The position numbers and the translations under genes were made by a program. The notes beneath the pieces are model-generated. The model did no database searches, was not told where the DNA came from, and saw only the letters and a program-made list of their open reading frames with translations. Below, piece by piece: positions 1 to 64,000 of a stretch of DNA of 64,000 bases (its first letter is position 1; each line of letters opens with the position of its first letter). The stretch is from Bradyrhizobium quebecense (GTDB lineage Bacteria; Pseudomonadota; Alphaproteobacteria; Rhizobiales; Xanthobacteraceae): assembly GCF_013373795.3 (NCBI RefSeq), contig NZ_CP088022.1:5270001-5334000 (forward strand), in the 5' to 3' direction.

Positions 1-30
1 ATGATGTCCTTCGGCACGCACCACGATGTC

Positions 31-112
31 CATGGATCCGCCTGCCGACGATGTCCGCATTAGCCTCAGGAGCGGGCAACAGAGGCGCTCTTGGCGGCGT
101 CGGCTAGGGCCA
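31..112. repeat. Copy 1 of an 82-84 bp dispersed intergenic repeat
   Basis: This stretch aligns almost base for base with 2174-2257, with a one-base indel and a handful of substitutions. The shared core includes GATCCGCCTGCCGACG and GAGGCGCTCTTGGC. It lies upstream of the first gene, and its function is unknown. Bases 113-266 hold nothing I recognise apart from the start region of the next gene. Confidence 0.7.
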
Positions 113-266
113 GAACCGGACTTGTCTCAAACCGCACGTCGCTTCGCGATTCTGGCAAGCGCTGCGGCCGGGGACAAGCCACGATCACGGCTGGCAGCCA
201 AGATCGCGGGAGCGTTCTGTTTTGCCCGCCGCCGGTGTTTGTTTGCGACCGGCGGGAGGACGAGCG

Positions 267-1100
267 ATGCGGGGATCCCTCGGGAAGAAGATCAAACAGG
301 GCGGCACGGCTGACATCCACGCCTGGGCGCCAGGTCAGGTCGTAAAACTGTTCAAGGAAGGTTTCCCGCCGCGGCTCGGCCAGCAAGAGGTGCGGATGAC
401 CCAGGCAGTGTTCGCCGCCGGCGTGCCTGCGCCGGAGGTGTTCGGCGAGGTGACGCTCGACGGACGCTTCGGCATCGTGCTCGGCCGCCTCGACGGACCG
501 ACACTGCTGGAGGTCACGCGCAGCGGCGCCGTGACGTTCGCCCAGGCGGGTGCGATCCTTGCGTCCCTCGGCCTGTCCGTTCACAGCATGTCGCCGCCGC
601 CGGAGGCCTTCCATCTGCGCGGCTGGATGGACACCGCCTTCAGGCTCTCCGGCGACATCGTACCCAAGCACATCGCCTCCGGCATCCTCGCGCTGATCGA
701 CCGCCTGCAGCAGCCGGGGGACGTGCTGTGCCATGGCGACATCCACCCTGACAACGTGATCATGACGGCGGACGGTCCGCGGCTGATCGACTGGACCTTT
801 TCGATCCGCGCGCCTGCGGCCCTCGATCATGGGTTCACTCACATCAGCCTGACCGAGTTTGCCCTCGATATCACCGATAATCCGCAGCGGCCGCTTGCGG
901 TCAATGCGGCCGCGCAATCCGAATACGCGCGGCTATCCGGCAAGCCGGTAGTGGCGCTGAGGCAAGCGATGGAGACCTGGCTGCCGATCGCGATCGTCCG
1001 CTACTTCCTGCTCATGGGCGGGCCGACAAGCCAGCGATGGCGGCGGATAATGCAGCGCGTTGAAGCGGCCCTGCGCCCGCAGGACTGTTCACCTCAGTGA
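267..1100 (+). CDS. APH-fold phosphotransferase family protein
   Basis: A 277-residue cytosolic protein with the aminoglycoside/choline-kinase (APH) fold. The catalytic loop CHGDIHPDN is at about residues 155-163 and the metal-binding LIDW follows at about 173-176. The usual APH order of catalytic Asp, Asn and a second Asp is therefore intact, and it probably phosphorylates a small molecule. The family covers antibiotic kinases, choline and homoserine kinases and many unknowns; nothing here identifies the substrate, so resistance should not be assumed. I chose ATG 267 over upstream alternatives because GGGAGGA sits about 6 bases before it. It converges on the L,D-transpeptidase with only 16 bases between stop codons. 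Confidence 0.75.
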   Translation: MRGSLGKKIKQGGTADIHAWAPGQVVKLFKEGFPPRLGQQEVRMTQAVFAAGVPAPEVFGEVTLDGRFGIVLGRLDGPTLLEVTRSGAVTFAQAGAILASLGLSVHSMSPPPEAFHLRGWMDTAFRLSGDIVPKHIASGILALIDRLQQPGDVLCHGDIHPDNVIMTADGPRLIDWTFSIRAPAALDHGFTHISLTEFALDITDNPQRPLAVNAAAQSEYARLSGKPVVALRQAMETWLPIAIVRYFLLMGGPTSQRWRRIMQRVEAALRPQDCSPQ

Positions 1101-1116
1101 CGTATGGTCCCGGCTA

Positions 1117-1881
1117 TCATTTTTCGGCCAAGACGGAAGCTGCGGGCGCCGGAAGCACGATCACTTTCGCGCCGACCTTCACCCGATCATAGAGGTCGAC
1201 GACGTCCTCATTGGTCAGCCGGATACAGCCGGAGGAAACCCGCTTCCCAATCGTATCGGGCTTGTTGGTGCCGTGAATTCTATATTCGGTATCGCCGAGA
1301 TACATCGCCCGGGCGCCGAGCGGATTGCCGGGACCCCCCGTCATAAACCGCGGCAGATAAGGCTGGCGCGAAATCATCTCTGCCGGAGGACGCCAGTCCG
1401 GCCATTCTGTTTTGCGGGCCACGGTCTGTTCACCGGACCATGTGAAACCTTCGCGGCCGACGCCGATGCCGTAGCGCATCGCCTGTCCATCGTTCAGAAC
1501 GAGGTAAAGGAATGTGTTTCCGGTGTCGATGACGACGGTGCCCGGCGTCTGGTGACTGACGTAGTCAACCACCTGCCGAACAAATCTTCCGGGAGCATCA
1601 GCGGCTTTTGGTGTTTCGACCCGGAGCGCTGGGGCCGGGATCGGAACCGGAACTGACGCTGGTGCCTGAACTGGCGCCGATACGAGAACAGGAGTCGATG
1701 GCGTAGGACTGGATGGCGCCGGGACCTGGTGCGCGGCTTGCTTCCGTATCGGTTGAACGCTCGCCGGGCGCCACAGCAAACCGTACCCCAATGCGACAGC
1801 CGCCACGGCGCCAATTGCAACTCTTCCCGCCACCGGTAGCGCGAGCGCCTCAGTCTTCCCACGTTTGGCCCGCTTTGCCAT
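1117..1881 (-). CDS. L,D-transpeptidase (YkuD domain), membrane-anchored
   Basis: A 254-residue envelope enzyme of the ErfK/YbiS/YcfS/YnhG (YkuD) family. These enzymes make 3-3 peptidoglycan cross-links or attach proteins to peptidoglycan. A basic N-terminus is followed by one transmembrane segment (about 20-37), a Pro/Ala/Val-rich linker (about 53-85) and the catalytic domain (about 110-245). HGTN (203-206) and SSGCIRL with the nucleophile Cys219 are both present, so it looks active. The start at 1881 is preferred because a GGGGGAAAG ribosome site lies just upstream; a longer frame begins at 1923. Gene order does not show which of the family's activities it has. Confidence 0.85.
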   Translation of the reverse strand: MAKRAKRGKTEALALPVAGRVAIGAVAAVALGYGLLWRPASVQPIRKQAAHQVPAPSSPTPSTPVLVSAPVQAPASVPVPIPAPALRVETPKAADAPGRFVRQVVDYVSHQTPGTVVIDTGNTFLYLVLNDGQAMRYGIGVGREGFTWSGEQTVARKTEWPDWRPPAEMISRQPYLPRFMTGGPGNPLGARAMYLGDTEYRIHGTNKPDTIGKRVSSGCIRLTNEDVVDLYDRVKVGAKVIVLPAPAASVLAEK

Positions 1882-2031
1882 GTCTTTCCCCCGATCCCTG
1901 TGCTTCGAACAGGTACCCAGCAAATTTTAACAAGCTTCGAAGCGATTTCGTTCAGGCTGAAAATCGCCAAGCGTCGTTAACGCCAGCTCTTGTTCCGCAA
2001 AGGTTGAGAGGAGCGCTCGACATCCAGGTAG

Positions 2032-2122
2032 TTTGTAGGATGGGAGGAGCGCGGCGATACCCAACATCCCACCGCGCAGCACAAGGTTGATGGGTATCGC
2101 TTCGCTCCACCCATCTTACGAA
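2032..2122. repeat. Palindromic intergenic repeat (GATGGG/CCCATC type)
   Basis: Two arms of about 36 bases (2032-2067 and 2086-2122) are inverted copies of each other with some mismatches. Each contains a variant of GATGGG-GGAGCG-GCGATACCCA. As RNA it would fold into a long imperfect hairpin. Palindromes of this style are widespread between genes in Bradyrhizobium. The rest of 1882-2173 contains no gene I can support. Confidence 0.75.
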
Positions 2123-2173
2123 GCTGTTTTTGGCATGATACTTCGGCGCGCACCTCGATCTGGGACGTATACC

Positions 2174-2257
2174 CATAGATCCGCCTGCCGACGAATGTCC
2201 GCATTAGCCTCAGCAGCGGAAAAAAGAGGCGCTCTTGGCCATATCGGCTAAGGGCCA
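2174..2257. repeat. Copy 2 of the 82-84 bp dispersed repeat, ending at the IS630 element
   Basis: It matches 31-112 closely. Similarity stops exactly where the IS630 element begins (CTAG at 2258-2261), and the sequence on the far side of the element does not continue the repeat. So the repeat ends here naturally, or the flank was rearranged. Confidence 0.7.
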
Positions 2258-3376
2258 CTAGTGTGGTGGACCAGAAGTTCGCGATATCGAATCTGGATTT
2301 GGCGGAGCGTTGTACCGGCAGAAGCGTTCGATGGATGCCAGGATGTCATCGGCGGACTTAGTCCAGCGGAACGGCTTGGGATCGGCGTTGTGCCGGTCGA
2401 TGAAGGAAGCGATGTCTGCCCGGAGGGCGGCAACGCTCCGATAGATGCCGCGTCTGATCTTCTTGTCGGTCAGGAGTGCGAAGAAGCGCTCGACCTGGTT
2501 GAGCCATGACGAACTGGTCGGGGTCAGGTGCACGTGCCACCGGGGCCGCTTGGCGAGCCATCTTCGGATCAATGGCGTCTTGTGCGTGGCGTAATTGTCC
2601 ATGATCAAATGGACGTCGAGGTCGCGCGGCACGGCAGCCTCGATCTCGTCGAGGAACTTGCGGAACTCGACAGCACGGTGGCGTCCGTAGCACTTGCCGA
2701 TCACCCGTCCACTGGCAATGTCGAGGGCGGCGAACAGCGATGTGGTGCCGTGCCTTGTGTAGTCATGGCTTCTTCGGGCCGGTTGGCCGGGACGCATCGG
2801 CAGCATCGGCTGACTGCGGTCCAGTGCCTGGATTTGGGATTTCTCATCCACACAGAGAACGATGGCGTGCTCCGGCGGGGAGACGTAAAGTCCCACGACG
2901 TCGCGCACTTTGGCCACGAAGTTTGGATCGGTCGAGAGCTTGAACGTCTCCAGCCGGTGCGGCTGGAGCCCGAAGGCCCGCCAGATGCGTTGCACCGTCG
3001 ACACCGACAGGCCGCTGGCCTTCGCCATGCCGCGGGAACTCCAATGGGTGGCGTTCTCGGGGCAACTCTCCAACGTCCTTACGATCAGGGCTTCGATGCG
3101 GGCATCGTCAACCGTACGTGGCGCCCCGGAGCGGGCCTCGTCATGCAGCCCGTCCACGCGCCGCTCCACAAAGCGCCGCCGCCACTTGCCTACCGTTGAC
3201 CGGCCCAAGCCCAGCTTGGCCGCCACTTCCTTGTTTTGACCGCCTTCCGCGCAGGTCAGCACGATCCGGGCTCTCAGAGCCAGCGCTTGCGCCGTCTTCC
3301 GCCGCGTCGTCAGCGCCTTCAGTTCGGCGCGCTCTTCATCACTCAATGTCAGGGAGGCAAGTTGCCGGACCGCCAT
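2258..3376 (-). CDS. IS630-family transposase (DDE type)
   Basis: A 372-residue transposase from the chosen ATG at 3376; the frame is open to 3415 with an extra 13 residues. Helix-turn-helix segments fill the N-terminal third. Numbering from the longer frame, the DDE catalytic core shows Asp190 (LCVDEKSQ), Asp273 (IMDNYATH) and Glu309 (SWLNQVERFF), the classic IS630 triad. The gene is intact, with no programmed frameshift. Its stop codon lies on the CTA of the target-site end, so the reading frame runs to the very edge of the element. Confidence 0.9.
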   Translation of the reverse strand: MAVRQLASLTLSDEERAELKALTTRRKTAQALALRARIVLTCAEGGQNKEVAAKLGLGRSTVGKWRRRFVERRVDGLHDEARSGAPRTVDDARIEALIVRTLESCPENATHWSSRGMAKASGLSVSTVQRIWRAFGLQPHRLETFKLSTDPNFVAKVRDVVGLYVSPPEHAIVLCVDEKSQIQALDRSQPMLPMRPGQPARRSHDYTRHGTTSLFAALDIASGRVIGKCYGRHRAVEFRKFLDEIEAAVPRDLDVHLIMDNYATHKTPLIRRWLAKRPRWHVHLTPTSSSWLNQVERFFALLTDKKIRRGIYRSVAALRADIASFIDRHNADPKPFRWTKSADDILASIERFCRYNAPPNPDSISRTSGPPH

Positions 3377-3471
3377 CAGATCCTCCGTCACTGCTGCTGC
3401 CTCCAGCCTTGGCACAGCGACGCGAACCTACTGCGAATCTTCGATTGCGAACTTGTGACTCGGGACACTAG
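2258..3471 (-). mobile_element. IS630-family insertion sequence, about 1.2 kb
   Basis: The element is bounded by CTAG at 2258-2261 and 3468-3471, as expected for IS630/Tc1-type elements that insert at TA and duplicate it. Imperfect inverted ends are visible: reading inward both begin CTAGTGT, and both carry AAGTTCGC about 17 bases in. A single full-length transposase fills the interior. It sits between two ordinary chromosomal genes and interrupts no recognisable reading frame. Confidence 0.85.
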
Positions 3472-3535
3472 CTCGCTAGACGCACATATTGTCAGGATCA
3501 GCTTAGGCTCCCCAGCGCCTTGGCAGGATAGGTTA

Positions 3536-3979
3536 TCAAGGCTTCCAGGTTCCTTCCTTCACGCCGCGCCAAACGGCCTCTTGTCTTCGTCTGAACTCAG
3601 CGGACTGGTTTCTTAAGGGTGCACCTTCAATCGGTTTCAGCATAAGCCCGCGCTGCGGGTCGTCGCGGAGCTCTCCGAGAATGATGCCCTGCCCGATACC
3701 AACGCGGGTGCAGCCAAGGTACACAAATATCTTCACGGTCTTGGTATTGATTGATCCCTTGATCACTCGATCAACGCGCGCGTTCAACAACCACATCTGA
3801 TTGCCAACGGCGTCGCCGACCTGCGTGCGATCATAGATGGTTGCTTCAATTATCACGGGAGCGTCGATGTCGGTCGGAACCTGCTCGAACAAAATGCCGC
3901 GGTCTGTGTTTGGGATGCAGGCGGCTGCGCTGGTGCAAGCAACGCAATAAACGACCAAACAGAGCGCCCATGTACGCAT
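3536..3979 (-). CDS. Exported hypothetical protein
   Basis: About 147 residues from ATG 3979; an ATG at 4003 is also possible. The N-terminus is a signal peptide with a hydrophobic core and Ala-rich cleavage region (TSAAA). The mature part has a conserved-looking pair of Cys residues, one right after the signal peptide and one in YLGCTRVG. It is mainly beta-type in character and ends with basic residues. I do not recognise the family. It lies just beyond the right end of the IS630 element. Confidence 0.55.
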   Translation of the reverse strand: MRTWALCLVVYCVACTSAAACIPNTDRGILFEQVPTDIDAPVIIEATIYDRTQVGDAVGNQMWLLNARVDRVIKGSINTKTVKIFVYLGCTRVGIGQGIILGELRDDPQRGLMLKPIEGAPLRNQSAEFRRRQEAVWRGVKEGTWKP

Positions 3980-4234
3980 ATTGGCAAGCCAGTCGTTAAT
4001 CATTGTACGACGATGCCAACTCTCAGCGAAGTCTGCAATGGGTCAATCACGTCGTCCTTGCAGTCGGTCGGCAACTTCCGGTCTACCCTCAACTTCGGAC
4101 ATGTCGCTGCGCTGCGCTAACTGACGCGATGGGCCAGGAGGAGACAAGCACGACGTATTCGTGCCTTCGCTCTTGAACGTCGTCGGCTGTTTGTTTTGGC
4201 CGGCGCGACAGCAGAAGGGCAGATTCAAGCCGGC

Positions 4235-4549
4235 ATGATTGTCAGCGTGCCGCTAAACTCTTCGCTATCTATCTCTGGACTAATTCACAGCATCGAATAT
4301 GCCCGGACATCCAGCGGCCGAGAAGACGTCTGCCTATGCATTGCCTACGAAAACTCTGGTGAACTCGACATATGGAATAGCCTTAATCTAAAGAACGAGA
4401 CGTTGGACGTACTGCCAGCTTCACAATCCATGTACCCCTCTTGCTGGCGGTCTTTGAGTGGCAACGACGTCCGCTTTGGGTCTTGGTTGTGTAAAAACGC
4501 TAAGATACCTGAGGGCGATAGAAGAAATTATCGTCTAAGACTGTCTTAG
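4235..4549 (+). CDS. Hypothetical protein, C-terminus running into a repeat
   Basis: A possible 104-residue protein starting at ATG 4235 (TTG 4196 would be longer). The first 70 residues have ordinary protein composition, but I recognise no family. From about residue 77 (NDVRFGSWLCKN onward) the frame enters the 4485-4638 inverted-end repeat, so the C-terminus is probably element-derived and the original gene may be truncated. There is no strong ribosome-binding site. It may not be a gene. Confidence 0.25.
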   Translation: MIVSVPLNSSLSISGLIHSIEYARTSSGREDVCLCIAYENSGELDIWNSLNLKNETLDVLPASQSMYPSCWRSLSGNDVRFGSWLCKNAKIPEGDRRNYRLRLS

Positions 4550-4638
4550 CCTTCACATTTGCAAGCTCATTTACCTCAGAGAGCGAACTGAGGAATGTAA
4601 TTCTCGCTGCATTTCGATCTTTCGTGTTTTTACACAGC
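4485..4638. repeat. MITE-like repeat with inverted TGTGTAAAAAC ends
   Basis: The left end (GGTTGTGTAAAAACGC, 4485-4500) and the right end (GTGTTTTTACACAGCC, about 4623-4638) are inverted copies with few mismatches, enclosing about 120 bases with no gene. The interior is more AT-rich than its surroundings. This is the layout of a non-autonomous miniature element or structured intergenic repeat. No transposase for it is visible. Bases 4639-4806 hold nothing else I recognise. Confidence 0.6.
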
Positions 4639-4806
4639 CAGGGCCAACAGGAGACACGCCGGCCATCGGTCTATGCCTGCCGCCGACGTCAATGCTCACG
4701 GTCGTCTCGCCGCTCGCTATAAACACTCAAGCACCCGCGGGCAACGAAGCAGGCCGCGGCCCCCCGCGACCGTTCGTTGCCCAGACTTCGGTGGCGCCGC
4801 TGGCGA

Positions 4807-5202
4807 TCACCAGCGATAGCCATACCCGCGATAGTACCTAGGGCCGTAGGCGTATGCGGGGCGAATAACGCGCCGGTACGCGGGACGAGCATAGTAAGAC
4901 CGGTATCCGCCGTAGTATGCGGGGGCGTAGCCGTAGTCATAGTATGCCGGCGCATAGCCGCCGTAATACGCGGGGGCGTAACCCCCGTAATAGCCATAAC
5001 CCGGTCCGCCGTAGTAGCCGTAACCTGGGCCATAGGCGTAGGCGCTGGAGGCTATGCCACCAACTACCGCCGCTCCGATTAGTCCGGCCGCGAGTCCAGC
5101 GCCCCAGCCACCACCACGCCACGCTTGGGCCGGTGATGGGGCCACCAAGGCAGAGACACCGATGGTGGCAGCGGTCACTAACGCCAATGCTGCTTTCTTC
5201 AT
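4807..5202 (-). CDS. Exported Gly/Tyr-rich repeat protein
   Basis: A 131-residue secreted or surface protein. The start at 5202 is supported by GGAGG 8 bases upstream. Residues 1-27 form a signal peptide ending in AQA. A Gly-rich membrane-like stretch follows, then low-complexity repeats of the GYGYYGG and YAPAYYGG kind, ending in a basic Arg/Tyr tail. The repeats are visible at DNA level as near-identical 15-24 base units. Such proteins are common and uncharacterised in Bradyrhizobium; a surface or envelope role is inference only. Confidence 0.7.
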   Translation of the reverse strand: MKKAALALVTAATIGVSALVAPSPAQAWRGGGWGAGLAAGLIGAAVVGGIASSAYAYGPGYGYYGGPGYGYYGGYAPAYYGGYAPAYYDYGYAPAYYGGYRSYYARPAYRRVIRPAYAYGPRYYRGYGYRW

Positions 5203-5437
5203 TTCCGAAGCCTCCGTTGTTCCCGGAACTTCAACCGACAATCCAGCGATAGTTTCCTCCGACCGCCGTTGGCGGAACGGTTTCCGCGAAATTTAATACT
5301 GATGAACGGCTTGGGAAAGCAAAACCACGGCGTCCCAATGTCCGTGTCGGGGTCACAAGGCGACATCCCCGCGGTCTAGACCGCGTGTCCGCTTCGTCTC
5401 CGAAAGCGGGCATCCCGGATTGTATTGGAGTCCGCCC

Positions 5438-6058
5438 CTACTCGCCCCACTGCCGCGCCATGGTCGCGAGCGCGCAGCCCTCGCAGTAGCGGGCGTCCTT
5501 GAAGTCGATCCAGTTGTGGGCGTAGACGCGCTCCAGCGGGATGCCGTAACGCGCGCGCAGCAGCTTCACCAGAACGCGCCAGGCGGCGATCTGTGCGTCG
5601 GTCGGGCCCCTCGTGACATCAGGAAAATTGCCGGCGAACTCGACGCCGATCGAGGTGTCCTTGTTCACTTGGCGATAGGTCTTGCTGTTGTCGATGTACT
5701 TGTTGTCGTTGCGGTCGGCGCCATCGGTATGGGTTGGGACCAGATTTTCGGCGACCGCCCAATAGACCGTGCCGTCGGTTTCGACCCAAACCATCACGCC
5801 GCGGCGGGTCGGGTTCTTGTGCTGCTCGGCGGCACCATTTCGCGCCGAGCCGGCCGGGCCTTCGGTCTGGTGCACGATGATGTTGCGCCACGGGTGGGAT
5901 TTGGCGACATCGCCCCAAGGCGACAGCCACACCACCTTCAACCCGGGAATCTCGGGCGTGCCCTGCGATCGCGCGATCGCTGCAAGATCGGTTTCGGCCG
6001 ATACGGCGGAGGACAGCACGAGCGCAAGGAGTGCGGTGAGCAGGCGAGGCATCATCAC
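5438..6058 (-). CDS. N-acetylmuramoyl-L-alanine amidase (Ami_2), exported
   Basis: A 206-residue periplasmic enzyme expected to cleave between N-acetylmuramic acid and the stem peptide. A signal peptide (about 1-21) precedes an amidase_2 domain with the zinc-ligand regions NIIVHQTEG (about 60-68), PTHTDGAD, GVEFAGN and a late AHNWIDFKDARYC. It is compact, with no added binding domain. It reads in the same direction as the upstream diguanylate cyclase gene, with 33 bases between them, so the two may be co-transcribed. Confidence 0.8.
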   Translation of the reverse strand: MMMPRLLTALLALVLSSAVSAETDLAAIARSQGTPEIPGLKVVWLSPWGDVAKSHPWRNIIVHQTEGPAGSARNGAAEQHKNPTRRGVMVWVETDGTVYWAVAENLVPTHTDGADRNDNKYIDNSKTYRQVNKDTSIGVEFAGNFPDVTRGPTDAQIAAWRVLVKLLRARYGIPLERVYAHNWIDFKDARYCEGCALATMARQWGE

Positions 6059-6091
6059 GGAAAGATCCAGTGTGGCCCCTCGCTAGCACGC

Positions 6092-7306
6092 TCAGGCGCG
6101 CTTGCGCAGGGTCTCCTCCACGAGAGCGACCATCTCGGACGGCAGCTTCGGCTCATAGGTCGCGTAGCCGTTCTTGCCGCCCTTCTTGGCGTCGTAGAGC
6201 GCATGGTCGGCGGCGGCGACCAGGCGGTCGGGATGCAGGCCGATCTCGCGGGTCCATTGCGCAACGCCGATCGAGACCGCGATCGGAATGTCGTTGCCGG
6301 TGCACTGCTCGGCGTCGGCGCGACAGACTTCCAGCACGCGGCGGGCAATCATCGCGCCCTCGCGCAGCGTCGAGGACGGCAGCACGATGCAGAACTCGTC
6401 GCCGCCGGTGCGGGCCAGCATGTCGCCCGGGCGGAGCCTCGTTTGCGCCATCAGCGTGAAGTGCTGCAGGCAGGCGTCGCCGGCGGCATGGCCATGGGTG
6501 TCGTTGATGCCCTTGAAGCCGTCGAGGTCGATCACCAGCAGCGCGAACGCCTCGCCGTTGCGGTCGGAGCGCGCGCATTCCTCGGTCAGCCGCTGCAACA
6601 GATGGCGGCGGTTGCCGACGCCGGTGAGATCGTCGAGCAGCGCGAGGTCGGCGACCTCGTTGCGCAGCCGGTCGATCGCCATCAGCAGGAAGCCGAAATT
6701 GAGCGCCATCGACAGGAATACCATCAGCAGGATCACCAGCGACTGGCTCGCACTGAAGCGAACGAAGGAGAACTCGCCGGGCTGCAGCAAGGCGCCGACG
6801 AGGCGCAGCGCATAGATGCCGATCAGCACCGAGGCGACGATGCCGGCAAGGCGCGCGCCGGGGCTGACGCGGCCGTTCTCGGGCGACAGCAACAGCTTCA
6901 GCGTCAACGCAAACGGCATGACCTGGGCGACGGTGTAGACCAGGATGCGCATCGGCATGCTGTTATAGGCAAAGATGAAGAAGCCGAGGCCGGCGCAGGC
7001 GAATACGGTCGACAGCGCGGTGCTGCGCCAGCCGACCGGCTTGCCGTAGAAGCGCTCGATGCCCATCGCGGCAAGGCCGGCGGCGAACACCATCAGCGTC
7101 CCTGCCGCAAGCAGCGGCAGCAGCGAGTCCGTCATCATCACGCGGAGCATCGCGCAGGCGGCGCCGGCGGACGCGACGAAGGTGGACGCGGTCCAGAACC
7201 GCGCCGCACCGAAAGCTGGATAGCTGCGCGCGACATAGGCCCAGATCAGGCCGAGCGCGAGAAAATTGATAACGAATACCGTCCAAAGCGTCGGAACGCT
7301 CAACAT
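6092..7306 (-). CDS. Membrane diguanylate cyclase (GGDEF)
   Basis: A 404-residue inner-membrane enzyme making cyclic di-GMP from two GTP. About six transmembrane helices fill residues 1-212 and form an unidentified sensor. A short linker leads to the GGDEF domain (about 222-385). The active-site motif is intact GGDEF (301-305). The inhibitory-site motif RPGD (292-295) lies exactly five residues upstream, so product inhibition is expected. No EAL domain is present. The next gene downstream is the amidase. Confidence 0.9.
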   Translation of the reverse strand: MLSVPTLWTVFVINFLALGLIWAYVARSYPAFGAARFWTASTFVASAGAACAMLRVMMTDSLLPLLAAGTLMVFAAGLAAMGIERFYGKPVGWRSTALSTVFACAGLGFFIFAYNSMPMRILVYTVAQVMPFALTLKLLLSPENGRVSPGARLAGIVASVLIGIYALRLVGALLQPGEFSFVRFSASQSLVILLMVFLSMALNFGFLLMAIDRLRNEVADLALLDDLTGVGNRRHLLQRLTEECARSDRNGEAFALLVIDLDGFKGINDTHGHAAGDACLQHFTLMAQTRLRPGDMLARTGGDEFCIVLPSSTLREGAMIARRVLEVCRADAEQCTGNDIPIAVSIGVAQWTREIGLHPDRLVAAADHALYDAKKGGKNGYATYEPKLPSEMVALVEETLRKRA

Positions 7307-7732
7307 CGCCCCTGTTCGAGACCCGTATCGGCCTCGCCTCTCCTGAAATGACCGTCCGCCCCTGGGGCGTTTCTCCCAATGGCAATCCCCGTTGCCTTGC
7401 GGGACAGGATGCGGCCGCGCCGCTTAACGGACTCTCACCCGCCACGCGCCAATCCGCGCTGTGGTTTTGAATTGATGAAGATCGGCGCACCGGCCGTTTG
7501 CGCGTCGTTAAGCATGACGGATGCGACCTGCCGCGACACGTGACACGCGCACACTGGCGAAAAACTGGCGAAAACACGTAACAGCTGTGGATAACACGAT
7601 GACAGTGCAGTGACAGCACGCGGCAGCAGCCTCCGAATCTGCTGAGTTTGATACTGAGGATGTTGCGAGGCTGGCCCTCCGCCAAGCATGCCTCGGAGTC
7701 GCGTTCAATCCATTAAACCCTGAGAGGATACT
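7307..7732. other. Gene-free stretch with an 11-bp tandem repeat
   Basis: No convincing gene. It must hold the leftward promoter of the diguanylate cyclase and the rightward promoter of the Lys/Ala peptide gene. ACTGGCGAAAA occurs twice head to tail (7553-7563 and 7564-7574), one helical turn apart. This is a plausible protein-binding site of unknown identity. Short open frames here lack ribosome sites and protein-like composition. Confidence 0.4.
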
Positions 7733-7801
7733 ATGGCTAAGAAAGCGAAGAAGGCGAAGAAGGCGAAAAAGGCCACCAAGAAGAAGGCCGCCAAGAAGTA
7801 A
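7733..7801 (+). CDS. Very small Lys/Ala-rich basic protein
   Basis: A 22-codon gene made of 13 Lys, 7 Ala, one Thr and the start Met, arranged as repeated KKA units. GAGAGG lies 5 bases before the ATG and a strong Rho-independent terminator follows at 7879-7901, so it has all the signals of a real single-gene transcript. The composition resembles the C-terminal tail of histone H1-like or HU-like nucleoid proteins, and DNA or RNA binding is the obvious inference. It is too short for routine gene calling. Confidence 0.6.
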   Translation: MAKKAKKAKKAKKATKKKAAKK

Positions 7802-7878
7802 CCAATTTCTCGCCCGGGTAGCGGCTCATGCCCTGCCCGGGCACCCGATCCGGACCATCCAGGCAGGGACGCAAGGCA

Positions 7879-7901
7879 GCAGGCGCAAGGCCTGCTTTTT
7901 T
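7879..7901 (+). terminator. Rho-independent terminator of the Lys/Ala peptide gene
   Basis: Six-base-pair stem GCAGGC/GCCTGC (7879-7884 with 7890-7895), a five-base loop and six T residues (7896-7901). It lies 78 bases after the stop codon of the 22-residue gene and before the convergent LysE gene. Confidence 0.75.
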
Positions 7902-7934
7902 ATTGCCTGCCGCAAGGCGCGAGGCAATGCGAAC

Positions 7935-8546
7935 TCAGCGCTCCGCGAAGGCGAGCTTGGCGCCGAGCAGGGCAAAGCCCGCGGCAAAGCTGCGCCGCAG
8001 CCAGGCCATCACCTTCGGGCGGGTGATGACGCGGTCGCGCACCGACGCCGCGAACAGCCCGTAGACTGCGAACACCGCAAAGGTCATCGCCATGAACACA
8101 CCGCTGAGCTCGACCATCCGCGCCAGCGGGTGGGGTTCGTCGATGGCGATGAACTGCGGCAAGAAGGCCAGGAAGAAGATCGACAGCTTTGGATTGAGGA
8201 TGTTGATCAGGATCGCGGTCACGATCACCCGCCCGCTCGAGCGCGGCTTGATCTCGGTGTCGACGGCGAGCGCGCCGCGCTCGCGCAGCGCCTGCCAGGC
8301 CATATAGAGCAGATAGACCACGCCGCCCCATTTCAGCGCCGCGAACGCCATCGCGCTGGTGTGCAGGATGGCGGCAAGGCCGAGCATCGCCGCGATCATC
8401 TGCGGCACGATCCCGAGCGTGCAGCCGAACGCCGCCGCCACGCTCGCGCGCGAGCCTCGGGTCAGCGCCACCGCCAGGGTGTAGAGCACGCCGGTGCCGG
8501 GCGAGGCGACCACGATCAGGGTGGTCAGCAGGAAGGACCAGGTCAT
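7935..8546 (-). CDS. LysE/RhtB-family amino-acid exporter
   Basis: A 203-residue inner-membrane protein with six predicted helices and the LysE-family N-terminal signature SPGTGVLYTLAVALTRG. LysE/RhtB proteins export amino acids such as lysine, homoserine or threonine; the substrate cannot be read from sequence. The start at ATG 8546 is chosen because the family begins directly with the first helix; the 12 upstream residues are probably not translated. It is unrelated in position to the second family member at 32661-33278. Confidence 0.85.
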   Translation of the reverse strand: MTWSFLLTTLIVVASPGTGVLYTLAVALTRGSRASVAAAFGCTLGIVPQMIAAMLGLAAILHTSAMAFAALKWGGVVYLLYMAWQALRERGALAVDTEIKPRSSGRVIVTAILINILNPKLSIFFLAFLPQFIAIDEPHPLARMVELSGVFMAMTFAVFAVYGLFAASVRDRVITRPKVMAWLRRSFAAGFALLGAKLAFAER

Positions 8547-8681
8547 TTCAAAATCCCCAGGGACATCAGCCGCCAATATCACGTCCCGCCCCCGGGGCGG
8601 AAGCAGCCACCGGCCGGCGGCTCCTCCCCCGCGCTGACAACTCTGTTATGAGGGCCCTGGGCTTGTCAGGACCTGGTCTTG

Positions 8682-9083
8682 TCAGAACCTGCGGACCCCA
8701 CCGCCCGACAGCGCCGACGCCTTCGTCTCGGCGACGCGGATCACGTCCAGCGGCGCCCAGGGTTTTGCCCAGAACGTCGCGCCGTCAGGCAGGCGCTGCC
8801 GCAGCGGCTTGCCCGAGGTCACGATCACATCGAGATCGGGGTTGTAAATCTTGGCGACATAGGCGAGCTCGACGCCGGTCATGTTTCCGGCCAACTCGAC
8901 GTCCGTCAACATCAGCACGACACTGTCGCCGTTGCTCCGCAGCACCAATTCCGCGGCCTCCGCGCTCTCGCAGGAGATGACCTCGAACTCGCTCTCCTCG
9001 AGCAGCAATTCGATCATCTCGCGCTGCATCGGGTCGTCTTCGACAACCAGGGCCTTCGCACGACAGGGTCTCGATTGTCCCAT
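8682..9083 (-). CDS. Single-domain response regulator (CheY-like)
   Basis: A 133-residue cytosolic receiver protein with no output domain. The acidic pair ED/DD (about 15-17), the phospho-acceptor Asp in MLTDVELAG (about 61), Thr/Ser in VIVTSGK (about 89) and Lys in WAKPW (about 107) are all in place. AAGGGAGG lies upstream of the ATG at 9083. The same frame stays open far upstream, but that part is antisense to the SDR gene and not coding. No partner histidine kinase is nearby. Confidence 0.85.
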   Translation of the reverse strand: MGQSRPCRAKALVVEDDPMQREMIELLLEESEFEVISCESAEAAELVLRSNGDSVVLMLTDVELAGNMTGVELAYVAKIYNPDLDVIVTSGKPLRQRLPDGATFWAKPWAPLDVIRVAETKASALSGGGVRRF

Positions 9084-9240
9084 GGCTGGGCCTCCCTTGG
9101 GTTGAATGCCTCGGTTTGAGAGTGTGACGAGGGTCAAACACCTGGGCGCTGGATAGTTCGGTTCCAATCTGAAAAAATGGGGAAACCCGCCGTGTTCCTC
9201 ACGGCTCCGCCACCCCTCGTTGAGATGGAGCTGACCTGAC

Positions 9241-10106
9241 ATGACCGCGATCTCTGGATCTGCCGCCGCCGTAACCGGGGCCGCCAGCGGCATCGGCCGC
9301 GCGCTCGCGCATGAACTGGCGCTGCGCGGTTGCGATCTGGCGATCGCCGACCGCGACGAGGCCGGCCTGCAGGCCGCCGCCGCCGAGATCGCCAAGGCGA
9401 GCCCGCGCAAGGTCACGGTGCATCGCCTCGATGTCAGCGAGCCCCGGCAGATCACGGCATTTGCCGAGGCCGCCGGCGCCGCCCATCCCGGCTCAACATC
9501 GTGGTCAACAATGCCGGCGTCGCGCTGCTCGGACAGTTCGACGAGATCGAGCAGGCGCAGATGGAGTGGCTGTTCAACATCAATTTCTGGGCCGTGGTGC
9601 ACGGCAGCCGCGCCTTCCTGCCGCTGCTTTCGCGGCAGCGCGAGGCGCATATCGTCAACATCTCCTCGATCTTCGGCATTCTCGCGCCGCCCGGCCAGAG
9701 TGCCTACTGCGCGGCCAAATTCGCGGTGCGCGGCTTCTCGGAAAGCCTGCGCCACGAGCTTGCGGTGGCGAATAGCCCGGTGCGGCTCTCCGTCGTGCAT
9801 CCCGGCGGCGTCGCCACCAACATCGCGCGCAACTCGCGCACCGGCGCCGGCATCACCGACAATGCCCGCCGCTCCGAAGCGATCGAGCGTTTCGACGCGC
9901 TGGCCAGGACCACGCCGACCGCAGCCGCGCAGCGCATCATCGCCGGCATCGAGAAGAACCAGCCGCGCATCTTGATCGGCAAGGACGCCCGCTTCATGGA
10001 TCTGCTGCAACGCTTCCGCCCCGCGACCTACTGGAAGGTGATGCAGCGGCTGATGGAGAAGACGACGGCGCGGCGGCTGGCGCGCGAGGCGGCGAGGGCC
10101 GGTTGA
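9241..10106 (+). pseudogene. Short-chain dehydrogenase/reductase, split by a frameshift
   Basis: An NAD(P)-dependent SDR read in two frames. Frame one (from 9241) gives the cofactor motif TGAASGIGR and the first 80 residues. From about 9490 only another frame continues, with NIVVNNAG, NISSIFG and the catalytic YCAAK, to the stop at 10106. The switch falls around 9485-9495, where AHP must be followed by LNIVVNNAG, and one missing base explains it. Restored, the protein would be about 288 residues and complete. So this is a recent single-base loss or a sequence error. Substrate unknown. Confidence 0.8.
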
Positions 10107-10183
10107 ATGTGCGGCGTCGCGGCGTGAGGCCCTGCAGCGCAGACGCGGCACACACCCGTCGTCCCGGCGAACTCATCAGACCC

Positions 10184-10287
10184 GTCATCCTGAGGTGCGA
10201 GCGGAGTGAGCCTCGAAGGATGCACGGCCCGACCGGTGGCCGTCGACCCTTCGAGACGGCCGCTGCGCGGCCTCCTCAGGGGTGACA
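10184..10287. repeat. Palindromic repeat (GTCATCCTGAGG type)
   Basis: The left arm GTCATCCTGAGG...CTCGAAGGATG and the right arm CCTTCGAGACGGCC...CCTCAGGGGTGAC are imperfect inverted copies around a short centre. It lies between the SDR and FRG genes and could also act as a bidirectional hairpin for these convergent transcripts. Confidence 0.7.
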
Positions 10288-10330
10288 GTGATTCATCTTC
10301 AACGCTGTGCTAATCCGCCCAACGCATACC

Positions 10331-11179
10331 TTACCCTTCCAACTGCTTCTTCACCCCGAGCGCCAGCCGAAACAGCGGATCGCTTCGCTCCGACGGATAG
10401 AGCGCGCTCTTCGTGACCTGCGGGAAATTGTCGTTCTTCCAGAACGACGCCGGCGCGAACGAGAATTTTGCGACCAGCCGCCGGCCGAAATCCATCTCGT
10501 AGGGGAAATAGTTCTCCTTCTGCTCGGTGCCGGACATTTCAGGATATTCGCCGAGCAGATAGCCCTCCTGGATATGCGGCCGCACCGCCGCCGGCGGGCA
10601 GACGCTGGAGAGCCGCACAATCTGCAGGCCGGCCTCGGCGCTCGCGGTGATCGCGCCGCTGAGGTTCGGCACGCCCAGCACATAGAGGAAGGCGGTGCCG
10701 GTCTCCGCCAGCGACGCAAACGACGCCGCGATCCGGATCGAATGGGTGACGTCGAGCAGCGGCGTGGTGCAGACCTCGTAATGCTGCAGGATCGACCAGC
10801 GCAGGATGCGATGCCGTTTCAGCCGCTCCAGCCCGAGCAGCTTTGCTTTCGCGTATTCCGCAATCAGGATCTGCTCGGCGCGGGCCAGCGCCGCGAACCG
10901 CGACGCCAGCGTCGCGCGGTCCGGATTGCCGCGGCCGGCCCGGAACAGCGTCGGCTTCAGCGACGAGTTGCGCTTGACGTTCCTGAAATCGGCGCCCTGG
11001 CCGCGAAACAGCAGCACATGGTCGCGGTTGAGGAATTGCAACTCGGCGATCTTGGTCGCGAGCTCGAGATAGGAGCCAACGCGATGGCCCGGCCCCTCCC
11101 GCACCGCCGCGTTCTTCGCGATCTGGCATCCGCGGCGGTCAAAGAACGACCAGATTTTTTGGCTGCCGATGGTTTCCAT
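10331..11179 (-). CDS. FRG-domain protein
   Basis: A 282-residue cytosolic protein with the FRG domain, named for its Phe-Arg-Gly motif, here LLFRGQG at about 56-62. Around it are the family's usual blocks: a PTLFR segment, a long helix region, LQHYEVCTTPLLDVTHS (about 131-147) and a later FLYV strand. FRG proteins are widespread in bacteria and phages, sometimes beside toxin or defence genes, and their biochemical role is largely unsettled. Here the neighbours are ordinary chromosomal genes, so the context does not support a defence system. Confidence 0.75.
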   Translation of the reverse strand: METIGSQKIWSFFDRRGCQIAKNAAVREGPGHRVGSYLELATKIAELQFLNRDHVLLFRGQGADFRNVKRNSSLKPTLFRAGRGNPDRATLASRFAALARAEQILIAEYAKAKLLGLERLKRHRILRWSILQHYEVCTTPLLDVTHSIRIAASFASLAETGTAFLYVLGVPNLSGAITASAEAGLQIVRLSSVCPPAAVRPHIQEGYLLGEYPEMSGTEQKENYFPYEMDFGRRLVAKFSFAPASFWKNDNFPQVTKSALYPSERSDPLFRLALGVKKQLEG

Positions 11180-11196
11180 GGCCCAACTCTCAACCC

Positions 11197-11300
11197 GTCA
11201 TTCCGGGGCTCGCGAAGCGAGAGCCCGGAATCCGTTTCTTCATGCGTGATGCGGCCTGATGGATTGCGGGCCTGCGCCTATCGGCGCATCCCGGAATGAC
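11197..11300. repeat. Palindromic repeat (GTCATTCCGGG type)
   Basis: It begins GTCATTCCGGGGCTCGCG, contains the short perfect dyad CTCGCGAAGCGAG and ends CATCCCGGAATGAC, so its outer ends pair. It lies between the FRG gene and the transglycosylase gene. Confidence 0.7.
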
Positions 11301-11321
11301 GGCCGTGGACGTAGCCCGCCC

Positions 11322-12128
11322 TCACCGCCCGATGAGCTGATCGGCAAAATACCCGATGGTCTTGCGATAGATCACCGCCCTGTTCCACTCGCGCATCGCC
11401 TCGAAATTCGCGCTGCCTTCGCCATAGGGCGCGCCCATCTTGAAGCCGCTCGAGTGTAACAGGTTCGCGGTCGAGGCCAGCACGTCGGGCACCGAGTGGC
11501 GCAGATCGACATGGCCGTCGCCGTCGAAATCGACGCCATACTTGATGTAGGACGACGGAAGGAATTGCGTCTGGCCGATCTCGCCGGCATAGGCGCCGAT
11601 CATGTCGTTGAGCCTGAGGTCGCCGCGCTGCAGGATCTTGAGCGCGGCGAGCAACTCGCCCTGGAACAGGTCGGTGCGGCGGCAATCATGCGCCAGCGTG
11701 GCGAGCACCCGGAACACCGGCAGCTTTCCCATGTCGCCCTTGCCGAAATCGGTCTCCAGCCCCCAGATCGCGACCAGGATCTGGCGCGGCACGCCGTATT
11801 GCTGCTCGATCTTCGAGAGCAGCGCGGCGTGCCGCTGCAACATGGCGCGGCCGCCATTGATGCGCCCGGCGCCGACGCGGGTTGCGACATACTGCTCGAA
11901 GGTCTTGTTGAAGGTGTAGCGCTGCCGCCGGTCGAAGGCGAGCACCCCGCCATCCTGCTGCACGCCACCGAGCGCCTGCGAGATCACGTCCTGCCGGATG
12001 CCGGCCGCGGCTGCCTCCTGCGAGAACGACTGGACGAAGGCCGGGAAACTGCCGCCGCAGCGGGCGGCATAAGAGGGGGTGGCAAGCAGCAAGGCGCCGA
12101 ACACAACCGCCAAACGACACCTGAGCAT
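11322..12128 (-). CDS. MltB-type lytic murein transglycosylase
   Basis: A 268-residue periplasmic enzyme cleaving the MurNAc-GlcNAc bond to give 1,6-anhydro ends. A signal peptide (1-21) is followed by an SLT_2/MltB domain over nearly the whole mature protein. The catalytic glutamate is Glu125 in WGLETDFGK, followed by the family motifs YAGEIGQTQFLPSSY and DFDGDGHVDL. There is no lipobox and no C-terminal peptidoglycan-binding domain, so it is shorter than multi-domain relatives. The DUF817 gene lies 55 bases upstream in the same direction. Confidence 0.85.
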   Translation of the reverse strand: MLRCRLAVVFGALLLATPSYAARCGGSFPAFVQSFSQEAAAAGIRQDVISQALGGVQQDGGVLAFDRRQRYTFNKTFEQYVATRVGAGRINGGRAMLQRHAALLSKIEQQYGVPRQILVAIWGLETDFGKGDMGKLPVFRVLATLAHDCRRTDLFQGELLAALKILQRGDLRLNDMIGAYAGEIGQTQFLPSSYIKYGVDFDGDGHVDLRHSVPDVLASTANLLHSSGFKMGAPYGEGSANFEAMREWNRAVIYRKTIGYFADQLIGR

Positions 12129-12183
12129 GCAACAATCCCTCCTGCTTCGAATGGCCGATCATGCCACGGAGCAAACGAAGCAG

Positions 12184-13143
12184 TCAAAGCGTCGGCACCG
12201 ACGCTTGACCGGTGACCTCGTCGTCCCGCCGCCGCACGCCGGCACCCGCATTCTCGAATCTCCACTTCCGCGGCGGATTGACCAGGCTGACCAGCGTGTA
12301 GCTGATGATCAGAAGCAGGAACCAGGAGCCGAGCTTGTCGATCGAGACCATCGACCAGCCGAGCCGCTGCGACGGATAGAGCCAGGTTTTGGTGAAGGTG
12401 CCGATGTTCTCGGTGAACCAGATGAACAGCGCCACCAGCACGAGGCCGAGCAGCAGCGGCATCGAGCGGTAGCTGGTCCAGACCTTGAAATGGACGCTGG
12501 CGCGGCCGAACAGCCAGATCGCCCAGCCGAACAGCAGCCAGCGCAGGTCGATGACGTAGTGATGGCTGAAGAAGTTGACATAGATCGCGACGCTGAGGAC
12601 GATCAGGCCGAGGCGGCGCGGATGCTGCGAGAAGCGGAAATCGAACAGTCGCCAGCAGCGGCAGATGTAGCTGCCGATGCAGGAATACATGAAGCCCGAG
12701 AACAGCGGCACGCCGCCGATATGGAAGATGCTGGACTCCGGATAGATCCAGGACCCGACCGAGGTCTTGAAAATCTCCATCGCCGTGCCGACGACATGGT
12801 AGATCAGGACGACCCTGGCCTCCTCCCATGTCTCGAGCTTTCCTGCCAGTAGCGCGGCCTGAACGGCGAGCATGCAGAGAAACAGGAAATCGTAGCGCGA
12901 AAGCGCCGCGTCCGGCGGATAGAAGCGCCAGGTGCCGATCATCAGCGCCACCGCGATGCTGCCGAACAGGCAGGCCCAGGCCTGCTTCACGCCGAAGCGC
13001 AGGAATTCGTAGAGACCCGCGGTCCAGCGGCGCTGGGCCATGAACAGGCCGAGGCGATGCTCGCCGGTGATGAAGCGGCGCAACGGCGGCCAGTTGGCCG
13101 CGGCGCTCGCGATCGGTCTGACTGGTGTCAGCTTGTGATGCAC
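12184..13143 (-). CDS. DUF817 integral membrane protein
   Basis: A 319-residue inner-membrane protein with eight or nine hydrophobic helices. Conserved-looking blocks include GLYEFLRFGVKQAWACLFG, ETWEEARVVLIYH, MEIFKTSVGSWIYPE and FFSHHYVIDLRW, which fit the DUF817 (YoaT-like) family. No function is established for the family. The gene appears to start with GTG at 13143. It is upstream of, and may be co-transcribed with, the MltB-type gene. A cell-envelope role is only suggested by that neighbour. Confidence 0.7.
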   Translation of the reverse strand: MHHKLTPVRPIASAAANWPPLRRFITGEHRLGLFMAQRRWTAGLYEFLRFGVKQAWACLFGSIAVALMIGTWRFYPPDAALSRYDFLFLCMLAVQAALLAGKLETWEEARVVLIYHVVGTAMEIFKTSVGSWIYPESSIFHIGGVPLFSGFMYSCIGSYICRCWRLFDFRFSQHPRRLGLIVLSVAIYVNFFSHHYVIDLRWLLFGWAIWLFGRASVHFKVWTSYRSMPLLLGLVLVALFIWFTENIGTFTKTWLYPSQRLGWSMVSIDKLGSWFLLLIISYTLVSLVNPPRKWRFENAGAGVRRRDDEVTGQASVPTL

Positions 13144-13201
13144 GCCGCGGACGATGGCGGCGGATCACGGTCGCAGCGCGGCGGAGTTGTGCAGATTGCC
13201 C

Positions 13202-13612
13202 TCAATCCCTGAGCTGCCGCTCCAGATCGACGAAGTCGATCTCCGCCCAGCGCTCGGAGATCCTGCCGTCGTGAATCCGCCAGAACGTCATGCCGCGGAA
13301 TTCGACGTGGCGGCCGGTCGGGGCAATGCCGCGCCACGGGCTGCGGTGCCGGCCGCGCCAGACGAAGCGGCCCGCGACGATGTCGCGCTCGGCCACCAGG
13401 CATTCCGCCACCGCCGACAGATCGGCAAAGGTCGCGTGCATGGCCGTCGCATGCGCGATCACTTCCTCCGCGCTGATCCGCTTGCCGACGGCATGATCGA
13501 AGAAGTCGGACGCCAGCTGCGCGCGGATCGCATCGGGATCGAGACGATTGGTCACGGCGTCGCAATGCGCGAGCACCAGCGCCTTGTTGGCGTCGAGGGT
13601 GGCGTTGGACAT
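13202..13612 (-). CDS. SnoaL-like (NTF2-fold) polyketide-cyclase family protein
   Basis: A 136-residue single-domain protein from ATG 13612, matching the SnoaL/ester-cyclase branch of the NTF2-like fold. It has an N-terminal helix ending in FFDHAVG, a central HATFADL, and the C-terminal core FRGMTFWRIHDGRISERWAEID. The GRI-E-W block is typical of the family. Members act on polyketides or as general small-ligand pockets; the substrate is not evident. It reads in the same direction as the DUF817 gene. Confidence 0.75.
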   Translation of the reverse strand: MSNATLDANKALVLAHCDAVTNRLDPDAIRAQLASDFFDHAVGKRISAEEVIAHATAMHATFADLSAVAECLVAERDIVAGRFVWRGRHRSPWRGIAPTGRHVEFRGMTFWRIHDGRISERWAEIDFVDLERQLRD

Positions 13613-14134
13613 CGGCGGGGCCTTCAATCAAAATAAAAGTTGCAGAAAAGGAAGGATGCGCCTCATACGCGAATCGAACCGGACGGTGCAAGTGACGATG
13701 GTCAGAAAAAACTCCGCTTTCGACCGGCGCGCGTTTCTATTCCGAAGCGAAAGGCGGTCGCCGGGAACGTGCGGCGACTTGCGCGCGGGCTGCCGCTCCC
13801 GGAGCCAGCCCGATGCGTACGGCATAACCAGCCGGCATGCCGGCGGTAACATCATCCGACGGCTCGACCATGCCGGTGGCATGCAAGCAGCGGCGCATGG
13901 CATCCGACGGCGCCTGCGCTGGAGCAATTCAGGGCGCGATGCGTGAACGCCGGAGGCATCGGCTGCGACCAAGAAGCACGAATTCGGCTCGCCGGTTCCG
14001 CGCCACGCGCGACCGGCCGCCGTGTCTTGTTCATGCAAAGACGCCGCAAAAGCGTCGTGGGCCTGATGCGACCAAGCCGTCATTAGCGGGGAACACGATC
14101 CGATGACGGACGACACGATGAGGATGTGCCATCG
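13613..14134. other. Gene-free stretch upstream of the CHAT gene
   Basis: About 520 bases without a credible gene. It contains the perfect dyad GCCGGCATGCCGGC near 13831. The variant phrases CATCCGACGGC and CATGCCGGTGGCATG suggest decayed repeats. It must carry the divergent promoters for the SnoaL-like gene (leftward) and the TPR-CHAT gene (rightward). I see no consensus promoter. Confidence 0.35.
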
Positions 14135-16969
14135 ATGACGATCACCGGGGGGTTCGTACGTGCGCGCAGGGCTGCCGCATCGCTCAGCATCATCCTTACG
14201 CTCGGCGCGACACTGACCGGAACAGCAGGCACTGCCGCCGCGCAGGACGCCCGCGCCAAGCGAGCGCCGGCGCAAGGCACCGGGAGCACGCAGGCGATCG
14301 CCGTGCAGATGAAGAACGCCATCGCGCTGACGCGCGGCGGCAAGTTCGACGCGGGCTATGCACAGCTGCTTACGGCACTGAATGCGGCGGACAAGCTCGA
14401 CGACGCGCAGTTCGTCATGGAGCAATATTTCGACGCGACGGCCACGCTGCGCGCGGTGAAACGCGATGACCTCGCCGAGAAGCTGTTCGTGCGGGCGTTC
14501 CAGGGCAAGGCTGCCGCGCAATCGCCGCCCGGCAATGCCGATGTGCTCCTGATGTACGCGATCCTCATATCCGACCACGCCAGGATCGCGGAGGCGGTCC
14601 CGCTCTACATGAAGGCGATCGCGGCCTTCAACGCCTATTGGGGCGAAGGCTCCGAGGAATCGCTGATCGCGAGCGACAAGCTCGCGGTGGCGCTGTCGGC
14701 CAACGGCTCGGCCGCGTCGGCGACCAATATCGGCCGGCGCAATTTCGAGCGCGCGGAAAAGGCGCTGGGGCCCGACCACCGCACCACCTGGAAGCTCGCC
14801 AACAATTATGCCGACATGCTGCGCGAAATCGGCGCGCCGGCGAAGGCGCTCGAGCTCGACCTGTTCGCGATCGAGAAGCGCGCCAAGCATTACGGCGAGA
14901 ACCATCTCAATACGCTGGTGACGGTCAACAACGCCGGACAGGATTTCCTCAATCTCGGCCGTTTCGACGACGCCCGCCGCTACTTCCGCCGGCATCGCGC
15001 GATCGCGACCGTGCTCGCGCCGAAGGACCCGAGCTTCGCCGGCCAGGCCGACGCCTGGCTGTTCTACACCGACATGCTCGCCGCCGGCGACGCCGCGATG
15101 CCGCAAGCCGACCTGGAGCGGCTGGAGGCGATCGTCGCCAATGAGGAGAATTTCGCGGACTTCCTGCGCATCAAGGCCGCGGTGCTGGCGGCCGGCCGAC
15201 GCGAGCAGCGCGGCGAGCGAGATGCGGGCATGCGGCTGCGCGAGACCGCGCTTGCGATTTCGACCCGCGCCTTCACCGCGCAGCATCCGCTCAGCTTCGA
15301 GATCAAGCTCGGCATCGCGGTTGCCCTGATCGCGACCGATCCGAACCGCGCCGTGCAGAACTTCACCGCGCTCGACCGCGAGATGTTCGACTGGATGAAG
15401 CGCGAGGTTGGCACATCAGGCGATCGCGCCGTCGCGGAAGCGATCCGCGCCCATGCCGACCATCTGCTGTTCGCGTTCGGCCGCTTCGCCACCGGGGCCG
15501 GGTCAGCCGTGGCCCAGCCGGCGTTTGCCGCTGCCGTGCTGCGCTGGAAGACGCTCGGCGGCGGTGATGCCACGGCGCTGCGCCGGCTCGAGACGCAAAT
15601 GGCGGGCAAGGACGAGGAGACCGCGGCGCTGCTGCGCGCGGCGCTGCGGCTCAACGGCGAGAAGCAGGAGCTGTTCTCCTCGGGCAATATCGACGACTGG
15701 GCGAGGTCCGTGTGGCAGCGGCAGGACGCGACCGAGAAGGCGCTGAACAAGCGGCTCGATGCGATCGGCGTGAAGCTGCCGCAGGACCCGATCCGCCCCT
15801 CGCAGCTGCTCGCGCCTGACGAAGCCGTCATCAACTACTTCATCACGCGGCAATGGAAGGCGGACCGCCAGTCGAAGCAGCCGCTGGCGGCGACCGTGCT
15901 CTACGCCATCGTCGAGACCGCAACGAGCGAGCCGCGCGTGATCGATCTCGGCGATCCCGGCCGGATGGTCGACACCGGCGTGCGGACCGAGATCGCGCGG
16001 TTGCGTGCGACGCAGGCCGCCGCGCCGGATCGCGACGCCAAGACAGCAGACGACAAGGCAGCAGACAACAAGGCGCTCGACAGCAAAGGCCGTTTCCAGA
16101 ACCTCCGCGCGCGGTTGTTCGCGCCGCTGGAGCCTGCCCTGAAGGACAAGACAACGCTCTATGTGGTGCCCGACGGATTCCTGTTTGCCGTGCCGTTCTC
16201 GCTGCTGCCCGGCGCCGACGGCGGGCTGCTCGAGGACAGGTACACCATCCGGATGCTGACCAGCCCCGAAGCGCTGATCGCAATCCATGCGCGCGAGACG
16301 CTCGACCGGACGGGCGCGATGCTGCTCGCCGGCGGCCTCGAATACAGCCAGCCCGGGCCGATGCCCCTGCCCGGCACGAAGGCCGAGATCGAGGCGATCG
16401 CCAAGCTCGCCCGCGCGCGCCGCGCGCCGGTCGAGATGCTGACCGGGCGCGGCGTCAGCGAAGCTGTGCTGCGCGAGGCGATCGGCAAGGCCCGCATTGC
16501 GCATCTGGCGACCCACGGCTTCTATCACGACAGCACGGCGTCCGGCCTCGACACGCTCTGGCAAAGCGGCATCGTGCTGTCCGGCGCCGGCGACAGCCGT
16601 TGGCCGCTGCGCGACGACAAGGACGGCTATCTCTATGCGTTCGAGGTGATGGACTGGGACCTGTCCGGCCTCGATCTGCTGGTGCTCTCGGCCTGCGAGA
16701 CCGGCCGCGGCGACGAGAGTTTTGTCAGCGGCCTGCGCGGCCTGCCGACCGCGCTCGGCATCGCCGGCGCCCGCCGCGCGCTCCTGACGCTGTGGCCAGT
16801 CGCCGACGAGGGCACTGCCAACTTCACCGTCCGCTTTTATGAGCACCTGGCGGAGGGCCTGACCTATTCGGATGCGCTGCGCCAGACCCGGCGCGATGCG
16901 CGCGACGGCAAGGTCGCGGGCGCCAGGGACGCGAGCGTGTGGGCGGCGTTCGTGCTGTTCGAGGGCTGA
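14135..16969 (+). CDS. Exported TPR-CHAT domain protein (caspase-like peptidase fold)
   Basis: A 944-residue protein from ATG 14135; GTG 14126 is also in frame. Residues 1-36 form a signal peptide ending AAAQ. Residues about 45-420 are helical tetratricopeptide-like repeats, for example HRTTWKLANNYADMLREIGAP and HLNTLVTVNNAGQDFLNLGRFDDA. The C-terminal third is a CHAT domain with the dyad His (about 794, HLATHGFY) and Cys (about 854, LSACETGRG). CHAT proteins include separase-like peptidases, so proteolysis is possible. The intact dyad together with export to the periplasm is notable. No candidate substrate gene is adjacent. Confidence 0.85.
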   Translation: MTITGGFVRARRAAASLSIILTLGATLTGTAGTAAAQDARAKRAPAQGTGSTQAIAVQMKNAIALTRGGKFDAGYAQLLTALNAADKLDDAQFVMEQYFDATATLRAVKRDDLAEKLFVRAFQGKAAAQSPPGNADVLLMYAILISDHARIAEAVPLYMKAIAAFNAYWGEGSEESLIASDKLAVALSANGSAASATNIGRRNFERAEKALGPDHRTTWKLANNYADMLREIGAPAKALELDLFAIEKRAKHYGENHLNTLVTVNNAGQDFLNLGRFDDARRYFRRHRAIATVLAPKDPSFAGQADAWLFYTDMLAAGDAAMPQADLERLEAIVANEENFADFLRIKAAVLAAGRREQRGERDAGMRLRETALAISTRAFTAQHPLSFEIKLGIAVALIATDPNRAVQNFTALDREMFDWMKREVGTSGDRAVAEAIRAHADHLLFAFGRFATGAGSAVAQPAFAAAVLRWKTLGGGDATALRRLETQMAGKDEETAALLRAALRLNGEKQELFSSGNIDDWARSVWQRQDATEKALNKRLDAIGVKLPQDPIRPSQLLAPDEAVINYFITRQWKADRQSKQPLAATVLYAIVETATSEPRVIDLGDPGRMVDTGVRTEIARLRATQAAAPDRDAKTADDKAADNKALDSKGRFQNLRARLFAPLEPALKDKTTLYVVPDGFLFAVPFSLLPGADGGLLEDRYTIRMLTSPEALIAIHARETLDRTGAMLLAGGLEYSQPGPMPLPGTKAEIEAIAKLARARRAPVEMLTGRGVSEAVLREAIGKARIAHLATHGFYHDSTASGLDTLWQSGIVLSGAGDSRWPLRDDKDGYLYAFEVMDWDLSGLDLLVLSACETGRGDESFVSGLRGLPTALGIAGARRALLTLWPVADEGTANFTVRFYEHLAEGLTYSDALRQTRRDARDGKVAGARDASVWAAFVLFEG

Positions 16970-17084
16970 GGCATCGCCCCGCCTTGCGCAAGGGCCGTAC
17001 GCCGCCGAATCATGCAGGGCAGATCGGCACGAGCGGCAGGTAATTTGCTTTGACAGCGGCGGCCTGATCGGGGACAAGCCGCCC

Positions 17085-17321
17085 ATGCCGAAAAAACCCG
17101 GGACCAATCCCAAAGGCGAATTTGCCTTCTTCAACGTCTTCTATGAAGACGGCTCGCAGCGCTCGAACCGCCGCGTGCCCTCGGAGCTGCTGGGCGGCCT
17201 GGACGGCGACGAGCCGGCGCGCGCCTTCCTGCGCGAGCAGGACCGCGAGATCGCCGAAAAGGGCGGCCGCCCGCCGCTCGAGATCAAGACCATCGAGCGC
17301 GTCGGCGCCAAGAAGAAGTAG
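17085..17321 (+). CDS. Small conserved-type hypothetical protein
   Basis: A 78-residue charged, soluble protein without signal peptide or membrane segment. It begins with a basic MPKKPGTNPKG stretch, then FAFFNVFYEDGSQRSNRRVPSE, an acidic middle and a lysine tail. The composition is protein-like with good codon use, and GGGGA precedes the start. I do not recognise a named family. It stands alone between the CHAT gene and a repeat cluster. Confidence 0.6.
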   Translation: MPKKPGTNPKGEFAFFNVFYEDGSQRSNRRVPSELLGGLDGDEPARAFLREQDREIAEKGGRPPLEIKTIERVGAKKK

Positions 17322-17396
17322 CGCGCGGGCCGGTCACATCTGACAACGTATCCGCTGAGCTGTCGTCTCCGCACACCGCAAGCGTCGGAGCAAGCG

Positions 17397-17710
17397 GCAC
17401 CCCTCTCCCCGCCCCTCCCCCGCAAGGGGGGAGGGAGCCCCTCCGCCACTGCGTCCCTCACATTGCGACCGACGTACAGCGCGTCGTGGCGCGATGTGCC
17501 GTTGTGACGCGACGGCAAGATTGGTGAAGCACCGTCAGGCGAGCACGCTCGTCAGGCTCCCTCCCCCCTTGCGGGGGAGGGTTGGGGAGAGGGGTGGCCC
17601 CGGGCGCCGGCGCTTGAATTTTGCGAGATCTCTACAAATGAAAACGGCGGGCCCTTCCCCGCCGCTTTTGTCTCGATGGATGCCCGGGTCAAGTCCGGGC
17701 ATGACGACCC
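17397..17710. repeat. Large inverted repeat with nested palindromes
   Basis: CCCCTCTCCCCGCCCCTCCCCC near 17399 pairs with GGGGGAGGGTTGGGGAGAGGGG near 17576-17597, giving a loop of about 150 bases. A second small palindrome (ATGCCCGGGTCAAGTCCGGGCATG) lies at about 17680-17703. These intergenic repeat types recur at 47118-47259, 63521-63672 and 44623-44701. Apart from the rpoD terminator, 17322-17713 has no other feature I can support. Confidence 0.7.
17641..17668 (-). terminator. Rho-independent terminator of rpoD
   Basis: Seven-base-pair stem CGGCGGG/CCCGCCG (17645-17651 with 17658-17664), a six-base loop and flanking A and T runs. Read on the minus strand it lies about 45 bases after the rpoD stop codon and ends in TTTTCATTT. 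It is nearly symmetrical and could work in both directions. Confidence 0.7.
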
Positions 17711-17713
17711 GAA

Positions 17714-19846
<2,133 letters not shown>

Positions 19847-19989
19847 TCACTAAGCTCCCGAAACGCGGTCATGCCAGATGGCGCCACGCACGCGCATCCG
19901 CACGAAATCTAGATTTACTCTCTCGACGCACAAAGGGCGGCGCACACTATCGCCACCCCTGTCATCCGTCTCGACGGTTTCCATCTTGA

Positions 19990-20007
19990 AATAGCCGCGA
20001 GGCTATT
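19990..20007. promoter_or_regulatory. Hairpin in the dnaG-rpoD intergenic region
   Basis: A perfect seven-base-pair stem AATAGCC/GGCTATT with a four-base loop, about 145 bases before the rpoD start. There is no T-run on either side, so it is not a standard terminator. An rpoD leader element or a site of RNA processing between dnaG and rpoD are possibilities; neither is shown. Confidence 0.4.
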
Positions 20008-20099
20008 AAGTTTCGCTTAACCCTGTTTTTGCAGCCAAACCATGGATTTGGCGAGTCTTTTTGCGGGTGCGGCCAGCGCCGTCCGCAGCATTTTTGTTA

Positions 20100-22121
20100 T
20101 CAGACATTACGCTGGAACCGGCCCGATAATTCGCCGAACCCTTCAATCAGGGCTTCGGTCCCGTCGGCTTCTGCCATCCGGGCCTGGATATCCTGCAACC
20201 ATGCCAGATTGGCCTCGCTGGAGTCTTCAGCCAAAGCCGCTTCCGCATCTTTTCTTTCCCTAAGTAAGGCGTGGGTTTTCTGATGCAAGGCAACGAGTTG
20301 ACGCCAGGTCGATAAAACATCCTCGCGCGCGGCGCCGATCTGCGCCCCCCACACCGCCTGGGTTGTGATCGCCCGCTCAACCCTTTGAAGAATATGCGAT
20401 AATCCGCCCGCCTCGAGGTCGGAACGCATCTTCTCGGCCTGCTCCTCGACGTCAGGGGAATGGTGATGGTCGTGGGCAAAGGCCGCAATGATGGCAGCCC
20501 GCAGCTTGTGGGCCTCGGGATGGGCGAGCTCCAGCGCCGCCACCTCCTCGAGATGGTCGTGCAGCAGCCAAGGGTGATTGATCAGGGATTGCAGGATCAG
20601 CGCCTCGCGGCTCGAGATCGCGCTGCGCTGGCCGCGCATGATCGGGCTGTTGGCCAGTTGCTGGCTCGCGGCCTGATAGGGGCCCCGTGAAAACCCGGGG
20701 GTGGCACCGCCCTTGGCGCCGAACCGGCCGGCTTGGCGACCTTGGCCCGGGCCGCGGGGGGCAAACTGGCGGGGTGATTCGCCACCGCGGCCACCGCCGA
20801 AATTGCCCCTGTTGCCGTAGCCGCCGCGGCCGTAACCGCCGCGTCCCCCCTCCGTGGCAAAGTTGCGTTGCAGCCGCTCCTGCAGGTCCTGCCGGTAATA
20901 GCGGCGCACCACCTCGTCGCGGATGCCATTGGTGAGCTCTCCGATCCGCGCCTCCAATGCTGCGCGGCGCTCGGGGGTGTCGAAATTGCCGCCCTCGATC
21001 TCGCGCGACCAGATCATTTCGGCGAGCGGCCTCGCGGCGCCGATCACATCTTCGATCGCGCCGCGGCCGCCGGAGCGCGCGAGATCGTCGGGGTCCTGCC
21101 CTTCCGGCAGCAGCGCAATACGCAGGCTCTTTCCCGGCTTGAGCTGGGGCAAGGCAAGGTCGGCGGCGCGATAGGCGGCCTTCTGGCCGGCGCGGTCGCC
21201 ATCGAAGCAGAGGATCGGCTCGTCCACCATCTTCCAGAGCAGCGCCAGCTGGTTCTCGGTCAGCGCGGTGCCGAGCGGCGCGACGGCGCCGGGAAAGCCC
21301 GAGGTGACCATGGCGATGACGTCGACATAACCCTCGACGACGATCAGCTGCGCGCCGTCATGCGCGGCCTGGCGCGCGGTGAACAGGTTGTAGAGATTGT
21401 CGCCCTTGTGAAACAGCGGGGTTTCCGGCGAGTTCAGATACTTGGCCGGAACGTCCTTCTCCAGCGCGCGGCCGCCGAACGCGATGACGCGGCCGCGGCC
21501 ATCCGTGATCGGGAACATGACGCGGTCGCGGAAGCGATCGAACGGCACCGGCTTGTCCTCGCCGGACACCAGCAGCCCTGCCTCCACCATGTCTTCGGTG
21601 GAGATGCCTAACGCACCCAGATGCTCCTTCAGCGCAAAGCGATCCGGCGGCGCATAGCCGATCCGGAACTGGAGCTGGGTCGCCGGCGAGATGCTGCGGT
21701 CGGCGAGATAGCCGCGCGCCTTGGCGCCGCCTCGCGAGGCCAGCGTGTCGGCGAAGAACTTTGTCGCCAGTTCCATCACGTCGTGCAGGGTGCGGCGATG
21801 CTGCTCGTGGCGCGCCGCATCGGGCGTTACGGCCGGCAGCGGGACACCCGCCATCGCGGCGAGACGTTCCACCGCCTCGGGGAAAGTCACGCCCTCGGTC
21901 TTCATCAGGAAGTCGAAGATGTTGCCGTTCAGCCCGGACGAGAAGTCGAACCAGGCCTGCTTCTGGTCGTTGACGAAGAACGACGGCGTCTTCTCCTGCT
22001 GGAACGGCGACAGCCCCTTCCACTCCCGCCCGGCCTTCTTGAGCTTGACGCGCCTGCCCACGACTTCCGAGACCGGAAGCCGGGCGCGCAGCTCATCGAG
22101 GAATTCGGGCGTGAAACGCAT
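20100..22121 (-). CDS. dnaG: DNA primase
   Basis: A 673-residue primase making RNA primers for replication. The N-terminal CHC2 domain (about 1-95) keeps its fold motifs, but the zinc ligands are replaced: the usual CPFH is SPFQ (38-41) and the second pair lies in FDFSSG (58-63). The catalytic core has TOPRIM VEGYVDVI (262-269), FDGDRAG (306-312) and QDPDD (342-346). A Gly/Arg-rich linker (about 425-480, RGGYGRGGYG) precedes the C-terminal helicase-binding domain (about 500-673). Cysteine loss in the zinc ribbon occurs in other alphaproteobacteria as I recall, so it is probably lineage-wide. Confidence 0.97.
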   Translation of the reverse strand: MRFTPEFLDELRARLPVSEVVGRRVKLKKAGREWKGLSPFQQEKTPSFFVNDQKQAWFDFSSGLNGNIFDFLMKTEGVTFPEAVERLAAMAGVPLPAVTPDAARHEQHRRTLHDVMELATKFFADTLASRGGAKARGYLADRSISPATQLQFRIGYAPPDRFALKEHLGALGISTEDMVEAGLLVSGEDKPVPFDRFRDRVMFPITDGRGRVIAFGGRALEKDVPAKYLNSPETPLFHKGDNLYNLFTARQAAHDGAQLIVVEGYVDVIAMVTSGFPGAVAPLGTALTENQLALLWKMVDEPILCFDGDRAGQKAAYRAADLALPQLKPGKSLRIALLPEGQDPDDLARSGGRGAIEDVIGAARPLAEMIWSREIEGGNFDTPERRAALEARIGELTNGIRDEVVRRYYRQDLQERLQRNFATEGGRGGYGRGGYGNRGNFGGGRGGESPRQFAPRGPGQGRQAGRFGAKGGATPGFSRGPYQAASQQLANSPIMRGQRSAISSREALILQSLINHPWLLHDHLEEVAALELAHPEAHKLRAAIIAAFAHDHHHSPDVEEQAEKMRSDLEAGGLSHILQRVERAITTQAVWGAQIGAAREDVLSTWRQLVALHQKTHALLRERKDAEAALAEDSSEANLAWLQDIQARMAEADGTEALIEGFGELSGRFQRNV

Positions 22122-22331
22122 CAGGGTGATTCTGGGCTCGGGCGGCGAATCGCGGACAACCGGTTAGCCATATAGCGGCTCGGCCGGGCATGCCGAACAA
22201 TGTGGGGCTTTTCCGGGCTATTCACAGGCCTGGTCCGTCACGGCTCCGTCGAGCGGGCTACCCCCGAATCCACGGTGGAGAGCCTGCACGGCAAGCTTGC
22301 CCCCTCCCCGCTTCCGGGATTGGATAGCGCC

Positions 22332-22886
22332 ATGTTCACGACATTCAGGGGCGGACAGAGCGGCGGCTGGCAGGTCACGTCCATCACGCGGGTGAAGGGC
22401 GAGACGCTGCCGAAGGTCGCGGCGCTGTCGATCGTTGCGAGCGACTCGATCGCGCTGCCGCTGTTGCCGGCGCAGACCTCCTGGCGGCTCGCCGGCGTTG
22501 CCAGCTATCTGCGCTACACCGAGAAGGAAGAGCGCGAGAAACTTGCGGCCGTGCAGGCCGGGCTTGGCCGAAGCGAGGCAACGCACGCGGCGCTGATCCC
22601 GATCAGGAAATCTGCGGCGTGGTGGGAGCTGACGCAGCAGGAGCGCCGCGAGATCTTCGAGGACAAGTCGCACCATATCGCCGGCACCTTGAAATTCCTC
22701 CCCGCCATCGCCCGCCAGCTGTTTCACGCCCGCGACCTTGGCATGCCCTTCGACTTCCTGACCTGGTTCGAATTCGCCCCCGAGCATGTCGCCCTGTTCG
22801 ACGAGCTGGTCGGCATGCTGCGCGCGACCGAGGAATGGAGCTATGTCGAGCGCGAGGTCGACATCCGGGTCGAGCGGGAAGTGTGA
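22332..22886 (+). CDS. Chlorite dismutase family haem protein, short dimeric type
   Basis: A 184-residue protein from ATG 22332; the upstream in-frame part is unlikely to be translated. The C-terminal half carries the family block SHHIAGTL-LPAIARQLFHARDL-FDFLTWFEF. His115 would be the proximal haem ligand and Arg128 the distal arginine. The 13-residue spacing and total length match what I recall for the dimeric Nitrobacter winogradskyi enzyme (183 residues, His114 and Arg127). That enzyme converts chlorite to chloride and O2. Related proteins lacking the distal Arg have other roles, so its presence favours true chlorite dismutase activity. It is divergent from dnaG. Confidence 0.8.
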   Translation: MFTTFRGGQSGGWQVTSITRVKGETLPKVAALSIVASDSIALPLLPAQTSWRLAGVASYLRYTEKEEREKLAAVQAGLGRSEATHAALIPIRKSAAWWELTQQERREIFEDKSHHIAGTLKFLPAIARQLFHARDLGMPFDFLTWFEFAPEHVALFDELVGMLRATEEWSYVEREVDIRVEREV

Positions 22887-22891
22887 AGCAG

Positions 22892-23290
22892 TCAGTGCTC
22901 GAGAAACTTTCCTGACGCGATCCGCGGCAGCTCAGTGACCGGCCAATTGTAGAGATAGGTCCACGCCTCGCTCACGCTGCCGTCGGCGAGCGTGACAGCA
23001 AGCATCTCGCGGAGATATTCGGTCGGCGGTGGAAAGCCTTCACCGCAGGCTTCGTACATGTCGAATTCGCGCAGCATGGCTTCGCGCTCGCGCAAGCGGA
23101 ACATTTCACCGTGCACGATGTCGGCGGGATCGTCCGATATGACCAGGCCCGGATAGTGCTTCACCAGGTAGAGCCGGCCGCGACACTGCGCCGGCCCGAG
23201 GAATTCGGCATTGCCTGCGAGCAGCTTGGCCATCGGATGGTCGAAACCGCGCATCAGCGTGCCGTAGACGAAGAGAAGGTCGGAGATCAT
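22892..23290 (-). CDS. Gamma-glutamylcyclotransferase-like (AIG2/GGCT fold) protein
   Basis: A 132-residue cytosolic protein with the GGCT fold. The substrate-binding loop YGTLMRG lies at about 9-15, and a probable catalytic Glu lies in FDMYEACGEGF, followed by EYLRE. Members form 5-oxoproline from gamma-glutamyl compounds; the specific substrate is not evident. It is convergent with the chlorite dismutase gene, with five bases between the stops. Confidence 0.75.
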   Translation of the reverse strand: MISDLLFVYGTLMRGFDHPMAKLLAGNAEFLGPAQCRGRLYLVKHYPGLVISDDPADIVHGEMFRLREREAMLREFDMYEACGEGFPPPTEYLREMLAVTLADGSVSEAWTYLYNWPVTELPRIASGKFLEH

Positions 23291-23306
23291 CAGAATTTAC
23301 ACAGCC

Positions 23307-23430
23307 GTCATTGCGAGGAGCGAAGCGACGGAGCAATCCATACTTCGGTTTTGCCCCGCGGCTCAATGGATTGCTTCGCGGAGCCTGTCATCGGGCGCGC
23401 ATTCGCGCGACCCGTTGGCTCGCAATGACG
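23307..23430. repeat. Palindromic repeat (GTCATTGCGAGGAGCGAAGCGACG type)
   Basis: Starts GTCATTGCGAGGAGCG, includes GGAGCAATCCAT...ATGGATTGCTTC in the middle and ends CTCGCAATGACG, so outer and inner arms both pair. The whole would form one long hairpin. It lies between the GGCT-like gene and the transglutaminase pair. Confidence 0.75.
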
Positions 23431-23440
23431 AAGGCGTAAC

Positions 23441-24250
23441 TCACGCCACCACCTCATCGGTCACCACGACGAACTTCGTCAGCGTCATACGGCCGAAACT
23501 CGTGGTGAGCGCGACGTCGGCAGCGTCGCGGCCGGTCGCCATCAGGATGCGGCCGATCCGCGGCGTGTTGTGGCGGGCATCGAAGGTGTACCACTGGCCC
23601 GACAGATAGACCTCGAACCAGCCGGAAAAATCCATCGGCGCGGGATCAGGCGGGACACCGATGTCGCCGAGATATCCGGTGCAGTAGCGCGCCGGAATGC
23701 CCATGCAGCGGCAGAAGGTGAGCGCCAGATGCGCGAAATCGCGGCAGACGCCGGCGCGGCCTTCATAGACATCGTGCGCCGACTTCATGTGATGGGCGTG
23801 CTCGTAGCCGAACGTCACATGGTGGTGCACGAAATCGGTGATCGCCTGCACCCGCGCCCACCCCTGCGGCGTGTTGCCGAACAGCGACCAGGCGACATCG
23901 GTCAGCTTGTCGGTCTCGCAATAGCGGCTCGGCATCAGATAGAGCAGCATGTCATCAGGCAGCTGCTCGATCGGAACCTGCTGTGCCGCCGGATTGACGA
24001 CATCGGGCAGCCCGGAATCCCGCACCAGCGCGCTGCCGCGGAAAGTGACGCCACCGCCGGGGGCGACCAGACGCCCGCAGACATTGCCGAAGCCGTCGCG
24101 ATAGAGTCCGATCGGGACATCCGGCTCGGCCGAGATGCTCTCGGTGCCGACGATATCGGCGTAGCGTGACGGATGGATCGACAGCATGATCACCATCGGG
24201 GTCGGCTGCGGAGCTGTGTAGGTGATCTCGAAGCCGACCTTGATCTGCAT
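23441..24250 (-). CDS. Transglutaminase-like cysteine protease family protein (second of pair)
   Basis: A 269-residue cytosolic protein. It has an N-terminal beta domain, then a transglutaminase core with the nucleophile in GRAGVCRDFAH (about 168-178), His in FSGWFEVYLSGQWYTFDARH, and the closing Asp. The triad Cys-His-Asp is present. Bacterial members act as proteases, amidases or transglutaminases, and I cannot tell which applies. It starts two bases after the stop of the next gene, so the two are co-transcribed. Confidence 0.8.
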   Translation of the reverse strand: MQIKVGFEITYTAPQPTPMVIMLSIHPSRYADIVGTESISAEPDVPIGLYRDGFGNVCGRLVAPGGGVTFRGSALVRDSGLPDVVNPAAQQVPIEQLPDDMLLYLMPSRYCETDKLTDVAWSLFGNTPQGWARVQAITDFVHHHVTFGYEHAHHMKSAHDVYEGRAGVCRDFAHLALTFCRCMGIPARYCTGYLGDIGVPPDPAPMDFSGWFEVYLSGQWYTFDARHNTPRIGRILMATGRDAADVALTTSFGRMTLTKFVVVTDEVVA

Positions 24251-24252
24251 CG

Positions 24253-25155
24253 TCAGGCCGTCTCCCGCTCCGCCGCATTCTCGCCGACCGACACGACCTT
24301 GATGTCGATATCCAGGTCCAGAAAGGCATCGGTCGGGCCGAGATAGACGCCGTGCAGCGGGATCGCCTGGCGGGGATCGCGCGCGACAGCGACGCGGATC
24401 AGATCGCGCGTGCCGACGATGCCGTTGGTCGGATCGAACTCGATCCAGCCGGCGCTCGGCAGATAGACCTGCACCCAGGCATGGGTCGAGCCACCGCCGA
24501 CATAGCCATGCGCGCTGTCGGTGGGCATGGCGAGATAGCCGGAGACGAAGCGCGCGGCGATGCCAAGCCGGCGCAGCGCCTCGATCATGAACAGCGCATA
24601 GTCGCGGCAGGTCCCGGACTGCGTCCGCAGCGTATCGAGCGGGTGCTGGGTGCCATGCTCAAAGCGCTTGCGATAGCTGAATGCCTCACGGATGCCATGC
24701 GTCATGTCGCTCAGGATCTTGAACGTCAGGGTCGGCGCCTCGACATCGAGGAAGCGCCGCGCCCAGGCCGACAGCTCGCCGTTCGGGTCGCCATATTGCG
24801 GCGTGATGAACTGCTGCAGGTCGGGGAATTCCTCATCGTCGTAGAGGAACGGATAGAAGTAGGCGGCGTCGTCCGGCGTCAGCGCGAACCTGTCGGCCGG
24901 ATTGTGATCCACCGTCGCGGTCGAGACAAACGACAGCGTGTCGGCGCGCTCGTCGAAGGTGGCGATCGCGACGCTGTTGCCGAACACGTCGTGGATCCAG
25001 CGCAGCGACATCGGCGGCGGGTCGATCACAAGTGCGCTGTCGAGCACACGCAGATCATGGCCGTCGCGGGGGCGCAGCATGATGCGGTGTTCGCCGAACG
25101 CCACCGGGCGCGCATAGCGATAAACGGTCTTGTGATGGATAGTCAGGAGCGGCAT
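24253..25155 (-). CDS. Transglutaminase-like family protein with N-terminal beta domain (first of pair)
   Basis: A 300-residue protein from ATG 25155. It has the bacterial transglutaminase N-terminal domain (LTIHHKTVYRYARPV, LRPRDGHD) and a core with Cys in SGTCRDYALFMIEALR, His in GSTHAWVQVYLP and Asp in FDPTNG, so the triad is complete. In many proteobacteria such genes sit with an alpha-E protein and an ATP-grasp protein; neither is present here. It is divergent from the N-formylglutamate amidohydrolase gene, with 102 bases between starts. Confidence 0.85.
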   Translation of the reverse strand: MPLLTIHHKTVYRYARPVAFGEHRIMLRPRDGHDLRVLDSALVIDPPPMSLRWIHDVFGNSVAIATFDERADTLSFVSTATVDHNPADRFALTPDDAAYFYPFLYDDEEFPDLQQFITPQYGDPNGELSAWARRFLDVEAPTLTFKILSDMTHGIREAFSYRKRFEHGTQHPLDTLRTQSGTCRDYALFMIEALRRLGIAARFVSGYLAMPTDSAHGYVGGGSTHAWVQVYLPSAGWIEFDPTNGIVGTRDLIRVAVARDPRQAIPLHGVYLGPTDAFLDLDIDIKVVSVGENAAERETA

Positions 25156-25257
25156 CTTCAAACAATCATCGTGATTTGGGCCGCTAAATCTATAGAGAAT
25201 GCTGCTTGATTCCAAACCAGCATGCCCCTTGAATAGGCAAAGTTGAGGAAAAAGCCC

Positions 25258-26055
25258 GTGAATCACGCCGGTGGCCCGTTCTTTCTGCTGACAAACACCG
25301 ATGTTTCACCGGTTCTTGAACATAATCCTGGCGGCCGCTCGCCGTTCCTTCTGACTTGCGATCATTATGGCAGGCTGATTCCCTCCCCGCTCGGCGACCT
25401 CGGCCTGCCCGAAAGCGAGCTCGTCCGGCACATCGCCTGGGACATCGGCATCGCCGGCGTCGCAACCCAGCTCTCCGACCTGCTCGGCGCGCACCTGATC
25501 GCGCAGCGCTACTCGCGGCTCGTGATCGACTGCAATCGTCCGCCGCATGTCGCAGGCGCGGTACCGCTGATCAGCGAAGCCACCACCGTTCCCGGCAATG
25601 AGGGTCTGTCGCGCGAAGCCGCCGAGATGCGCCGCGCGCAGATCTTCGATCCCTATCACCAGCGCATCGACGAGATCATCGACAGACGTGCGCGTCAGGG
25701 CATTGCGACGGTGCTGGTGTCGCTGCACAGCTTCACGCCGGTCTATGCCGGTATCGCGCGTCCCTGGCACATCGGCACGCTCTATCACCGCGACACCGCG
25801 CTGCCGCCGCTGCTGCTGAAGCATCTGCGCAGCGAGGGCGATCTCGTGGTCGGCGACAACGAGCCCTATGCGGTCAGCGACGAGACCGACTACACGATCC
25901 CCGTGCATGGCGAAAAGCGCGGCCTGATGAATTCCGGCATCGAGATCCGCCAGGACCTGATCTCCGACCAAGCCGGCGAGACGGCATGGGCCGAGCGTCT
26001 GGCGCGCATCCTCGGCGAGATCGAGACGACACTGCGTGCGGAAGCGCGGGTCTAG
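25258..26055 (+). CDS. N-formylglutamate amidohydrolase family protein
   Basis: A 265-residue cytosolic hydrolase expected to release formate from N-formylglutamate, the last step of one histidine degradation route, or to act on a related N-acyl amino acid. The family signature TCDHYGR (about 33-39) replaces the more usual DHASN-like phrase. RYSRLVIDCNRP and VSLHSFTP, with a metal-ligand His, are clear. The likely start is GTG 25258 with GAGGA 8 bases upstream; TTG 25243 is an alternative. There are no hut genes nearby, so the pathway is unassigned. Confidence 0.75.
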   Translation: MNHAGGPFFLLTNTDVSPVLEHNPGGRSPFLLTCDHYGRLIPSPLGDLGLPESELVRHIAWDIGIAGVATQLSDLLGAHLIAQRYSRLVIDCNRPPHVAGAVPLISEATTVPGNEGLSREAAEMRRAQIFDPYHQRIDEIIDRRARQGIATVLVSLHSFTPVYAGIARPWHIGTLYHRDTALPPLLLKHLRSEGDLVVGDNEPYAVSDETDYTIPVHGEKRGLMNSGIEIRQDLISDQAGETAWAERLARILGEIETTLRAEARV

Positions 26056-26202
26056 CGCGTCGAACGCAGCAGCTGGTCGTCCGCCCGGACAGGCGTCTTG
26101 AGACGTCGCGGACGAAGCAGCCGCTTCTTCATCGAGCGCGCGACAGTCGTCTTGAGCCGGACCTGGCCGGCCCATCGTCGAACCGCGATCCAGCCAGCCT
26201 GA

Positions 26203-26385
26203 TCAATTCGGTCGGCGCCGCCAGATGAACAGCAGATAGAGCAGCACGGGCAGGCCGAGCGCCACCCAGGAGACGGCATCCCACCAGCCGTCGCCGACAA
26301 GCGCGCTGATCAATCCCACCGTGCTCACGATCGCGATCACGAGCGGGGCGGCGAAGATCTGGCTCAATGAACGATGTGCGACCAT
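26203..26385 (-). CDS. Small membrane protein downstream of the PepSY gene
   Basis: A 60-residue protein with two hydrophobic helices (about 13-32 and 36-54), ending in a short basic tail. It starts seven bases after the PepSY gene stops and must be co-transcribed with it. Small two-helix proteins of this kind commonly accompany PepSY membrane proteins in iron-uptake loci, but no function is known. Bases 26056-26202 contain nothing I recognise. Confidence 0.6.
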   Translation of the reverse strand: MVAHRSLSQIFAAPLVIAIVSTVGLISALVGDGWWDAVSWVALGLPVLLYLLFIWRRRPN

Positions 26386-26392
26386 GCTGATG

Positions 26393-27556
26393 TCACGACG
26401 TGAGCGCGGGGTTATCGATCGAGGCGGCGTTGGCGATGGCGCGTTCCTGGCTGACGCCCGCCCTGCGCCGGCGCATCCACAAATACACGCCGGTGACGAG
26501 GATGAAGATGGTGAGGATATCGAGCAGCGCCCAGACGATCTTGAGCGGCATGCCGCCGTAATCGCCGAAATGCAGCGGCTGTGAGACGTAAAGCGTCGAC
26601 ACGTACCAGGGCATATCGCGGCTGTCGGTCAGCGTCCCGGTTTCCGCATCGATCAGTGCGGGCTTCAGCAGCCGCGAGGTCAGCGGTGTATCGCCGTGCA
26701 GGAACACCGCGTAGTGGCTCTTGCTGCTGAACAGGGTCCCCGGGAATGCGACGAAGCTCGGCGTCATTCCAGGCACCGCGTGCCTCGCAACCTCAACGGC
26801 CCCATTCAGCGAGGTCAGCTTCGACGGCACCGGCCGGTCCTTGTACTGCGCGGTCATCTCGGCGAGCTGGCCGAATTGCCACATCTTGAGGACGAGGTCC
26901 GCCCAGGTGTTGATGACGCCGGTGAAACCAACGACCAGCGTCCAGGCCACCAGCAGGATGCCGGCGAGATTGTGGACGTCGAGCCAGCGCACGACGCGGG
27001 TCCGCTGCGCGCGGTAGGCGCCGAAGCGCAGCTTTCGCATCGACGGCGCGTAGACGACGATGCCGGAAATGATCGCGACGCAGAACAGGATTCCCATCAA
27101 TCCAAGGAACAGCTTGCCGGGCAGGCCCGCGAACATGTCGGTGTGCAGCTTCAGCATGATGTAGGTGAAGCGGCCGGTCACGTCGGGGGAATCGAGATAG
27201 GCACCGGTATGCGTATCCATCCGGATCAGGAGGTTGTTGGTCGGATCGGCGTCGATCGCCAGACCAACGCTGACCCACATCGCGCCGGGCTCGTCGCGAT
27301 CCCAGATCAGGAAGTGAGGCACCTTGCCCGGCGCGCGCGCGAGCGCGTTGGCGAGCAGATGATCCAGATCGGCCGGCGGCGTGCCTGCGGGCGCCTCGGT
27401 CGGCTTGACCTGGCTGTGCAGGAGATCGTCGATCTCTTCATGGAAGATCAGCGGCAGGCCGGTGATGCACAGCAGCAGCATGAACAATGTGCAGATCAGG
27501 CTGGTCCATTTGTGGACGGCGCCCCATCGCCGCAGGGATTTGGTCGTCGCAGTCAA
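26393..27556 (-). CDS. PepSY-associated transmembrane protein
   Basis: A 387-residue inner-membrane protein of the PepSY_TM type (relatives PiuB and FpvG are linked to iron-siderophore reduction). It opens RRWGAVHKWTSLICTLFMLLLCITG, with the conserved His before the first helix. Three more helices follow (about 150-170, 192-215 and 340-362), with two periplasmic PepSY-like segments. Conserved His residues in LKLHTDMF and WLDVHNLAG could bind haem. The start appears to be TTG at 27556. There is no TonB receptor nearby, so the iron link is from family only. Confidence 0.8.
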   Translation of the reverse strand: MTATTKSLRRWGAVHKWTSLICTLFMLLLCITGLPLIFHEEIDDLLHSQVKPTEAPAGTPPADLDHLLANALARAPGKVPHFLIWDRDEPGAMWVSVGLAIDADPTNNLLIRMDTHTGAYLDSPDVTGRFTYIMLKLHTDMFAGLPGKLFLGLMGILFCVAIISGIVVYAPSMRKLRFGAYRAQRTRVVRWLDVHNLAGILLVAWTLVVGFTGVINTWADLVLKMWQFGQLAEMTAQYKDRPVPSKLTSLNGAVEVARHAVPGMTPSFVAFPGTLFSSKSHYAVFLHGDTPLTSRLLKPALIDAETGTLTDSRDMPWYVSTLYVSQPLHFGDYGGMPLKIVWALLDILTIFILVTGVYLWMRRRRAGVSQERAIANAASIDNPALTS

Positions 27557-27762
27557 CTTCGCTACCTAATTCCAGTCTCCATTCTTGCCGTCACTAACAC
27601 GATGAACGAAGCGTGCAGTCGCGCGGCGATTAGAACCCGTCCAGTGTTGGACTTATCGTCGGTCGTGTTGCGATCACGCAACGAGAGCGTCCGGGACCTG
27701 CGACGATGCGTCTCGGCCCTCAGCGCGATTTCCTGGGATCGTTCTAAATTGGATCTCCGCGT

Positions 27763-27939
27763 TCAGCCGGCTGACGCGGCGTGGATGGGATGCTTCGCAC
27801 GCCATTTGGGGCCCGGCCCGCGCATGTAGTGCAGCTCGGGCCGGTAGGGATCGCGCATTCGCGCGATCAAATTCTGCCAGCCGGTCGCGAGCGTGTTCAG
27901 GCCGCGGCGCAGAGGTAGCAATGACTGCAGCGACAGCAT
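27763..27939 (-). CDS. Small hypothetical protein, 58 residues
   Basis: A 58-codon frame beginning MLSLQSLLPLRRG and ending HAASAG, rich in Arg, Leu and Pro. AGAGGA lies a few bases before the ATG at 27939, and it begins nine bases after the DUF6894 gene stops, so the two look like an operon. There is no signal peptide or membrane helix, and the central MRDPYRPELHYMRGPGPKW is distinctive. I recognise no family. Bases 27557-27762 hold no gene. Confidence 0.5.
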   Translation of the reverse strand: MLSLQSLLPLRRGLNTLATGWQNLIARMRDPYRPELHYMRGPGPKWRAKHPIHAASAG

Positions 27940-27948
27940 GGCTTCCTC

Positions 27949-28182
27949 TCAGTGCGGTTTGCCGAGAACGGATGCGAAGGACAGGATGACGATCTCCTCG
28001 CCGGCCTCGTCGCTGACATGCACCGCCCAGTCACGCCAATCTTCCAGGCTGGCGGTTGCGACCAGCGATCGCATCATGCAGGTCGCCGCCTCGCAGGCCT
28101 CGGCGAGGCCCGTCACCGAGGCGCCGCGGCGATCCATCAACACGCCGCGTGTATTCGAGCAGTGGAAATAGACCTGCGTCAT
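27949..28182 (-). CDS. DUF6894-like small protein
   Basis: A 77-residue cytosolic protein starting at ATG 28182. It resembles the DUF6894 pattern: MTQVYFHCSNTRGVLMD at the start, a helical middle with TGLAEACEAA, then WAVHVSDEAGEEIVILSF. Function is unknown; the family is very common in rhizobia. It heads a two-gene unit with the 58-residue protein. Confidence 0.6.
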   Translation of the reverse strand: MTQVYFHCSNTRGVLMDRRGASVTGLAEACEAATCMMRSLVATASLEDWRDWAVHVSDEAGEEIVILSFASVLGKPH

Positions 28183-28326
28183 GTCCGTATCCTCGCAAGC
28201 TCCGGGCGATCGGGCTCGCCCTTGCATGACGAAGCTTTACGCGGGCAGCGCGCGACGATCCGTGATGCGGCTCACACAAGCGCGAGACGGCCGCCAGGCC
28301 GCGCCGCCGCCCTCACCAAATCGCGA

Positions 28327-28353
28327 TTTGACAGTTCTCCTATATTTGTCAAA
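28327..28353. promoter_or_regulatory. Candidate TetR operator overlapping a promoter
   Basis: TTTGACA (28327-28333) and TGTCAAA (28347-28353) are inverted copies 13 bases apart, and a further GTCAAA lies immediately before the ATG at 28362. TTGACA is also a perfect -35 hexamer. There is no ribosome-binding site, so the regulator may be translated from a leaderless message. An autoregulatory operator is inferred from position and symmetry. Confidence 0.5.
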
Positions 28354-28361
28354 ATCGTCAA

Positions 28362-29036
28362 ATGGGACCGAAAACCCGCATCCTCGATGCCACCATGCTG
28401 GTATTCCGCCGGCACGGCTTTCGCCGCTCCTCGATCGAGCAGGTCGCCGAGGCGGCCGGGCTGACGCGGCAGGCGCTCTATCATCATTTCGAATCCAAAG
28501 AAGCGCTGTTCCGCGCCGTGATCGAACGCGTGCATGAGTCCGCGATCGCGGCCGAGGAGACTGCGGTTGCCGAGGCAGAGGCGGCGGACGGCAATCTCGG
28601 CGACATCCTTGCCGCGGGCATGACCGCGCGGATGTCGACCATGATCGCATCGCTGGACGGCTCGCCGCATCTCGAGGAATTGTATTCCGAACACCTCGTG
28701 CACGCGCGCGACCTCTACCAGACCTATGCCGCACGCTACGCGGAGCGAATGGTCGCGACGATTTCGAAGATCGTTCGGAAGCAGCAGCTTGCGCTGCCGC
28801 AGGAGCTCTCGCCGGCCGAATTCGCGCGGCTGGTCGAAATGTCAGTGTACGCATCGAAGTCGCAGTATCCGGCGATGCACCCGGCGGATGCGTTCCTGAA
28901 GGACATGGCCATGATGGTACGAACGCTCTGCGCGGGCGCCTTGCCAAAATCCTCGCCGAAATCCGGGAAGCTGCCCGTCAAGAAGGCGGCAATCAAGGAC
29001 AAGCCGGCACGCCGCAAGACAGGAGGACGTCCATGA
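28362..29036 (+). CDS. TetR/AcrR-family regulator
   Basis: A 224-residue DNA-binding protein. The N-terminal helix-turn-helix (about 5-50) is typical: RILDATMLVFRRHGFRRSSIEQVAEAAGLTR-ALYHHF (written with a gap). The ligand domain follows, and the C-terminus is a basic Lys/Arg tail (about 195-224). Its stop codon overlaps the start of the dehydrogenase gene by ATGA, so it is translationally coupled to the genes it probably controls. Ligand unknown. Confidence 0.9.
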   Translation: MGPKTRILDATMLVFRRHGFRRSSIEQVAEAAGLTRQALYHHFESKEALFRAVIERVHESAIAAEETAVAEAEAADGNLGDILAAGMTARMSTMIASLDGSPHLEELYSEHLVHARDLYQTYAARYAERMVATISKIVRKQQLALPQELSPAEFARLVEMSVYASKSQYPAMHPADAFLKDMAMMVRTLCAGALPKSSPKSGKLPVKKAAIKDKPARRKTGGRP

Positions 29037-31713
29037 ACACGACGACCATCAATGGCCGCGTTGAATCGCTGCCTGATGATCCCGATGCGCTCTTGATCGA
29101 CATCGTGCGCGACCAGCTCAAGCTCACTGGCACCAAGCTCGTGTGCGGTGCCGGCGTCTGCGGCGCCTGCACGGTGCTGGTCGACGGCGCGCCGGTCGCA
29201 AGCTGCCTGATGCCGGCGCACGCCGCGGCCGGCAAAGCGGTGACGACGGTGGAGGCCATCGGCGCCGCTGGGCTGCATCCGGTGCAGAAGGCGTTCATGG
29301 CGCATGACGCCCTGCAATGCGGCTTCTGCACGCCGGGCTTCATCGTGGAGGCGACCGCGTTCTGCAACCGCTGGCGCGCGACCAGGGGAACGGTCGTACC
29401 GTCACGCGAGGAGATCGGCGCGGCGCTGTCGGGCCATCTCTGCCGCTGCGGCGCCTATGACGGGATCTTCCGTGCGGTGGCGGATGCCTGCGCCGGCCGC
29501 TTCGACGGCGACAATGTCACAGCGCCCCGGATCGAGGCGCGCGACAAGGTGACGGGCGCGGCAAAGTACACCGTCGACATCAAGCATGACGGCCAGCTCG
29601 AAGGCCTGATCCTGCGCTCGCGCGAGGCGCATGCCCGCATCACCGCGCTCGATCTGGCACCGGCGCGTGCGCTCGCCGGTGTCGCCGCGGTGTCGCTGCT
29701 CGGCGACGATCGTATCGTGCGCTATGTCGGCGAGCCGATTGCGGCGGTCGCCGCAAAGGACCGCAGGACCGCGCTGGCCGCGCTGGCTGCGATCAAGCTG
29801 ACCAGCGAACGGCTGCCCGCGGTGGTCGGGCTCGACGCCGGGCGCAAGGACGGCGCGCCTGTGGTGTTCGACAAAGCGAGCCGCAAGCGGGCAGGCAACG
29901 TTTCGGAGGCGGCCGGCGGGCCGGCGCCATGGAAGCAGAACATCCGCGGACCGACTGCGGTGTTCTCGAAGCGCGCCAAGAAGGCCCGCAACTGGGTCGA
30001 CGAGGCGCGCCAGGCCAACAACCGTCTGCTCGTCGAGGCCACCTTCCGCACCGCCACGCAACAGCACGCGTGCCTCGAGCCGCATGCCGCGGTAGCGCGC
30101 TTCGACGGCGACCGGCTGACCTTGCACGCCTCGACCCAGCAGGTGTTTCACCTGAAGGAGCAGATCGCAAAGCGCTACAAGCTCGATCACGACAAGGTCC
30201 GCGTGATCGCCGATCACGTCGGCGGCGGCTTCGGATCGAAGGCGAGCCTGGGCATCGAGACCATCGCCGCGATCGAGCTCGCGCGGGAGGCGAAAGCGCC
30301 AGTGAGAGTCGCCTACGATCGGCAGGAGGAGCTGTCCGTCGCCGGCTATCGTCCGGCCGCGGAGCTGAAGGTCGCGCTGCTCCCGTCCGAGCAGGCGGCC
30401 TGAAGGCGCTCTCGGTCACCGCGCACGCCGATACGGGCGCTGCGACCAACTCGACTATCGCGGGCCTGGTACGGCTGATCTATCCGGCCGAGGCGAAGGA
30501 TCTTTCGGATTTCGACGTCATCAGCAATCTGCCGCCCGGCGCGGCCTTCCGCGGCCCCGGCGGTCCGCCGATGGCATTCGCGGTCGAGCAGTCGATCGAC
30601 GAGGCCGCGCTGCGGCTCAACGTCGACCCGATCGCCCTGCGCAAGCGCTGGGATCCCGATCCCAACCGCCAGCGGCTCTACGACTGGGCATCCGGGCTCG
30701 AGATCTGGCGCAACCGGAAACCGGCGCAGAATGGACGCTATCGCCGCGGCATCGGCGTGGCGACCGGCTACTGGCTCTATCTCTGGCAGCCCAATGTGAA
30801 GGTCGAGGTCGCGGTCAAGGCCGGCCGCATCGTCGCCAGCACTGCGACGCAGGATATCGGCACGGGCACCCGCAGCGTGCTCGCCGACACGATCGCCCGC
30901 GAGTTCGATCTCGAACCGGCTGACATCGACGTGCGGATCGGCGATTCGTCGCTGCCAGAGGGGCCGGGCTCCGGCGGCAGCCGCGTCACCGCCTCGGTGA
31001 TGCCGCCGACGCTGCAGGCGGTGCGGAAACTGAAGGCCGCGATCCTCGAGCAGGCGACAAGAAAGCCCGTGCCCGGCTCGAACGCTCCCTGGCGCGAGCT
31101 GATCGCGCGCTCGCCCGACATCGCGGTGACGGAGACGCGCGGCGAGGACGGCAAGAACACCGCGCCCGGCATCCGCTCGCCGCTGCGCGAAGTCGGCCTG
31201 ATGGGCATGGTGTTCGGCTGGATGATGCGCCGCTTCTCGAACATCGCGGTCGGCGCCGGCGTGCCGAGCTCGGTGCAGGTGATCGAGGTGGAGGTCGACA
31301 CCTGGCTCGGCCATGTCCGCGTGCTCAACGTGCACACCGGCATCGCGGTCGGCAAGATCGCAGCGCCGGCGCTGGCGCGCAGCCAGGCCTGCGGCGCCGT
31401 GATTCAGGGCCTCGGCTACGCGCTCTACGAAGCGCGCGAGCTCGATCCGACGACCGGCGACGTCCTGACCGCCGGGATGGAGGATTATCGCATCCCTGGT
31501 ATCGCCGACACGCCGGAGATCGATGTCCATTTCGACGAAGCCGGCTTCGACCATGTGCTCGGCAACAGCGTCGGTATCGGCGAGGCGTCGACGGTGCCGA
31601 CCTCGGCCGCCGTCGCCAACGCGATCCACGACGCGATCGGCGTCCGCCTCACCGAGATTCCGATCCGGCCCGACCGCATCGTCGCCGCGCTGAAAGGGAG
31701 GGATGCCGCATGA
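29033..31713 (+). pseudogene. Fused 2Fe-2S and molybdopterin dehydrogenase (xanthine/aldehyde oxidase family), frameshifted
   Basis: The first part (29033-30403) has two 2Fe-2S motifs, CGAGVCGAC and QCGFCTPGF with HLCRCGAYDGI. It is fused to the start of the molybdopterin subunit (RDKVTGAAKYTVDI, ADHVGGGFGSKA). Around 30390-30403 the frame hits TGA, while the next frame continues with GLKALSVTAHADTGAATN and runs to 31713 with QDIGTGTRS, GSGGSRVTA and the late GIGEASTVPTSAAVANA. One missing base explains the break. Repaired, it would be an 893-residue enzyme with substrate unknown. Either a recent lesion or a sequence error. Confidence 0.85.
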
Positions 31714-32633
31714 GTGCCGCAACCGCAGACGTCATCACCGCACCCGAATTCCGCGCCGCCGGCACCGATCTGTCGGAGCGCCGCCGCAGCGGCCTGTCAT
31801 GCGGATCGATCATCGATCTCACCGCCAGTCCCGATACGATCGGGATCGCGTGGGGTGCGGACGGCGCTGCGCGCATCGGCGCCCTCACCGCAATCGCTGC
31901 GATCGCATCCGACGCGCGGCTCGCGCAGGCCTATCCCGGCATCGTCGCGGCCGCGCAGGGCCTCGCCACGCCGCAGATCCGGCACATGGCGACGCTCGGC
32001 GGAAACCTCGCCCAGCGTTCGCGCTGCTGGTACTTCCGCAATCCGCAGATCGCCTGTCTCAAGAAGGGCGGCTCCGACTGTCCGGCGCGAGCAGGAAATC
32101 ATCTCTATCACGTCGCGTTCGATCTCGGCCCCTGCGTGGCGCCGCATCCGTCGACCATGGCGATGGCGCTGCTGGCCTATGATGCAAAGATCGTCACTGA
32201 CCGGCGCAGCGGATTATCGATCACCGACCTGCTCGGCGACGGCAGCAACGGCACGGTCGACAGTTTGCTTGCGGCAGGCGAACGGATCGAGCGCATCGAG
32301 CTCCCTGTCCCGCTGGCTGGCGAACGCGCGCTATACAAGCGCGCGATCAGCCGTTCGCATGCGGAATGGCCGCTGGTCGAGATCTGCGTGCGGGCCGTGT
32401 TATCCGGTGGCACGTTCCAGCAGATCCACATCACGGCCGGCGGCATCGCCCCGGTCCCGCTGCGTCTTGTGGCAAGCGCTGCGGCGCTGCAGGGGAAGCC
32501 GGCCAACGCGTCGACCATCGCACAGGCCGCCGAGCTGGCAACATCGGGGGCCAAGCCGCTGACGATGACCGGATACAAGCTCGACCTGCTGACGGGCCTC
32601 GTCCGCGACGTGGTCGAGCGGATCGCCGTGTAG
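31710..32633 (+). CDS. FAD-binding subunit of molybdopterin dehydrogenase
   Basis: A 307-residue flavoprotein of the CoxM/XdhA-FAD type that passes electrons from the 2Fe-2S centres. It shows the FAD-binding phrase TPQIRHMATLGGNLAQRSRCWYF (split as TPQIRHMATLGGNLAQ and RSRCWYF), an iron-sulfur-type Cys cluster (CWYFRNPQIACL, DCPARAG) and the C-terminal KRAISRSHAEWPLVEI. The Cys pattern matches YagS-like subunits that carry a 4Fe-4S cluster. Its start overlaps the previous stop by four bases (ATGA). The pair with the 2Fe-2S/molybdopterin fusion forms a complete enzyme set if the frameshift is not real. Confidence 0.85.
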   Translation: MSAATADVITAPEFRAAGTDLSERRRSGLSCGSIIDLTASPDTIGIAWGADGAARIGALTAIAAIASDARLAQAYPGIVAAAQGLATPQIRHMATLGGNLAQRSRCWYFRNPQIACLKKGGSDCPARAGNHLYHVAFDLGPCVAPHPSTMAMALLAYDAKIVTDRRSGLSITDLLGDGSNGTVDSLLAAGERIERIELPVPLAGERALYKRAISRSHAEWPLVEICVRAVLSGGTFQQIHITAGGIAPVPLRLVASAAALQGKPANASTIAQAAELATSGAKPLTMTGYKLDLLTGLVRDVVERIAV

Positions 32634-32660
32634 CGCTGCAGCGGTTCCGGGCGTGCCTGA

Positions 32661-33278
32661 TTACCGCGCCCGGGTCAGCGCCAGCCAGATGCCGCCGCCG
32701 ATCATGAAGCCGCCGGAGATGCGCGACATCAGCCGCGTCCGCTCCTTGGAGAAGAATTTGCGGGCGCGGCCAGCCGCCAGCGCGTAGGCGGCGTCGGTCA
32801 GCACGGCGGTCGCCATGAAGGTGATGCCGAGCAGCGCCACCTGCGGAATGTGCGGCTTGTCCATGTCCATGAACTGCGGAATGAAGGCGCCGAAGAACAC
32901 CAAGACCTTCGGGTTCGAGAGCAGCACCAGAAAGCCTTGCAGGAAGAAGCCGCCGCGCGGCGGCGGTGGCCGGTCGTCGGTGCCGACGCCCTCGACCGGC
33001 GAGCGGATCAGCTTGATGCCGAGCCAGACCAGATAGGCGGCGCCGGCGAAGCGCACCCAGTCGAACCAGTAGCCCATCGTCGCCATCAGCGAGGTCAGCC
33101 CGACCGCGACGATGCCGATCACGATCGCGAGCCCGACCTGCGCACCCAGCACATTGGTGAGCGCGGCGCGCGTGCCGTAGCGCAACCCGTTGGCGATCAC
33201 CATCGTGACGATCGGACCGGGCAACAGCGCCAGCGCAATGCAGGCGGCGACGAAGGCGAAATAGGCTTGCAGGGACAT
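32661..33278 (-). CDS. LysE/RhtB-family exporter (second copy)
   Basis: A 205-residue inner-membrane protein with six helices and the family opening MSLQAYFAFVAACIALALLPGP (shown as MSLQAYFAF and LLPGP). A loop rich in Pro and Arg (DDRPPPPRGG) lies mid-protein. The start at ATG 33278 matches the family N-terminus; a longer frame to 33431 is rejected because it reads through a palindromic repeat. It converges on the FAD subunit gene. The substrate is not predictable. Confidence 0.85.
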   Translation of the reverse strand: MSLQAYFAFVAACIALALLPGPIVTMVIANGLRYGTRAALTNVLGAQVGLAIVIGIVAVGLTSLMATMGYWFDWVRFAGAAYLVWLGIKLIRSPVEGVGTDDRPPPPRGGFFLQGFLVLLSNPKVLVFFGAFIPQFMDMDKPHIPQVALLGITFMATAVLTDAAYALAAGRARKFFSKERTRLMSRISGGFMIGGGIWLALTRAR

Positions 33279-33351
33279 GGGGAATTCTCTGAGTTGAGCT
33301 CGAATTATGCACGTAGAAACTGACAGAGGAAACCGGTTCTTGCTCATTTCT

Positions 33352-33451
33352 GTCATACCCCGCGAAAGCGGGGTATCCAGTACGCCGCGGCTTATCCGCA
33401 ATGCATCGGCGCCTCTGGAATGCTGGGTCACCCGCTTTCGCGGGTGACGAC
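33352..33451. repeat. Palindromic repeat (GTCATACCCCGCGAAAGCGGGGT type)
   Basis: CCCCGCGAAAGCGGGG forms a tight hairpin near the left end, and ACCCGCTTTCGCGGGT a matching one near the right end; the two are inverted copies of each other. It separates the LysE-family gene from the exported protein gene at 33481. Confidence 0.75.
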
Positions 33452-33480
33452 AGCATTTTCGGACGCACGAGATCAGCTTC

Positions 33481-34023
33481 TCACCGGCCTTCCATCGCGG
33501 CCGTCATCCACGCTCCGATCTCTCGCGACTCCAGAAATTTCAACGTCGCGCGCTGCACCCGCGCGGCGTCGCCCCTACCCTGCGCCGCCACCGCCATGAG
33601 ATCGCAGCGGTGCGAGGCCGCGATGCCGATCGCGGTACGCTTCCCCTCGGGCATCTCGATATCATACGCCCTGATCCGTCCGCGCATCTCGGCGACATCG
33701 ACGACATCGCCCGCCTTCAGCGGCACAAATCGCGGCCTGATCATGTCGACATCGGAAACGCGATCGACCTCGTCGTCATCGGCGACGCCGCTGTCGCAAT
33801 TGCAGAAACCAAGCTTCGGCCGGAGATAGACCTCGACGTCGGTGCCGCACTCGGCCGTGCCGCACCGGAAGGCGCGGCCGGCCGGCCAGCCGTCACGCGG
33901 AAACGGCCAGGCGATCTCGCGCCATTGCGCGGGGCGCGGCGGCGCCATCTCGTAGCCGGCTACGGCCGACAGGCCGCCGAGCGCCAGGAACATCGCCACG
34001 ATGACCGGCCATGAGCGCGTCAT
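33481..34023 (-). CDS. Exported hypothetical protein
   Basis: A 180-residue protein with an N-terminal signal or anchor segment (about 5-23). The mature part has four Cys in two close pairs: AFRCGTAECG and GFCNCDSG, which could form disulfides or bind metal. It ends with a helical tail. No family is recognised. It starts seven bases after the LVIVD gene stops, so they are one transcription unit and the products may act together in the periplasm. Confidence 0.65.
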   Translation of the reverse strand: MTRSWPVIVAMFLALGGLSAVAGYEMAPPRPAQWREIAWPFPRDGWPAGRAFRCGTAECGTDVEVYLRPKLGFCNCDSGVADDDEVDRVSDVDMIRPRFVPLKAGDVVDVAEMRGRIRAYDIEMPEGKRTAIGIAASHRCDLMAVAAQGRGDAARVQRATLKFLESREIGAWMTAAMEGR

Positions 34024-34030
34024 CGCCGGC

Positions 34031-35476
34031 TCACGGCAGACCGGCGACGGCCCGCGCCGCGCCGGTCAGTTCGAGAATGTGCAGGCCGGTGTTGGCGCGG
34101 TCGACCGCGTAGATGTAGCCGCGCTCGTCGGTCTCGACATTGTTGGTCTGGATTGCGACCTTGCAGCGGTCCTTGCCGTCGATCGTGACACAGCGCTTGT
34201 CGGTCGCCGCTGTGATGGCGGGAATGAAGTACCCGACTTCCCTGGGGTGATAGGGATCGCGGATATCGAGCGCGCGGACGCCGGCGTTGAAGAAGGCGAT
34301 GAAGGCGAGCTTCTTGTAATAGATCGGCGCCATGCTCTCGTTCGACGAATGCGAGCCGAACCGGCCGCCGCGCTCGCAGAACGCGCCGGAGGCCTCGGGC
34401 ACCGTATAGCTCGAGATCAGCATCGGCCGCGCCTCGGTGGTGACGTCGGCGAACCACACCATCTGCCGCGCCTCGCCGCATTCGTTCTGGATCGCCTCGT
34501 CGACGATCATCACGATATCGCGGCTCTTGCCGTCCTTGTCATTGGCGAATTCCGCGATCGGTATGTCCGGCATCGGGAATACCGTGTGCGCGCCGTTCAT
34601 CGCCGACAGCGGCATCCGCGCGATCTCGGGGAATTTCAGATTGTCCGGCGTCGGCTCCTTCGGCCCGTTCAACAGCTTCTCGCGATCAACGATCTGCAGG
34701 AAGCCGCCCTTGTCGGTGCCGTAGCCGAAATAGACGCGGTTGCTCTTCGGCCCGGTCGAGATCGGCCCGTGCAGTTCGGTCGGCACCGCACCGGTCGCGC
34801 CCGGCTCCTGCCCCGGCAGTCCGAAATCCCTGATCTTCTTTGGCTGCGCCGGATCGGAGAGATCATAGATTTGCGTCATGCGCCGGGTGCGCCAGTCCGG
34901 CGCGCCCGACACCAGGAAGGCGATGCCGGCCTCGCATTCCCAGAAGTTCTTGTGCGTGTCCTTGAGCCCGCCGATCCGGGTGACCAGCACGGGATTGGCG
35001 GGATCGGCGACGTTCCAGATCTCATGCGCCTCGCTGCCGAAGGTGCGCAGCATGTAGACCGCGTTGCGATCTCCCTTCGGCAGATCCTTGCCGTCGCAGA
35101 TCCGCACCATCTGCGCGCCGCCGGATTCATATTTGCCTTCCTGGCCGGGAATGTGCCGCAGATATTTCGGATGCGCGGGATCGGTGACGTCGACGATCGA
35201 GGTGCCGTTCGGCTCGGCCTTGCCGGTCATCGGGTTGACGGGATCGGGAATGTCGTCGGTGCCGCCGTGATGGCCGATATAGGCGATCCATCTGTCGCCC
35301 TGGTGATGGATGGTCGGCTGATAGGCGCTGCGTGCCTGCAGGTCGCTGGTTCCAACCAGCCGCATGTTGGAGGCTTCGGGCGGGTCGCCGATCTTCTGCT
35401 GCTGGGCGCTCGCGCTGTTTGCGAGCAGGACAACTACAAACGTGCAGCAGCAAGCTGCCGTAACGCGACCACCCAT
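34031..35476 (-). CDS. Exported LVIVD-repeat (beta-propeller-like) protein
   Basis: A 481-residue secreted protein. The chosen start (35476) has GAGG 8 bases upstream; ATG 35482 and GTG 35485 are alternatives. A signal peptide ends near NSASA. The body has repeated LVIVD-type units, each with a short strand such as SIVDVTDPAHPKYL, IWNVADPANPVLV, IYDLSDPAQPKKI and ALDIRDPYHPREV, arranged like propeller blades. The family has no settled function. It is the first gene of a pair with the small Cys-rich exported protein. Confidence 0.8.
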   Translation of the reverse strand: MGGRVTAACCCTFVVVLLANSASAQQQKIGDPPEASNMRLVGTSDLQARSAYQPTIHHQGDRWIAYIGHHGGTDDIPDPVNPMTGKAEPNGTSIVDVTDPAHPKYLRHIPGQEGKYESGGAQMVRICDGKDLPKGDRNAVYMLRTFGSEAHEIWNVADPANPVLVTRIGGLKDTHKNFWECEAGIAFLVSGAPDWRTRRMTQIYDLSDPAQPKKIRDFGLPGQEPGATGAVPTELHGPISTGPKSNRVYFGYGTDKGGFLQIVDREKLLNGPKEPTPDNLKFPEIARMPLSAMNGAHTVFPMPDIPIAEFANDKDGKSRDIVMIVDEAIQNECGEARQMVWFADVTTEARPMLISSYTVPEASGAFCERGGRFGSHSSNESMAPIYYKKLAFIAFFNAGVRALDIRDPYHPREVGYFIPAITAATDKRCVTIDGKDRCKVAIQTNNVETDERGYIYAVDRANTGLHILELTGAARAVAGLP

Positions 35477-35559
35477 GCGCATCACCTCGAGTTCCGCGCC
35501 AATCTGCGTTGGCTGCGCGGGACGCTAGCACGGCGATACCGGCGCCCAAACACACGCTC

Positions 35560-35596
35560 TTGACATGCAACCATTTGGTTGCCTATTATCCGCCCC
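35560..35596 (+). promoter_or_regulatory. Sigma-70 promoter with a perfect operator palindrome (ArsR-SRPBCC operon)
   Basis: TTGACA (35560-35565) and TATTAT (35584-35589) are 18 bases apart. The spacer contains the 16-base perfect palindrome GCAACCATTTGGTTGC (35567-35582). A start about seven bases after the -10 box would fall on or next to the ATG at 35597, predicting a leaderless message. A dimeric ArsR bound here would block polymerase, so autorepression is inferred. Confidence 0.75.
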
Positions 35597-35911
35597 ATGA
35601 ATGAAGTCTTCAAAGCCCTTGCGGATGCCTCACGGCGGACGCTGCTTGACCGGCTTTACGATCAGAACGGGCAGACGCTCGGCGAGCTCTGCGACGGCCT
35701 CGACATGACGCGTCAGGCCGTCACCAAGCACCTTGTGATTCTCGAGGAGGCCAACCTCGTCACCACGATCAGGCATGGCCGCGAGAAGCTGCACTACCTC
35801 AACCCGGTTCCGATCCATCAGATCGGCGAGCGGTGGATCAGGAAGTTCGAGCGCGGGAAGCTCGCCGCGCTCAGCGAATTGAAACGACAATTGGAGAAGC
35901 GTGATGAGTAA
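35597..35911 (+). CDS. ArsR-family transcriptional regulator (SRPBCC-linked)
   Basis: A 104-residue winged-helix regulator starting MNEVFKALADASRRTLLDRLYD, with the recognition helix in LCDGLDMTRQAVTKHLVIL. The metal-binding cysteines of classical ArsR are absent, so it senses something other than metal, as usual for the SRPBCC-linked subgroup. It overlaps the first SRPBCC gene by eight bases (ATGAGTAA), so coupling is expected. Confidence 0.9.
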   Translation: MNEVFKALADASRRTLLDRLYDQNGQTLGELCDGLDMTRQAVTKHLVILEEANLVTTIRHGREKLHYLNPVPIHQIGERWIRKFERGKLAALSELKRQLEKRDE

Positions 35912-36368
35912 GCCGGACTACGTCTACGTCACCTATATCGAGACCACGGCCGAGAAGCTGTGGCATGCGCTGACATCGAGCGACTTCACCGAACGCTTCT
36001 GGTTCGGCTATCGCGTCACCTCCGACTGGAAGGTCGGCTCGCCCTACCATTTCACCAAGGACGGCCGACGCAGCGTGCAGGGCGAGGTGCTGATCGCCGA
36101 GCCGCCGAACAGGCTCGCCTACAGCTGGGACGTGGTGAAGGAAGGCGCCGCGCGCGAACAGGTCTCGCGCGTGACGTTCGACATCGAACCACACGGCGGG
36201 GTCGTCAAGCTGACCGTGACGCACGACAATCTCGGTCCGAAGACGCTGCGCGACATCTCCGGCGGCTGGCCGATGGTCGTTGCAAGCCTGAAGAGCTTCC
36301 TGGAGACCGGACGCGAACTGCCGGCCGAGCTGCTGACGAGCGGCGCGAAGGAGAGCTGCAATGCCTAA
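35904..36368 (+). CDS. SRPBCC (AHSA1-type) domain protein 1
   Basis: A 154-residue small-ligand-binding or cochaperone-like protein of the START/AHSA1 superfamily. It begins YVYVTYIETTAEKLWHALT and carries FWFGYRVTSDWKVG, then strands, then the late helix GGWPMVVASLKSFLETG. The ligand is unknown. The next gene overlaps its stop by eight bases. Confidence 0.85.
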   Translation: MSKPDYVYVTYIETTAEKLWHALTSSDFTERFWFGYRVTSDWKVGSPYHFTKDGRRSVQGEVLIAEPPNRLAYSWDVVKEGAAREQVSRVTFDIEPHGGVVKLTVTHDNLGPKTLRDISGGWPMVVASLKSFLETGRELPAELLTSGAKESCNA

Positions 36369-36828
36369 GCCCGAATTCCTCTACGTGACCTATATCGAAA
36401 CCACGCCGGACAGATTGTGGGACGCGCTGACCAGCAGTAGCTTCACGCGGCAGTACTGGTTCGACACCGAGCTGAAATCGGACTGGAAGGTCGGCTCGCC
36501 GCTCGCGCTGGTGATGGGCGGCAAGACCACCGATACCGGCGAGATCCTCGAGGCCGACCGGCCGCGGCGCCTCGCCTACACCTTCAAGCACGTGCTCGAC
36601 GAAGACATGCGCAAGGAGCCGGCGACCAAAGTGGTCTTCACGCTCGAGCCCCATGGCAAGATCGTGAAGCTGACCGTGACCCATGAGGGCTTCGGCGCCG
36701 GCAGCAAGCTGCTCGACGGCATTTCCAAGGGCTGGCCGGCGATCCTGTCCGCGCTCAAGAGCCTGCTCGAGACCGGCAAGGCGGTCACAATCCCGCCTGC
36801 CGCGCTCGGGATCGACGGCTTCGAATGA
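36361..36828 (+). CDS. SRPBCC (AHSA1-type) domain protein 2
   Basis: A 155-residue paralogue of the preceding protein, sharing FLYVTYIETTPDRLWDALTSS and the late helix KGWPAILSALKSLLETGK. The order is the same as in copies 1 and 3, so the group arose by tandem duplication. Its stop overlaps the next start by ATGA. Ligand unknown. Confidence 0.85.
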   Translation: MPKPEFLYVTYIETTPDRLWDALTSSSFTRQYWFDTELKSDWKVGSPLALVMGGKTTDTGEILEADRPRRLAYTFKHVLDEDMRKEPATKVVFTLEPHGKIVKLTVTHEGFGAGSKLLDGISKGWPAILSALKSLLETGKAVTIPPAALGIDGFE

Positions 36829-37376
36829 CGATGAAAATCTATCGACGGGTGCGTACAGACATGAACATCGAGAAATTCAAGCCGGCGATCGTCTATGCGA
36901 TCTACATCGCAGCCACACCCGAGAAGGTATGGCAGGCATTGACCCAGGCCGAGTTGAGCCGGCAATATTTCTCCGGCAACGCGGTCGAGGTCGACCTTCG
37001 CGTTGGCGGCGCCTACATCGTGCGCACGCCCGACGGCGCGCTGCACATCTCCGGCGAAGTGATCGAGTGCGATCCGTTGAAGCGGCTGACCGTCACCTTC
37101 AACGTCAACTAGCCGCAGCTCGTCGAAAAGCTCGGGCCGACGCTCGTGACCTACGAGATCGAGCCAGCCGGCGACGGCGTGAAGCTGACCTTGCTGCAAT
37201 CGCATGACCGCCCGATCAGCGACGACATCCTGTCCGGCGGCCGCACCGGCTGGCCAGCGATCCTCTCCAGCCTGAAGAGCCTCGTGGAGACCGGCAAGGC
37301 CATGGTGATCCCGATGCAGCCGCCGCAGCGCATGATGGCCGCGCTGAAGGAACTGGGAATCCCGATGCCGTCGTGA
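36825..37376 (+). pseudogene. SRPBCC domain protein 3, interrupted by in-frame TAG
   Basis: Reads MTMKIYRRV... with the paralogue start IVYAIYIAATPEKVWQALT, to TAG at 37110-37112 (codon 96). The same frame continues PQLVEKLGPTLVTYEIEPAGDG and ends GWPAILSSLKSLVETGK, exactly as in copies 1 and 2. Only the TAG breaks it, and a single G-to-A change from TGG (Trp) would account for it. Without it the protein would be 183 residues. Nonsense mutation or sequence error; suppression is unproven. Confidence 0.8.
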
Positions 37377-37379
37377 AGA

Positions 37380-38240
37380 TCACTCCCTTCGCAGCATCGG
37401 ATCGGCAAAGGAACCGACCGGAACCACGACGCGACGGTAGAGATGCCAGGTCGTGTGGCCCAGCACCGGAATCGTCACGAGCAGGCCCAGGAAATACGGG
37501 ATCGCCGAGACAATCAATAGCACGACGATCACCGCCGCCCACCCAATCATGGGCAGCGGGCTCGTCACGACGGCACGCACGCTCGTGATCATGGCGGTGA
37601 CGAAGTCGACCTCCCGATCCAGCAGCAGCGGGAACGATATCACGGTCAGCGAGAACAGAATCAGCGACAGCGCCGCCCCGTCGGCATTGCCGATGGCAAG
37701 GAACAAGAGGCCCTCATTGGTGGTCAGCACCACCGTCAGGAATTCGCGGAAGCTGGAAAAGGAAACGTTGAGCCCGAGCAGCAGCGCGAGCAGCAGCCTC
37801 ACCTGATACATCCAGATCACGAACACAAACAGCGTGACGAACGCCATCCAGCCAATTTCACCACGCGAGCGCAGCTTTGACCAGATCGCGCCGAGCGAAA
37901 TCGGCTCGCCCGCCTCGCGGCGCCTGCTGATCTCGTAAAGACCGATCGCAACGAACGGGCCGATCAGCGCAAAGCCCGCCGCGAGCGGATAGGCCAGATA
38001 GACCATGCCGAGCGCGGTCAGGCACAGCAGGATCGCATTGCCGCCGAGCGTGTAGATCGCACCGAACATCAGTCCGTAGAGCGGCACGGCCTGGAAATCG
38101 CGCAGCCCCTGCCCCAGCGCCTCCGCGATATCAGCCACGCGGATCCTGCGCACCACCGGATCGAGCTTGCCAGAAACCGACATCAGTCCCGCCGCGAATG
38201 ATTGGATGCGCATCGATGCAGGTGGCTGCGCGAGCCGCAT
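37380..38240 (-). CDS. DUF2189 integral membrane protein
   Basis: A 286-residue inner-membrane protein with six hydrophobic helices. Its opening VRRIRVADIAEALGQGLRDF and PLYGLMFGAIYTLGG match the DUF2189 pattern, as does FPLLLDREVDFVTAMITSVRAV. Function is unknown for the family. It is convergent with the SRPBCC genes, three bases apart, and reads in the same direction as the acyl-CoA synthetase gene. Confidence 0.8.
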   Translation of the reverse strand: MRLAQPPASMRIQSFAAGLMSVSGKLDPVVRRIRVADIAEALGQGLRDFQAVPLYGLMFGAIYTLGGNAILLCLTALGMVYLAYPLAAGFALIGPFVAIGLYEISRRREAGEPISLGAIWSKLRSRGEIGWMAFVTLFVFVIWMYQVRLLLALLLGLNVSFSSFREFLTVVLTTNEGLLFLAIGNADGAALSLILFSLTVISFPLLLDREVDFVTAMITSVRAVVTSPLPMIGWAAVIVVLLIVSAIPYFLGLLVTIPVLGHTTWHLYRRVVVPVGSFADPMLRRE

Positions 38241-38268
38241 TGACGCGGATCAATACTCCGACGCTGAC

Positions 38269-39879
38269 CTAGCCCAGCGCCCGCAACTCGCGCCGCAGCA
38301 CCTTGCCCGTCGCCGTCATCGGCAGGCTGTCGGCGAACTGCACGAAGCGCGGATATTCGTGGGCGGCGAGCTGCACCTTGACGAACTCCTGGATCTCGCG
38401 CGCCAGCGCGTCGCTCGGCGCATAGCCGGGCCGCAGCACGATCCAGGCCTTGATCGATTCGGTGCGGATCGGATCGGGGATGCCGACCACCGCCGACATC
38501 GCGACCGCCGGATGCTTCATCAGCGTGTGCTCGATCTCGGACGGGCCGACGCGATAGCCGGCCGTGGTGATGACGTCGTCCTCGCGGCTGACGTACCAGA
38601 AATAGCCGTCGTCATCCTGGACGCCGAGATCGCCGGTCAGCAGGAATTCGCCGGCGTATTTCTTGCGCGTCGCTTCCGGATTGCGCCAATACTCGATCAT
38701 GGTGCAGGAGCACGGCTGGCGCACGCCGATGATGCCGCGCTGGCCCCGCGGCAATTCCTCGCCCTTGTCGTTGACGATGCGGACGTCGAAGCCCGGCGTG
38801 GCGCGGCCCATCGAGCCCGGACGGATCGGAAACAGATTGGAGTTGCTGCCGATCACGAGGTTGCATTCGGTCTGCCCGAACACCTCATGGGCATCGATGC
38901 CGAAGGTCTCGCGGACCCAGCCAAGCAATTCGCCGCCGAGCGACTCGCCGCCGGTGAAGATGCTGCGCAGCCTGACGCCGGAATTCTTTACATCCGCCTG
39001 CCGCATCAGCTTCAGCGCGGTCGGCGGCAGGAACACGTTGCGGATGCCGAGTTCAGCCATCATCTGCATCGCGGCCTGCGGCTCGAACTTGCGGGCGCGG
39101 TGACCGACCATCGGAATGCCATGGTACCAGAACGCGAACAGGCCGTTGATCAGCCCGCCGATCCAGGCCCAGTCGGCCGGCGTCCACATCAGGTCGCCGG
39201 GTCGCGGCAGGAAATTGTGGCACATCTCGACATTGGGCAGATGGCCGAGCACGACGCGATGCGCATGCAGCGCGCCCTTCGGATTGCCTGTGGTGCCCGA
39301 GGTGTAGATGATCAATGCGGGATCGTCGGCCGACGTGTCGACGGTCGCGAATTCCGGTGATGCCGACTCGATCGCGTTCCAGAATGACTTCGTACCGGCC
39401 GGCGTCTTTTCGCCGACGATGTAGACGCTCTTCAGCTCGGGCAGGCGATCGCGGATCTTGGCGATCTTCTCCCAGCCGGCTTCATCGGTGATGACGGCTT
39501 TCGCCGCGGAGTTCGACAGGCGGAATTCGAGCGCGTCCTCGCCGAACAGCGCAAACAGCGGGATCGAGATCAGCGCCGCGCGAAACGCCGCAAGATGCGC
39601 GACCGGCAATTCCAGCGATTGCGACAGGAACACCGCGACACGGTCGCCGCGCACCAGGCCGTCGGCGGTCAGCACATTGGCGAAGCGGCGCGAGGCGTCT
39701 GCGACCTCGTCGAACGAGGTGCGCGTGGTGCGGCCATCCTCGTCGACATAGACCAACGCGAGCCGGCCCGAGCCGTCGGCATGGCGGTCGCAGCAGGCCG
39801 TCGCCATGTTGAAGCGCGCGGGAACGTCCCAGCGGAAGTTGCTGTAGAGCTCGTCGTAGGTTTTGGCTTCCTGAAGCAT
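38269..39879 (-). CDS. AMP-dependent acyl-CoA synthetase/ligase
   Basis: A 536-residue ANL-superfamily enzyme activating a carboxylic acid to its acyl-AMP and then CoA thioester. The P-loop-like motif YTSGTTGNPKG, the GQTECN block, the hinge GDLGVQDDDGYFWYVSREDDVI and the C-terminal catalytic Lys in MTATGKVLRREL are complete. Sequence style fits medium-chain or benzoate-like acyl-CoA synthetases; substrate not defined. It lies 56 bases downstream of the Rieske-AIF oxidoreductase gene in the same direction. Confidence 0.85.
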   Translation of the reverse strand: MLQEAKTYDELYSNFRWDVPARFNMATACCDRHADGSGRLALVYVDEDGRTTRTSFDEVADASRRFANVLTADGLVRGDRVAVFLSQSLELPVAHLAAFRAALISIPLFALFGEDALEFRLSNSAAKAVITDEAGWEKIAKIRDRLPELKSVYIVGEKTPAGTKSFWNAIESASPEFATVDTSADDPALIIYTSGTTGNPKGALHAHRVVLGHLPNVEMCHNFLPRPGDLMWTPADWAWIGGLINGLFAFWYHGIPMVGHRARKFEPQAAMQMMAELGIRNVFLPPTALKLMRQADVKNSGVRLRSIFTGGESLGGELLGWVRETFGIDAHEVFGQTECNLVIGSNSNLFPIRPGSMGRATPGFDVRIVNDKGEELPRGQRGIIGVRQPCSCTMIEYWRNPEATRKKYAGEFLLTGDLGVQDDDGYFWYVSREDDVITTAGYRVGPSEIEHTLMKHPAVAMSAVVGIPDPIRTESIKAWIVLRPGYAPSDALAREIQEFVKVQLAAHEYPRFVQFADSLPMTATGKVLRRELRALG

Positions 39880-39935
39880 GGCTACAGAGTAGACGATTGC
39901 CGTCGGACCACAAACCCCTCCTTGAGGGAAAGCGG

Positions 39936-41456
39936 TCAGGCTGCCGCCCGCTGCATTGCCATCTCGGCCTCAAGGCTTTCGCGGTCGCGATAGATCGACG
40001 CGACCGCGAGCACGCGACCGCGGTGCTTGTAGCGGAGCACGCAATCCCTGGCGGCGATGCTGCCGTCCACCGCGATCTCGTCCCACTGCTCGGCGTGGCC
40101 GACATAGTTAATCGGGACGTCGTAATGCTGGCTCCAGAAGAACGGCACCGCATCGAACACCTCGCGCTGCCCGAGCATATTCCGCGCGGCGGTCTGGCCC
40201 TGGCGCTCGGCCACCACCCAGTGCTCGACACGGATATTCCCGCCGCTGTGCGGATCGGGCCAGCGCACGATATCGCCGGCCGCATAGATGCCGGGAACGC
40301 TGGTCTCGAGATGGCCGTCCACTTTCACGCCGCGATCGATTGCGAGCCCAGCTCCTTCCGCCAGCGCCAGCCGCGGCTTTACGCCGACCCCGACCACGAC
40401 GAGATCGGCATCGAGCACCGGCCCGCTCTTCAGATGCGCGCGCTTGCCTTCGATCGCGGTCACCGTGTCGCCAAGATGGAAGACGACGCCATGCTCCTCG
40501 TGCAGCGCGCGGACGAAATCGCCCATCTCAGGCCCGAGCACGCGCTCCAGCGGCCGTTGTTCCAGCCCGACCACGTGAACCTCGACCTCCCTCGCACGCA
40601 ACGAGGCCGCAACCTCGAGCCCGATGAAGCTCGCGCCGATCACAACCGCGCGTCGCGCTCCGCTGGCCGAGGCGATGATCGCCCGGCAATCGTCGAGAGT
40701 GCGCAACACATGAACGTGGGGCTGGTCCGCGCCCGGGATCGGCAGCCGTAGCGGCTCCGCGCCGGTCGCCAGCAGCAGCCGGTCATAGCTGAGCTCCTCG
40801 CCGCCGGCGAGCACGACGTTGCGGCGGCCGGTGTCGATCGACTTGACCTCGGTCCTGAGCCTTAGATCGATCGCCGCGTCGGTATAGAAATCGTCCGGCT
40901 TCAGCGGCAGCCAGTCTTCCGGCGCGCTGCCGGCGAGGAAGTCCTTTGACAGGTTCGGCCGATCCACCGGCGGCGCGGTCTCGCCGCTCAGCATGACGAT
41001 GCTGCCGCGATAGTCCTGCCGTCGCAGCATCTCGGCGGCGGCAAAGCCTGCCGCGCCTCCGCCGACGATCACGATGCTGCCGGGCGCATCGCGCGGGCCC
41101 TTGACGCGGGGCTTCGGCTGCTCGCGCTTCTCGCGCACGATGATGCGATCGCCCTCTCGCTCGACCTTCCAGACGGCGAGCGCGTTGAAGGCGGGCGCGG
41201 CGGTCGCTTCACCGATACGAACATCAAAGCAGGCGTGATGCCAGGGGCAATGGACGATCTCGCCCTCGACCAGGCCTTCGGCGAGCGGGCCGTGGTAATG
41301 GCTGCAATGCGCGTCGATGGCGAAGATATCCGCCCCCGAACGCACCAGCAGCACGTCCGCGTCGCCGACATGGCCGAGCAACATCGTGCCCGAGAAGTCG
41401 GAGAGCGCCACGCCTTGTGTCAGATCCGGACCGGAAGGAGCTTGCTGATCGGCCAT
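39936..41456 (-). CDS. Rieske-domain FAD-dependent pyridine nucleotide oxidoreductase (AIF-like)
   Basis: A 506-residue flavoprotein. An N-terminal Rieske 2Fe-2S domain has C51SH53 and C70PWH73. It is followed by a two-dinucleotide-fold reductase with SIVIVGGGAAGFAAAEML (FAD), AVVIGASFIGLEVA (NAD) and TSVPGIYAAGDIVRW. The order matches mammalian AIFL-type proteins and bacterial ferredoxin reductases. It probably moves electrons from NAD(P)H to an unknown partner. The adjacent acyl-CoA synthetase gene may share its transcript. Confidence 0.85.
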   Translation of the reverse strand: MADQQAPSGPDLTQGVALSDFSGTMLLGHVGDADVLLVRSGADIFAIDAHCSHYHGPLAEGLVEGEIVHCPWHHACFDVRIGEATAAPAFNALAVWKVEREGDRIIVREKREQPKPRVKGPRDAPGSIVIVGGGAAGFAAAEMLRRQDYRGSIVMLSGETAPPVDRPNLSKDFLAGSAPEDWLPLKPDDFYTDAAIDLRLRTEVKSIDTGRRNVVLAGGEELSYDRLLLATGAEPLRLPIPGADQPHVHVLRTLDDCRAIIASASGARRAVVIGASFIGLEVAASLRAREVEVHVVGLEQRPLERVLGPEMGDFVRALHEEHGVVFHLGDTVTAIEGKRAHLKSGPVLDADLVVVGVGVKPRLALAEGAGLAIDRGVKVDGHLETSVPGIYAAGDIVRWPDPHSGGNIRVEHWVVAERQGQTAARNMLGQREVFDAVPFFWSQHYDVPINYVGHAEQWDEIAVDGSIAARDCVLRYKHRGRVLAVASIYRDRESLEAEMAMQRAAA

Positions 41457-41540
41457 GGCCTGTCTCCAGTTTTTTCCAGAACTTCACCCCGAGGGCGCCG
41501 CCTTCACGGGGCCTTGGCGCCCCTTTGCGGCAAGCCGATC

Positions 41541-42008
41541 TCAGCTCCCCTGCATGTAGCGGACCGGGTTCTCCTTGTCCGCCTTGAAGATATCGGCGGC
41601 CTCGGCGAACAGCGCCGCAACCGCGGCCGCCTTCAGATCAACAAACGCCTCGAAACTGAAATTGTTGCCACCCGCCCGTAATTCGCCGAGCTTGCCGGCG
41701 TAGCAGGACACCAGCGGCTTGCCGCCACGGGTCACTGCGACATAGACGCTGATGTAGTTCTTCTGCAGCGCCACGCCGATCACGGGCCAGACCGCCGTCT
41801 TGCCGGACTTGATCGCATAGCGAAACTGACCATAGCCGATCATGTTCATGCGCATGCCGGCCTCGCCGGCCGGCGTGCCCGCATGAAAGTGCCGCTTGAG
41901 CGAAGGCGCGGCCTCTCGCATCACTGCATGCAATTGTTCGAGATCCGCGGTCCGGCCGGGATCGAAGGCGAGGTAGGCTTCCAGACTGTCCGCAGCGACA
42001 CGAAACAT
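41541..42008 (-). CDS. DUF1801-like protein
   Basis: A 155-residue cytosolic protein. Its N-terminal helix AYLAFDPGRTADLEQLHAVMREAAP, the MNMIGYGQFRY strand and VIGVALQKNYISVYV fit the DUF1801/YdhG-like (thermostable iron-chaperone-type) fold. The nearby yqeY gene is in the same direction with 15 bases between, so they are likely co-transcribed. Function not established. Confidence 0.65.
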   Translation of the reverse strand: MFRVAADSLEAYLAFDPGRTADLEQLHAVMREAAPSLKRHFHAGTPAGEAGMRMNMIGYGQFRYAIKSGKTAVWPVIGVALQKNYISVYVAVTRGGKPLVSCYAGKLGELRAGGNNFSFEAFVDLKAAAVAALFAEAADIFKADKENPVRYMQGS

Positions 42009-42023
42009 CGGAAGCCCCCGCCG

Positions 42024-42479
42024 CTATCCCGCGAGCGCCGCCTTCACCAGGCCGCTGGCCTTGCCGAAATCCATCTGGCCGGCGTATTTCGCCTTCAGGG
42101 CGCCGATCACCTTGCCCATGTCCTTGATCCCTGCGGCATTGGTCTCGGCGATAACAGCCGCGATCGCGGCCTTCACGTCGTCGTCGGACATCTGCTTCGG
42201 CAGGTACGCCGAGATCACGGCAATCTCCTCGCGCTCCTGGGCGGCGAGCTCGGCACGGCCGCCCTTGTCGTAGAGCTCGACCGATTCCTGGCGCTGCTTG
42301 ATCATCTTCTGCAGGACGCTCAGAAGGTCGGCATCGGAGAGTGGCGGCTTGCCCTGCCCGCGCGCGTCGATGTCGGCGTTCTTGATGGTCGAATTGACCA
42401 TGCGCAGCGTGGAGAGCTTGCGCTCGTCCTTCGCCTTCATCGCTTCCTTGACCGCCGTATTGATGTCGTCGCGCAGCAT
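42024..42479 (-). CDS. yqeY: GatB/YqeY domain protein
   Basis: A 151-residue stand-alone YqeY domain, related to the C-terminal tRNA-binding tail of GatB. It has MLRDDINTAVKEAMKAKDERKL at the start, RQESVELYDKGGRAELA mid-protein and the characteristic DMGKVIGALKAKYAGQMD-GKASGLVK end. A role in tRNA-dependent amidation or tRNA binding is inferred from the family. It lies next to carA in many alphaproteobacteria, separated here by an alpha/beta hydrolase gene. Confidence 0.9.
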   Translation of the reverse strand: MLRDDINTAVKEAMKAKDERKLSTLRMVNSTIKNADIDARGQGKPPLSDADLLSVLQKMIKQRQESVELYDKGGRAELAAQEREEIAVISAYLPKQMSDDDVKAAIAAVIAETNAAGIKDMGKVIGALKAKYAGQMDFGKASGLVKAALAG

Positions 42480-42537
42480 CCTGATGTCCTTAAGCCGGTA
42501 ATGCCTTCATGTAGGCAGTTTGGGACGACTGGACAAC

Positions 42538-43239
42538 CTAGTTCCTGAGCCATTCAACCAGCGCATCGGCGCAGGCCTGCGGCTGCTCCAGTTGGGGCAG
42601 GTGACCGCAATTGGCGAGCACCACGAGCTTGGCCCCGGGGATGCCGTTGGCCATCTCGTCCGACAGCGCGTTCGGCACGGTGTTGTCGGTATCCGAGGTC
42701 AGCACCAGGGTCGGGCACCTGATCCAGGCCATGCTCGGCCGAGAATCCGGCCGGCTGAGCACGGCGTTCTGCTGGCGGATGAAGGCCTCGGCGCCGACGT
42801 CCTCGCTCATGTCGTCGACGATCCGGCGCAGGCTTGCATCGCCCTGCCGCGACGGATGCACGAAGCCCGGAAACAGCTCGTCGACCACGCTCCGGTACTG
42901 ACCGTTTTTGGCGCGCTCGATCATGCCGCGGCGGCGCGCGGTTGCTTCCGGGGTGTCAGCCCTCGCCTGGGTGCTCATCAGCGCCAGTTTCGCAACCCGC
43001 TCGGGGGCCTGGCGCATGATCTCGAAGGCGATGTAGCCGCCCATCGAATGTCCGGCGAGGGCAAAGCGCGGCGGCGCCTCGGCCAGGATCCGGCGGGCGA
43101 TCGCCCCCATATTGTCGTCCCTGACATGGTTGGCGACCGTGACCGGCCCGCACCGCCACAGCGCCGGGATGACCGGGGCAAAGATCCGCGGTGAGCAGAT
43201 GAGGCCCGGGACGAGCAGGATCGGCATCGTATTGTCCAT
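42538..43239 (-). CDS. Alpha/beta hydrolase
   Basis: A 233-residue cytosolic hydrolase from ATG 43239. Its nucleophile elbow is GHSMGG (Ser), with a later Asp in LVLTSDTDNTVP and His in VLANCGHLPQLEQP, so the Ser-Asp-His triad is complete. No signal peptide is present. The fold covers esterases, thioesterases and lactonases, and the substrate is not indicated. It is divergent from carA. Confidence 0.8.
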   Translation of the reverse strand: MDNTMPILLVPGLICSPRIFAPVIPALWRCGPVTVANHVRDDNMGAIARRILAEAPPRFALAGHSMGGYIAFEIMRQAPERVAKLALMSTQARADTPEATARRRGMIERAKNGQYRSVVDELFPGFVHPSRQGDASLRRIVDDMSEDVGAEAFIRQQNAVLSRPDSRPSMAWIRCPTLVLTSDTDNTVPNALSDEMANGIPGAKLVVLANCGHLPQLEQPQACADALVEWLRN

Positions 43240-43368
43240 GCGGGGAGCTCCGGACCGGGTCATTTTCGGCAAGTAAACGGCCGCTTCAAGGAACTTTAGA
43301 TTAAAAGGCCGCTACGGCCTGTCAAATCGGCCGGTATTGCCGTGTGAATCCGTGCCCTTTCGCTTTGA

Positions 43369-43385
43369 CGCCGCAGGGTGCGGCG
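43369..43385 (+). promoter_or_regulatory. Hairpin just upstream of carA
   Basis: CGCCGCA/TGCGGCG forms a perfect seven-base-pair stem with a GGG loop, 16 bases before the carA ATG. There is no T-run, so it is not a terminator. It could hinder or order translation of the ribosome site AAAGGG that follows. Significance unproven. Confidence 0.45.
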
Positions 43386-43401
43386 ACTATTTAAAGGGCT
43401 C

Positions 43402-44595
43402 ATGACAACCCCCGAAAACGCTCCTGCCTGGCCGGACCACAAACCGACCGCGCTCCTTGTGCTCGCCGATGGTACCGTGCTGGAAGGCTTCGGTCTCGGC
43501 GCGGAAGGCCACGCCGTCGGCGAGGTCTGCTTCAACACCGCGATGACCGGCTATGAGGAGATCCTCACCGATCCGTCCTATGCCGGCCAGATCATCACCT
43601 TCACCTTCCCGCATATCGGCAACGTCGGTACCAACGAGGAAGACATCGAGACGGTGAACATGGCCGCGACGCCAGGCGCGCGCGGCGTGATCCTGCGCTC
43701 GGCGATCACCGATCCCTCGAATTACCGTGCCACCCGCCACCTCGACCAGTGGTTGAAGGCGCGCGGCATCATCGGCCTGTCCGGCATCGATACCCGCGCG
43801 CTGACCGCGCTGATCCGCTCCAAGGGCATGCCCAACGCCGTGATCGCGCACGCCAGGAGCGGCGAGTTCGACCTGCACGGCCTGAAGGAAGAGGCCCGCG
43901 AATGGCCGGGCCTCGAGGGCATGGACCTGGTGCCGATGGTCACCTCCGGCCAGCGCTTCACCTGGGATGAGACCCCCTGGGAGTGGGGCAAGGGTTTTGG
44001 CCAGCAGACCGCGCCGGAGTTCAACGTGGTCGCGATCGACTACGGCATCAAGCGCAACATCCTGCGCCTGCTCGCCGGTGTCGGCGCCAAGGTGACGGTG
44101 GTGCCGGCGACGACGGCGGCCGAAGACATCCTGGCGATGAAGCCGGACGGCGTGTTCCTGTCGAACGGCCCCGGCGATCCCGCCGCGACCGGCAAATATG
44201 CCGTGCCCGTCATCCAGAAGGTGATCGCTTCGGGGACGCCGACCTTCGGCATCTGCCTCGGCCATCAGATGCTCGGCCTCGCCGTCGGCGCCAAGACCAT
44301 GAAGATGCATCAGGGCCATCACGGCGCCAACCATCCGGTCAAGGACGAGACCACCGGCAAGGTCGAGATCACCTCGATGAACCACGGCTTCGCGGTGGAC
44401 CAGGCGACGCTGCCCGCTGGTGCGACCCAGACCCATATCTCGCTTTTCGACGGCTCCAATTGCGGCATCGCGCTCGAGGGCAAGCCGGTGTTCTCGGTGC
44501 AGTACCACCCCGAGGCCTCGCCCGGCCCGCGCGACTCGCACTATCTGTTCCAGCGTTTCGCCGATCTGATGCGAAAGAAGAAGCAGGCCGCGTAA
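43402..44595 (+). CDS. carA: Carbamoyl-phosphate synthase, small (glutaminase) subunit
   Basis: A 397-residue subunit that hydrolyses glutamine and channels ammonia to CarB for carbamoyl phosphate, feeding arginine and pyrimidine synthesis. The class I amidotransferase domain has the nucleophile in TFGICLGHQ and the His-Glu pair in [10 protein letters not shown]. The N-terminal domain is typical ([25 protein letters not shown] split here). ATG 43402 is preferred over GTG 43378. carB lies 4.5 kb away with other genes in between, rather than directly following. Confidence 0.97.
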
Positions 44596-44622
44596 GATAC
44601 TCTGCAGGCCATGTCCAAGATC

Positions 44623-44701
44623 GTCATGCCCGGGCTTGTCCCGGGCATCCACGTTTTTGGCGCCCAAGACGTGGATGGCCGGGACAAGCCCGGCCATGAC
44701 G
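44623..44701. repeat. Palindromic repeat (GTCATGCCCGGGC type)
   Basis: GTCATGCCCGGGCTTGTCCC and GGGACAAGCCCGGCCATGAC are inverted copies flanking CATCCACG...CGTGGATG, giving a long near-perfect hairpin after carA. A shorter member of the same family lies near 17680-17703. It may act as a terminator-like structure for carA. Confidence 0.8.
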
Positions 44702-44780
44702 GCGTTCTATGTTTCCGACCGCGGTGGCAAGATGAGGTGTTCCCTATGACGACCACAATAGAAACACGGGACATGCCGAC

Positions 44781-45278
44781 ATGACCGACAGCGCCACCCC
44801 AAAGCCCGCATATGGCGTCTCCTCGATCGAGGTGATGGCGTCGATGCCGGGGCTCGACTTCGTGCGCGGCATCTTCGCCCGCACCTTGCCGGAGCCGCCG
44901 ATCATGGAAAACGTCGAGCCGTTCGACTGCACCGCCGAGCCGGGTCATGTGGTGATCCACAGCATCCCCGGCCTGCGCCACTACAACCCGATCGGCTCGG
45001 TGCATGGCGGCTATGTCGCGATCCTGCTCGATTCCGCGATGGCGCTCGCGGTGCAGACCACACTGCCGAAAGGTTCGGGCTACACCACGCTGGAGTTCAA
45101 GATCTCCTTTGTCCGCGGCATGAGCCAGGACACCGGCAAGATCCGCACCGAGGGCCGGGTGCTCAACGCCGGCCGTCGCGCTTCGACCGCCGAAGGCCGC
45201 ATAACCGATGGGAACGGCAAGCTGATCGCGCATGCGACGACGACCTGCATGGTGTTCGAGCTACCCAAAAACACCTGA
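44781..45278 (+). CDS. PaaI-family thioesterase (hotdog fold)
   Basis: A 165-residue cytosolic thioesterase-like protein. The hotdog signature is SVHGGYVAILLDSAMALA (about 76-93), which includes the HGG active-site region. GRRASTAEGRITDGNGKLIAHATTTC provides the second conserved block. The family hydrolyses acyl-CoA thioesters, and the acyl group is not predictable. It follows carA by about 185 bases containing the palindromic repeat. Confidence 0.8.
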   Translation: MTDSATPKPAYGVSSIEVMASMPGLDFVRGIFARTLPEPPIMENVEPFDCTAEPGHVVIHSIPGLRHYNPIGSVHGGYVAILLDSAMALAVQTTLPKGSGYTTLEFKISFVRGMSQDTGKIRTEGRVLNAGRRASTAEGRITDGNGKLIAHATTTCMVFELPKNT

Positions 45279-45406
45279 AGGCAATCGCGCCCTGGCGCAT
45301 TGGAGGCATGACGAAGCGCGCTGGATTGGCGGCTGCGCTCTGTGATTGAGTTTCCCTGTCCGAGATCAGGCTACATGATCCGGCCCGGAAGGAAGGGAAA
45401 AGCCCG

Positions 45407-46507
45407 ATGACCTCAGCCAATCCAGACATGACCATCCGCGACATCCGCGTGACGATGCTGCGGCTGCCCTGGGCCGACGACCGCTGGCTGAAGGGCGCAG
45501 CGCTGGGCGCGACGCGCGATATCCTGATCTGCGACGTCGAGACATCCGGCGGCATCACCGGCATGGGCTATCTGTTCGTGTTCCGCCCGGCGATGCAGTC
45601 GATCGCGGCCTGTCTGGACGAGTGCATCATCCCGCGCGTCATCGGCAAGGATGCCACCGCGATCGAGGCGATCTGGCGCGATCTGTGGACCGCGACGATG
45701 ACCTATGGCCGCGGCGGCATCGCCGCGATGGCGATGTCGGCGCTCGACATCGCGCTGTGGGATGCGGTGGGAAAACGCGCCGGCCTGCCGCTGCACCGGC
45801 TGTGGGGACACTATCGCTCGGAAATCCCGATCTATGGTTCCGGATGCTTCCGTGGCGCCGGCGGCGACGGGATGATCGAGAAGGCGCTGCATTTCGTCAA
45901 GCAGGGCTACAAGGCGATCAAGATGCAGGTCGCGCACGTTCACACGCCCGCGCAGGACCTCGACAACGTGCGCCGCATGCGCGAGGCGCTCGGGCCCGAC
46001 ATCGACATCATGATCGATGTCAACATGGGCTGGAGCGCCGATGTCGCCATCGAGATGGGACGCAAGTTCGAGAAGTACGATATCTACTGGCTCGAGGAGC
46101 CGGTGCCTGCCGATGATTTCGCCGGCTATCAGCGCATCGCGGCTGCGCTCGACATGCGCGTGGTCGGCGGCGAGACGCATTTCACGCGCTACGATCTGCG
46201 GCCGTTCTTCCTCAATCCCTGCCTGCCGATCCTGCAACCCGACCCGATGCGCGGCGACATGACCGACCTGCGCAAGATCGCGGCGCTTGCGGACACGTTC
46301 GGCATCACCATCGCGCCGCATCTGTTTCCCGAGCTCAATGTGCACCTCTTGGCTTCGATCCCGAACGGCATCTGGTGCGAGAACATGGCCCTGATCGACG
46401 ACCTCTGGGTCGATCCGCCGGAGATTGCCAATGGCATGATCACCGCGCCGGAGCGGCCGGGGCATGGGCTCAAATTCAAGGATGAGGTGCTGAAGTTCAA
46501 GATCTAG
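45407..46507 (+). CDS. Mandelate racemase/muconate lactonizing enzyme family protein
   Basis: A 366-residue enolase-superfamily enzyme. Catalytic and metal-ligand regions are visible: KAIKMQV (Lys), the metal ligands in MIDVNMGW (Asp), EEPVP (Glu) and GGETHFTR (Glu), and a His in IAPHLFPE that may be the second base. Such enzymes abstract a proton alpha to a carboxylate. The His at the end of barrel strand seven fits the mandelate racemase subgroup; substrate unknown. GGAAGGGAAA is a good ribosome site. The next gene is a cupin. Confidence 0.85.
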   Translation: MTSANPDMTIRDIRVTMLRLPWADDRWLKGAALGATRDILICDVETSGGITGMGYLFVFRPAMQSIAACLDECIIPRVIGKDATAIEAIWRDLWTATMTYGRGGIAAMAMSALDIALWDAVGKRAGLPLHRLWGHYRSEIPIYGSGCFRGAGGDGMIEKALHFVKQGYKAIKMQVAHVHTPAQDLDNVRRMREALGPDIDIMIDVNMGWSADVAIEMGRKFEKYDIYWLEEPVPADDFAGYQRIAAALDMRVVGGETHFTRYDLRPFFLNPCLPILQPDPMRGDMTDLRKIAALADTFGITIAPHLFPELNVHLLASIPNGIWCENMALIDDLWVDPPEIANGMITAPERPGHGLKFKDEVLKFKI

Positions 46508-46569
46508 CGGGAACGGTTTCCGGACCGACGGTTTGATATCACCGCCCCTCGCAACGCTGGAGAGCCGCC

Positions 46570-47091
46570 ATGCCGGTGGTGAGTAAGGATGCCGAACCCC
46601 AGACCTTCGTCTTTCAGGACGACGGCCTGGTGCCAAACAATCCGATGCCGTTCCTGGTCTACAAAGGCGCGATCGACGTCGGCAAAAATCCCGAGGCCAC
46701 GATCGAGCAGCTGTTCGGCGACAACGGCTGGGGCGCGATGTGGCGCAACGGCGTCTACGACTTCGCGCATTATCACGCCACCGTGCACGAGGTGCTGGGC
46801 GTCGCGCGCGGCAGCGCACGCGTGCAGTTCGGCGGCGAACGCGGGCGTGCGCTGGAGATCGCCGCCGGCGACGTCGCGATCCTGCCGGCCGGCACCGGGC
46901 ATCAATGCCTGTCGGCAAGCGGCGACTTCAGCGTGGTCGGCGCCTATCCGCCTGGCCCGCCGATGGACCTGCAACGGCCGACGCCGGAGAACCACCTCAA
47001 GGCGCTGAAGACGATCCCGCTGGTGGCGATCCCCGCCACCGATCCCGTGATGGGCAAGGATGGGCCGCTGGTGCGGCTGTGGAAGCGATAG
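46570..47091 (+). CDS. Cupin-domain protein
   Basis: A 173-residue protein with one beta-barrel cupin. The first motif has YDFAHYHATVHEVLGVARGSA (metal-ligand His residues and Glu). The second is GDVAILPAGTGHQCLSAS, with the late His. It probably binds a divalent metal. It follows the enolase-superfamily gene by 62 bases in the same direction, and a shared pathway is possible but not shown. Confidence 0.8.
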   Translation: MPVVSKDAEPQTFVFQDDGLVPNNPMPFLVYKGAIDVGKNPEATIEQLFGDNGWGAMWRNGVYDFAHYHATVHEVLGVARGSARVQFGGERGRALEIAAGDVAILPAGTGHQCLSASGDFSVVGAYPPGPPMDLQRPTPENHLKALKTIPLVAIPATDPVMGKDGPLVRLWKR

Positions 47092-47117
47092 GAATTGGCC
47101 TGCACCGGTGCCGCTTC

Positions 47118-47259
47118 CCTTCTCCCCCTGTGGGAGAAGGTGGCTCGCATCGACGGATGCGAGCCGGATGAGGGGTCTGTCTTCGCGGATAGAACCCCTC
47201 ACCCGGCTTCATCCCGCTCCGCTCGATTGCGCCACCCTCTCCCACAAGGGGAGAGGGTG
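47118..47259. repeat. Inverted repeat (TTCTCCCC...GGGGAGAGGG type)
   Basis: TCTCCCCCTGTGGGAGAAGG at the left and CCTCTCCCACAAGGGGAGAG at the right are inverted partners, each also a small hairpin. They flank GGATGAGGGG/CCCCTCACCC as an inner pair. It separates the convergent cupin and Dps genes. The same family appears near 17397 and 63521. Confidence 0.75.
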
Positions 47260-47263
47260 AAAC

Positions 47264-47803
47264 TCAGGCCGCGTTGCTGCCTTCCTGGCGGCTTGCCTCG
47301 AACAGGAACCAGGTGCGGCGCTCGGTCTCGTCGATGAAGGTTTCGAGCAGGCCGGCGGTGCCGGAATCCTCGTGGTCGTCGGCGAGCTTGTGCGCCTTGC
47401 GCATCGCCGCCGCCATGTGCTTGTTGTCTTGCATCAACTCGCGCAGCATTTCGCGCGGCGGGACAAAGTCCTCGTCATTGTCCTTGATGGTCTGATGCTT
47501 GGCGATGTCGCCGATCGACCTCAGCGTCGCGCCGCCGAGCTTACGCACCCGCTCGGCGAGTTGGTCGGTGGTCGCGAAGATCGCGTCCGACTGCTCGTCC
47601 AGCAACAAATGGTAATCATGGAAATGCCGGCCGCTGACGTGCCAGTGAAAATTCTTGGTCTTCAGGTAGAGCGCGAAGGCGTCCGCCAGAAGCGTGTTGA
47701 GCGAGGCCGAGATCGTATCCACCGCAGCCTGCGGGAGATCGTTCGGCGTGTCGAGATCGGGCGAGATCTTGTCAGTCTTAGCGTCACTCTTGGCTTTGCT
47801 CAC
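47264..47803 (-). CDS. dps: Dps-family ferritin-like DNA-protection protein
   Basis: A 179-residue protein from GTG 47803, chosen because AGGAAGG lies 6 bases upstream; a longer frame reaches 47842. The four-helix ferritin-like domain carries the ferroxidase residues at the dimer interface: NFHWHVSGRHFHDYHLLLDEQSD (His, His, Asp, Glu). The Lys-rich N-terminus (SKAKSDAKTDK) could bind DNA. It oxidises ferrous iron with peroxide, storing iron and limiting Fenton damage. Confidence 0.9.
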   Translation of the reverse strand: MSKAKSDAKTDKISPDLDTPNDLPQAAVDTISASLNTLLADAFALYLKTKNFHWHVSGRHFHDYHLLLDEQSDAIFATTDQLAERVRKLGGATLRSIGDIAKHQTIKDNDEDFVPPREMLRELMQDNKHMAAAMRKAHKLADDHEDSGTAGLLETFIDETERRTWFLFEASRQEGSNAA

Positions 47804-47928
47804 GTTGGACCTTCCTGTTAGGAACCCCGTATTTCGGCGCATTGAACATTGGCCGCCGGACCGCTAACGCATCATCAGCCCACCTGTTCCTGGAAGTCAG
47901 GAACCCGTTCTGCCGGATACCAAGCGCG

Positions 47929-48618
47929 ATGGATGAATGGATCGACTATTACGATTCCACGCATACGATCTATGCCAGCCGACTGCACCGCGACCTGCAT
48001 TTCCAGGTCATCGCAAACGACATCATCGGCTACATCACCTCGCCCGACGCCGTGGTGCTGGACTATGCCTGCGGTGAGGCGCTGTCGGCGGCGAAGGTCG
48101 CCAATGCCTGCGCCCAGCTCTATCTGGCGGAGCCGGCGCCCGGCGTGCGCGGCCGCCTGGTCGCGCGCTTCGCGTACGACACCCGGATTCGCGTCCGCTC
48201 GCTCGATGAGCTGAAGAACATGGCGGCGGATTCGATCGACCTGGTGGTGATGAACTCGGTGGCGCAATACATGACGCCGCAGGAGCTCGACTCCGCGTTC
48301 GACGTGATCCACCGCCTGCTGAAGCCCTCGGGCCGTTTCGTGCTCGGCGATATCCTGCGGCCGGAAGTCGGCATGGCCAGGGACGTCATCGCGCTGCTGC
48401 GCTTTGCGGCGACCCATGGCTTCCTGCGCGATGCCTTGATCGGGCTCGCCTCGACCGCGCTGTCCGATTACCGGCAGCTGCGCACCAGGATCGGGCTGCA
48501 GCGCTACCGCGAGGACGAGATGATCGCGAAGCTCGGCGCCGCCGGCTTTGACGCCACGCGCGCACCGCGCAACATCGGGCACAATCCGTGGCGGATGACG
48601 TTCGTGGCGCACCACTGA
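47929..48618 (+). CDS. SAM-dependent methyltransferase-like protein
   Basis: A 229-residue class I methyltransferase-like protein from ATG 47929. It has an SAM-binding first strand VVLDYACGEALSAAKV, then LAEPAPG, LDELKNMAADSIDLVVMNSVAQYM and LKPSGRFVLGDILRP. No membrane segments or signal. The substrate is not evident. The start lacks a clear ribosome site. It is divergent from dps, with about 125 bases between starts. Confidence 0.7.
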   Translation: MDEWIDYYDSTHTIYASRLHRDLHFQVIANDIIGYITSPDAVVLDYACGEALSAAKVANACAQLYLAEPAPGVRGRLVARFAYDTRIRVRSLDELKNMAADSIDLVVMNSVAQYMTPQELDSAFDVIHRLLKPSGRFVLGDILRPEVGMARDVIALLRFAATHGFLRDALIGLASTALSDYRQLRTRIGLQRYREDEMIAKLGAAGFDATRAPRNIGHNPWRMTFVAHH

Positions 48619-48695
48619 TCAGAGGTTGCAGGAAATATTAAGGTTAACCAAAAGTAAACATAGCGGCCGCTGAAATAATCAGCAATGATCCACTC

Positions 48696-48771
48696 GGCCC
48701 GGTGGCGGAAGCGTCGACGCGGCAGTGGTGCAACACTGTTTATCCTGGTTCAACTCCAGGCCGGGCCTCCA
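48696..48771 (+). tRNA. tRNA-Cys(GCA)-like sequence with abnormal anticodon arm
   Basis: Exactly 76 bases with a perfect seven-pair acceptor stem (GGCCCGG/CCGGGCC), a perfect five-pair T stem with loop TTCAACT, discriminator T73 and encoded CCA. The D stem is weak (three pairs) and the D loop lacks the usual GG. In the normal register the anticodon stem cannot pair. Shifted by one base it gives CAGTG/CACTG with a six-base loop GTGCAA, placing GCA after T. U73, G2-C71, C3-G70 and GCA are tRNA-Cys identity elements. It is either an unusual functional tRNA or a decayed copy. No other tRNA is in the window. Confidence 0.55.
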
Positions 48772-49035
48772 CGCTTCGCCCTGACGGGCTACGCGTGGCG
48801 CAGCCACGCAGGGACCAGCGGGGCAAAGCGTGTCCGGCGTAGCTTGAGCGTAGCGAAAGCGTAGACGGACTGGGCAGCGAGCGCAGCCGGGCCTCAGCAG
48901 TCACCCCGCGCCCCAATCGGCCCCCCTCGAATGCGGGATTTCCCCCAGAATCGCAGTTGATTGGGCGTTTTTGGGGGTTTCGCAGGTGCGGAAACTGGTC
49001 TAAAGACCACCCGCGCGCGAGGGATCGCGCTTCCG
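48772..49035. other. Structured gene-free region between the tRNA-like gene and the carB leader
   Basis: No gene is supported. GCGTGGCGCAGCCACGC (about 48793-48809) is a perfect dyad, and GCCGGGCCTC at about 48886-48895 repeats the tRNA 3' end (same ten bases at 48759-48768). Short GTAGC-GAGCGTAGC units recur. It could be a repeat cluster or the remains of an insertion next to a tRNA end; nothing proves integration. Confidence 0.4.
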
Positions 49036-49092
49036 GCGCTACAATATGTAGCGCATGGCTCGAGGGACGCGCGGGACGCGCGCCCTTTTTTT
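49036..49092 (+). promoter_or_regulatory. carB leader: two hairpins, the second terminator-like
   Basis: Hairpin 1 is a perfect eight-pair stem GCGCTACA/TGTAGCGC (49036-49054). Hairpin 2 pairs GGG plus CGCGC with GCGCG plus CCC (49064-49085, one bulged A) and is followed by seven T residues (49086-49092). The T-run ends only 28 bases before the carB ATG. That is the structure of an intrinsic terminator, so attenuation of carB is plausible. TACAAT at 49040-49045 also resembles a -10 box. Confidence 0.6.
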
Positions 49093-49120
49093 GTGCCCAA
49101 ATTCCAGTCCGCGAGAGCTG

Positions 49121-52585
<3,465 letters not shown>

Positions 52586-52779
52586 CCGCTGCCCGGGCTG
52601 AAGGCCCGAAGCGGTCAATTAGCCGAATGGCTGGAACTCACCGCGCGATTGGATGTTGTCACGGCCCTTAGCGGGGCCGAAAATCACTGGGCTTCCGGGC
52701 GCATTCGCGTCCTGATTCCTGCGTTAGCTGAACTGGATATTCGTGCACGGCCGACGGGCGCGCACGATGAAGGACGAAG

Positions 52780-53256
52780 ATGATGGATAAGGTTCCGATG
52801 ACCGCCGGCGGATACGCCGCGCTGACGGACGAGCTCAAGAAGCGACAGTCGGAGGATCGTCCGCGCATCATCGAACACATTGCGGAAGCGCGTTCGCATG
52901 GCGACCTCTCGGAGAACGCCGAGTATCACGCCGCCAAGGAAGAGCAGTCGCACAACGAGGGTCGCATCGCCGAGCTCGAGGACAAGCTCGCGCGCGCCGA
53001 CATCATCGACATTTCGAAACTGTCCGGCGACACCATCAAGTTCGGCGCGACCGTAACGCTGATCGACGAGGACACCGAGAAGAAGGCGGTCTGGCAGATC
53101 GTCGGCGAGGTCGAGGCCGACGCCAAGAAGGGCCGCATCTCCATCACCTCGCCGCTTGCACGCGCGCTGATCGGCAAGAAAAAGGGCACCACCGTCGAAG
53201 TGATGGCGCCGGGCGGCGCCAAGGCCTACGAGATCACCAAGGTCGAGTGGCGGTAG
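52780..53256 (+). CDS. greA: Transcription elongation factor GreA
   Basis: A 158-residue factor that rescues backtracked RNA polymerase by stimulating transcript cleavage. The N-terminal coiled coil carries the acidic tip [15 protein letters not shown] (two acidic residues needed for cleavage). The C-terminal FKBP-like domain has [22 protein letters not shown]. Two adjacent ATGs (52780, 52783) are possible, with AAGGA upstream of both. It lies 194 bases after carB. Confidence 0.97.
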
Positions 53257-53277
53257 TTACCTTGACGTGACTGGTGC

Positions 53278-53308
53278 AAAAAAGCCGCGTCCTGCACGCG
53301 GCTTTTTT
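53278..53308 (+). terminator. Strong Rho-independent terminator after greA
   Basis: AAAAAAGCCGCGT pairs with ACGCGGCTTTTTT around a five-base loop; the stem runs into six T residues. It is 22 bases after the greA stop. The flanking A run means it could work in both directions. Confidence 0.9.
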
Positions 53309-53596
53309 ATACCCCGCGTCTGACAGCAATGTGAGTGGAGAGCGCGTGCGCGGCATACTAGTGAGGCCGTGACATGGTTATGCAGTATAATCATATCGGG
53401 GGACGGAGTTCGAGCTGGTGATTGCGTCGCAACACGCATCGCGGCGCGTCACCGTGCCACTGCCTCATTCTCTCGCAACTGCCATCGAGCGAGGAATGAT
53501 TGCAGGCGCAAGGTGTTGACGCCACACTCCGGTGGCGAACACCGTGTGTTTCTGCTTCATGCAACGTTCCAGCGTGTCAAAGAGGGGTAACTGACA
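53309..53596. other. Gene-free stretch upstream of the DoxX gene
   Basis: Nearly 290 bases without a supported gene after the greA terminator. It contains AT-rich runs such as GTTATGCAGTATAATCATATC near 53374, where TATAAT (53388-53393) could be a -10 box, and GAGGGG before the DoxX start. I see no convincing -35 at the right spacing. Confidence 0.35.
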
Positions 53597-53992
53597 ATGG
53601 ACCAGATGTTTTCCAAGTTTCAGCCGGTGGCACTTAGCCTGTTTCGGTTCATCACCGGACTGCTGCTGTTTCAGTTCGGCGTCGCCAAGCTCCTCAAATT
53701 TCCACCCGGGACAATGTTCGAGAAAGTCGAACTGTTCTCCTTGATCGGAGCTGCCGGCACACTCGAATTGGTCCTGGGCGGGCTGCTGATGATCGGCCTG
53801 TTCTCGCGAATCGTGGCCTTCGTCTTGGCGGGCGAAATGGCTTTCGCCTACTTCATCGGCCACTTCCCCAAGGGCTTTTATCCGCTGCTCAACAACGGCA
53901 GTCTGGCGATCGCGCTCTGCTTTGCCTGCCTGTATCTCGCGACCTCGGGCCCCGGTCCGATCAGCGTCGACGCTGCGATGGGCAGGAAGTAA
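53597..53992 (+). CDS. DoxX-family membrane protein
   Basis: A 131-residue inner-membrane protein with four helices. The first region LFRFITGLLLFQFGVAKLLKFPPG and GTLELVLGGLLMIGLFSRIVAFVLAGEMAFAYFIGHFPKGFYP (split) are typical of DoxX. The family is linked to thiosulfate oxidation and to redox protection complexes, but the role of this member is unknown. GAGGGG precedes the start. Confidence 0.85.
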   Translation: MDQMFSKFQPVALSLFRFITGLLLFQFGVAKLLKFPPGTMFEKVELFSLIGAAGTLELVLGGLLMIGLFSRIVAFVLAGEMAFAYFIGHFPKGFYPLLNNGSLAIALCFACLYLATSGPGPISVDAAMGRK

Positions 53993-53999
53993 CAACGCT

Positions 54000-54029
54000 G
54001 AGCCCGTCCCGTTCAACCGGGACGGGCTC
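54000..54029 (+). terminator. Hairpin terminator after the DoxX gene
   Basis: A perfect twelve-pair stem GAGCCCGTCCCG/CGGGACGGGCTC with a six-base loop lies eight bases after the DoxX stop. The following TTC lacks a long T-run, so it may be a weak terminator or mainly a 3' end stabiliser. Confidence 0.65.
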
Positions 54030-54362
54030 TTCACGGCTGCGCCACAGCGACAGCGGCAATCCGTCGAACAATGCAAGAATAGTCAGGAGAGCCTGAGGGC
54101 GCTGTCCGAGCGCGATGGGACCAACCCGAAGCGCGTTGCAAAGATCGAAGAAGCGCGGTCCGCTGGACGATCTCCTACCGGCCCAAAAAGGGCGCCTGAA
54201 GCCCGTTACGTCCTGCGGGTCAGTTGCGGGCTCGAATTTGCATTCCGCACCGGTTCGCATTGGGTGCCAATGCAACCATCTGCCCCTTCATCGGAGCAGG
54301 CTCAGCAGCGTTCCCGGTAGCGGCTTTGCCCAATTTCAGCCGCAAGGTCCTTGGCGAGAAAA
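54030..54362. other. Gene-free stretch between convergent genes
   Basis: About 330 bases without a supported gene. Open frames on both strands (for example 53961-54275 minus) lack a ribosome site and have unnatural composition. I see no clear repeat or promoter. It separates the DoxX gene from a leftward exported-protein gene. Confidence 0.35.
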
Positions 54363-55094
54363 CTAGCGATCCGAAGCGAGTTGCACCGTTTGGCGCCTGC
54401 CGTTGATCTCTTTCAGCTGGTTTACGTATTCCTCAGGCTTCATCAAATGGAATGGGGCCTTTAAGCCCATGAAGCTGGCAATACGGCCAATAAAGGCCGT
54501 GCAATTGGTCGTTTCCGCGTTCCAGAGCGGCGAGGTGGCCTGAAGGTGCTTAATATACGCAAAAACCTTCTTCGCGTCGGCCTCACTCAGATACACGCGA
54601 TAGTTGGCCGTCAAGTACTGCTCGTCAAGGTCGCCGTAGCTTGCTCCGGTCTCGGAGGGCACCCATGTCAGATGTCCCAGCACGTAGGGCAGCACGTCGC
54701 CCGCTGGGTGCAGCCCCGCAACTTCGACCTGTTTCTCGCTTGTCTTGCCGTACCAGACAAACGCATGCCCATATGACGCCGCCGTGCGGGCACGAAAGTC
54801 CACGTAATACGGCCCTTTGGCCGTTGACCTCCGAACCGGTTTGACGTCTCCGCCAGAAGCGGAAGCGCTCGGTCCAGCAACGGCGGCTGCCACAACCGAT
54901 CTTGACGACGGTTTGCGCAGCTTGTCCTGCTGCAGCGGCGCTTGATCCGTTTGTGCAGCCAATTGCTGCGCATAACCGATACCGGCTTCAAAAGTCACGG
55001 AAGCCACAACGACGCCAACACCGACAAGCAGCCGCAGGCCGCATCGTTTCCGATTGAATTCTGGCACCTTCAGACCCTCACAAGGGCAAGACAT
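54363..55094 (-). CDS. Exported hypothetical protein with possible permuted papain-like fold
   Basis: About 243 residues from ATG 55094 (TTG 55118 is in frame). A signal or anchor segment spans about 20-43, ending near YAQ. After a low-complexity linker, the mature domain has AASYGHAFVWYGK (His) and, later, NAETTNCTAFIGRIA (Cys). That order of His before Cys is like permuted NlpC/P60 and LRAT-type cysteine enzymes. The resemblance is mine and unproven. No named family is recognised. Confidence 0.6.
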   Translation of the reverse strand: MSCPCEGLKVPEFNRKRCGLRLLVGVGVVVASVTFEAGIGYAQQLAAQTDQAPLQQDKLRKPSSRSVVAAAVAGPSASASGGDVKPVRRSTAKGPYYVDFRARTAASYGHAFVWYGKTSEKQVEVAGLHPAGDVLPYVLGHLTWVPSETGASYGDLDEQYLTANYRVYLSEADAKKVFAYIKHLQATSPLWNAETTNCTAFIGRIASFMGLKAPFHLMKPEEYVNQLKEINGRRQTVQLASDR

Positions 55095-55153
55095 CTCCCC
55101 GAGCGCCGCCTTCAGCAAAGCTGAAGGTGTGCGCTGCCAGGGCGATCCCCGAA

Positions 55154-55369
55154 CTAACCCTTCGTTACGATCGGAGCCGGAGCTTTTCCAACCGGGTACT
55201 TGCCAACCGGATATTTGCCAACCGGATATTTGCCAACCGGATATTTGCCGATCGGCATCTTGCCAACCGGAGCGTTTTCCGTGACCGGCTGCGGATGTGG
55301 CAGGTCGGCTGCGCTGGCGGCAGCCATGAAACCAAAAGTCGCAACTCCAACAACCAGAAATTTCAACAT
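55154..55369 (-). CDS. Exported small protein with GKYPV pentapeptide repeats
   Basis: A 71-residue protein from ATG 55369, with GGAGA five bases before it. A signal peptide (about 1-21, ending SAA) is followed by LPHPQPVTENAP and then tandem units of the GKYPV type: GKMPI, GKYPV four times, then GKAP. The units are 15-base DNA repeats (55197-55271), four of them nearly identical. Basic, extended and probably unstructured. No family or function known. Confidence 0.65.
   Translation of the reverse strand: MLKFLVVGVATFGFMAAASAADLPHPQPVTENAPVGKMPIGKYPVGKYPVGKYPVGKYPVGKAPAPIVTKG
55197..55271. repeat. Five tandem 15-base units inside the GKYPV gene
   Basis: Five in-frame units of the form TATTTGCCAACCGGA (55197-55211, 55212-55226, 55227-55241, 55242-55256, 55257-55271), three nearly identical and two diverged. 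The phase matches the five-residue protein repeat, so length changes by slippage would keep the reading frame. Confidence 0.85.
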
Positions 55370-55549
55370 CGTGATCTCCGAGATGGACAGCGTGAGTGGG
55401 AGCACCTTACCCTCTATCGGCTACGGCGCAATTAACGCTGTATCGAGGCTCGTGCTTGTGCGGTCATTTCTTTGCAGGATGTGACAAAAACGACACGGAA
55501 TGATTGCTTTGCGTGCAGGGCCCGGCGAGACCGACCTCGTATCGCCGGC

Positions 55550-56134
55550 TCAGAGCAGCCTCGGCATAATGCGTCCGGTCCGAGCCATATACTCGCGATA
55601 CTCGTCGCCGAACGTTTCCAGCATCATCTGTTCTTCTCTGGCAAGCCGCCCGAAAAACAATGTCCCAAATCCGATCAGGCCAGCGAAACCGGCCACCAAA
55701 TTCGGCAAGAGCAATGCCTGGGCGGCAGCCCAGAGCCAGAATGCGGAATACATGGGGTGGCGAATTTTTCGATAGATCCCGTCGGTGATCAGGTGATGAT
55801 TTTCCCGCACGTCGAGACTTACCGACCAGTTCCGACCAAGAGCGCGATGGGTCAGCCGGAACATGATCAGCGCTGCAATCGCCAGGAGAACGCCCAGCCA
55901 GGCTTGAGCTGGCCGGAAGACGTACGATGCGAAATGAGGTGCGGCTGTTGCGATGTAGACGAACGGCACAATGCCGAGACCGGTGAGCGATATCAGCAGC
56001 AGGGTGTTTTCGCGAGCACCCCGGGCGCTCCGCAAGACCCTTTCACGGCGAGCACGACGCGCGTATCTGTAGCGGATGAGATACCAACCGACCGCCATCA
56101 TGATAAACACGAACTTGGCAATGTCAGGCGTCAT
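55550..56134 (-). CDS. ICMT/PEMT-like membrane methyltransferase
   Basis: A 194-residue inner-membrane protein with four or five helices. The C-terminal half fits the isoprenylcysteine carboxyl methyltransferase and phospholipid methyltransferase superfamily: NHHLITDGIYRKIRHPMYSAFW with the RHPMY SAM-site motif, then a late EEQMMLETFGDEYREYMARTGR. The acceptor is unknown; isoprenylated proteins are not expected in bacteria. Confidence 0.8.
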   Translation of the reverse strand: MTPDIAKFVFIMMAVGWYLIRYRYARRARRERVLRSARGARENTLLLISLTGLGIVPFVYIATAAPHFASYVFRPAQAWLGVLLAIAALIMFRLTHRALGRNWSVSLDVRENHHLITDGIYRKIRHPMYSAFWLWAAAQALLLPNLVAGFAGLIGFGTLFFGRLAREEQMMLETFGDEYREYMARTGRIMPRLL

Positions 56135-56332
56135 CGTGGGCCCAGGGCTCGTTTCGCTGGCGCGTCATCTCTGCCGACCATTGAAAGGGCGCCAACCTTA
56201 GCGAGCGTTAGAGATTTGACCTAAACTGATCCACAGATCAGCATGAAACAATCATACAGGGCTTGCACGTCGTTTGCACTGATAAGTTGGCCGTGCGACC
56301 GCTCGAATCCAAGGCGGAGGCGTCGCTGGGCT

Positions 56333-56875
56333 CTACCTCGCCTGCGGCGAGGCCGCGATGGCTCTCCGGTCGATCATCGCCAACACTCGCGGGAGTAACT
56401 GCGACGCTATGAAAGCATGGCCGTCAGTCGTGAGGTGAATGAAGTCAAAAGCGTAATACTGCCGCGGAATCTCTTCGTCGTACACGATCACTTTGATGGC
56501 GCGATCACGCAACCGCCGCTCCATCGCGGCGATGTTGGCCGCCCGCTGCTCCTTCGTAACCAGGAAACGCCTGTCGTTGCCTCCAGGCTGCAAGATTACG
56601 ATGTCGGTTCCCCTTGGCACATCGCTATCAATGCGCTTGAGCATGCCGGCTGTGGTATCGAAGGGAACGCCCGCATTGACGACGTTCGCATTGACGCCCT
56701 TCCCTTTCAGCAGAACCTCTAACTTGGCCGGGTAGGCACCTTGCTTTCCAACGTACCAGCCTTGCGTATTGCTTGCGCCGACCGCCACGATATGAACCGG
56801 TTTTGTGAAGGCGGCGCAAACGGTCGCCAGGATACACAAGGCCATAGCGACCGAGAATTTTCTGAACGGCGTCAC
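56333..56875 (-). CDS. SGNH/GDSL-type esterase, exported
   Basis: A 180-residue secreted hydrolase from GTG 56875, supported by GGAGG 7 bases before it. A signal peptide (about 1-22) precedes block I VAVGASNTQG (nucleophile Ser), block III GGND, and block V FDFIHLTTDGH (Asp and His). The catalytic set is complete. Relatives include TesA-like thioesterase/lysophospholipase proteins; substrate not known. It is the first of three hydrolase genes within 3 kb. Confidence 0.8.
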   Translation of the reverse strand: MTPFRKFSVAMALCILATVCAAFTKPVHIVAVGASNTQGWYVGKQGAYPAKLEVLLKGKGVNANVVNAGVPFDTTAGMLKRIDSDVPRGTDIVILQPGGNDRRFLVTKEQRAANIAAMERRLRDRAIKVIVYDEEIPRQYYAFDFIHLTTDGHAFIASQLLPRVLAMIDRRAIAASPQAR

Positions 56876-56961
56876 CGACTGCCTCCGGCCTGAAGTGCTA
56901 AAGAGAACAATACGAACACCGGGCCCCGACAGAGACGTGACCTAAAGCCTTACATATAGTG

Positions 56962-57711
56962 TCAAACCCCAACTCCAGCTGCCTTCTGGGCGTCATGCGA
57001 GGAATTGGTTGAAGCTCCGGCCGCAGGCAAGTCCGCGTTCGAAGGATTCTGGCGTTGTCGTGGGCGCGCGACAGCGAGCCCGATTGCCCTGATCTTTCGC
57101 ATCACCAGGCTATGCAACGCCGCGCTTTTATCGATGTTGAAGTGGTCGACGTTTACATCGCGAACGTAGAAGTTTGTAAGCTCGCCGCGGAAGCCGGGGC
57201 CGCGACTTATTCGAGCGCTTTCATGCTTGTACAGATTCAAAACCCTTGCGACATTAGCCGTCGCCGCATGAGGCGACGTTCCGTCGAATGGGACAACCAA
57301 AGCGACCGGCACGCCCATCTGGCCAAGGTACTCTGCCATCGACATCACGGCATCCGCACCAAGAGAGTGCCCCATCAGTATGATGGGGCCACGCTGGCCC
57401 GCTCGATAGTTCGCGATAATTTCGTCGGCAACGCCTCTCCACTGGGCGTGATTGGCGACAACCGCGGCGATGCCGGCCGCGCGCAGATGGACGGCGAGGT
57501 CGTCCATGCCCAAAGAGAAGACATTCAACAATCCGCGAAACAAGTATGCGTGCGCCGCGGAGGAATGCAGCCGAGCTGGCGAACCGGTCGATCTCAGTGC
57601 AACGGGTATTGCGGGGCGAGCCTGCGCCGCGTTGTTCAAATGCAAGCTGCTTGCAAAAACAACCGTGAAGACGGCGCATACCCGCGCCGCGCTGTAACAT
57701 AATCTTTTCAT
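56962..57711 (-). CDS. Exported alpha/beta hydrolase (lipase/thioesterase-like)
   Basis: A 249-residue secreted protein from ATG 57711, with GAGGG 8 bases upstream. A signal peptide (about 1-31) is followed by an alpha/beta hydrolase with the nucleophile elbow MGHSLGADAV. FRGLLNVFSLGMDDLAVHL fits a small thioesterase-like member. Late basic and polar residues make the tail low complexity. Its start codon lies only four bases from an upstream ATG of the rightward gene (57716), which argues that gene begins further on. Confidence 0.75.
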   Translation of the reverse strand: MKRLCYSAARVCAVFTVVFASSLHLNNAAQARPAIPVALRSTGSPARLHSSAAHAYLFRGLLNVFSLGMDDLAVHLRAAGIAAVVANHAQWRGVADEIIANYRAGQRGPIILMGHSLGADAVMSMAEYLGQMGVPVALVVPFDGTSPHAATANVARVLNLYKHESARISRGPGFRGELTNFYVRDVNVDHFNIDKSAALHSLVMRKIRAIGLAVARPRQRQNPSNADLPAAGASTNSSHDAQKAAGVGV

Positions 57712-57790
57712 TTCAATGTCCCTCGCCCACCTCAAGTCCAGTCGCATTAAACCAGACCTACGAATCGTGACAATCAAGAGCGAGTTCGAA

Positions 57791-58105
57791 ATGCGTGTTG
57801 AGGCGCGCAATTGGTTTACTGTCGCGGATTTGCCACATCGAGCCACGACCGTTCATGACCTTCCGGCGGTCAATTGGCTTCCACTATGGGAAGGTCCTCT
57901 GTACTTTTTGATCGAGGCCAACTCAAAGGGTGTCGCCTCGCGGAGGGAGTGGTACCTTAATAAGGCCAAAAGCCGCACCATCCATGTCGGCTACACCAAG
58001 GCTTCGGAAGCAACGTCGCAAGAGTTCCGGGGTAACGTGTCTATGCGGTCCGGTTTCCGGAACGAGTGGCAACCAATGTCCATAACGATTCGAGTTGCTA
58101 GATGA
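57791..58105 (+). CDS. Hypothetical protein coupled to the membrane lipase gene
   Basis: A 104-residue soluble protein starting at ATG 57791; ATG 57716 would add 25 residues. The chosen start avoids an overlap of its control region with the divergent hydrolase. Trp and Tyr are frequent (NWLPLWEGPLYFLIE). Its stop overlaps the next start by ATGA, so the two are translationally coupled and likely to work together. No family is recognised; a regulator or partner of the lipase is inference. Confidence 0.55.
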   Translation: MRVEARNWFTVADLPHRATTVHDLPAVNWLPLWEGPLYFLIEANSKGVASRREWYLNKAKSRTIHVGYTKASEATSQEFRGNVSMRSGFRNEWQPMSITIRVAR

Positions 58106-59307
58106 TTCAACGACGGCACGTCTTCCACATTGGCGGTTACGATCCAATCACCCCAGAAGAGCAGGTCGAGCGCTTGCGCCGCTCGCTGTCGAGCTTCGAA
58201 AAGGTTTGGGGCGCCTCTTCACGGCTGTCGGAAATCTCGAACACATCTGCAATCAATGCTTCGTGCGACCTGGAAGCATGGGGACCAAACTGGAAAACCG
58301 ACACCACCTTCGAGATGCTGCGCTGGGACGATCTCATCCGGCGCGATTCGGGAGTTAGGCTGGTGCCTCGCCTCGTTCAGTCCCTGAAAGCGCTATTCAA
58401 CTTCATCCTTACCGGAACTCTATTCAGATATGCGGTCGCAAGCTGGAAATATGCTCTCTTCTTTGTCTTTCCATATTGCTGTTTGCTGTTGATTGCATGC
58501 TGCGGCGTTGGGCTGTCATATCTGCTTGTCAGGCTCATACCCGCTACATTCTGGCTTGAACAATTGCTGCTTGGTGTTTTTCTATCGCTTGCCATCTTCA
58601 TCAGCTCGATGCTCTGGATTGGACCCAAGCGTCGGATAAACCACATCCTTGATGATGCCATTTTCTCCTACCGGTTTCTTTACGGGCAAAAAGGCGAGCT
58701 TGATAAGCGCCTCGGCGATTTTGCGGCCTTGATATTGAGAACGGCTCGGGCCGCAGATGTTGATGAAATTCTGATTGTTGGCCATTCCCTTGGCGCCGCG
58801 CTCTCGATAGCGGCGGTCGCGCGCGCGCTGAAGCTGGATCCTCTGCTTGCAACGCACGGACCGAAGCTATGCATCCTCACAGTGGGCGCCACGATTCCCA
58901 AATTCTCATTGCATCCGATGGGCGGCCAGATACGGGAAGCGGCACAACTTGTGGCCGGAACGTCTGCCATCGACTGGGTCGAGTACCAGGCACGAGATGA
59001 CGCAATCAGCTTCTATCGCTTCGATCCCGTCACGCTGAAACGCACCAGTCGAGACTATTCAGGAGAGCACCCGAAGATTCGGCGCGTCCAAATACATTCA
59101 ATGATCGATCCGGTCCGCTTCAGACGCCATCGATTCAACTTCATGCAAATTCACTATCAGTTTCTAATGGGAAACGATCAGCGCTCGGTTTACGACTATT
59201 GCATGATTACTTGCGGCCCGCTCGCGTTCAACGTCGCGACTTCACCGTCCGGGGCTGTTGGACTATTCGAGGCAAACGGTTCGGTGATGACAGCCCGAGG
59301 TTGCTGA
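58102..59307 (+). CDS. Membrane-anchored alpha/beta hydrolase (lipase-like)
   Basis: A 401-residue protein with a cytosolic N-terminal region that opens VFHIGGYDPITPEEQ, two or three transmembrane helices (about 115-172) and a C-terminal hydrolase domain. The nucleophile elbow is IVGHSLGAALS (Ser229), and a late His lies in HYQFLMGN. The first 100 residues with the phrase WGPNWKTDTTFEMLRWDDLI may be a separate domain; I do not recognise it. The gene is coupled to the small upstream gene. Substrate unknown; a membrane-lipid substrate would fit the topology. Confidence 0.7.
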   Translation: MIQRRHVFHIGGYDPITPEEQVERLRRSLSSFEKVWGASSRLSEISNTSAINASCDLEAWGPNWKTDTTFEMLRWDDLIRRDSGVRLVPRLVQSLKALFNFILTGTLFRYAVASWKYALFFVFPYCCLLLIACCGVGLSYLLVRLIPATFWLEQLLLGVFLSLAIFISSMLWIGPKRRINHILDDAIFSYRFLYGQKGELDKRLGDFAALILRTARAADVDEILIVGHSLGAALSIAAVARALKLDPLLATHGPKLCILTVGATIPKFSLHPMGGQIREAAQLVAGTSAIDWVEYQARDDAISFYRFDPVTLKRTSRDYSGEHPKIRRVQIHSMIDPVRFRRHRFNFMQIHYQFLMGNDQRSVYDYCMITCGPLAFNVATSPSGAVGLFEANGSVMTARGC

Positions 59308-59419
59308 AGACCCTTCACCAAGCTCAAACCATGGTGCGTTGGCACCAGACGTCAGACACGTAGTTGCGCACCCTGGTTCGATGCCGGCGCATCGCCCCGA
59401 AATGACGCGCCGCCGCGCG

Positions 59420-59899
59420 CTATCCGGCAGCCTTGATATCCAGCGGCACCGCGGCTTCGTATTTCGAATTGTGCAGCACCAGCGACGTCCTGACGTTGCG
59501 CACATGCGGCGCGGCTGTCAGGTGGGTGACGAAATCCTGGAAGGTCGCCATGTCCGGAGCGACGCATTTGAGGATGAAATCGACTTCGCCGGACAGCATC
59601 CAGCATTCCCGCACCAACGGCTCGGCGCGCACGAAGTTCTCGAAGGCGCGGAGATCGGCGTCGGCCTGGCTCGACAGATGCACCGAGGCGAACACCGTGA
59701 CGTCGTAGCCGAGGCGGCGCGGATCGAGCAGGCCGCGGTAGCCCTGGATGTAGCCCTCCTCCTCCAGCGCCCGGACCCTGCGCAGGCAGGGCGGCGGCGA
59801 GATCCCGACGCGTTTGGCGAGCTCCACATTGGTGATTCGGCCATCGGCCTGGATCTCGGCGAGGATTTTGAGGTCGATCTCGTCAAGGTTCTTCGACAC
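59420..59899 (-). CDS. Lrp/AsnC-family transcriptional regulator
   Basis: A 159-residue regulator starting at GTG 59899. The N-terminal winged helix (LDEIDLKILAEIQADGRITNVELAKRVGISPPPCLRRV) is followed by a RAM ligand domain (about 70-150) with VRECWMLSGEVDFILK. Amino-acid ligands are typical. It is divergent from trxB, and two inverted repeats lie between them. GAGGGAA lies upstream of the start. Autoregulation is likely from position. Confidence 0.9.
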   Translation of the reverse strand: MSKNLDEIDLKILAEIQADGRITNVELAKRVGISPPPCLRRVRALEEEGYIQGYRGLLDPRRLGYDVTVFASVHLSSQADADLRAFENFVRAEPLVRECWMLSGEVDFILKCVAPDMATFQDFVTHLTAAPHVRNVRTSLVLHNSKYEAAVPLDIKAAG

Positions 59900-59975
59900 G
59901 CGACTTGGGTTCCCTCAGGGTTCGGAAGGTTTGGCAGGTCTGCCGGCAACTCTCATAGCGCAGCAGGCCGGCATT

Positions 59976-60004
59976 GCGCAATTTTATTGCGCGTGCAGCG
60001 CACG
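59976..60004. promoter_or_regulatory. Two adjacent inverted repeats between lrp and trxB
   Basis: GCGCAATTTTATTGCGC (59976-59992) is a perfect 17-base dyad around TTT, 77 bases upstream of the Lrp start. CGTGCAGCGCACG (59992-60004) forms a second dyad directly after it. Lrp-family proteins bind such AT-centred dyads, so an autoregulatory site is plausible. It is 179 bases from trxB. Confidence 0.55.
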
Positions 60005-60182
60005 ATTTCGCGAATGTGACTTCAGTTCCGGGGAAAAATCGCTGCCATGGATTGCAAATCTTGCATAGCTTCCCAGATATCCTAGACTTGGATTTGACAC
60101 TTTTGGCGCCGCCGTGACGCGTTTCCGGGGCGCTTCCCGCACAAGTCCTTGATCAAAATCCCCAAAACAGAGGGATCTCACA

Positions 60183-61148
60183 ATGCCCGCGCCTACCCAT
60201 GCCAAGGTCGTCATCATCGGGTCCGGCCCCGCCGGTTACACCGCAGCGATCTACGCGGCGCGCGCGATGCTCGAACCGATCCTGATCCAGGGCATTCAGC
60301 CGGGCGGGCAGCTCACCATCACCACCGACGTCGAGAACTATCCGGGCTTCGCCGACGTGATCCAAGGCCCCTGGCTGATGGAGCAGATGGAGAAGCAGGC
60401 GGCCCATGTCGGCACCAAGCTCGTCATCGATCTCGTCAACAAGCTGGAACTCGGCCAACGCCCGTTTCGTCTGACCTGCGATTCCGGCGACGTCTATCTC
60501 GCCGAGACCGTCATCCTCGCCACCGGCGCCCAGGCGCGCTGGCTCGGGCTGCCCTCGGAAGAGAAATTCCAGGGCGGCGGCGTATCGGCCTGCGCGACCT
60601 GCGACGGCTTCTTCTACCGCGGCAAGGACGTCGTGGTGGTCGGCGGCGGCAACACCGCGGTCGAGGAAGCGCTGTATCTGACCAATCACGCCTCGCAGGT
60701 CACCATCGTGCATCGCCGCGATCATTTCCGCGCCGAGCGCATCCTGCAGGAGCGGCTGTTCAAGCATCCCAAGATCAAGGTGGTCTGGGATTCCGCGATC
60801 GACGAGATTTGCGGCACGGAGAACCCGAACAAGGTCACCCATGTGCGGCTCAAGAACGTCAAGACCGGCGCACTGACCAACCTCAAGACCGACGGCGTCT
60901 TCGTCGCGATCGGCCATGCGCCGGCGACGGAGCTCGTCAAAGGCCAGATCAAGCTGAAACCGTCGGGCTATGTCGAGGTGGCGCCGAATTCCACGGCGAC
61001 CTCGGTGCCCGGCCTGTTCGCCGCGGGCGACGTGGCGGACGAAACCTTTCGGCAGGCGGTCACCGCCGCCGGCCTCGGCTGCATGGCAGCGCTCGAGGCG
61101 GAACGCTTCATTGCTCTTCGCGCGAGCGATCGCGCAGCGGCGGAATAA
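60183..61148 (+). CDS. trxB: Thioredoxin reductase (NADPH)
   Basis: A 321-residue flavoenzyme that reduces thioredoxin with NADPH. It has FAD motif VVIIGSGPAGYTAAIYAAR (about 9-27), the redox pair CATC (137-140), the NADPH motif VVVGGGNTAVEEAL, and GLFAAGDVADETFRQ near the C-terminus. Complete and of normal length. A LysR gene starts two bases after its stop, so the two are on one transcript; the divergent gene is lrp-like. Confidence 0.97.
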   Translation: MPAPTHAKVVIIGSGPAGYTAAIYAARAMLEPILIQGIQPGGQLTITTDVENYPGFADVIQGPWLMEQMEKQAAHVGTKLVIDLVNKLELGQRPFRLTCDSGDVYLAETVILATGAQARWLGLPSEEKFQGGGVSACATCDGFFYRGKDVVVVGGGNTAVEEALYLTNHASQVTIVHRRDHFRAERILQERLFKHPKIKVVWDSAIDEICGTENPNKVTHVRLKNVKTGALTNLKTDGVFVAIGHAPATELVKGQIKLKPSGYVEVAPNSTATSVPGLFAAGDVADETFRQAVTAAGLGCMAALEAERFIALRASDRAAAE

Positions 61149-61150
61149 TC

Positions 61151-62071
61151 ATGGCACGCTCTCGCGACGGATTTACGGATATGGATTGGGACAAGCTGAA
61201 GGTCTTTCACGCTGCGGCGGAGGCTGGCAGCTTCACGCATGCCGGCGAACAGCTCGGCCTGTCGCAATCGGCGGTCTCCCGCCAGGTCAGCGCACTGGAG
61301 CAGGAGCTCTCGGTGTCGCTGTTTCACCGCCATGCCCGCGGCCTGATCCTCACCGAGCAGGGCGACCTGCTGTTCCGTACCGCGCATGACGTCTTCATGC
61401 AGTTGCAGGCGGCGCGCGCAAAGCTCACCGACAGCCGCGAGCGGCCGAGCGGCGATCTCAAGATCACGACACCGCCGGCGCTCGGCATCAACTGGCTGAT
61501 CCCGCGGCTCGACGAATTCGTCGCGCTCTATCCGGACATCCGGATCTCGCTGATCGTCACCGACGAGGACCTCGACCTGTCGATGCGCGAGGCCGACGTC
61601 GCGATCCGCACACGCAAGCCGACCCAGCCGGACCTGATCCAGCGCAAGCTGTTCTCGATCGGCTTCCATGCCTATTGCTCGCCGGAATACATCAAGCGCT
61701 TCGGCACGCCGCGGACGCTTGATGATCTCGACTCGCACCGCATCATCATGCTCGGCGACTCGCAGGTGCCGCCGCATCTGCAGAACCGCAGCTGGCTGAT
61801 CGATGCAGGCCGCAACGGCTCCGGTCCGCGCGAACCCTACTTCAAGGTCAACAACATCCTTGGCCTGGTGCGCGCCTGCCAGCAGGGCCTCGGCATCGCC
61901 GCGTTGCCGGACTATCTGGTCGAACAGAACAACCTCGTGCAGCTGTTCGGCGAGTCCGACTCGATCGCGCTCGACACCTACTTCGTCTATCCGGAAGAGC
62001 TGAAGACGGTGGCCCGGGTGCAGGTGTTCCGCGACTTCGTGGTCAGCAAGGCGCAGCGCTGGCCCTCCTGA
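61151..62071 (+). CDS. LysR-family transcriptional regulator
   Basis: A 306-residue regulator. The winged helix at about 10-70 reads DKLKVFHAAAEAGSFTHAGEQLGLSQSAVSRQVSALEQ (in parts), followed by a LysR substrate-binding domain (about 95-300). It starts two bases after the trxB stop. The co-inducer is unknown. The same pairing with trxB is seen in related genomes as I recall. Confidence 0.9.
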   Translation: MARSRDGFTDMDWDKLKVFHAAAEAGSFTHAGEQLGLSQSAVSRQVSALEQELSVSLFHRHARGLILTEQGDLLFRTAHDVFMQLQAARAKLTDSRERPSGDLKITTPPALGINWLIPRLDEFVALYPDIRISLIVTDEDLDLSMREADVAIRTRKPTQPDLIQRKLFSIGFHAYCSPEYIKRFGTPRTLDDLDSHRIIMLGDSQVPPHLQNRSWLIDAGRNGSGPREPYFKVNNILGLVRACQQGLGIAALPDYLVEQNNLVQLFGESDSIALDTYFVYPEELKTVARVQVFRDFVVSKAQRWPS

Positions 62072-62306
62072 TTAAGCTGCCCTTATAGGGCTGGTTTATA
62101 GGCTTTCCGCGCTGCCCCGAGAGGCCCCTGAATCTCCGCATGACTGACATGCGACCTGGATAGTTGCTGCAGAGCGTCGATGGGGATCATAGTGTTTACA
62201 CGCTGAGCGGTCGCGTCGCGCATATGTCCCCCTCCTCCAGTGGCGCGGAAGTTCAGTAATCCCTCTTGGAAGGTGATTGTGTCGGCCTCACGTGGCCAAT
62301 ACCTTA

Positions 62307-62336
62307 AGCCGGGCTCACTCGAGCCCGGCTTTTTTT
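62307..62336 (+). terminator. Rho-independent terminator, orphan
   Basis: A perfect ten-pair stem AGCCGGGCTC/GAGCCCGGCT with a four-base loop (ACTC), followed by a run of seven T (62330-62336). It is 236 bases after the LysR stop, too far to be a simple gene end. Confidence 0.85.
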
Positions 62337-62533
62337 CATCTCCATGTCTTTCATGTCAGGCTCGAACGTGCCGCACGTCACGGTCAGCATGTGGATTGAC
62401 AACAACCTCGCAGCGCAGCATCATTATCCAATGATCACGACTTCGTGCGCCGTTGTGTCGTCGAAAAAAGCTCCTCTTCCGGGGACACGAGATCGCGCGC
62501 GATAAGATCACCTTCGCATTCAACCGATCCCGA

Positions 62534-62560
62534 AACCCCGCCGCCTGGACGGGGTTTTTT
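62534..62560 (+). terminator. Rho-independent terminator before the dapA-family gene
   Basis: ACCCCG pairs with CGGGGT around a nine-base loop, followed by six T. It lies 41 bases before the dapA-family ATG. It ends an upstream transcript or acts in the leader of that gene. Confidence 0.75.
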
Positions 62561-62601
62561 GTTGGTCCCGTCTCCGGCTTTGCCCCCTTAGGAGATGGAA
62601 C

Positions 62602-63516
62602 ATGACTGAGCTACACCAGCAATTGCAGGGCCTCTGGCTGCCCCTGATCACGCCGTTCCGCGACGGCGAACTCGACGTCACCTCGCTGCGTCGCCTGGTG
62701 CGGCACTATGCCGGCGGCCCCATCGACGGGTTCATCCTCGGTGCAACCTCCGGTGAAGGCATGGCGCTCAGCACCGATGAGCTGGAAGGGCTGGTCAGCG
62801 TCGTGCTCGACGAGCTCAGTGCCAACTCCCGCCACTTGCCGGTCTGCCTCGGGCTCTCCGGCGCCTCGACGGCCAGGATGAAGGATGCGCTGGACGATAC
62901 GGCCGACTGGCCGATCAACGGCTACCTGATCGCGAGCCCCTATTACATCAGACCCTCGCAACGCGGGCTCGTGCAGCACTTCAACGCGCTGGCCGATCAC
63001 GCATCGTGGCCGGTGGTGCTCTACAACATTCCGTATCGCACAGCGGTGAACCTGACCAACGAGACGCTGCTGGCGCTCGCGGAACATCCCAACATCGCCG
63101 GCATGAAGGATTGCTGTGCCGACCGCGCGCAGTCGATCGACTTCCTCAACCGCCGGCCCGCCGGCTTCCGCGTGCTGACCGGCGAGGACGCGCAGACATT
63201 CGATGCGCTCTCGGACGGCGCCGACGGCGCGATCCTGCTCTCCGCGCATCTGGAAACCAACACCTTCGCTTCGATCCGCACGCTGCTGAAGCAGGGCAAG
63301 CGCGACGCGGCAGTGGCGGCGTGGCAAAGCGTCGTCGGCCTGACCCGGCTGTTGTTCGCTGAACCGAGCCCCGCACCGGCCAAGCACTGGCTGTGGCGGC
63401 AGGGGCTGATCGACAGCCCCGAGGTGCGGCTGCCGATGGTCGAAGTGAGCGAGGATCTCGCGACCTGGCTCGATGCCGAGATGGAGCGGCGCGCGCAGCT
63501 TCTGCTGCCGGCGTGA
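62602..63516 (+). CDS. DapA-family aldolase (dihydrodipicolinate synthase/N-acetylneuraminate lyase)
   Basis: A 304-residue class I aldolase. The Schiff-base Lys lies in NIAGMKDCC, the catalytic Tyr in VVLYNIPYRT, and the early GATSGEG loop is standard. The family spans dihydrodipicolinate synthase, N-acetylneuraminate lyase and sugar-acid aldolases. It is not next to other lysine genes, so the substrate is left open. GGAGATGGAAC is a good ribosome site. Confidence 0.85.
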   Translation: MTELHQQLQGLWLPLITPFRDGELDVTSLRRLVRHYAGGPIDGFILGATSGEGMALSTDELEGLVSVVLDELSANSRHLPVCLGLSGASTARMKDALDDTADWPINGYLIASPYYIRPSQRGLVQHFNALADHASWPVVLYNIPYRTAVNLTNETLLALAEHPNIAGMKDCCADRAQSIDFLNRRPAGFRVLTGEDAQTFDALSDGADGAILLSAHLETNTFASIRTLLKQGKRDAAVAAWQSVVGLTRLLFAEPSPAPAKHWLWRQGLIDSPEVRLPMVEVSEDLATWLDAEMERRAQLLLPA

Positions 63517-63520
63517 TCGC

Positions 63521-63672
63521 TCTTCTCCCTCTCCCCGCTCTTGCGGGGAGAGGGTTGGGGTGAGGGGCCGCTTCCGCAATATCGGAGGGAGATGGATTCG
63601 CTGGGAGTCCCCCTCACTCGGATCGCATCTTACGATGCGATCCGACCTCTCCCCGCAAGCGGGGCGAGGCGC
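63521..63672. repeat. Inverted repeat (CTCTCCCCGC...GCGGGGAGAG type)
   Basis: The left half has CTCTCCCCGCTCTTGCGGGGAGAGGG, a near-perfect hairpin in itself. The right half has CCTCTCCCCGCAAGCGGGGCGAGG, with GATCGCATCTTACGATGCGATC as a central perfect dyad. It separates the convergent dapA-family gene and the copper ATPase gene. Same family as at 17397 and 47118. Confidence 0.75.
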
Positions 63673-64000
63673 CTAATCCAGCTTCACCCTCGACAGCCGC
63701 AGCGCGTTGCCGATCACGCTGACCGAGGACAGCGCCATCGCGGCAGCGCCGAGCATCGGCGACAGCAGGATGCCGAACAGCGGGTACAGCACGCCGGCCG
63801 CGATCGGCACGCCGGCGGCGTTGTAGACGAAGGCGAACGCCAGGTTCTGGCGGATGTTGCGCATGGTCGCGACCGACAGGCGCCGCGCCCGGACCAGGCC
63901 CATCAGGTCGCCGGTGAGCAGCGTGATGCCGGCGCTCTCGATCGCGACGTCGGTGCCGCCGCCCATCGCGATGCCGACATCGGCTGCGGCGAGCGCCGGC
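63673..64000 (-). CDS. Copper-type P1B ATPase, C-terminal end (partial)
   Basis: The last about 109 residues of a heavy-metal P-type ATPase that exports or loads copper. The hinge region [18 protein letters not shown] and the last two helices are visible: [22 protein letters not shown] and [21 protein letters not shown]. The metal-site residues NAAG (Tyr-Asn) and MALSS (Met-Ser) are those of Cu(I) transporters. The rest lies beyond the window edge, so start and N-terminal metal-binding domains are unseen. Confidence 0.9.

Follow-up and report, generated by a model that had tools for sequence, protein, structure and literature searches.

The 64,000-nucleotide stretch of the Bradyrhizobium quebecense genome analysed here (hereafter, the window) encodes a tRNA-Cys-like RNA from a family in which, across the sequences we compared, the anticodon arm is the varying part while the acceptor stem, the T arm, and the 15-48 pair are nearly fixed. 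A frozen body combined with a short or replaced codon-reading loop suggests that this tRNA is retained for some function besides codon reading. We therefore favor, at a probability of ca. 0.45, the reading that this RNA is a paralogue of tRNA-Cys that has ceased to decode, is probably charged with cysteine by the host's CysRS, and may be used off the ribosome. If true, vertical inheritance has preserved a tRNA that gave up its decoding half but retained its aminoacyl half. Such an RNA would separate, in a natural setting, the tRNA features needed for charging from those needed by the ribosome, and would point to a new way in which Bradyrhizobium and its relatives use Cys-tRNA. Among the papers listed by full-text literature searches, no title or abstract opening describes such an RNA.

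A tRNA-Cys-like RNA with a shifted anticodon stem

The 76-nt RNA (Table 1) has acceptor and T stems that are Watson-Crick paired throughout (7/7 and 5/5 pairs, respectively), a T loop of 7 nt (TTCAACT), an encoded CCA end, and all of the cysteine determinants U73, G2-C71, C3-G70, and GCA, so that the first description of this locus, made from the letters alone (hereafter, the sequence-only reading), can be followed directly in the sequence. That reading had further proposed that the anticodon stem forms only in a shifted register around the loop GTGCAA, and this is borne out by the covariation of the shifted but not the standard register described below. In this register, positions 28-32 (CAGTG) pair with 39-43 (CACTG). 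The shifted stem can be extended by G.U pairs 27-44 and 26-45, and in the standard register (27-31 with 39-43) there is indeed no stem and the triplet reads TGC. The D loop (GAAGCGTCGA) lacks GG, again as first described. In an elongator tRNA-Cys, a five-pair anticodon stem is expected to carry a loop of seven bases that includes U33 and GCA, and the D loop is expected to contain G18-G19. The window RNA departs from both expectations.

Table 1. Features of the RNA locus and its surroundings, in window coordinates
Feature	Position	Strand	Basis
tRNA-Cys-like RNA gene, CCA encoded	48696..48771	+	sequence, ARAGORN, genus conservation, covariation
Acceptor stem GGCCCGG, 5' strand (3' strand 48761-48767)	48696..48702	+	sequence
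D stem GCG, 5' strand (3' strand 48718-48720); D loop without GG	48705..48707	+	sequence
Shifted anticodon stem CAGTG, 5' strand (3' strand 48734-48738)	48723..48727	+	sequence, covariation
Six-base loop GTGCAA with U-GCA	48728..48733	+	sequence, relatives
T arm CCTGG-TTCAACT-CCAGG	48744..48760	+	sequence
Discriminator U73 and CCA	48768..48771	+	sequence, alignments
Conserved element TTAAGGTTAA, beginning 58 nt upstream of the RNA	48638..48647	+	upstream motif comparison
AATGAT, possible -10 element	48684..48689	+	upstream regions, judged by eye
Upstream neighbour: class I SAM-dependent methyltransferase ORF, start codon uncertain	47842..48618	+	
Downstream neighbour: ORF reading as carB, putative carbamoyl-phosphate synthase large subunit (sequence reading), start uncertain	49055..52585	+	

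ARAGORN calls the locus (48696-48771) as tRNA-??? with anticodon (gc). An Rfam scan of 701 bases around it gave a sole match to tRNA-Sec (RF01852) at 14.7 bits compared to a gathering score of 47, and a genome-wide search with RF00005 (first-look filter on) produced 57 matches (E up to 10), and 48696-48771 is not one of them. The minimum-energy fold of the RNA alone retains the acceptor, T, and shifted anticodon arms with a folding energy z of -2.18, and 9/200 dinucleotide shuffles were equally stable. Folding by itself beats shuffles only mildly; the weight of evidence against chance rests on conservation and covariation.

The sequence-only reading had suggested looking for a normal tRNA-Cys(GCA) elsewhere in the genome and for the same RNA in other Bradyrhizobium genomes, and both were found: The former is encoded at locus L066, and the latter was matched by DNA search in 112/117 sampled genomes of the genus. 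For the remaining five, our covariance model gave weak matches only, and the ten of these loci that we read are ordinary tRNAs (four weaker matches were left unread). In an alignment of 25 distinct genus sequences, from which two decayed copies (L098 and L099) out of 27 are omitted, the shifted stem is paired in 98.0% of cells with changes on both sides in 5/6 pairs, compared to just 33.6% of cells for the standard register, and one of five covariation measures ("further pair types") showed no excess over shuffles (290/500). The mean pairwise identity of the RNA gene within the genus is 0.907, compared to 0.657 and 0.699 for two upstream and 0.728 and 0.609 for two downstream flanking stretches of 76 bases (250 sampled pairs with unlike gene sequences, from 46 genus loci).

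Given the conservation in 112/117 genomes and the compensatory changes in the odd stem, this locus is not a decaying copy, which disposes of one of three options offered by the sequence-only reading. Its tRNA-Cys affinity stands, as judged from U73, G2-C71, C3-G70, and GCA, and the option of a minor decoding tRNA is disfavored (see below). Separately, genome G066 carries two diverged copies (L098:752-826 and L099:814-893) with a damaged T arm or changed discriminator, one of them on a plasmid of Bradyrhizobium sp. 195.

Relatives across the order and their anticodon arms

We ran the covariance model (R1; L, G, f, and g labels denote loci, genomes, families, and genera) on 149 genomes of the family, 297 of the order, and 385 of the class. 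Its matches include canonical tRNA-Cys, so that raw tallies are not counts of the odd-loop RNA, and it may also miss canonical tRNA-Cys (e.g., in G115); of the stronger matches listed for family and order, we fetched and read a large share. Among the matches listed, odd-loop copies occur in families f1, f35, and f29 as well as in one f6 genome, and a single pattern scan biased toward one acceptor variant named Methylopila, Hansschlegelia, Nitrobacter, Tardiphaga, Afipia, Rhodoplanes, and others as carriers. Outside the order, all 28 class loci that we read are canonical tRNA-Cys, in a search at E up to 2e-11 that left 22 further matches unread and whose strict cut-off could pass over weak relatives elsewhere.

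From the matches listed we compiled 109 distinct relatives (106 by script and three unparsed rows added by hand) after excluding 27 canonical tRNA-Cys and four ambiguous sequences (L159, L160, L161, and L167). The finder required U73, GG at positions 1-2 and 9-10, pairing of both the acceptor and the T stem (the latter with TTC), and a 3' strand of 12 bases. U73, G1, G2, and the paired acceptor and T stems are therefore partly built into the set, whose members are not independent of one another, and the same fixed requirements made L146, L149, L168, L173, L174, and L212 invisible to it. In all but the last of these six, T loop and discriminator are separated on the 3' strand by 13 bases rather than 12, a helix length that resembles tRNA-Sec. 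As a distinct case, three loci of genus g107 in family f23 (L159, L160, and L167) encode a tRNA-Cys whose anticodon loop, GTGCAAA, has seven bases and whose short D loop lacks GG, and R1, a model able to miss one, detected no second tRNA-Cys in this genus.

The 109 relatives comprise 76 with U33-GCA, 18 with GCA but without U33, and 15 without GCA, including L150, which we reassigned by hand from the first to the last group. These 15 consist of ten GGAA tetraloops (with Methylopila, Hansschlegelia, and one Chelatococcus contig as named carriers), four loops from the Rhodoplanes genus, and one GTGAAA. A seven-base loop is present in three of the 76 (CTGCAAA in L255 and L276, GTGCAAA in L141). 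By contrast with this variation in the anticodon arm, the acceptor 5' strand is GGCCCGG in 102/109 relatives, and the 15-48 pair is A-U, G-C, or G-G in 107/109, a value reached by 0/5000 shuffles. GG after position 15 of the D loop is absent in 80/109, whereas 27/27 canonical tRNA-Cys sequences carry it.

U73 can also be judged from four alignments (A1-A4) of model-picked rows for which it was no selection criterion, and there it is found in 25/25, 20/21, 26/29, and 22/22 rows, where the exceptions in A2 and A3 trace to a decayed copy, a copy located on a plasmid, and a different tRNA. On a tree of 75 columns with few resolved forks, U33 loss takes at least six changes and GCA loss three, of which well-supported branches force only two and one, respectively.

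Upstream element, neighbours, and candidate partners

A TTAAnnTTAA-like element precedes the RNA with a median start at -59 in a motif search. Within -70..-33, TTAA occurs in 72/82 non-redundant upstream regions (200 shuffles: mean 6.35, maximum 18), a count that overstates independence because many of these upstreams are homologous, but in only 2/50 distinct ordinary tRNA upstreams of the window's genome. One lenient pattern applied to both sets matched 58/82 RNA copies versus 1/50 ordinary tRNAs. The element also accompanies copies in other neighbourhoods, e.g., the Methylopila set beside a gene that we read from its sequence as putative gyrA. These patterns suggest that the RNA is under its own regulation, apart from the ordinary tRNAs of the genome. 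As a regulator we considered CtrA, whose consensus is published as TTAA-N7-TTAA, and dropped it: The commonest spacing is TTAA-N2-TTAA (exact in 16/82, with up to one mismatch in 47/82) and not TTAA-N7-TTAA (1/82 and 15/82, respectively), and the genome holds 13 copies of TTARGGTTAA, barely above the 10 of the reversed sequence used as control.

The methyltransferase gene lies beside the RNA, within the fetched stretch, in 48/48 genus loci (L001-L030, L081-L097, and L100). We rejected it as a partner since it had no match at E 1e-15 in the searched genomes of f35 (six), f29 (five), and f6 (two) and is present without the RNA in G134, G146, G166, and G172; because the two occur apart, we treat it as a neighbour by descent. 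A second CysRS was likewise discarded, given that PF01406 has one strong match per genome in 21/21 genomes with all weaker matches at or below 43.2 bits. PEARL-type enzymes (PF14028) were silent in 20/20 genomes, which is uninformative because all 14 controls were equally silent.

FemAB-like proteins (PF13480) offer a lead and nothing firmer: They appear to track the RNA within f1 and f35, though not cleanly outside. Their best match is stronger than 1e-20 in 14/14 genomes with the RNA and weaker in 4/4 f1 genomes without it, but it also exceeds this level in G260 and G300, which both lack the RNA. Reciprocal best matches, drawn post hoc from 40 fetched stretches that are a part of the strong matches and reflect few events, form a first cluster spanning eight f1 and three f35 genomes and a second of 12 that includes G300. 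Counterparts of the first cluster's protein reach 28% in f6, 24% in G260, and 21% in f29.

At nine loci (L245:2908-2995, L131, L205, L248, L267, L273, L274, L276, and L279), some of them in Afipia records, a class II tRNA-Ser-like RNA with discriminator U73 follows 14-30 bases after the Cys-type copy, and its anticodon arm consists of four pairs capped by a tetraloop (TAAC at seven loci, TAGC and TGAT at one each). Among the matches listed for the family sample, only G179 and G234 have it at 94-100%, with a further match of 85% in G179 and others at or below 81%. In the window, a palindromic repeat directly abuts the CCA from 48772 to about 48860 (end judged by eye); among 51 predictions in the genome, the same repeat start follows the ordinary tRNAs L060, L068, and L078, and a similar one follows L044 and L054. 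Two further odd predictions in this genome are a tRNA-??? (ga) without CCA and an irregular tRNA-Asn (L079 and L080). In G135, a weak second R1 match (L128:2013-2082; 31.7 bits) with gapped arms lies downstream of the RNA and reads like a decayed copy.

Proposed role and rival readings

If the RNA is a non-decoding, cysteine-charged paralogue, an old duplicate of tRNA-Cys would have left codon reading, in keeping with an anticodon loop that is shortened, stripped of U33, or replaced in different lineages. The host's single CysRS would still charge it with cysteine in most lineages, and the Cys-tRNA would then serve as donor away from the ribosome, for a tRNA-dependent transferase or an enzyme of a comparable kind. 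Charging in most lineages seems plausible because U73, G2-C71, C3-G70, and GCA are kept; these features, together with core tertiary interactions, are given as the bacterial cysteine determinants in PMC9976931, which also describes U73 alone as able to confer cysteine identity on minihelices. In many sequences, moreover, GCA persists after U33 or the usual loop length has been lost, a pattern more in line with recognition by CysRS than with codon reading. The main difficulty for this reading is the lineages without GCA, i.e., the Methylopila/Hansschlegelia set and four Rhodoplanes-genus sequences, for which cysteine charging cannot be assumed. A wider version that we consider doubtful would see a cysteine-charged tRNA family in several families of the order, with its own regulation and serving non-ribosomal cysteine transfer, in which selection holds the aminoacyl end while the anticodon arm drifts to non-decoding loops, once capped as a GGAA hairpin.

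Among known tRNAs, canonical bacterial tRNA-Cys(GCA) shares with the window RNA the acceptor starting in GG and ending in CC, U73, CCA, the D stem, and the T arm, as well as GCA in most relatives, but window-type RNAs differ from it by a six-base or altered anticodon loop, an upstream element of their own, a D loop mostly without GG, and A15-U48 in most. Staphylococcal tRNA-Gly species for cell-wall synthesis are likewise isoacceptors for off-ribosome work with D loop changes, though they keep a seven-base anticodon loop unlike the six-base loop here. The selC* tRNA-Cys described in PMC7609411 is also an extra tRNA-Cys of non-standard structure beside a normal one. However, according to PMC7609411, the branch in selC* tRNA-Cys and allo-tRNAs is 8/4 or longer and their variable arm is longer too, while the window RNA has a 7/5 branch (13 in total in five fetched relatives) and a short variable loop. 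An extra CysRS gene is reported there for Desulfobacterales only, and the 21 genomes that we searched with PF01406 hold no second CysRS.

The chief rival, which we regard as possible though on the unlikely side, is an uncharged regulatory or decoy RNA of tRNA shape that binds, e.g., CysRS or a tRNA-modifying or processing enzyme. It would readily accommodate the loss of GCA in 15/109 distinct relatives among the matches listed, ten of them with the GGAA tetraloop, and the upstream element that is absent at 49/50 ordinary tRNAs of the genome. However, a decoy need not keep the nearly fixed U73, CCA, and acceptor stem, nor GCA, which 94/109 relatives retain even though U33 and loop length vary. 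Taken by itself, the sequence may fit a charged tRNA used off the ribosome as well as a regulatory RNA that stays uncharged. A minor tRNA-Cys that still decodes through its six-base loop, perhaps inefficiently or with frame shifting, strikes us as rather improbable. Decoding is still conceivable in 76/109 species' copies because they keep U33-GCA, three of them with a seven-base loop; against this, the shifted stem leaves the loop one base short, a normal tRNA-Cys is present in the genome, and 33/109 relatives are without U33 or GCA, and it is this loss of U33 or the whole anticodon that disfavors decoding.

By far the least probable explanation, and one already disfavored by the data, is a tRNA gene fragment left behind by an integrated element. 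Such fragments are known to give rise to odd tRNA predictions (PMC9897764), and two decayed copies do occur in one genome, one of them on a plasmid. However, the RNA is full length, a search of phage records gave no match to it, the methyltransferase gene lies alongside in all 48 genus loci checked, and the stem has undergone compensatory changes.
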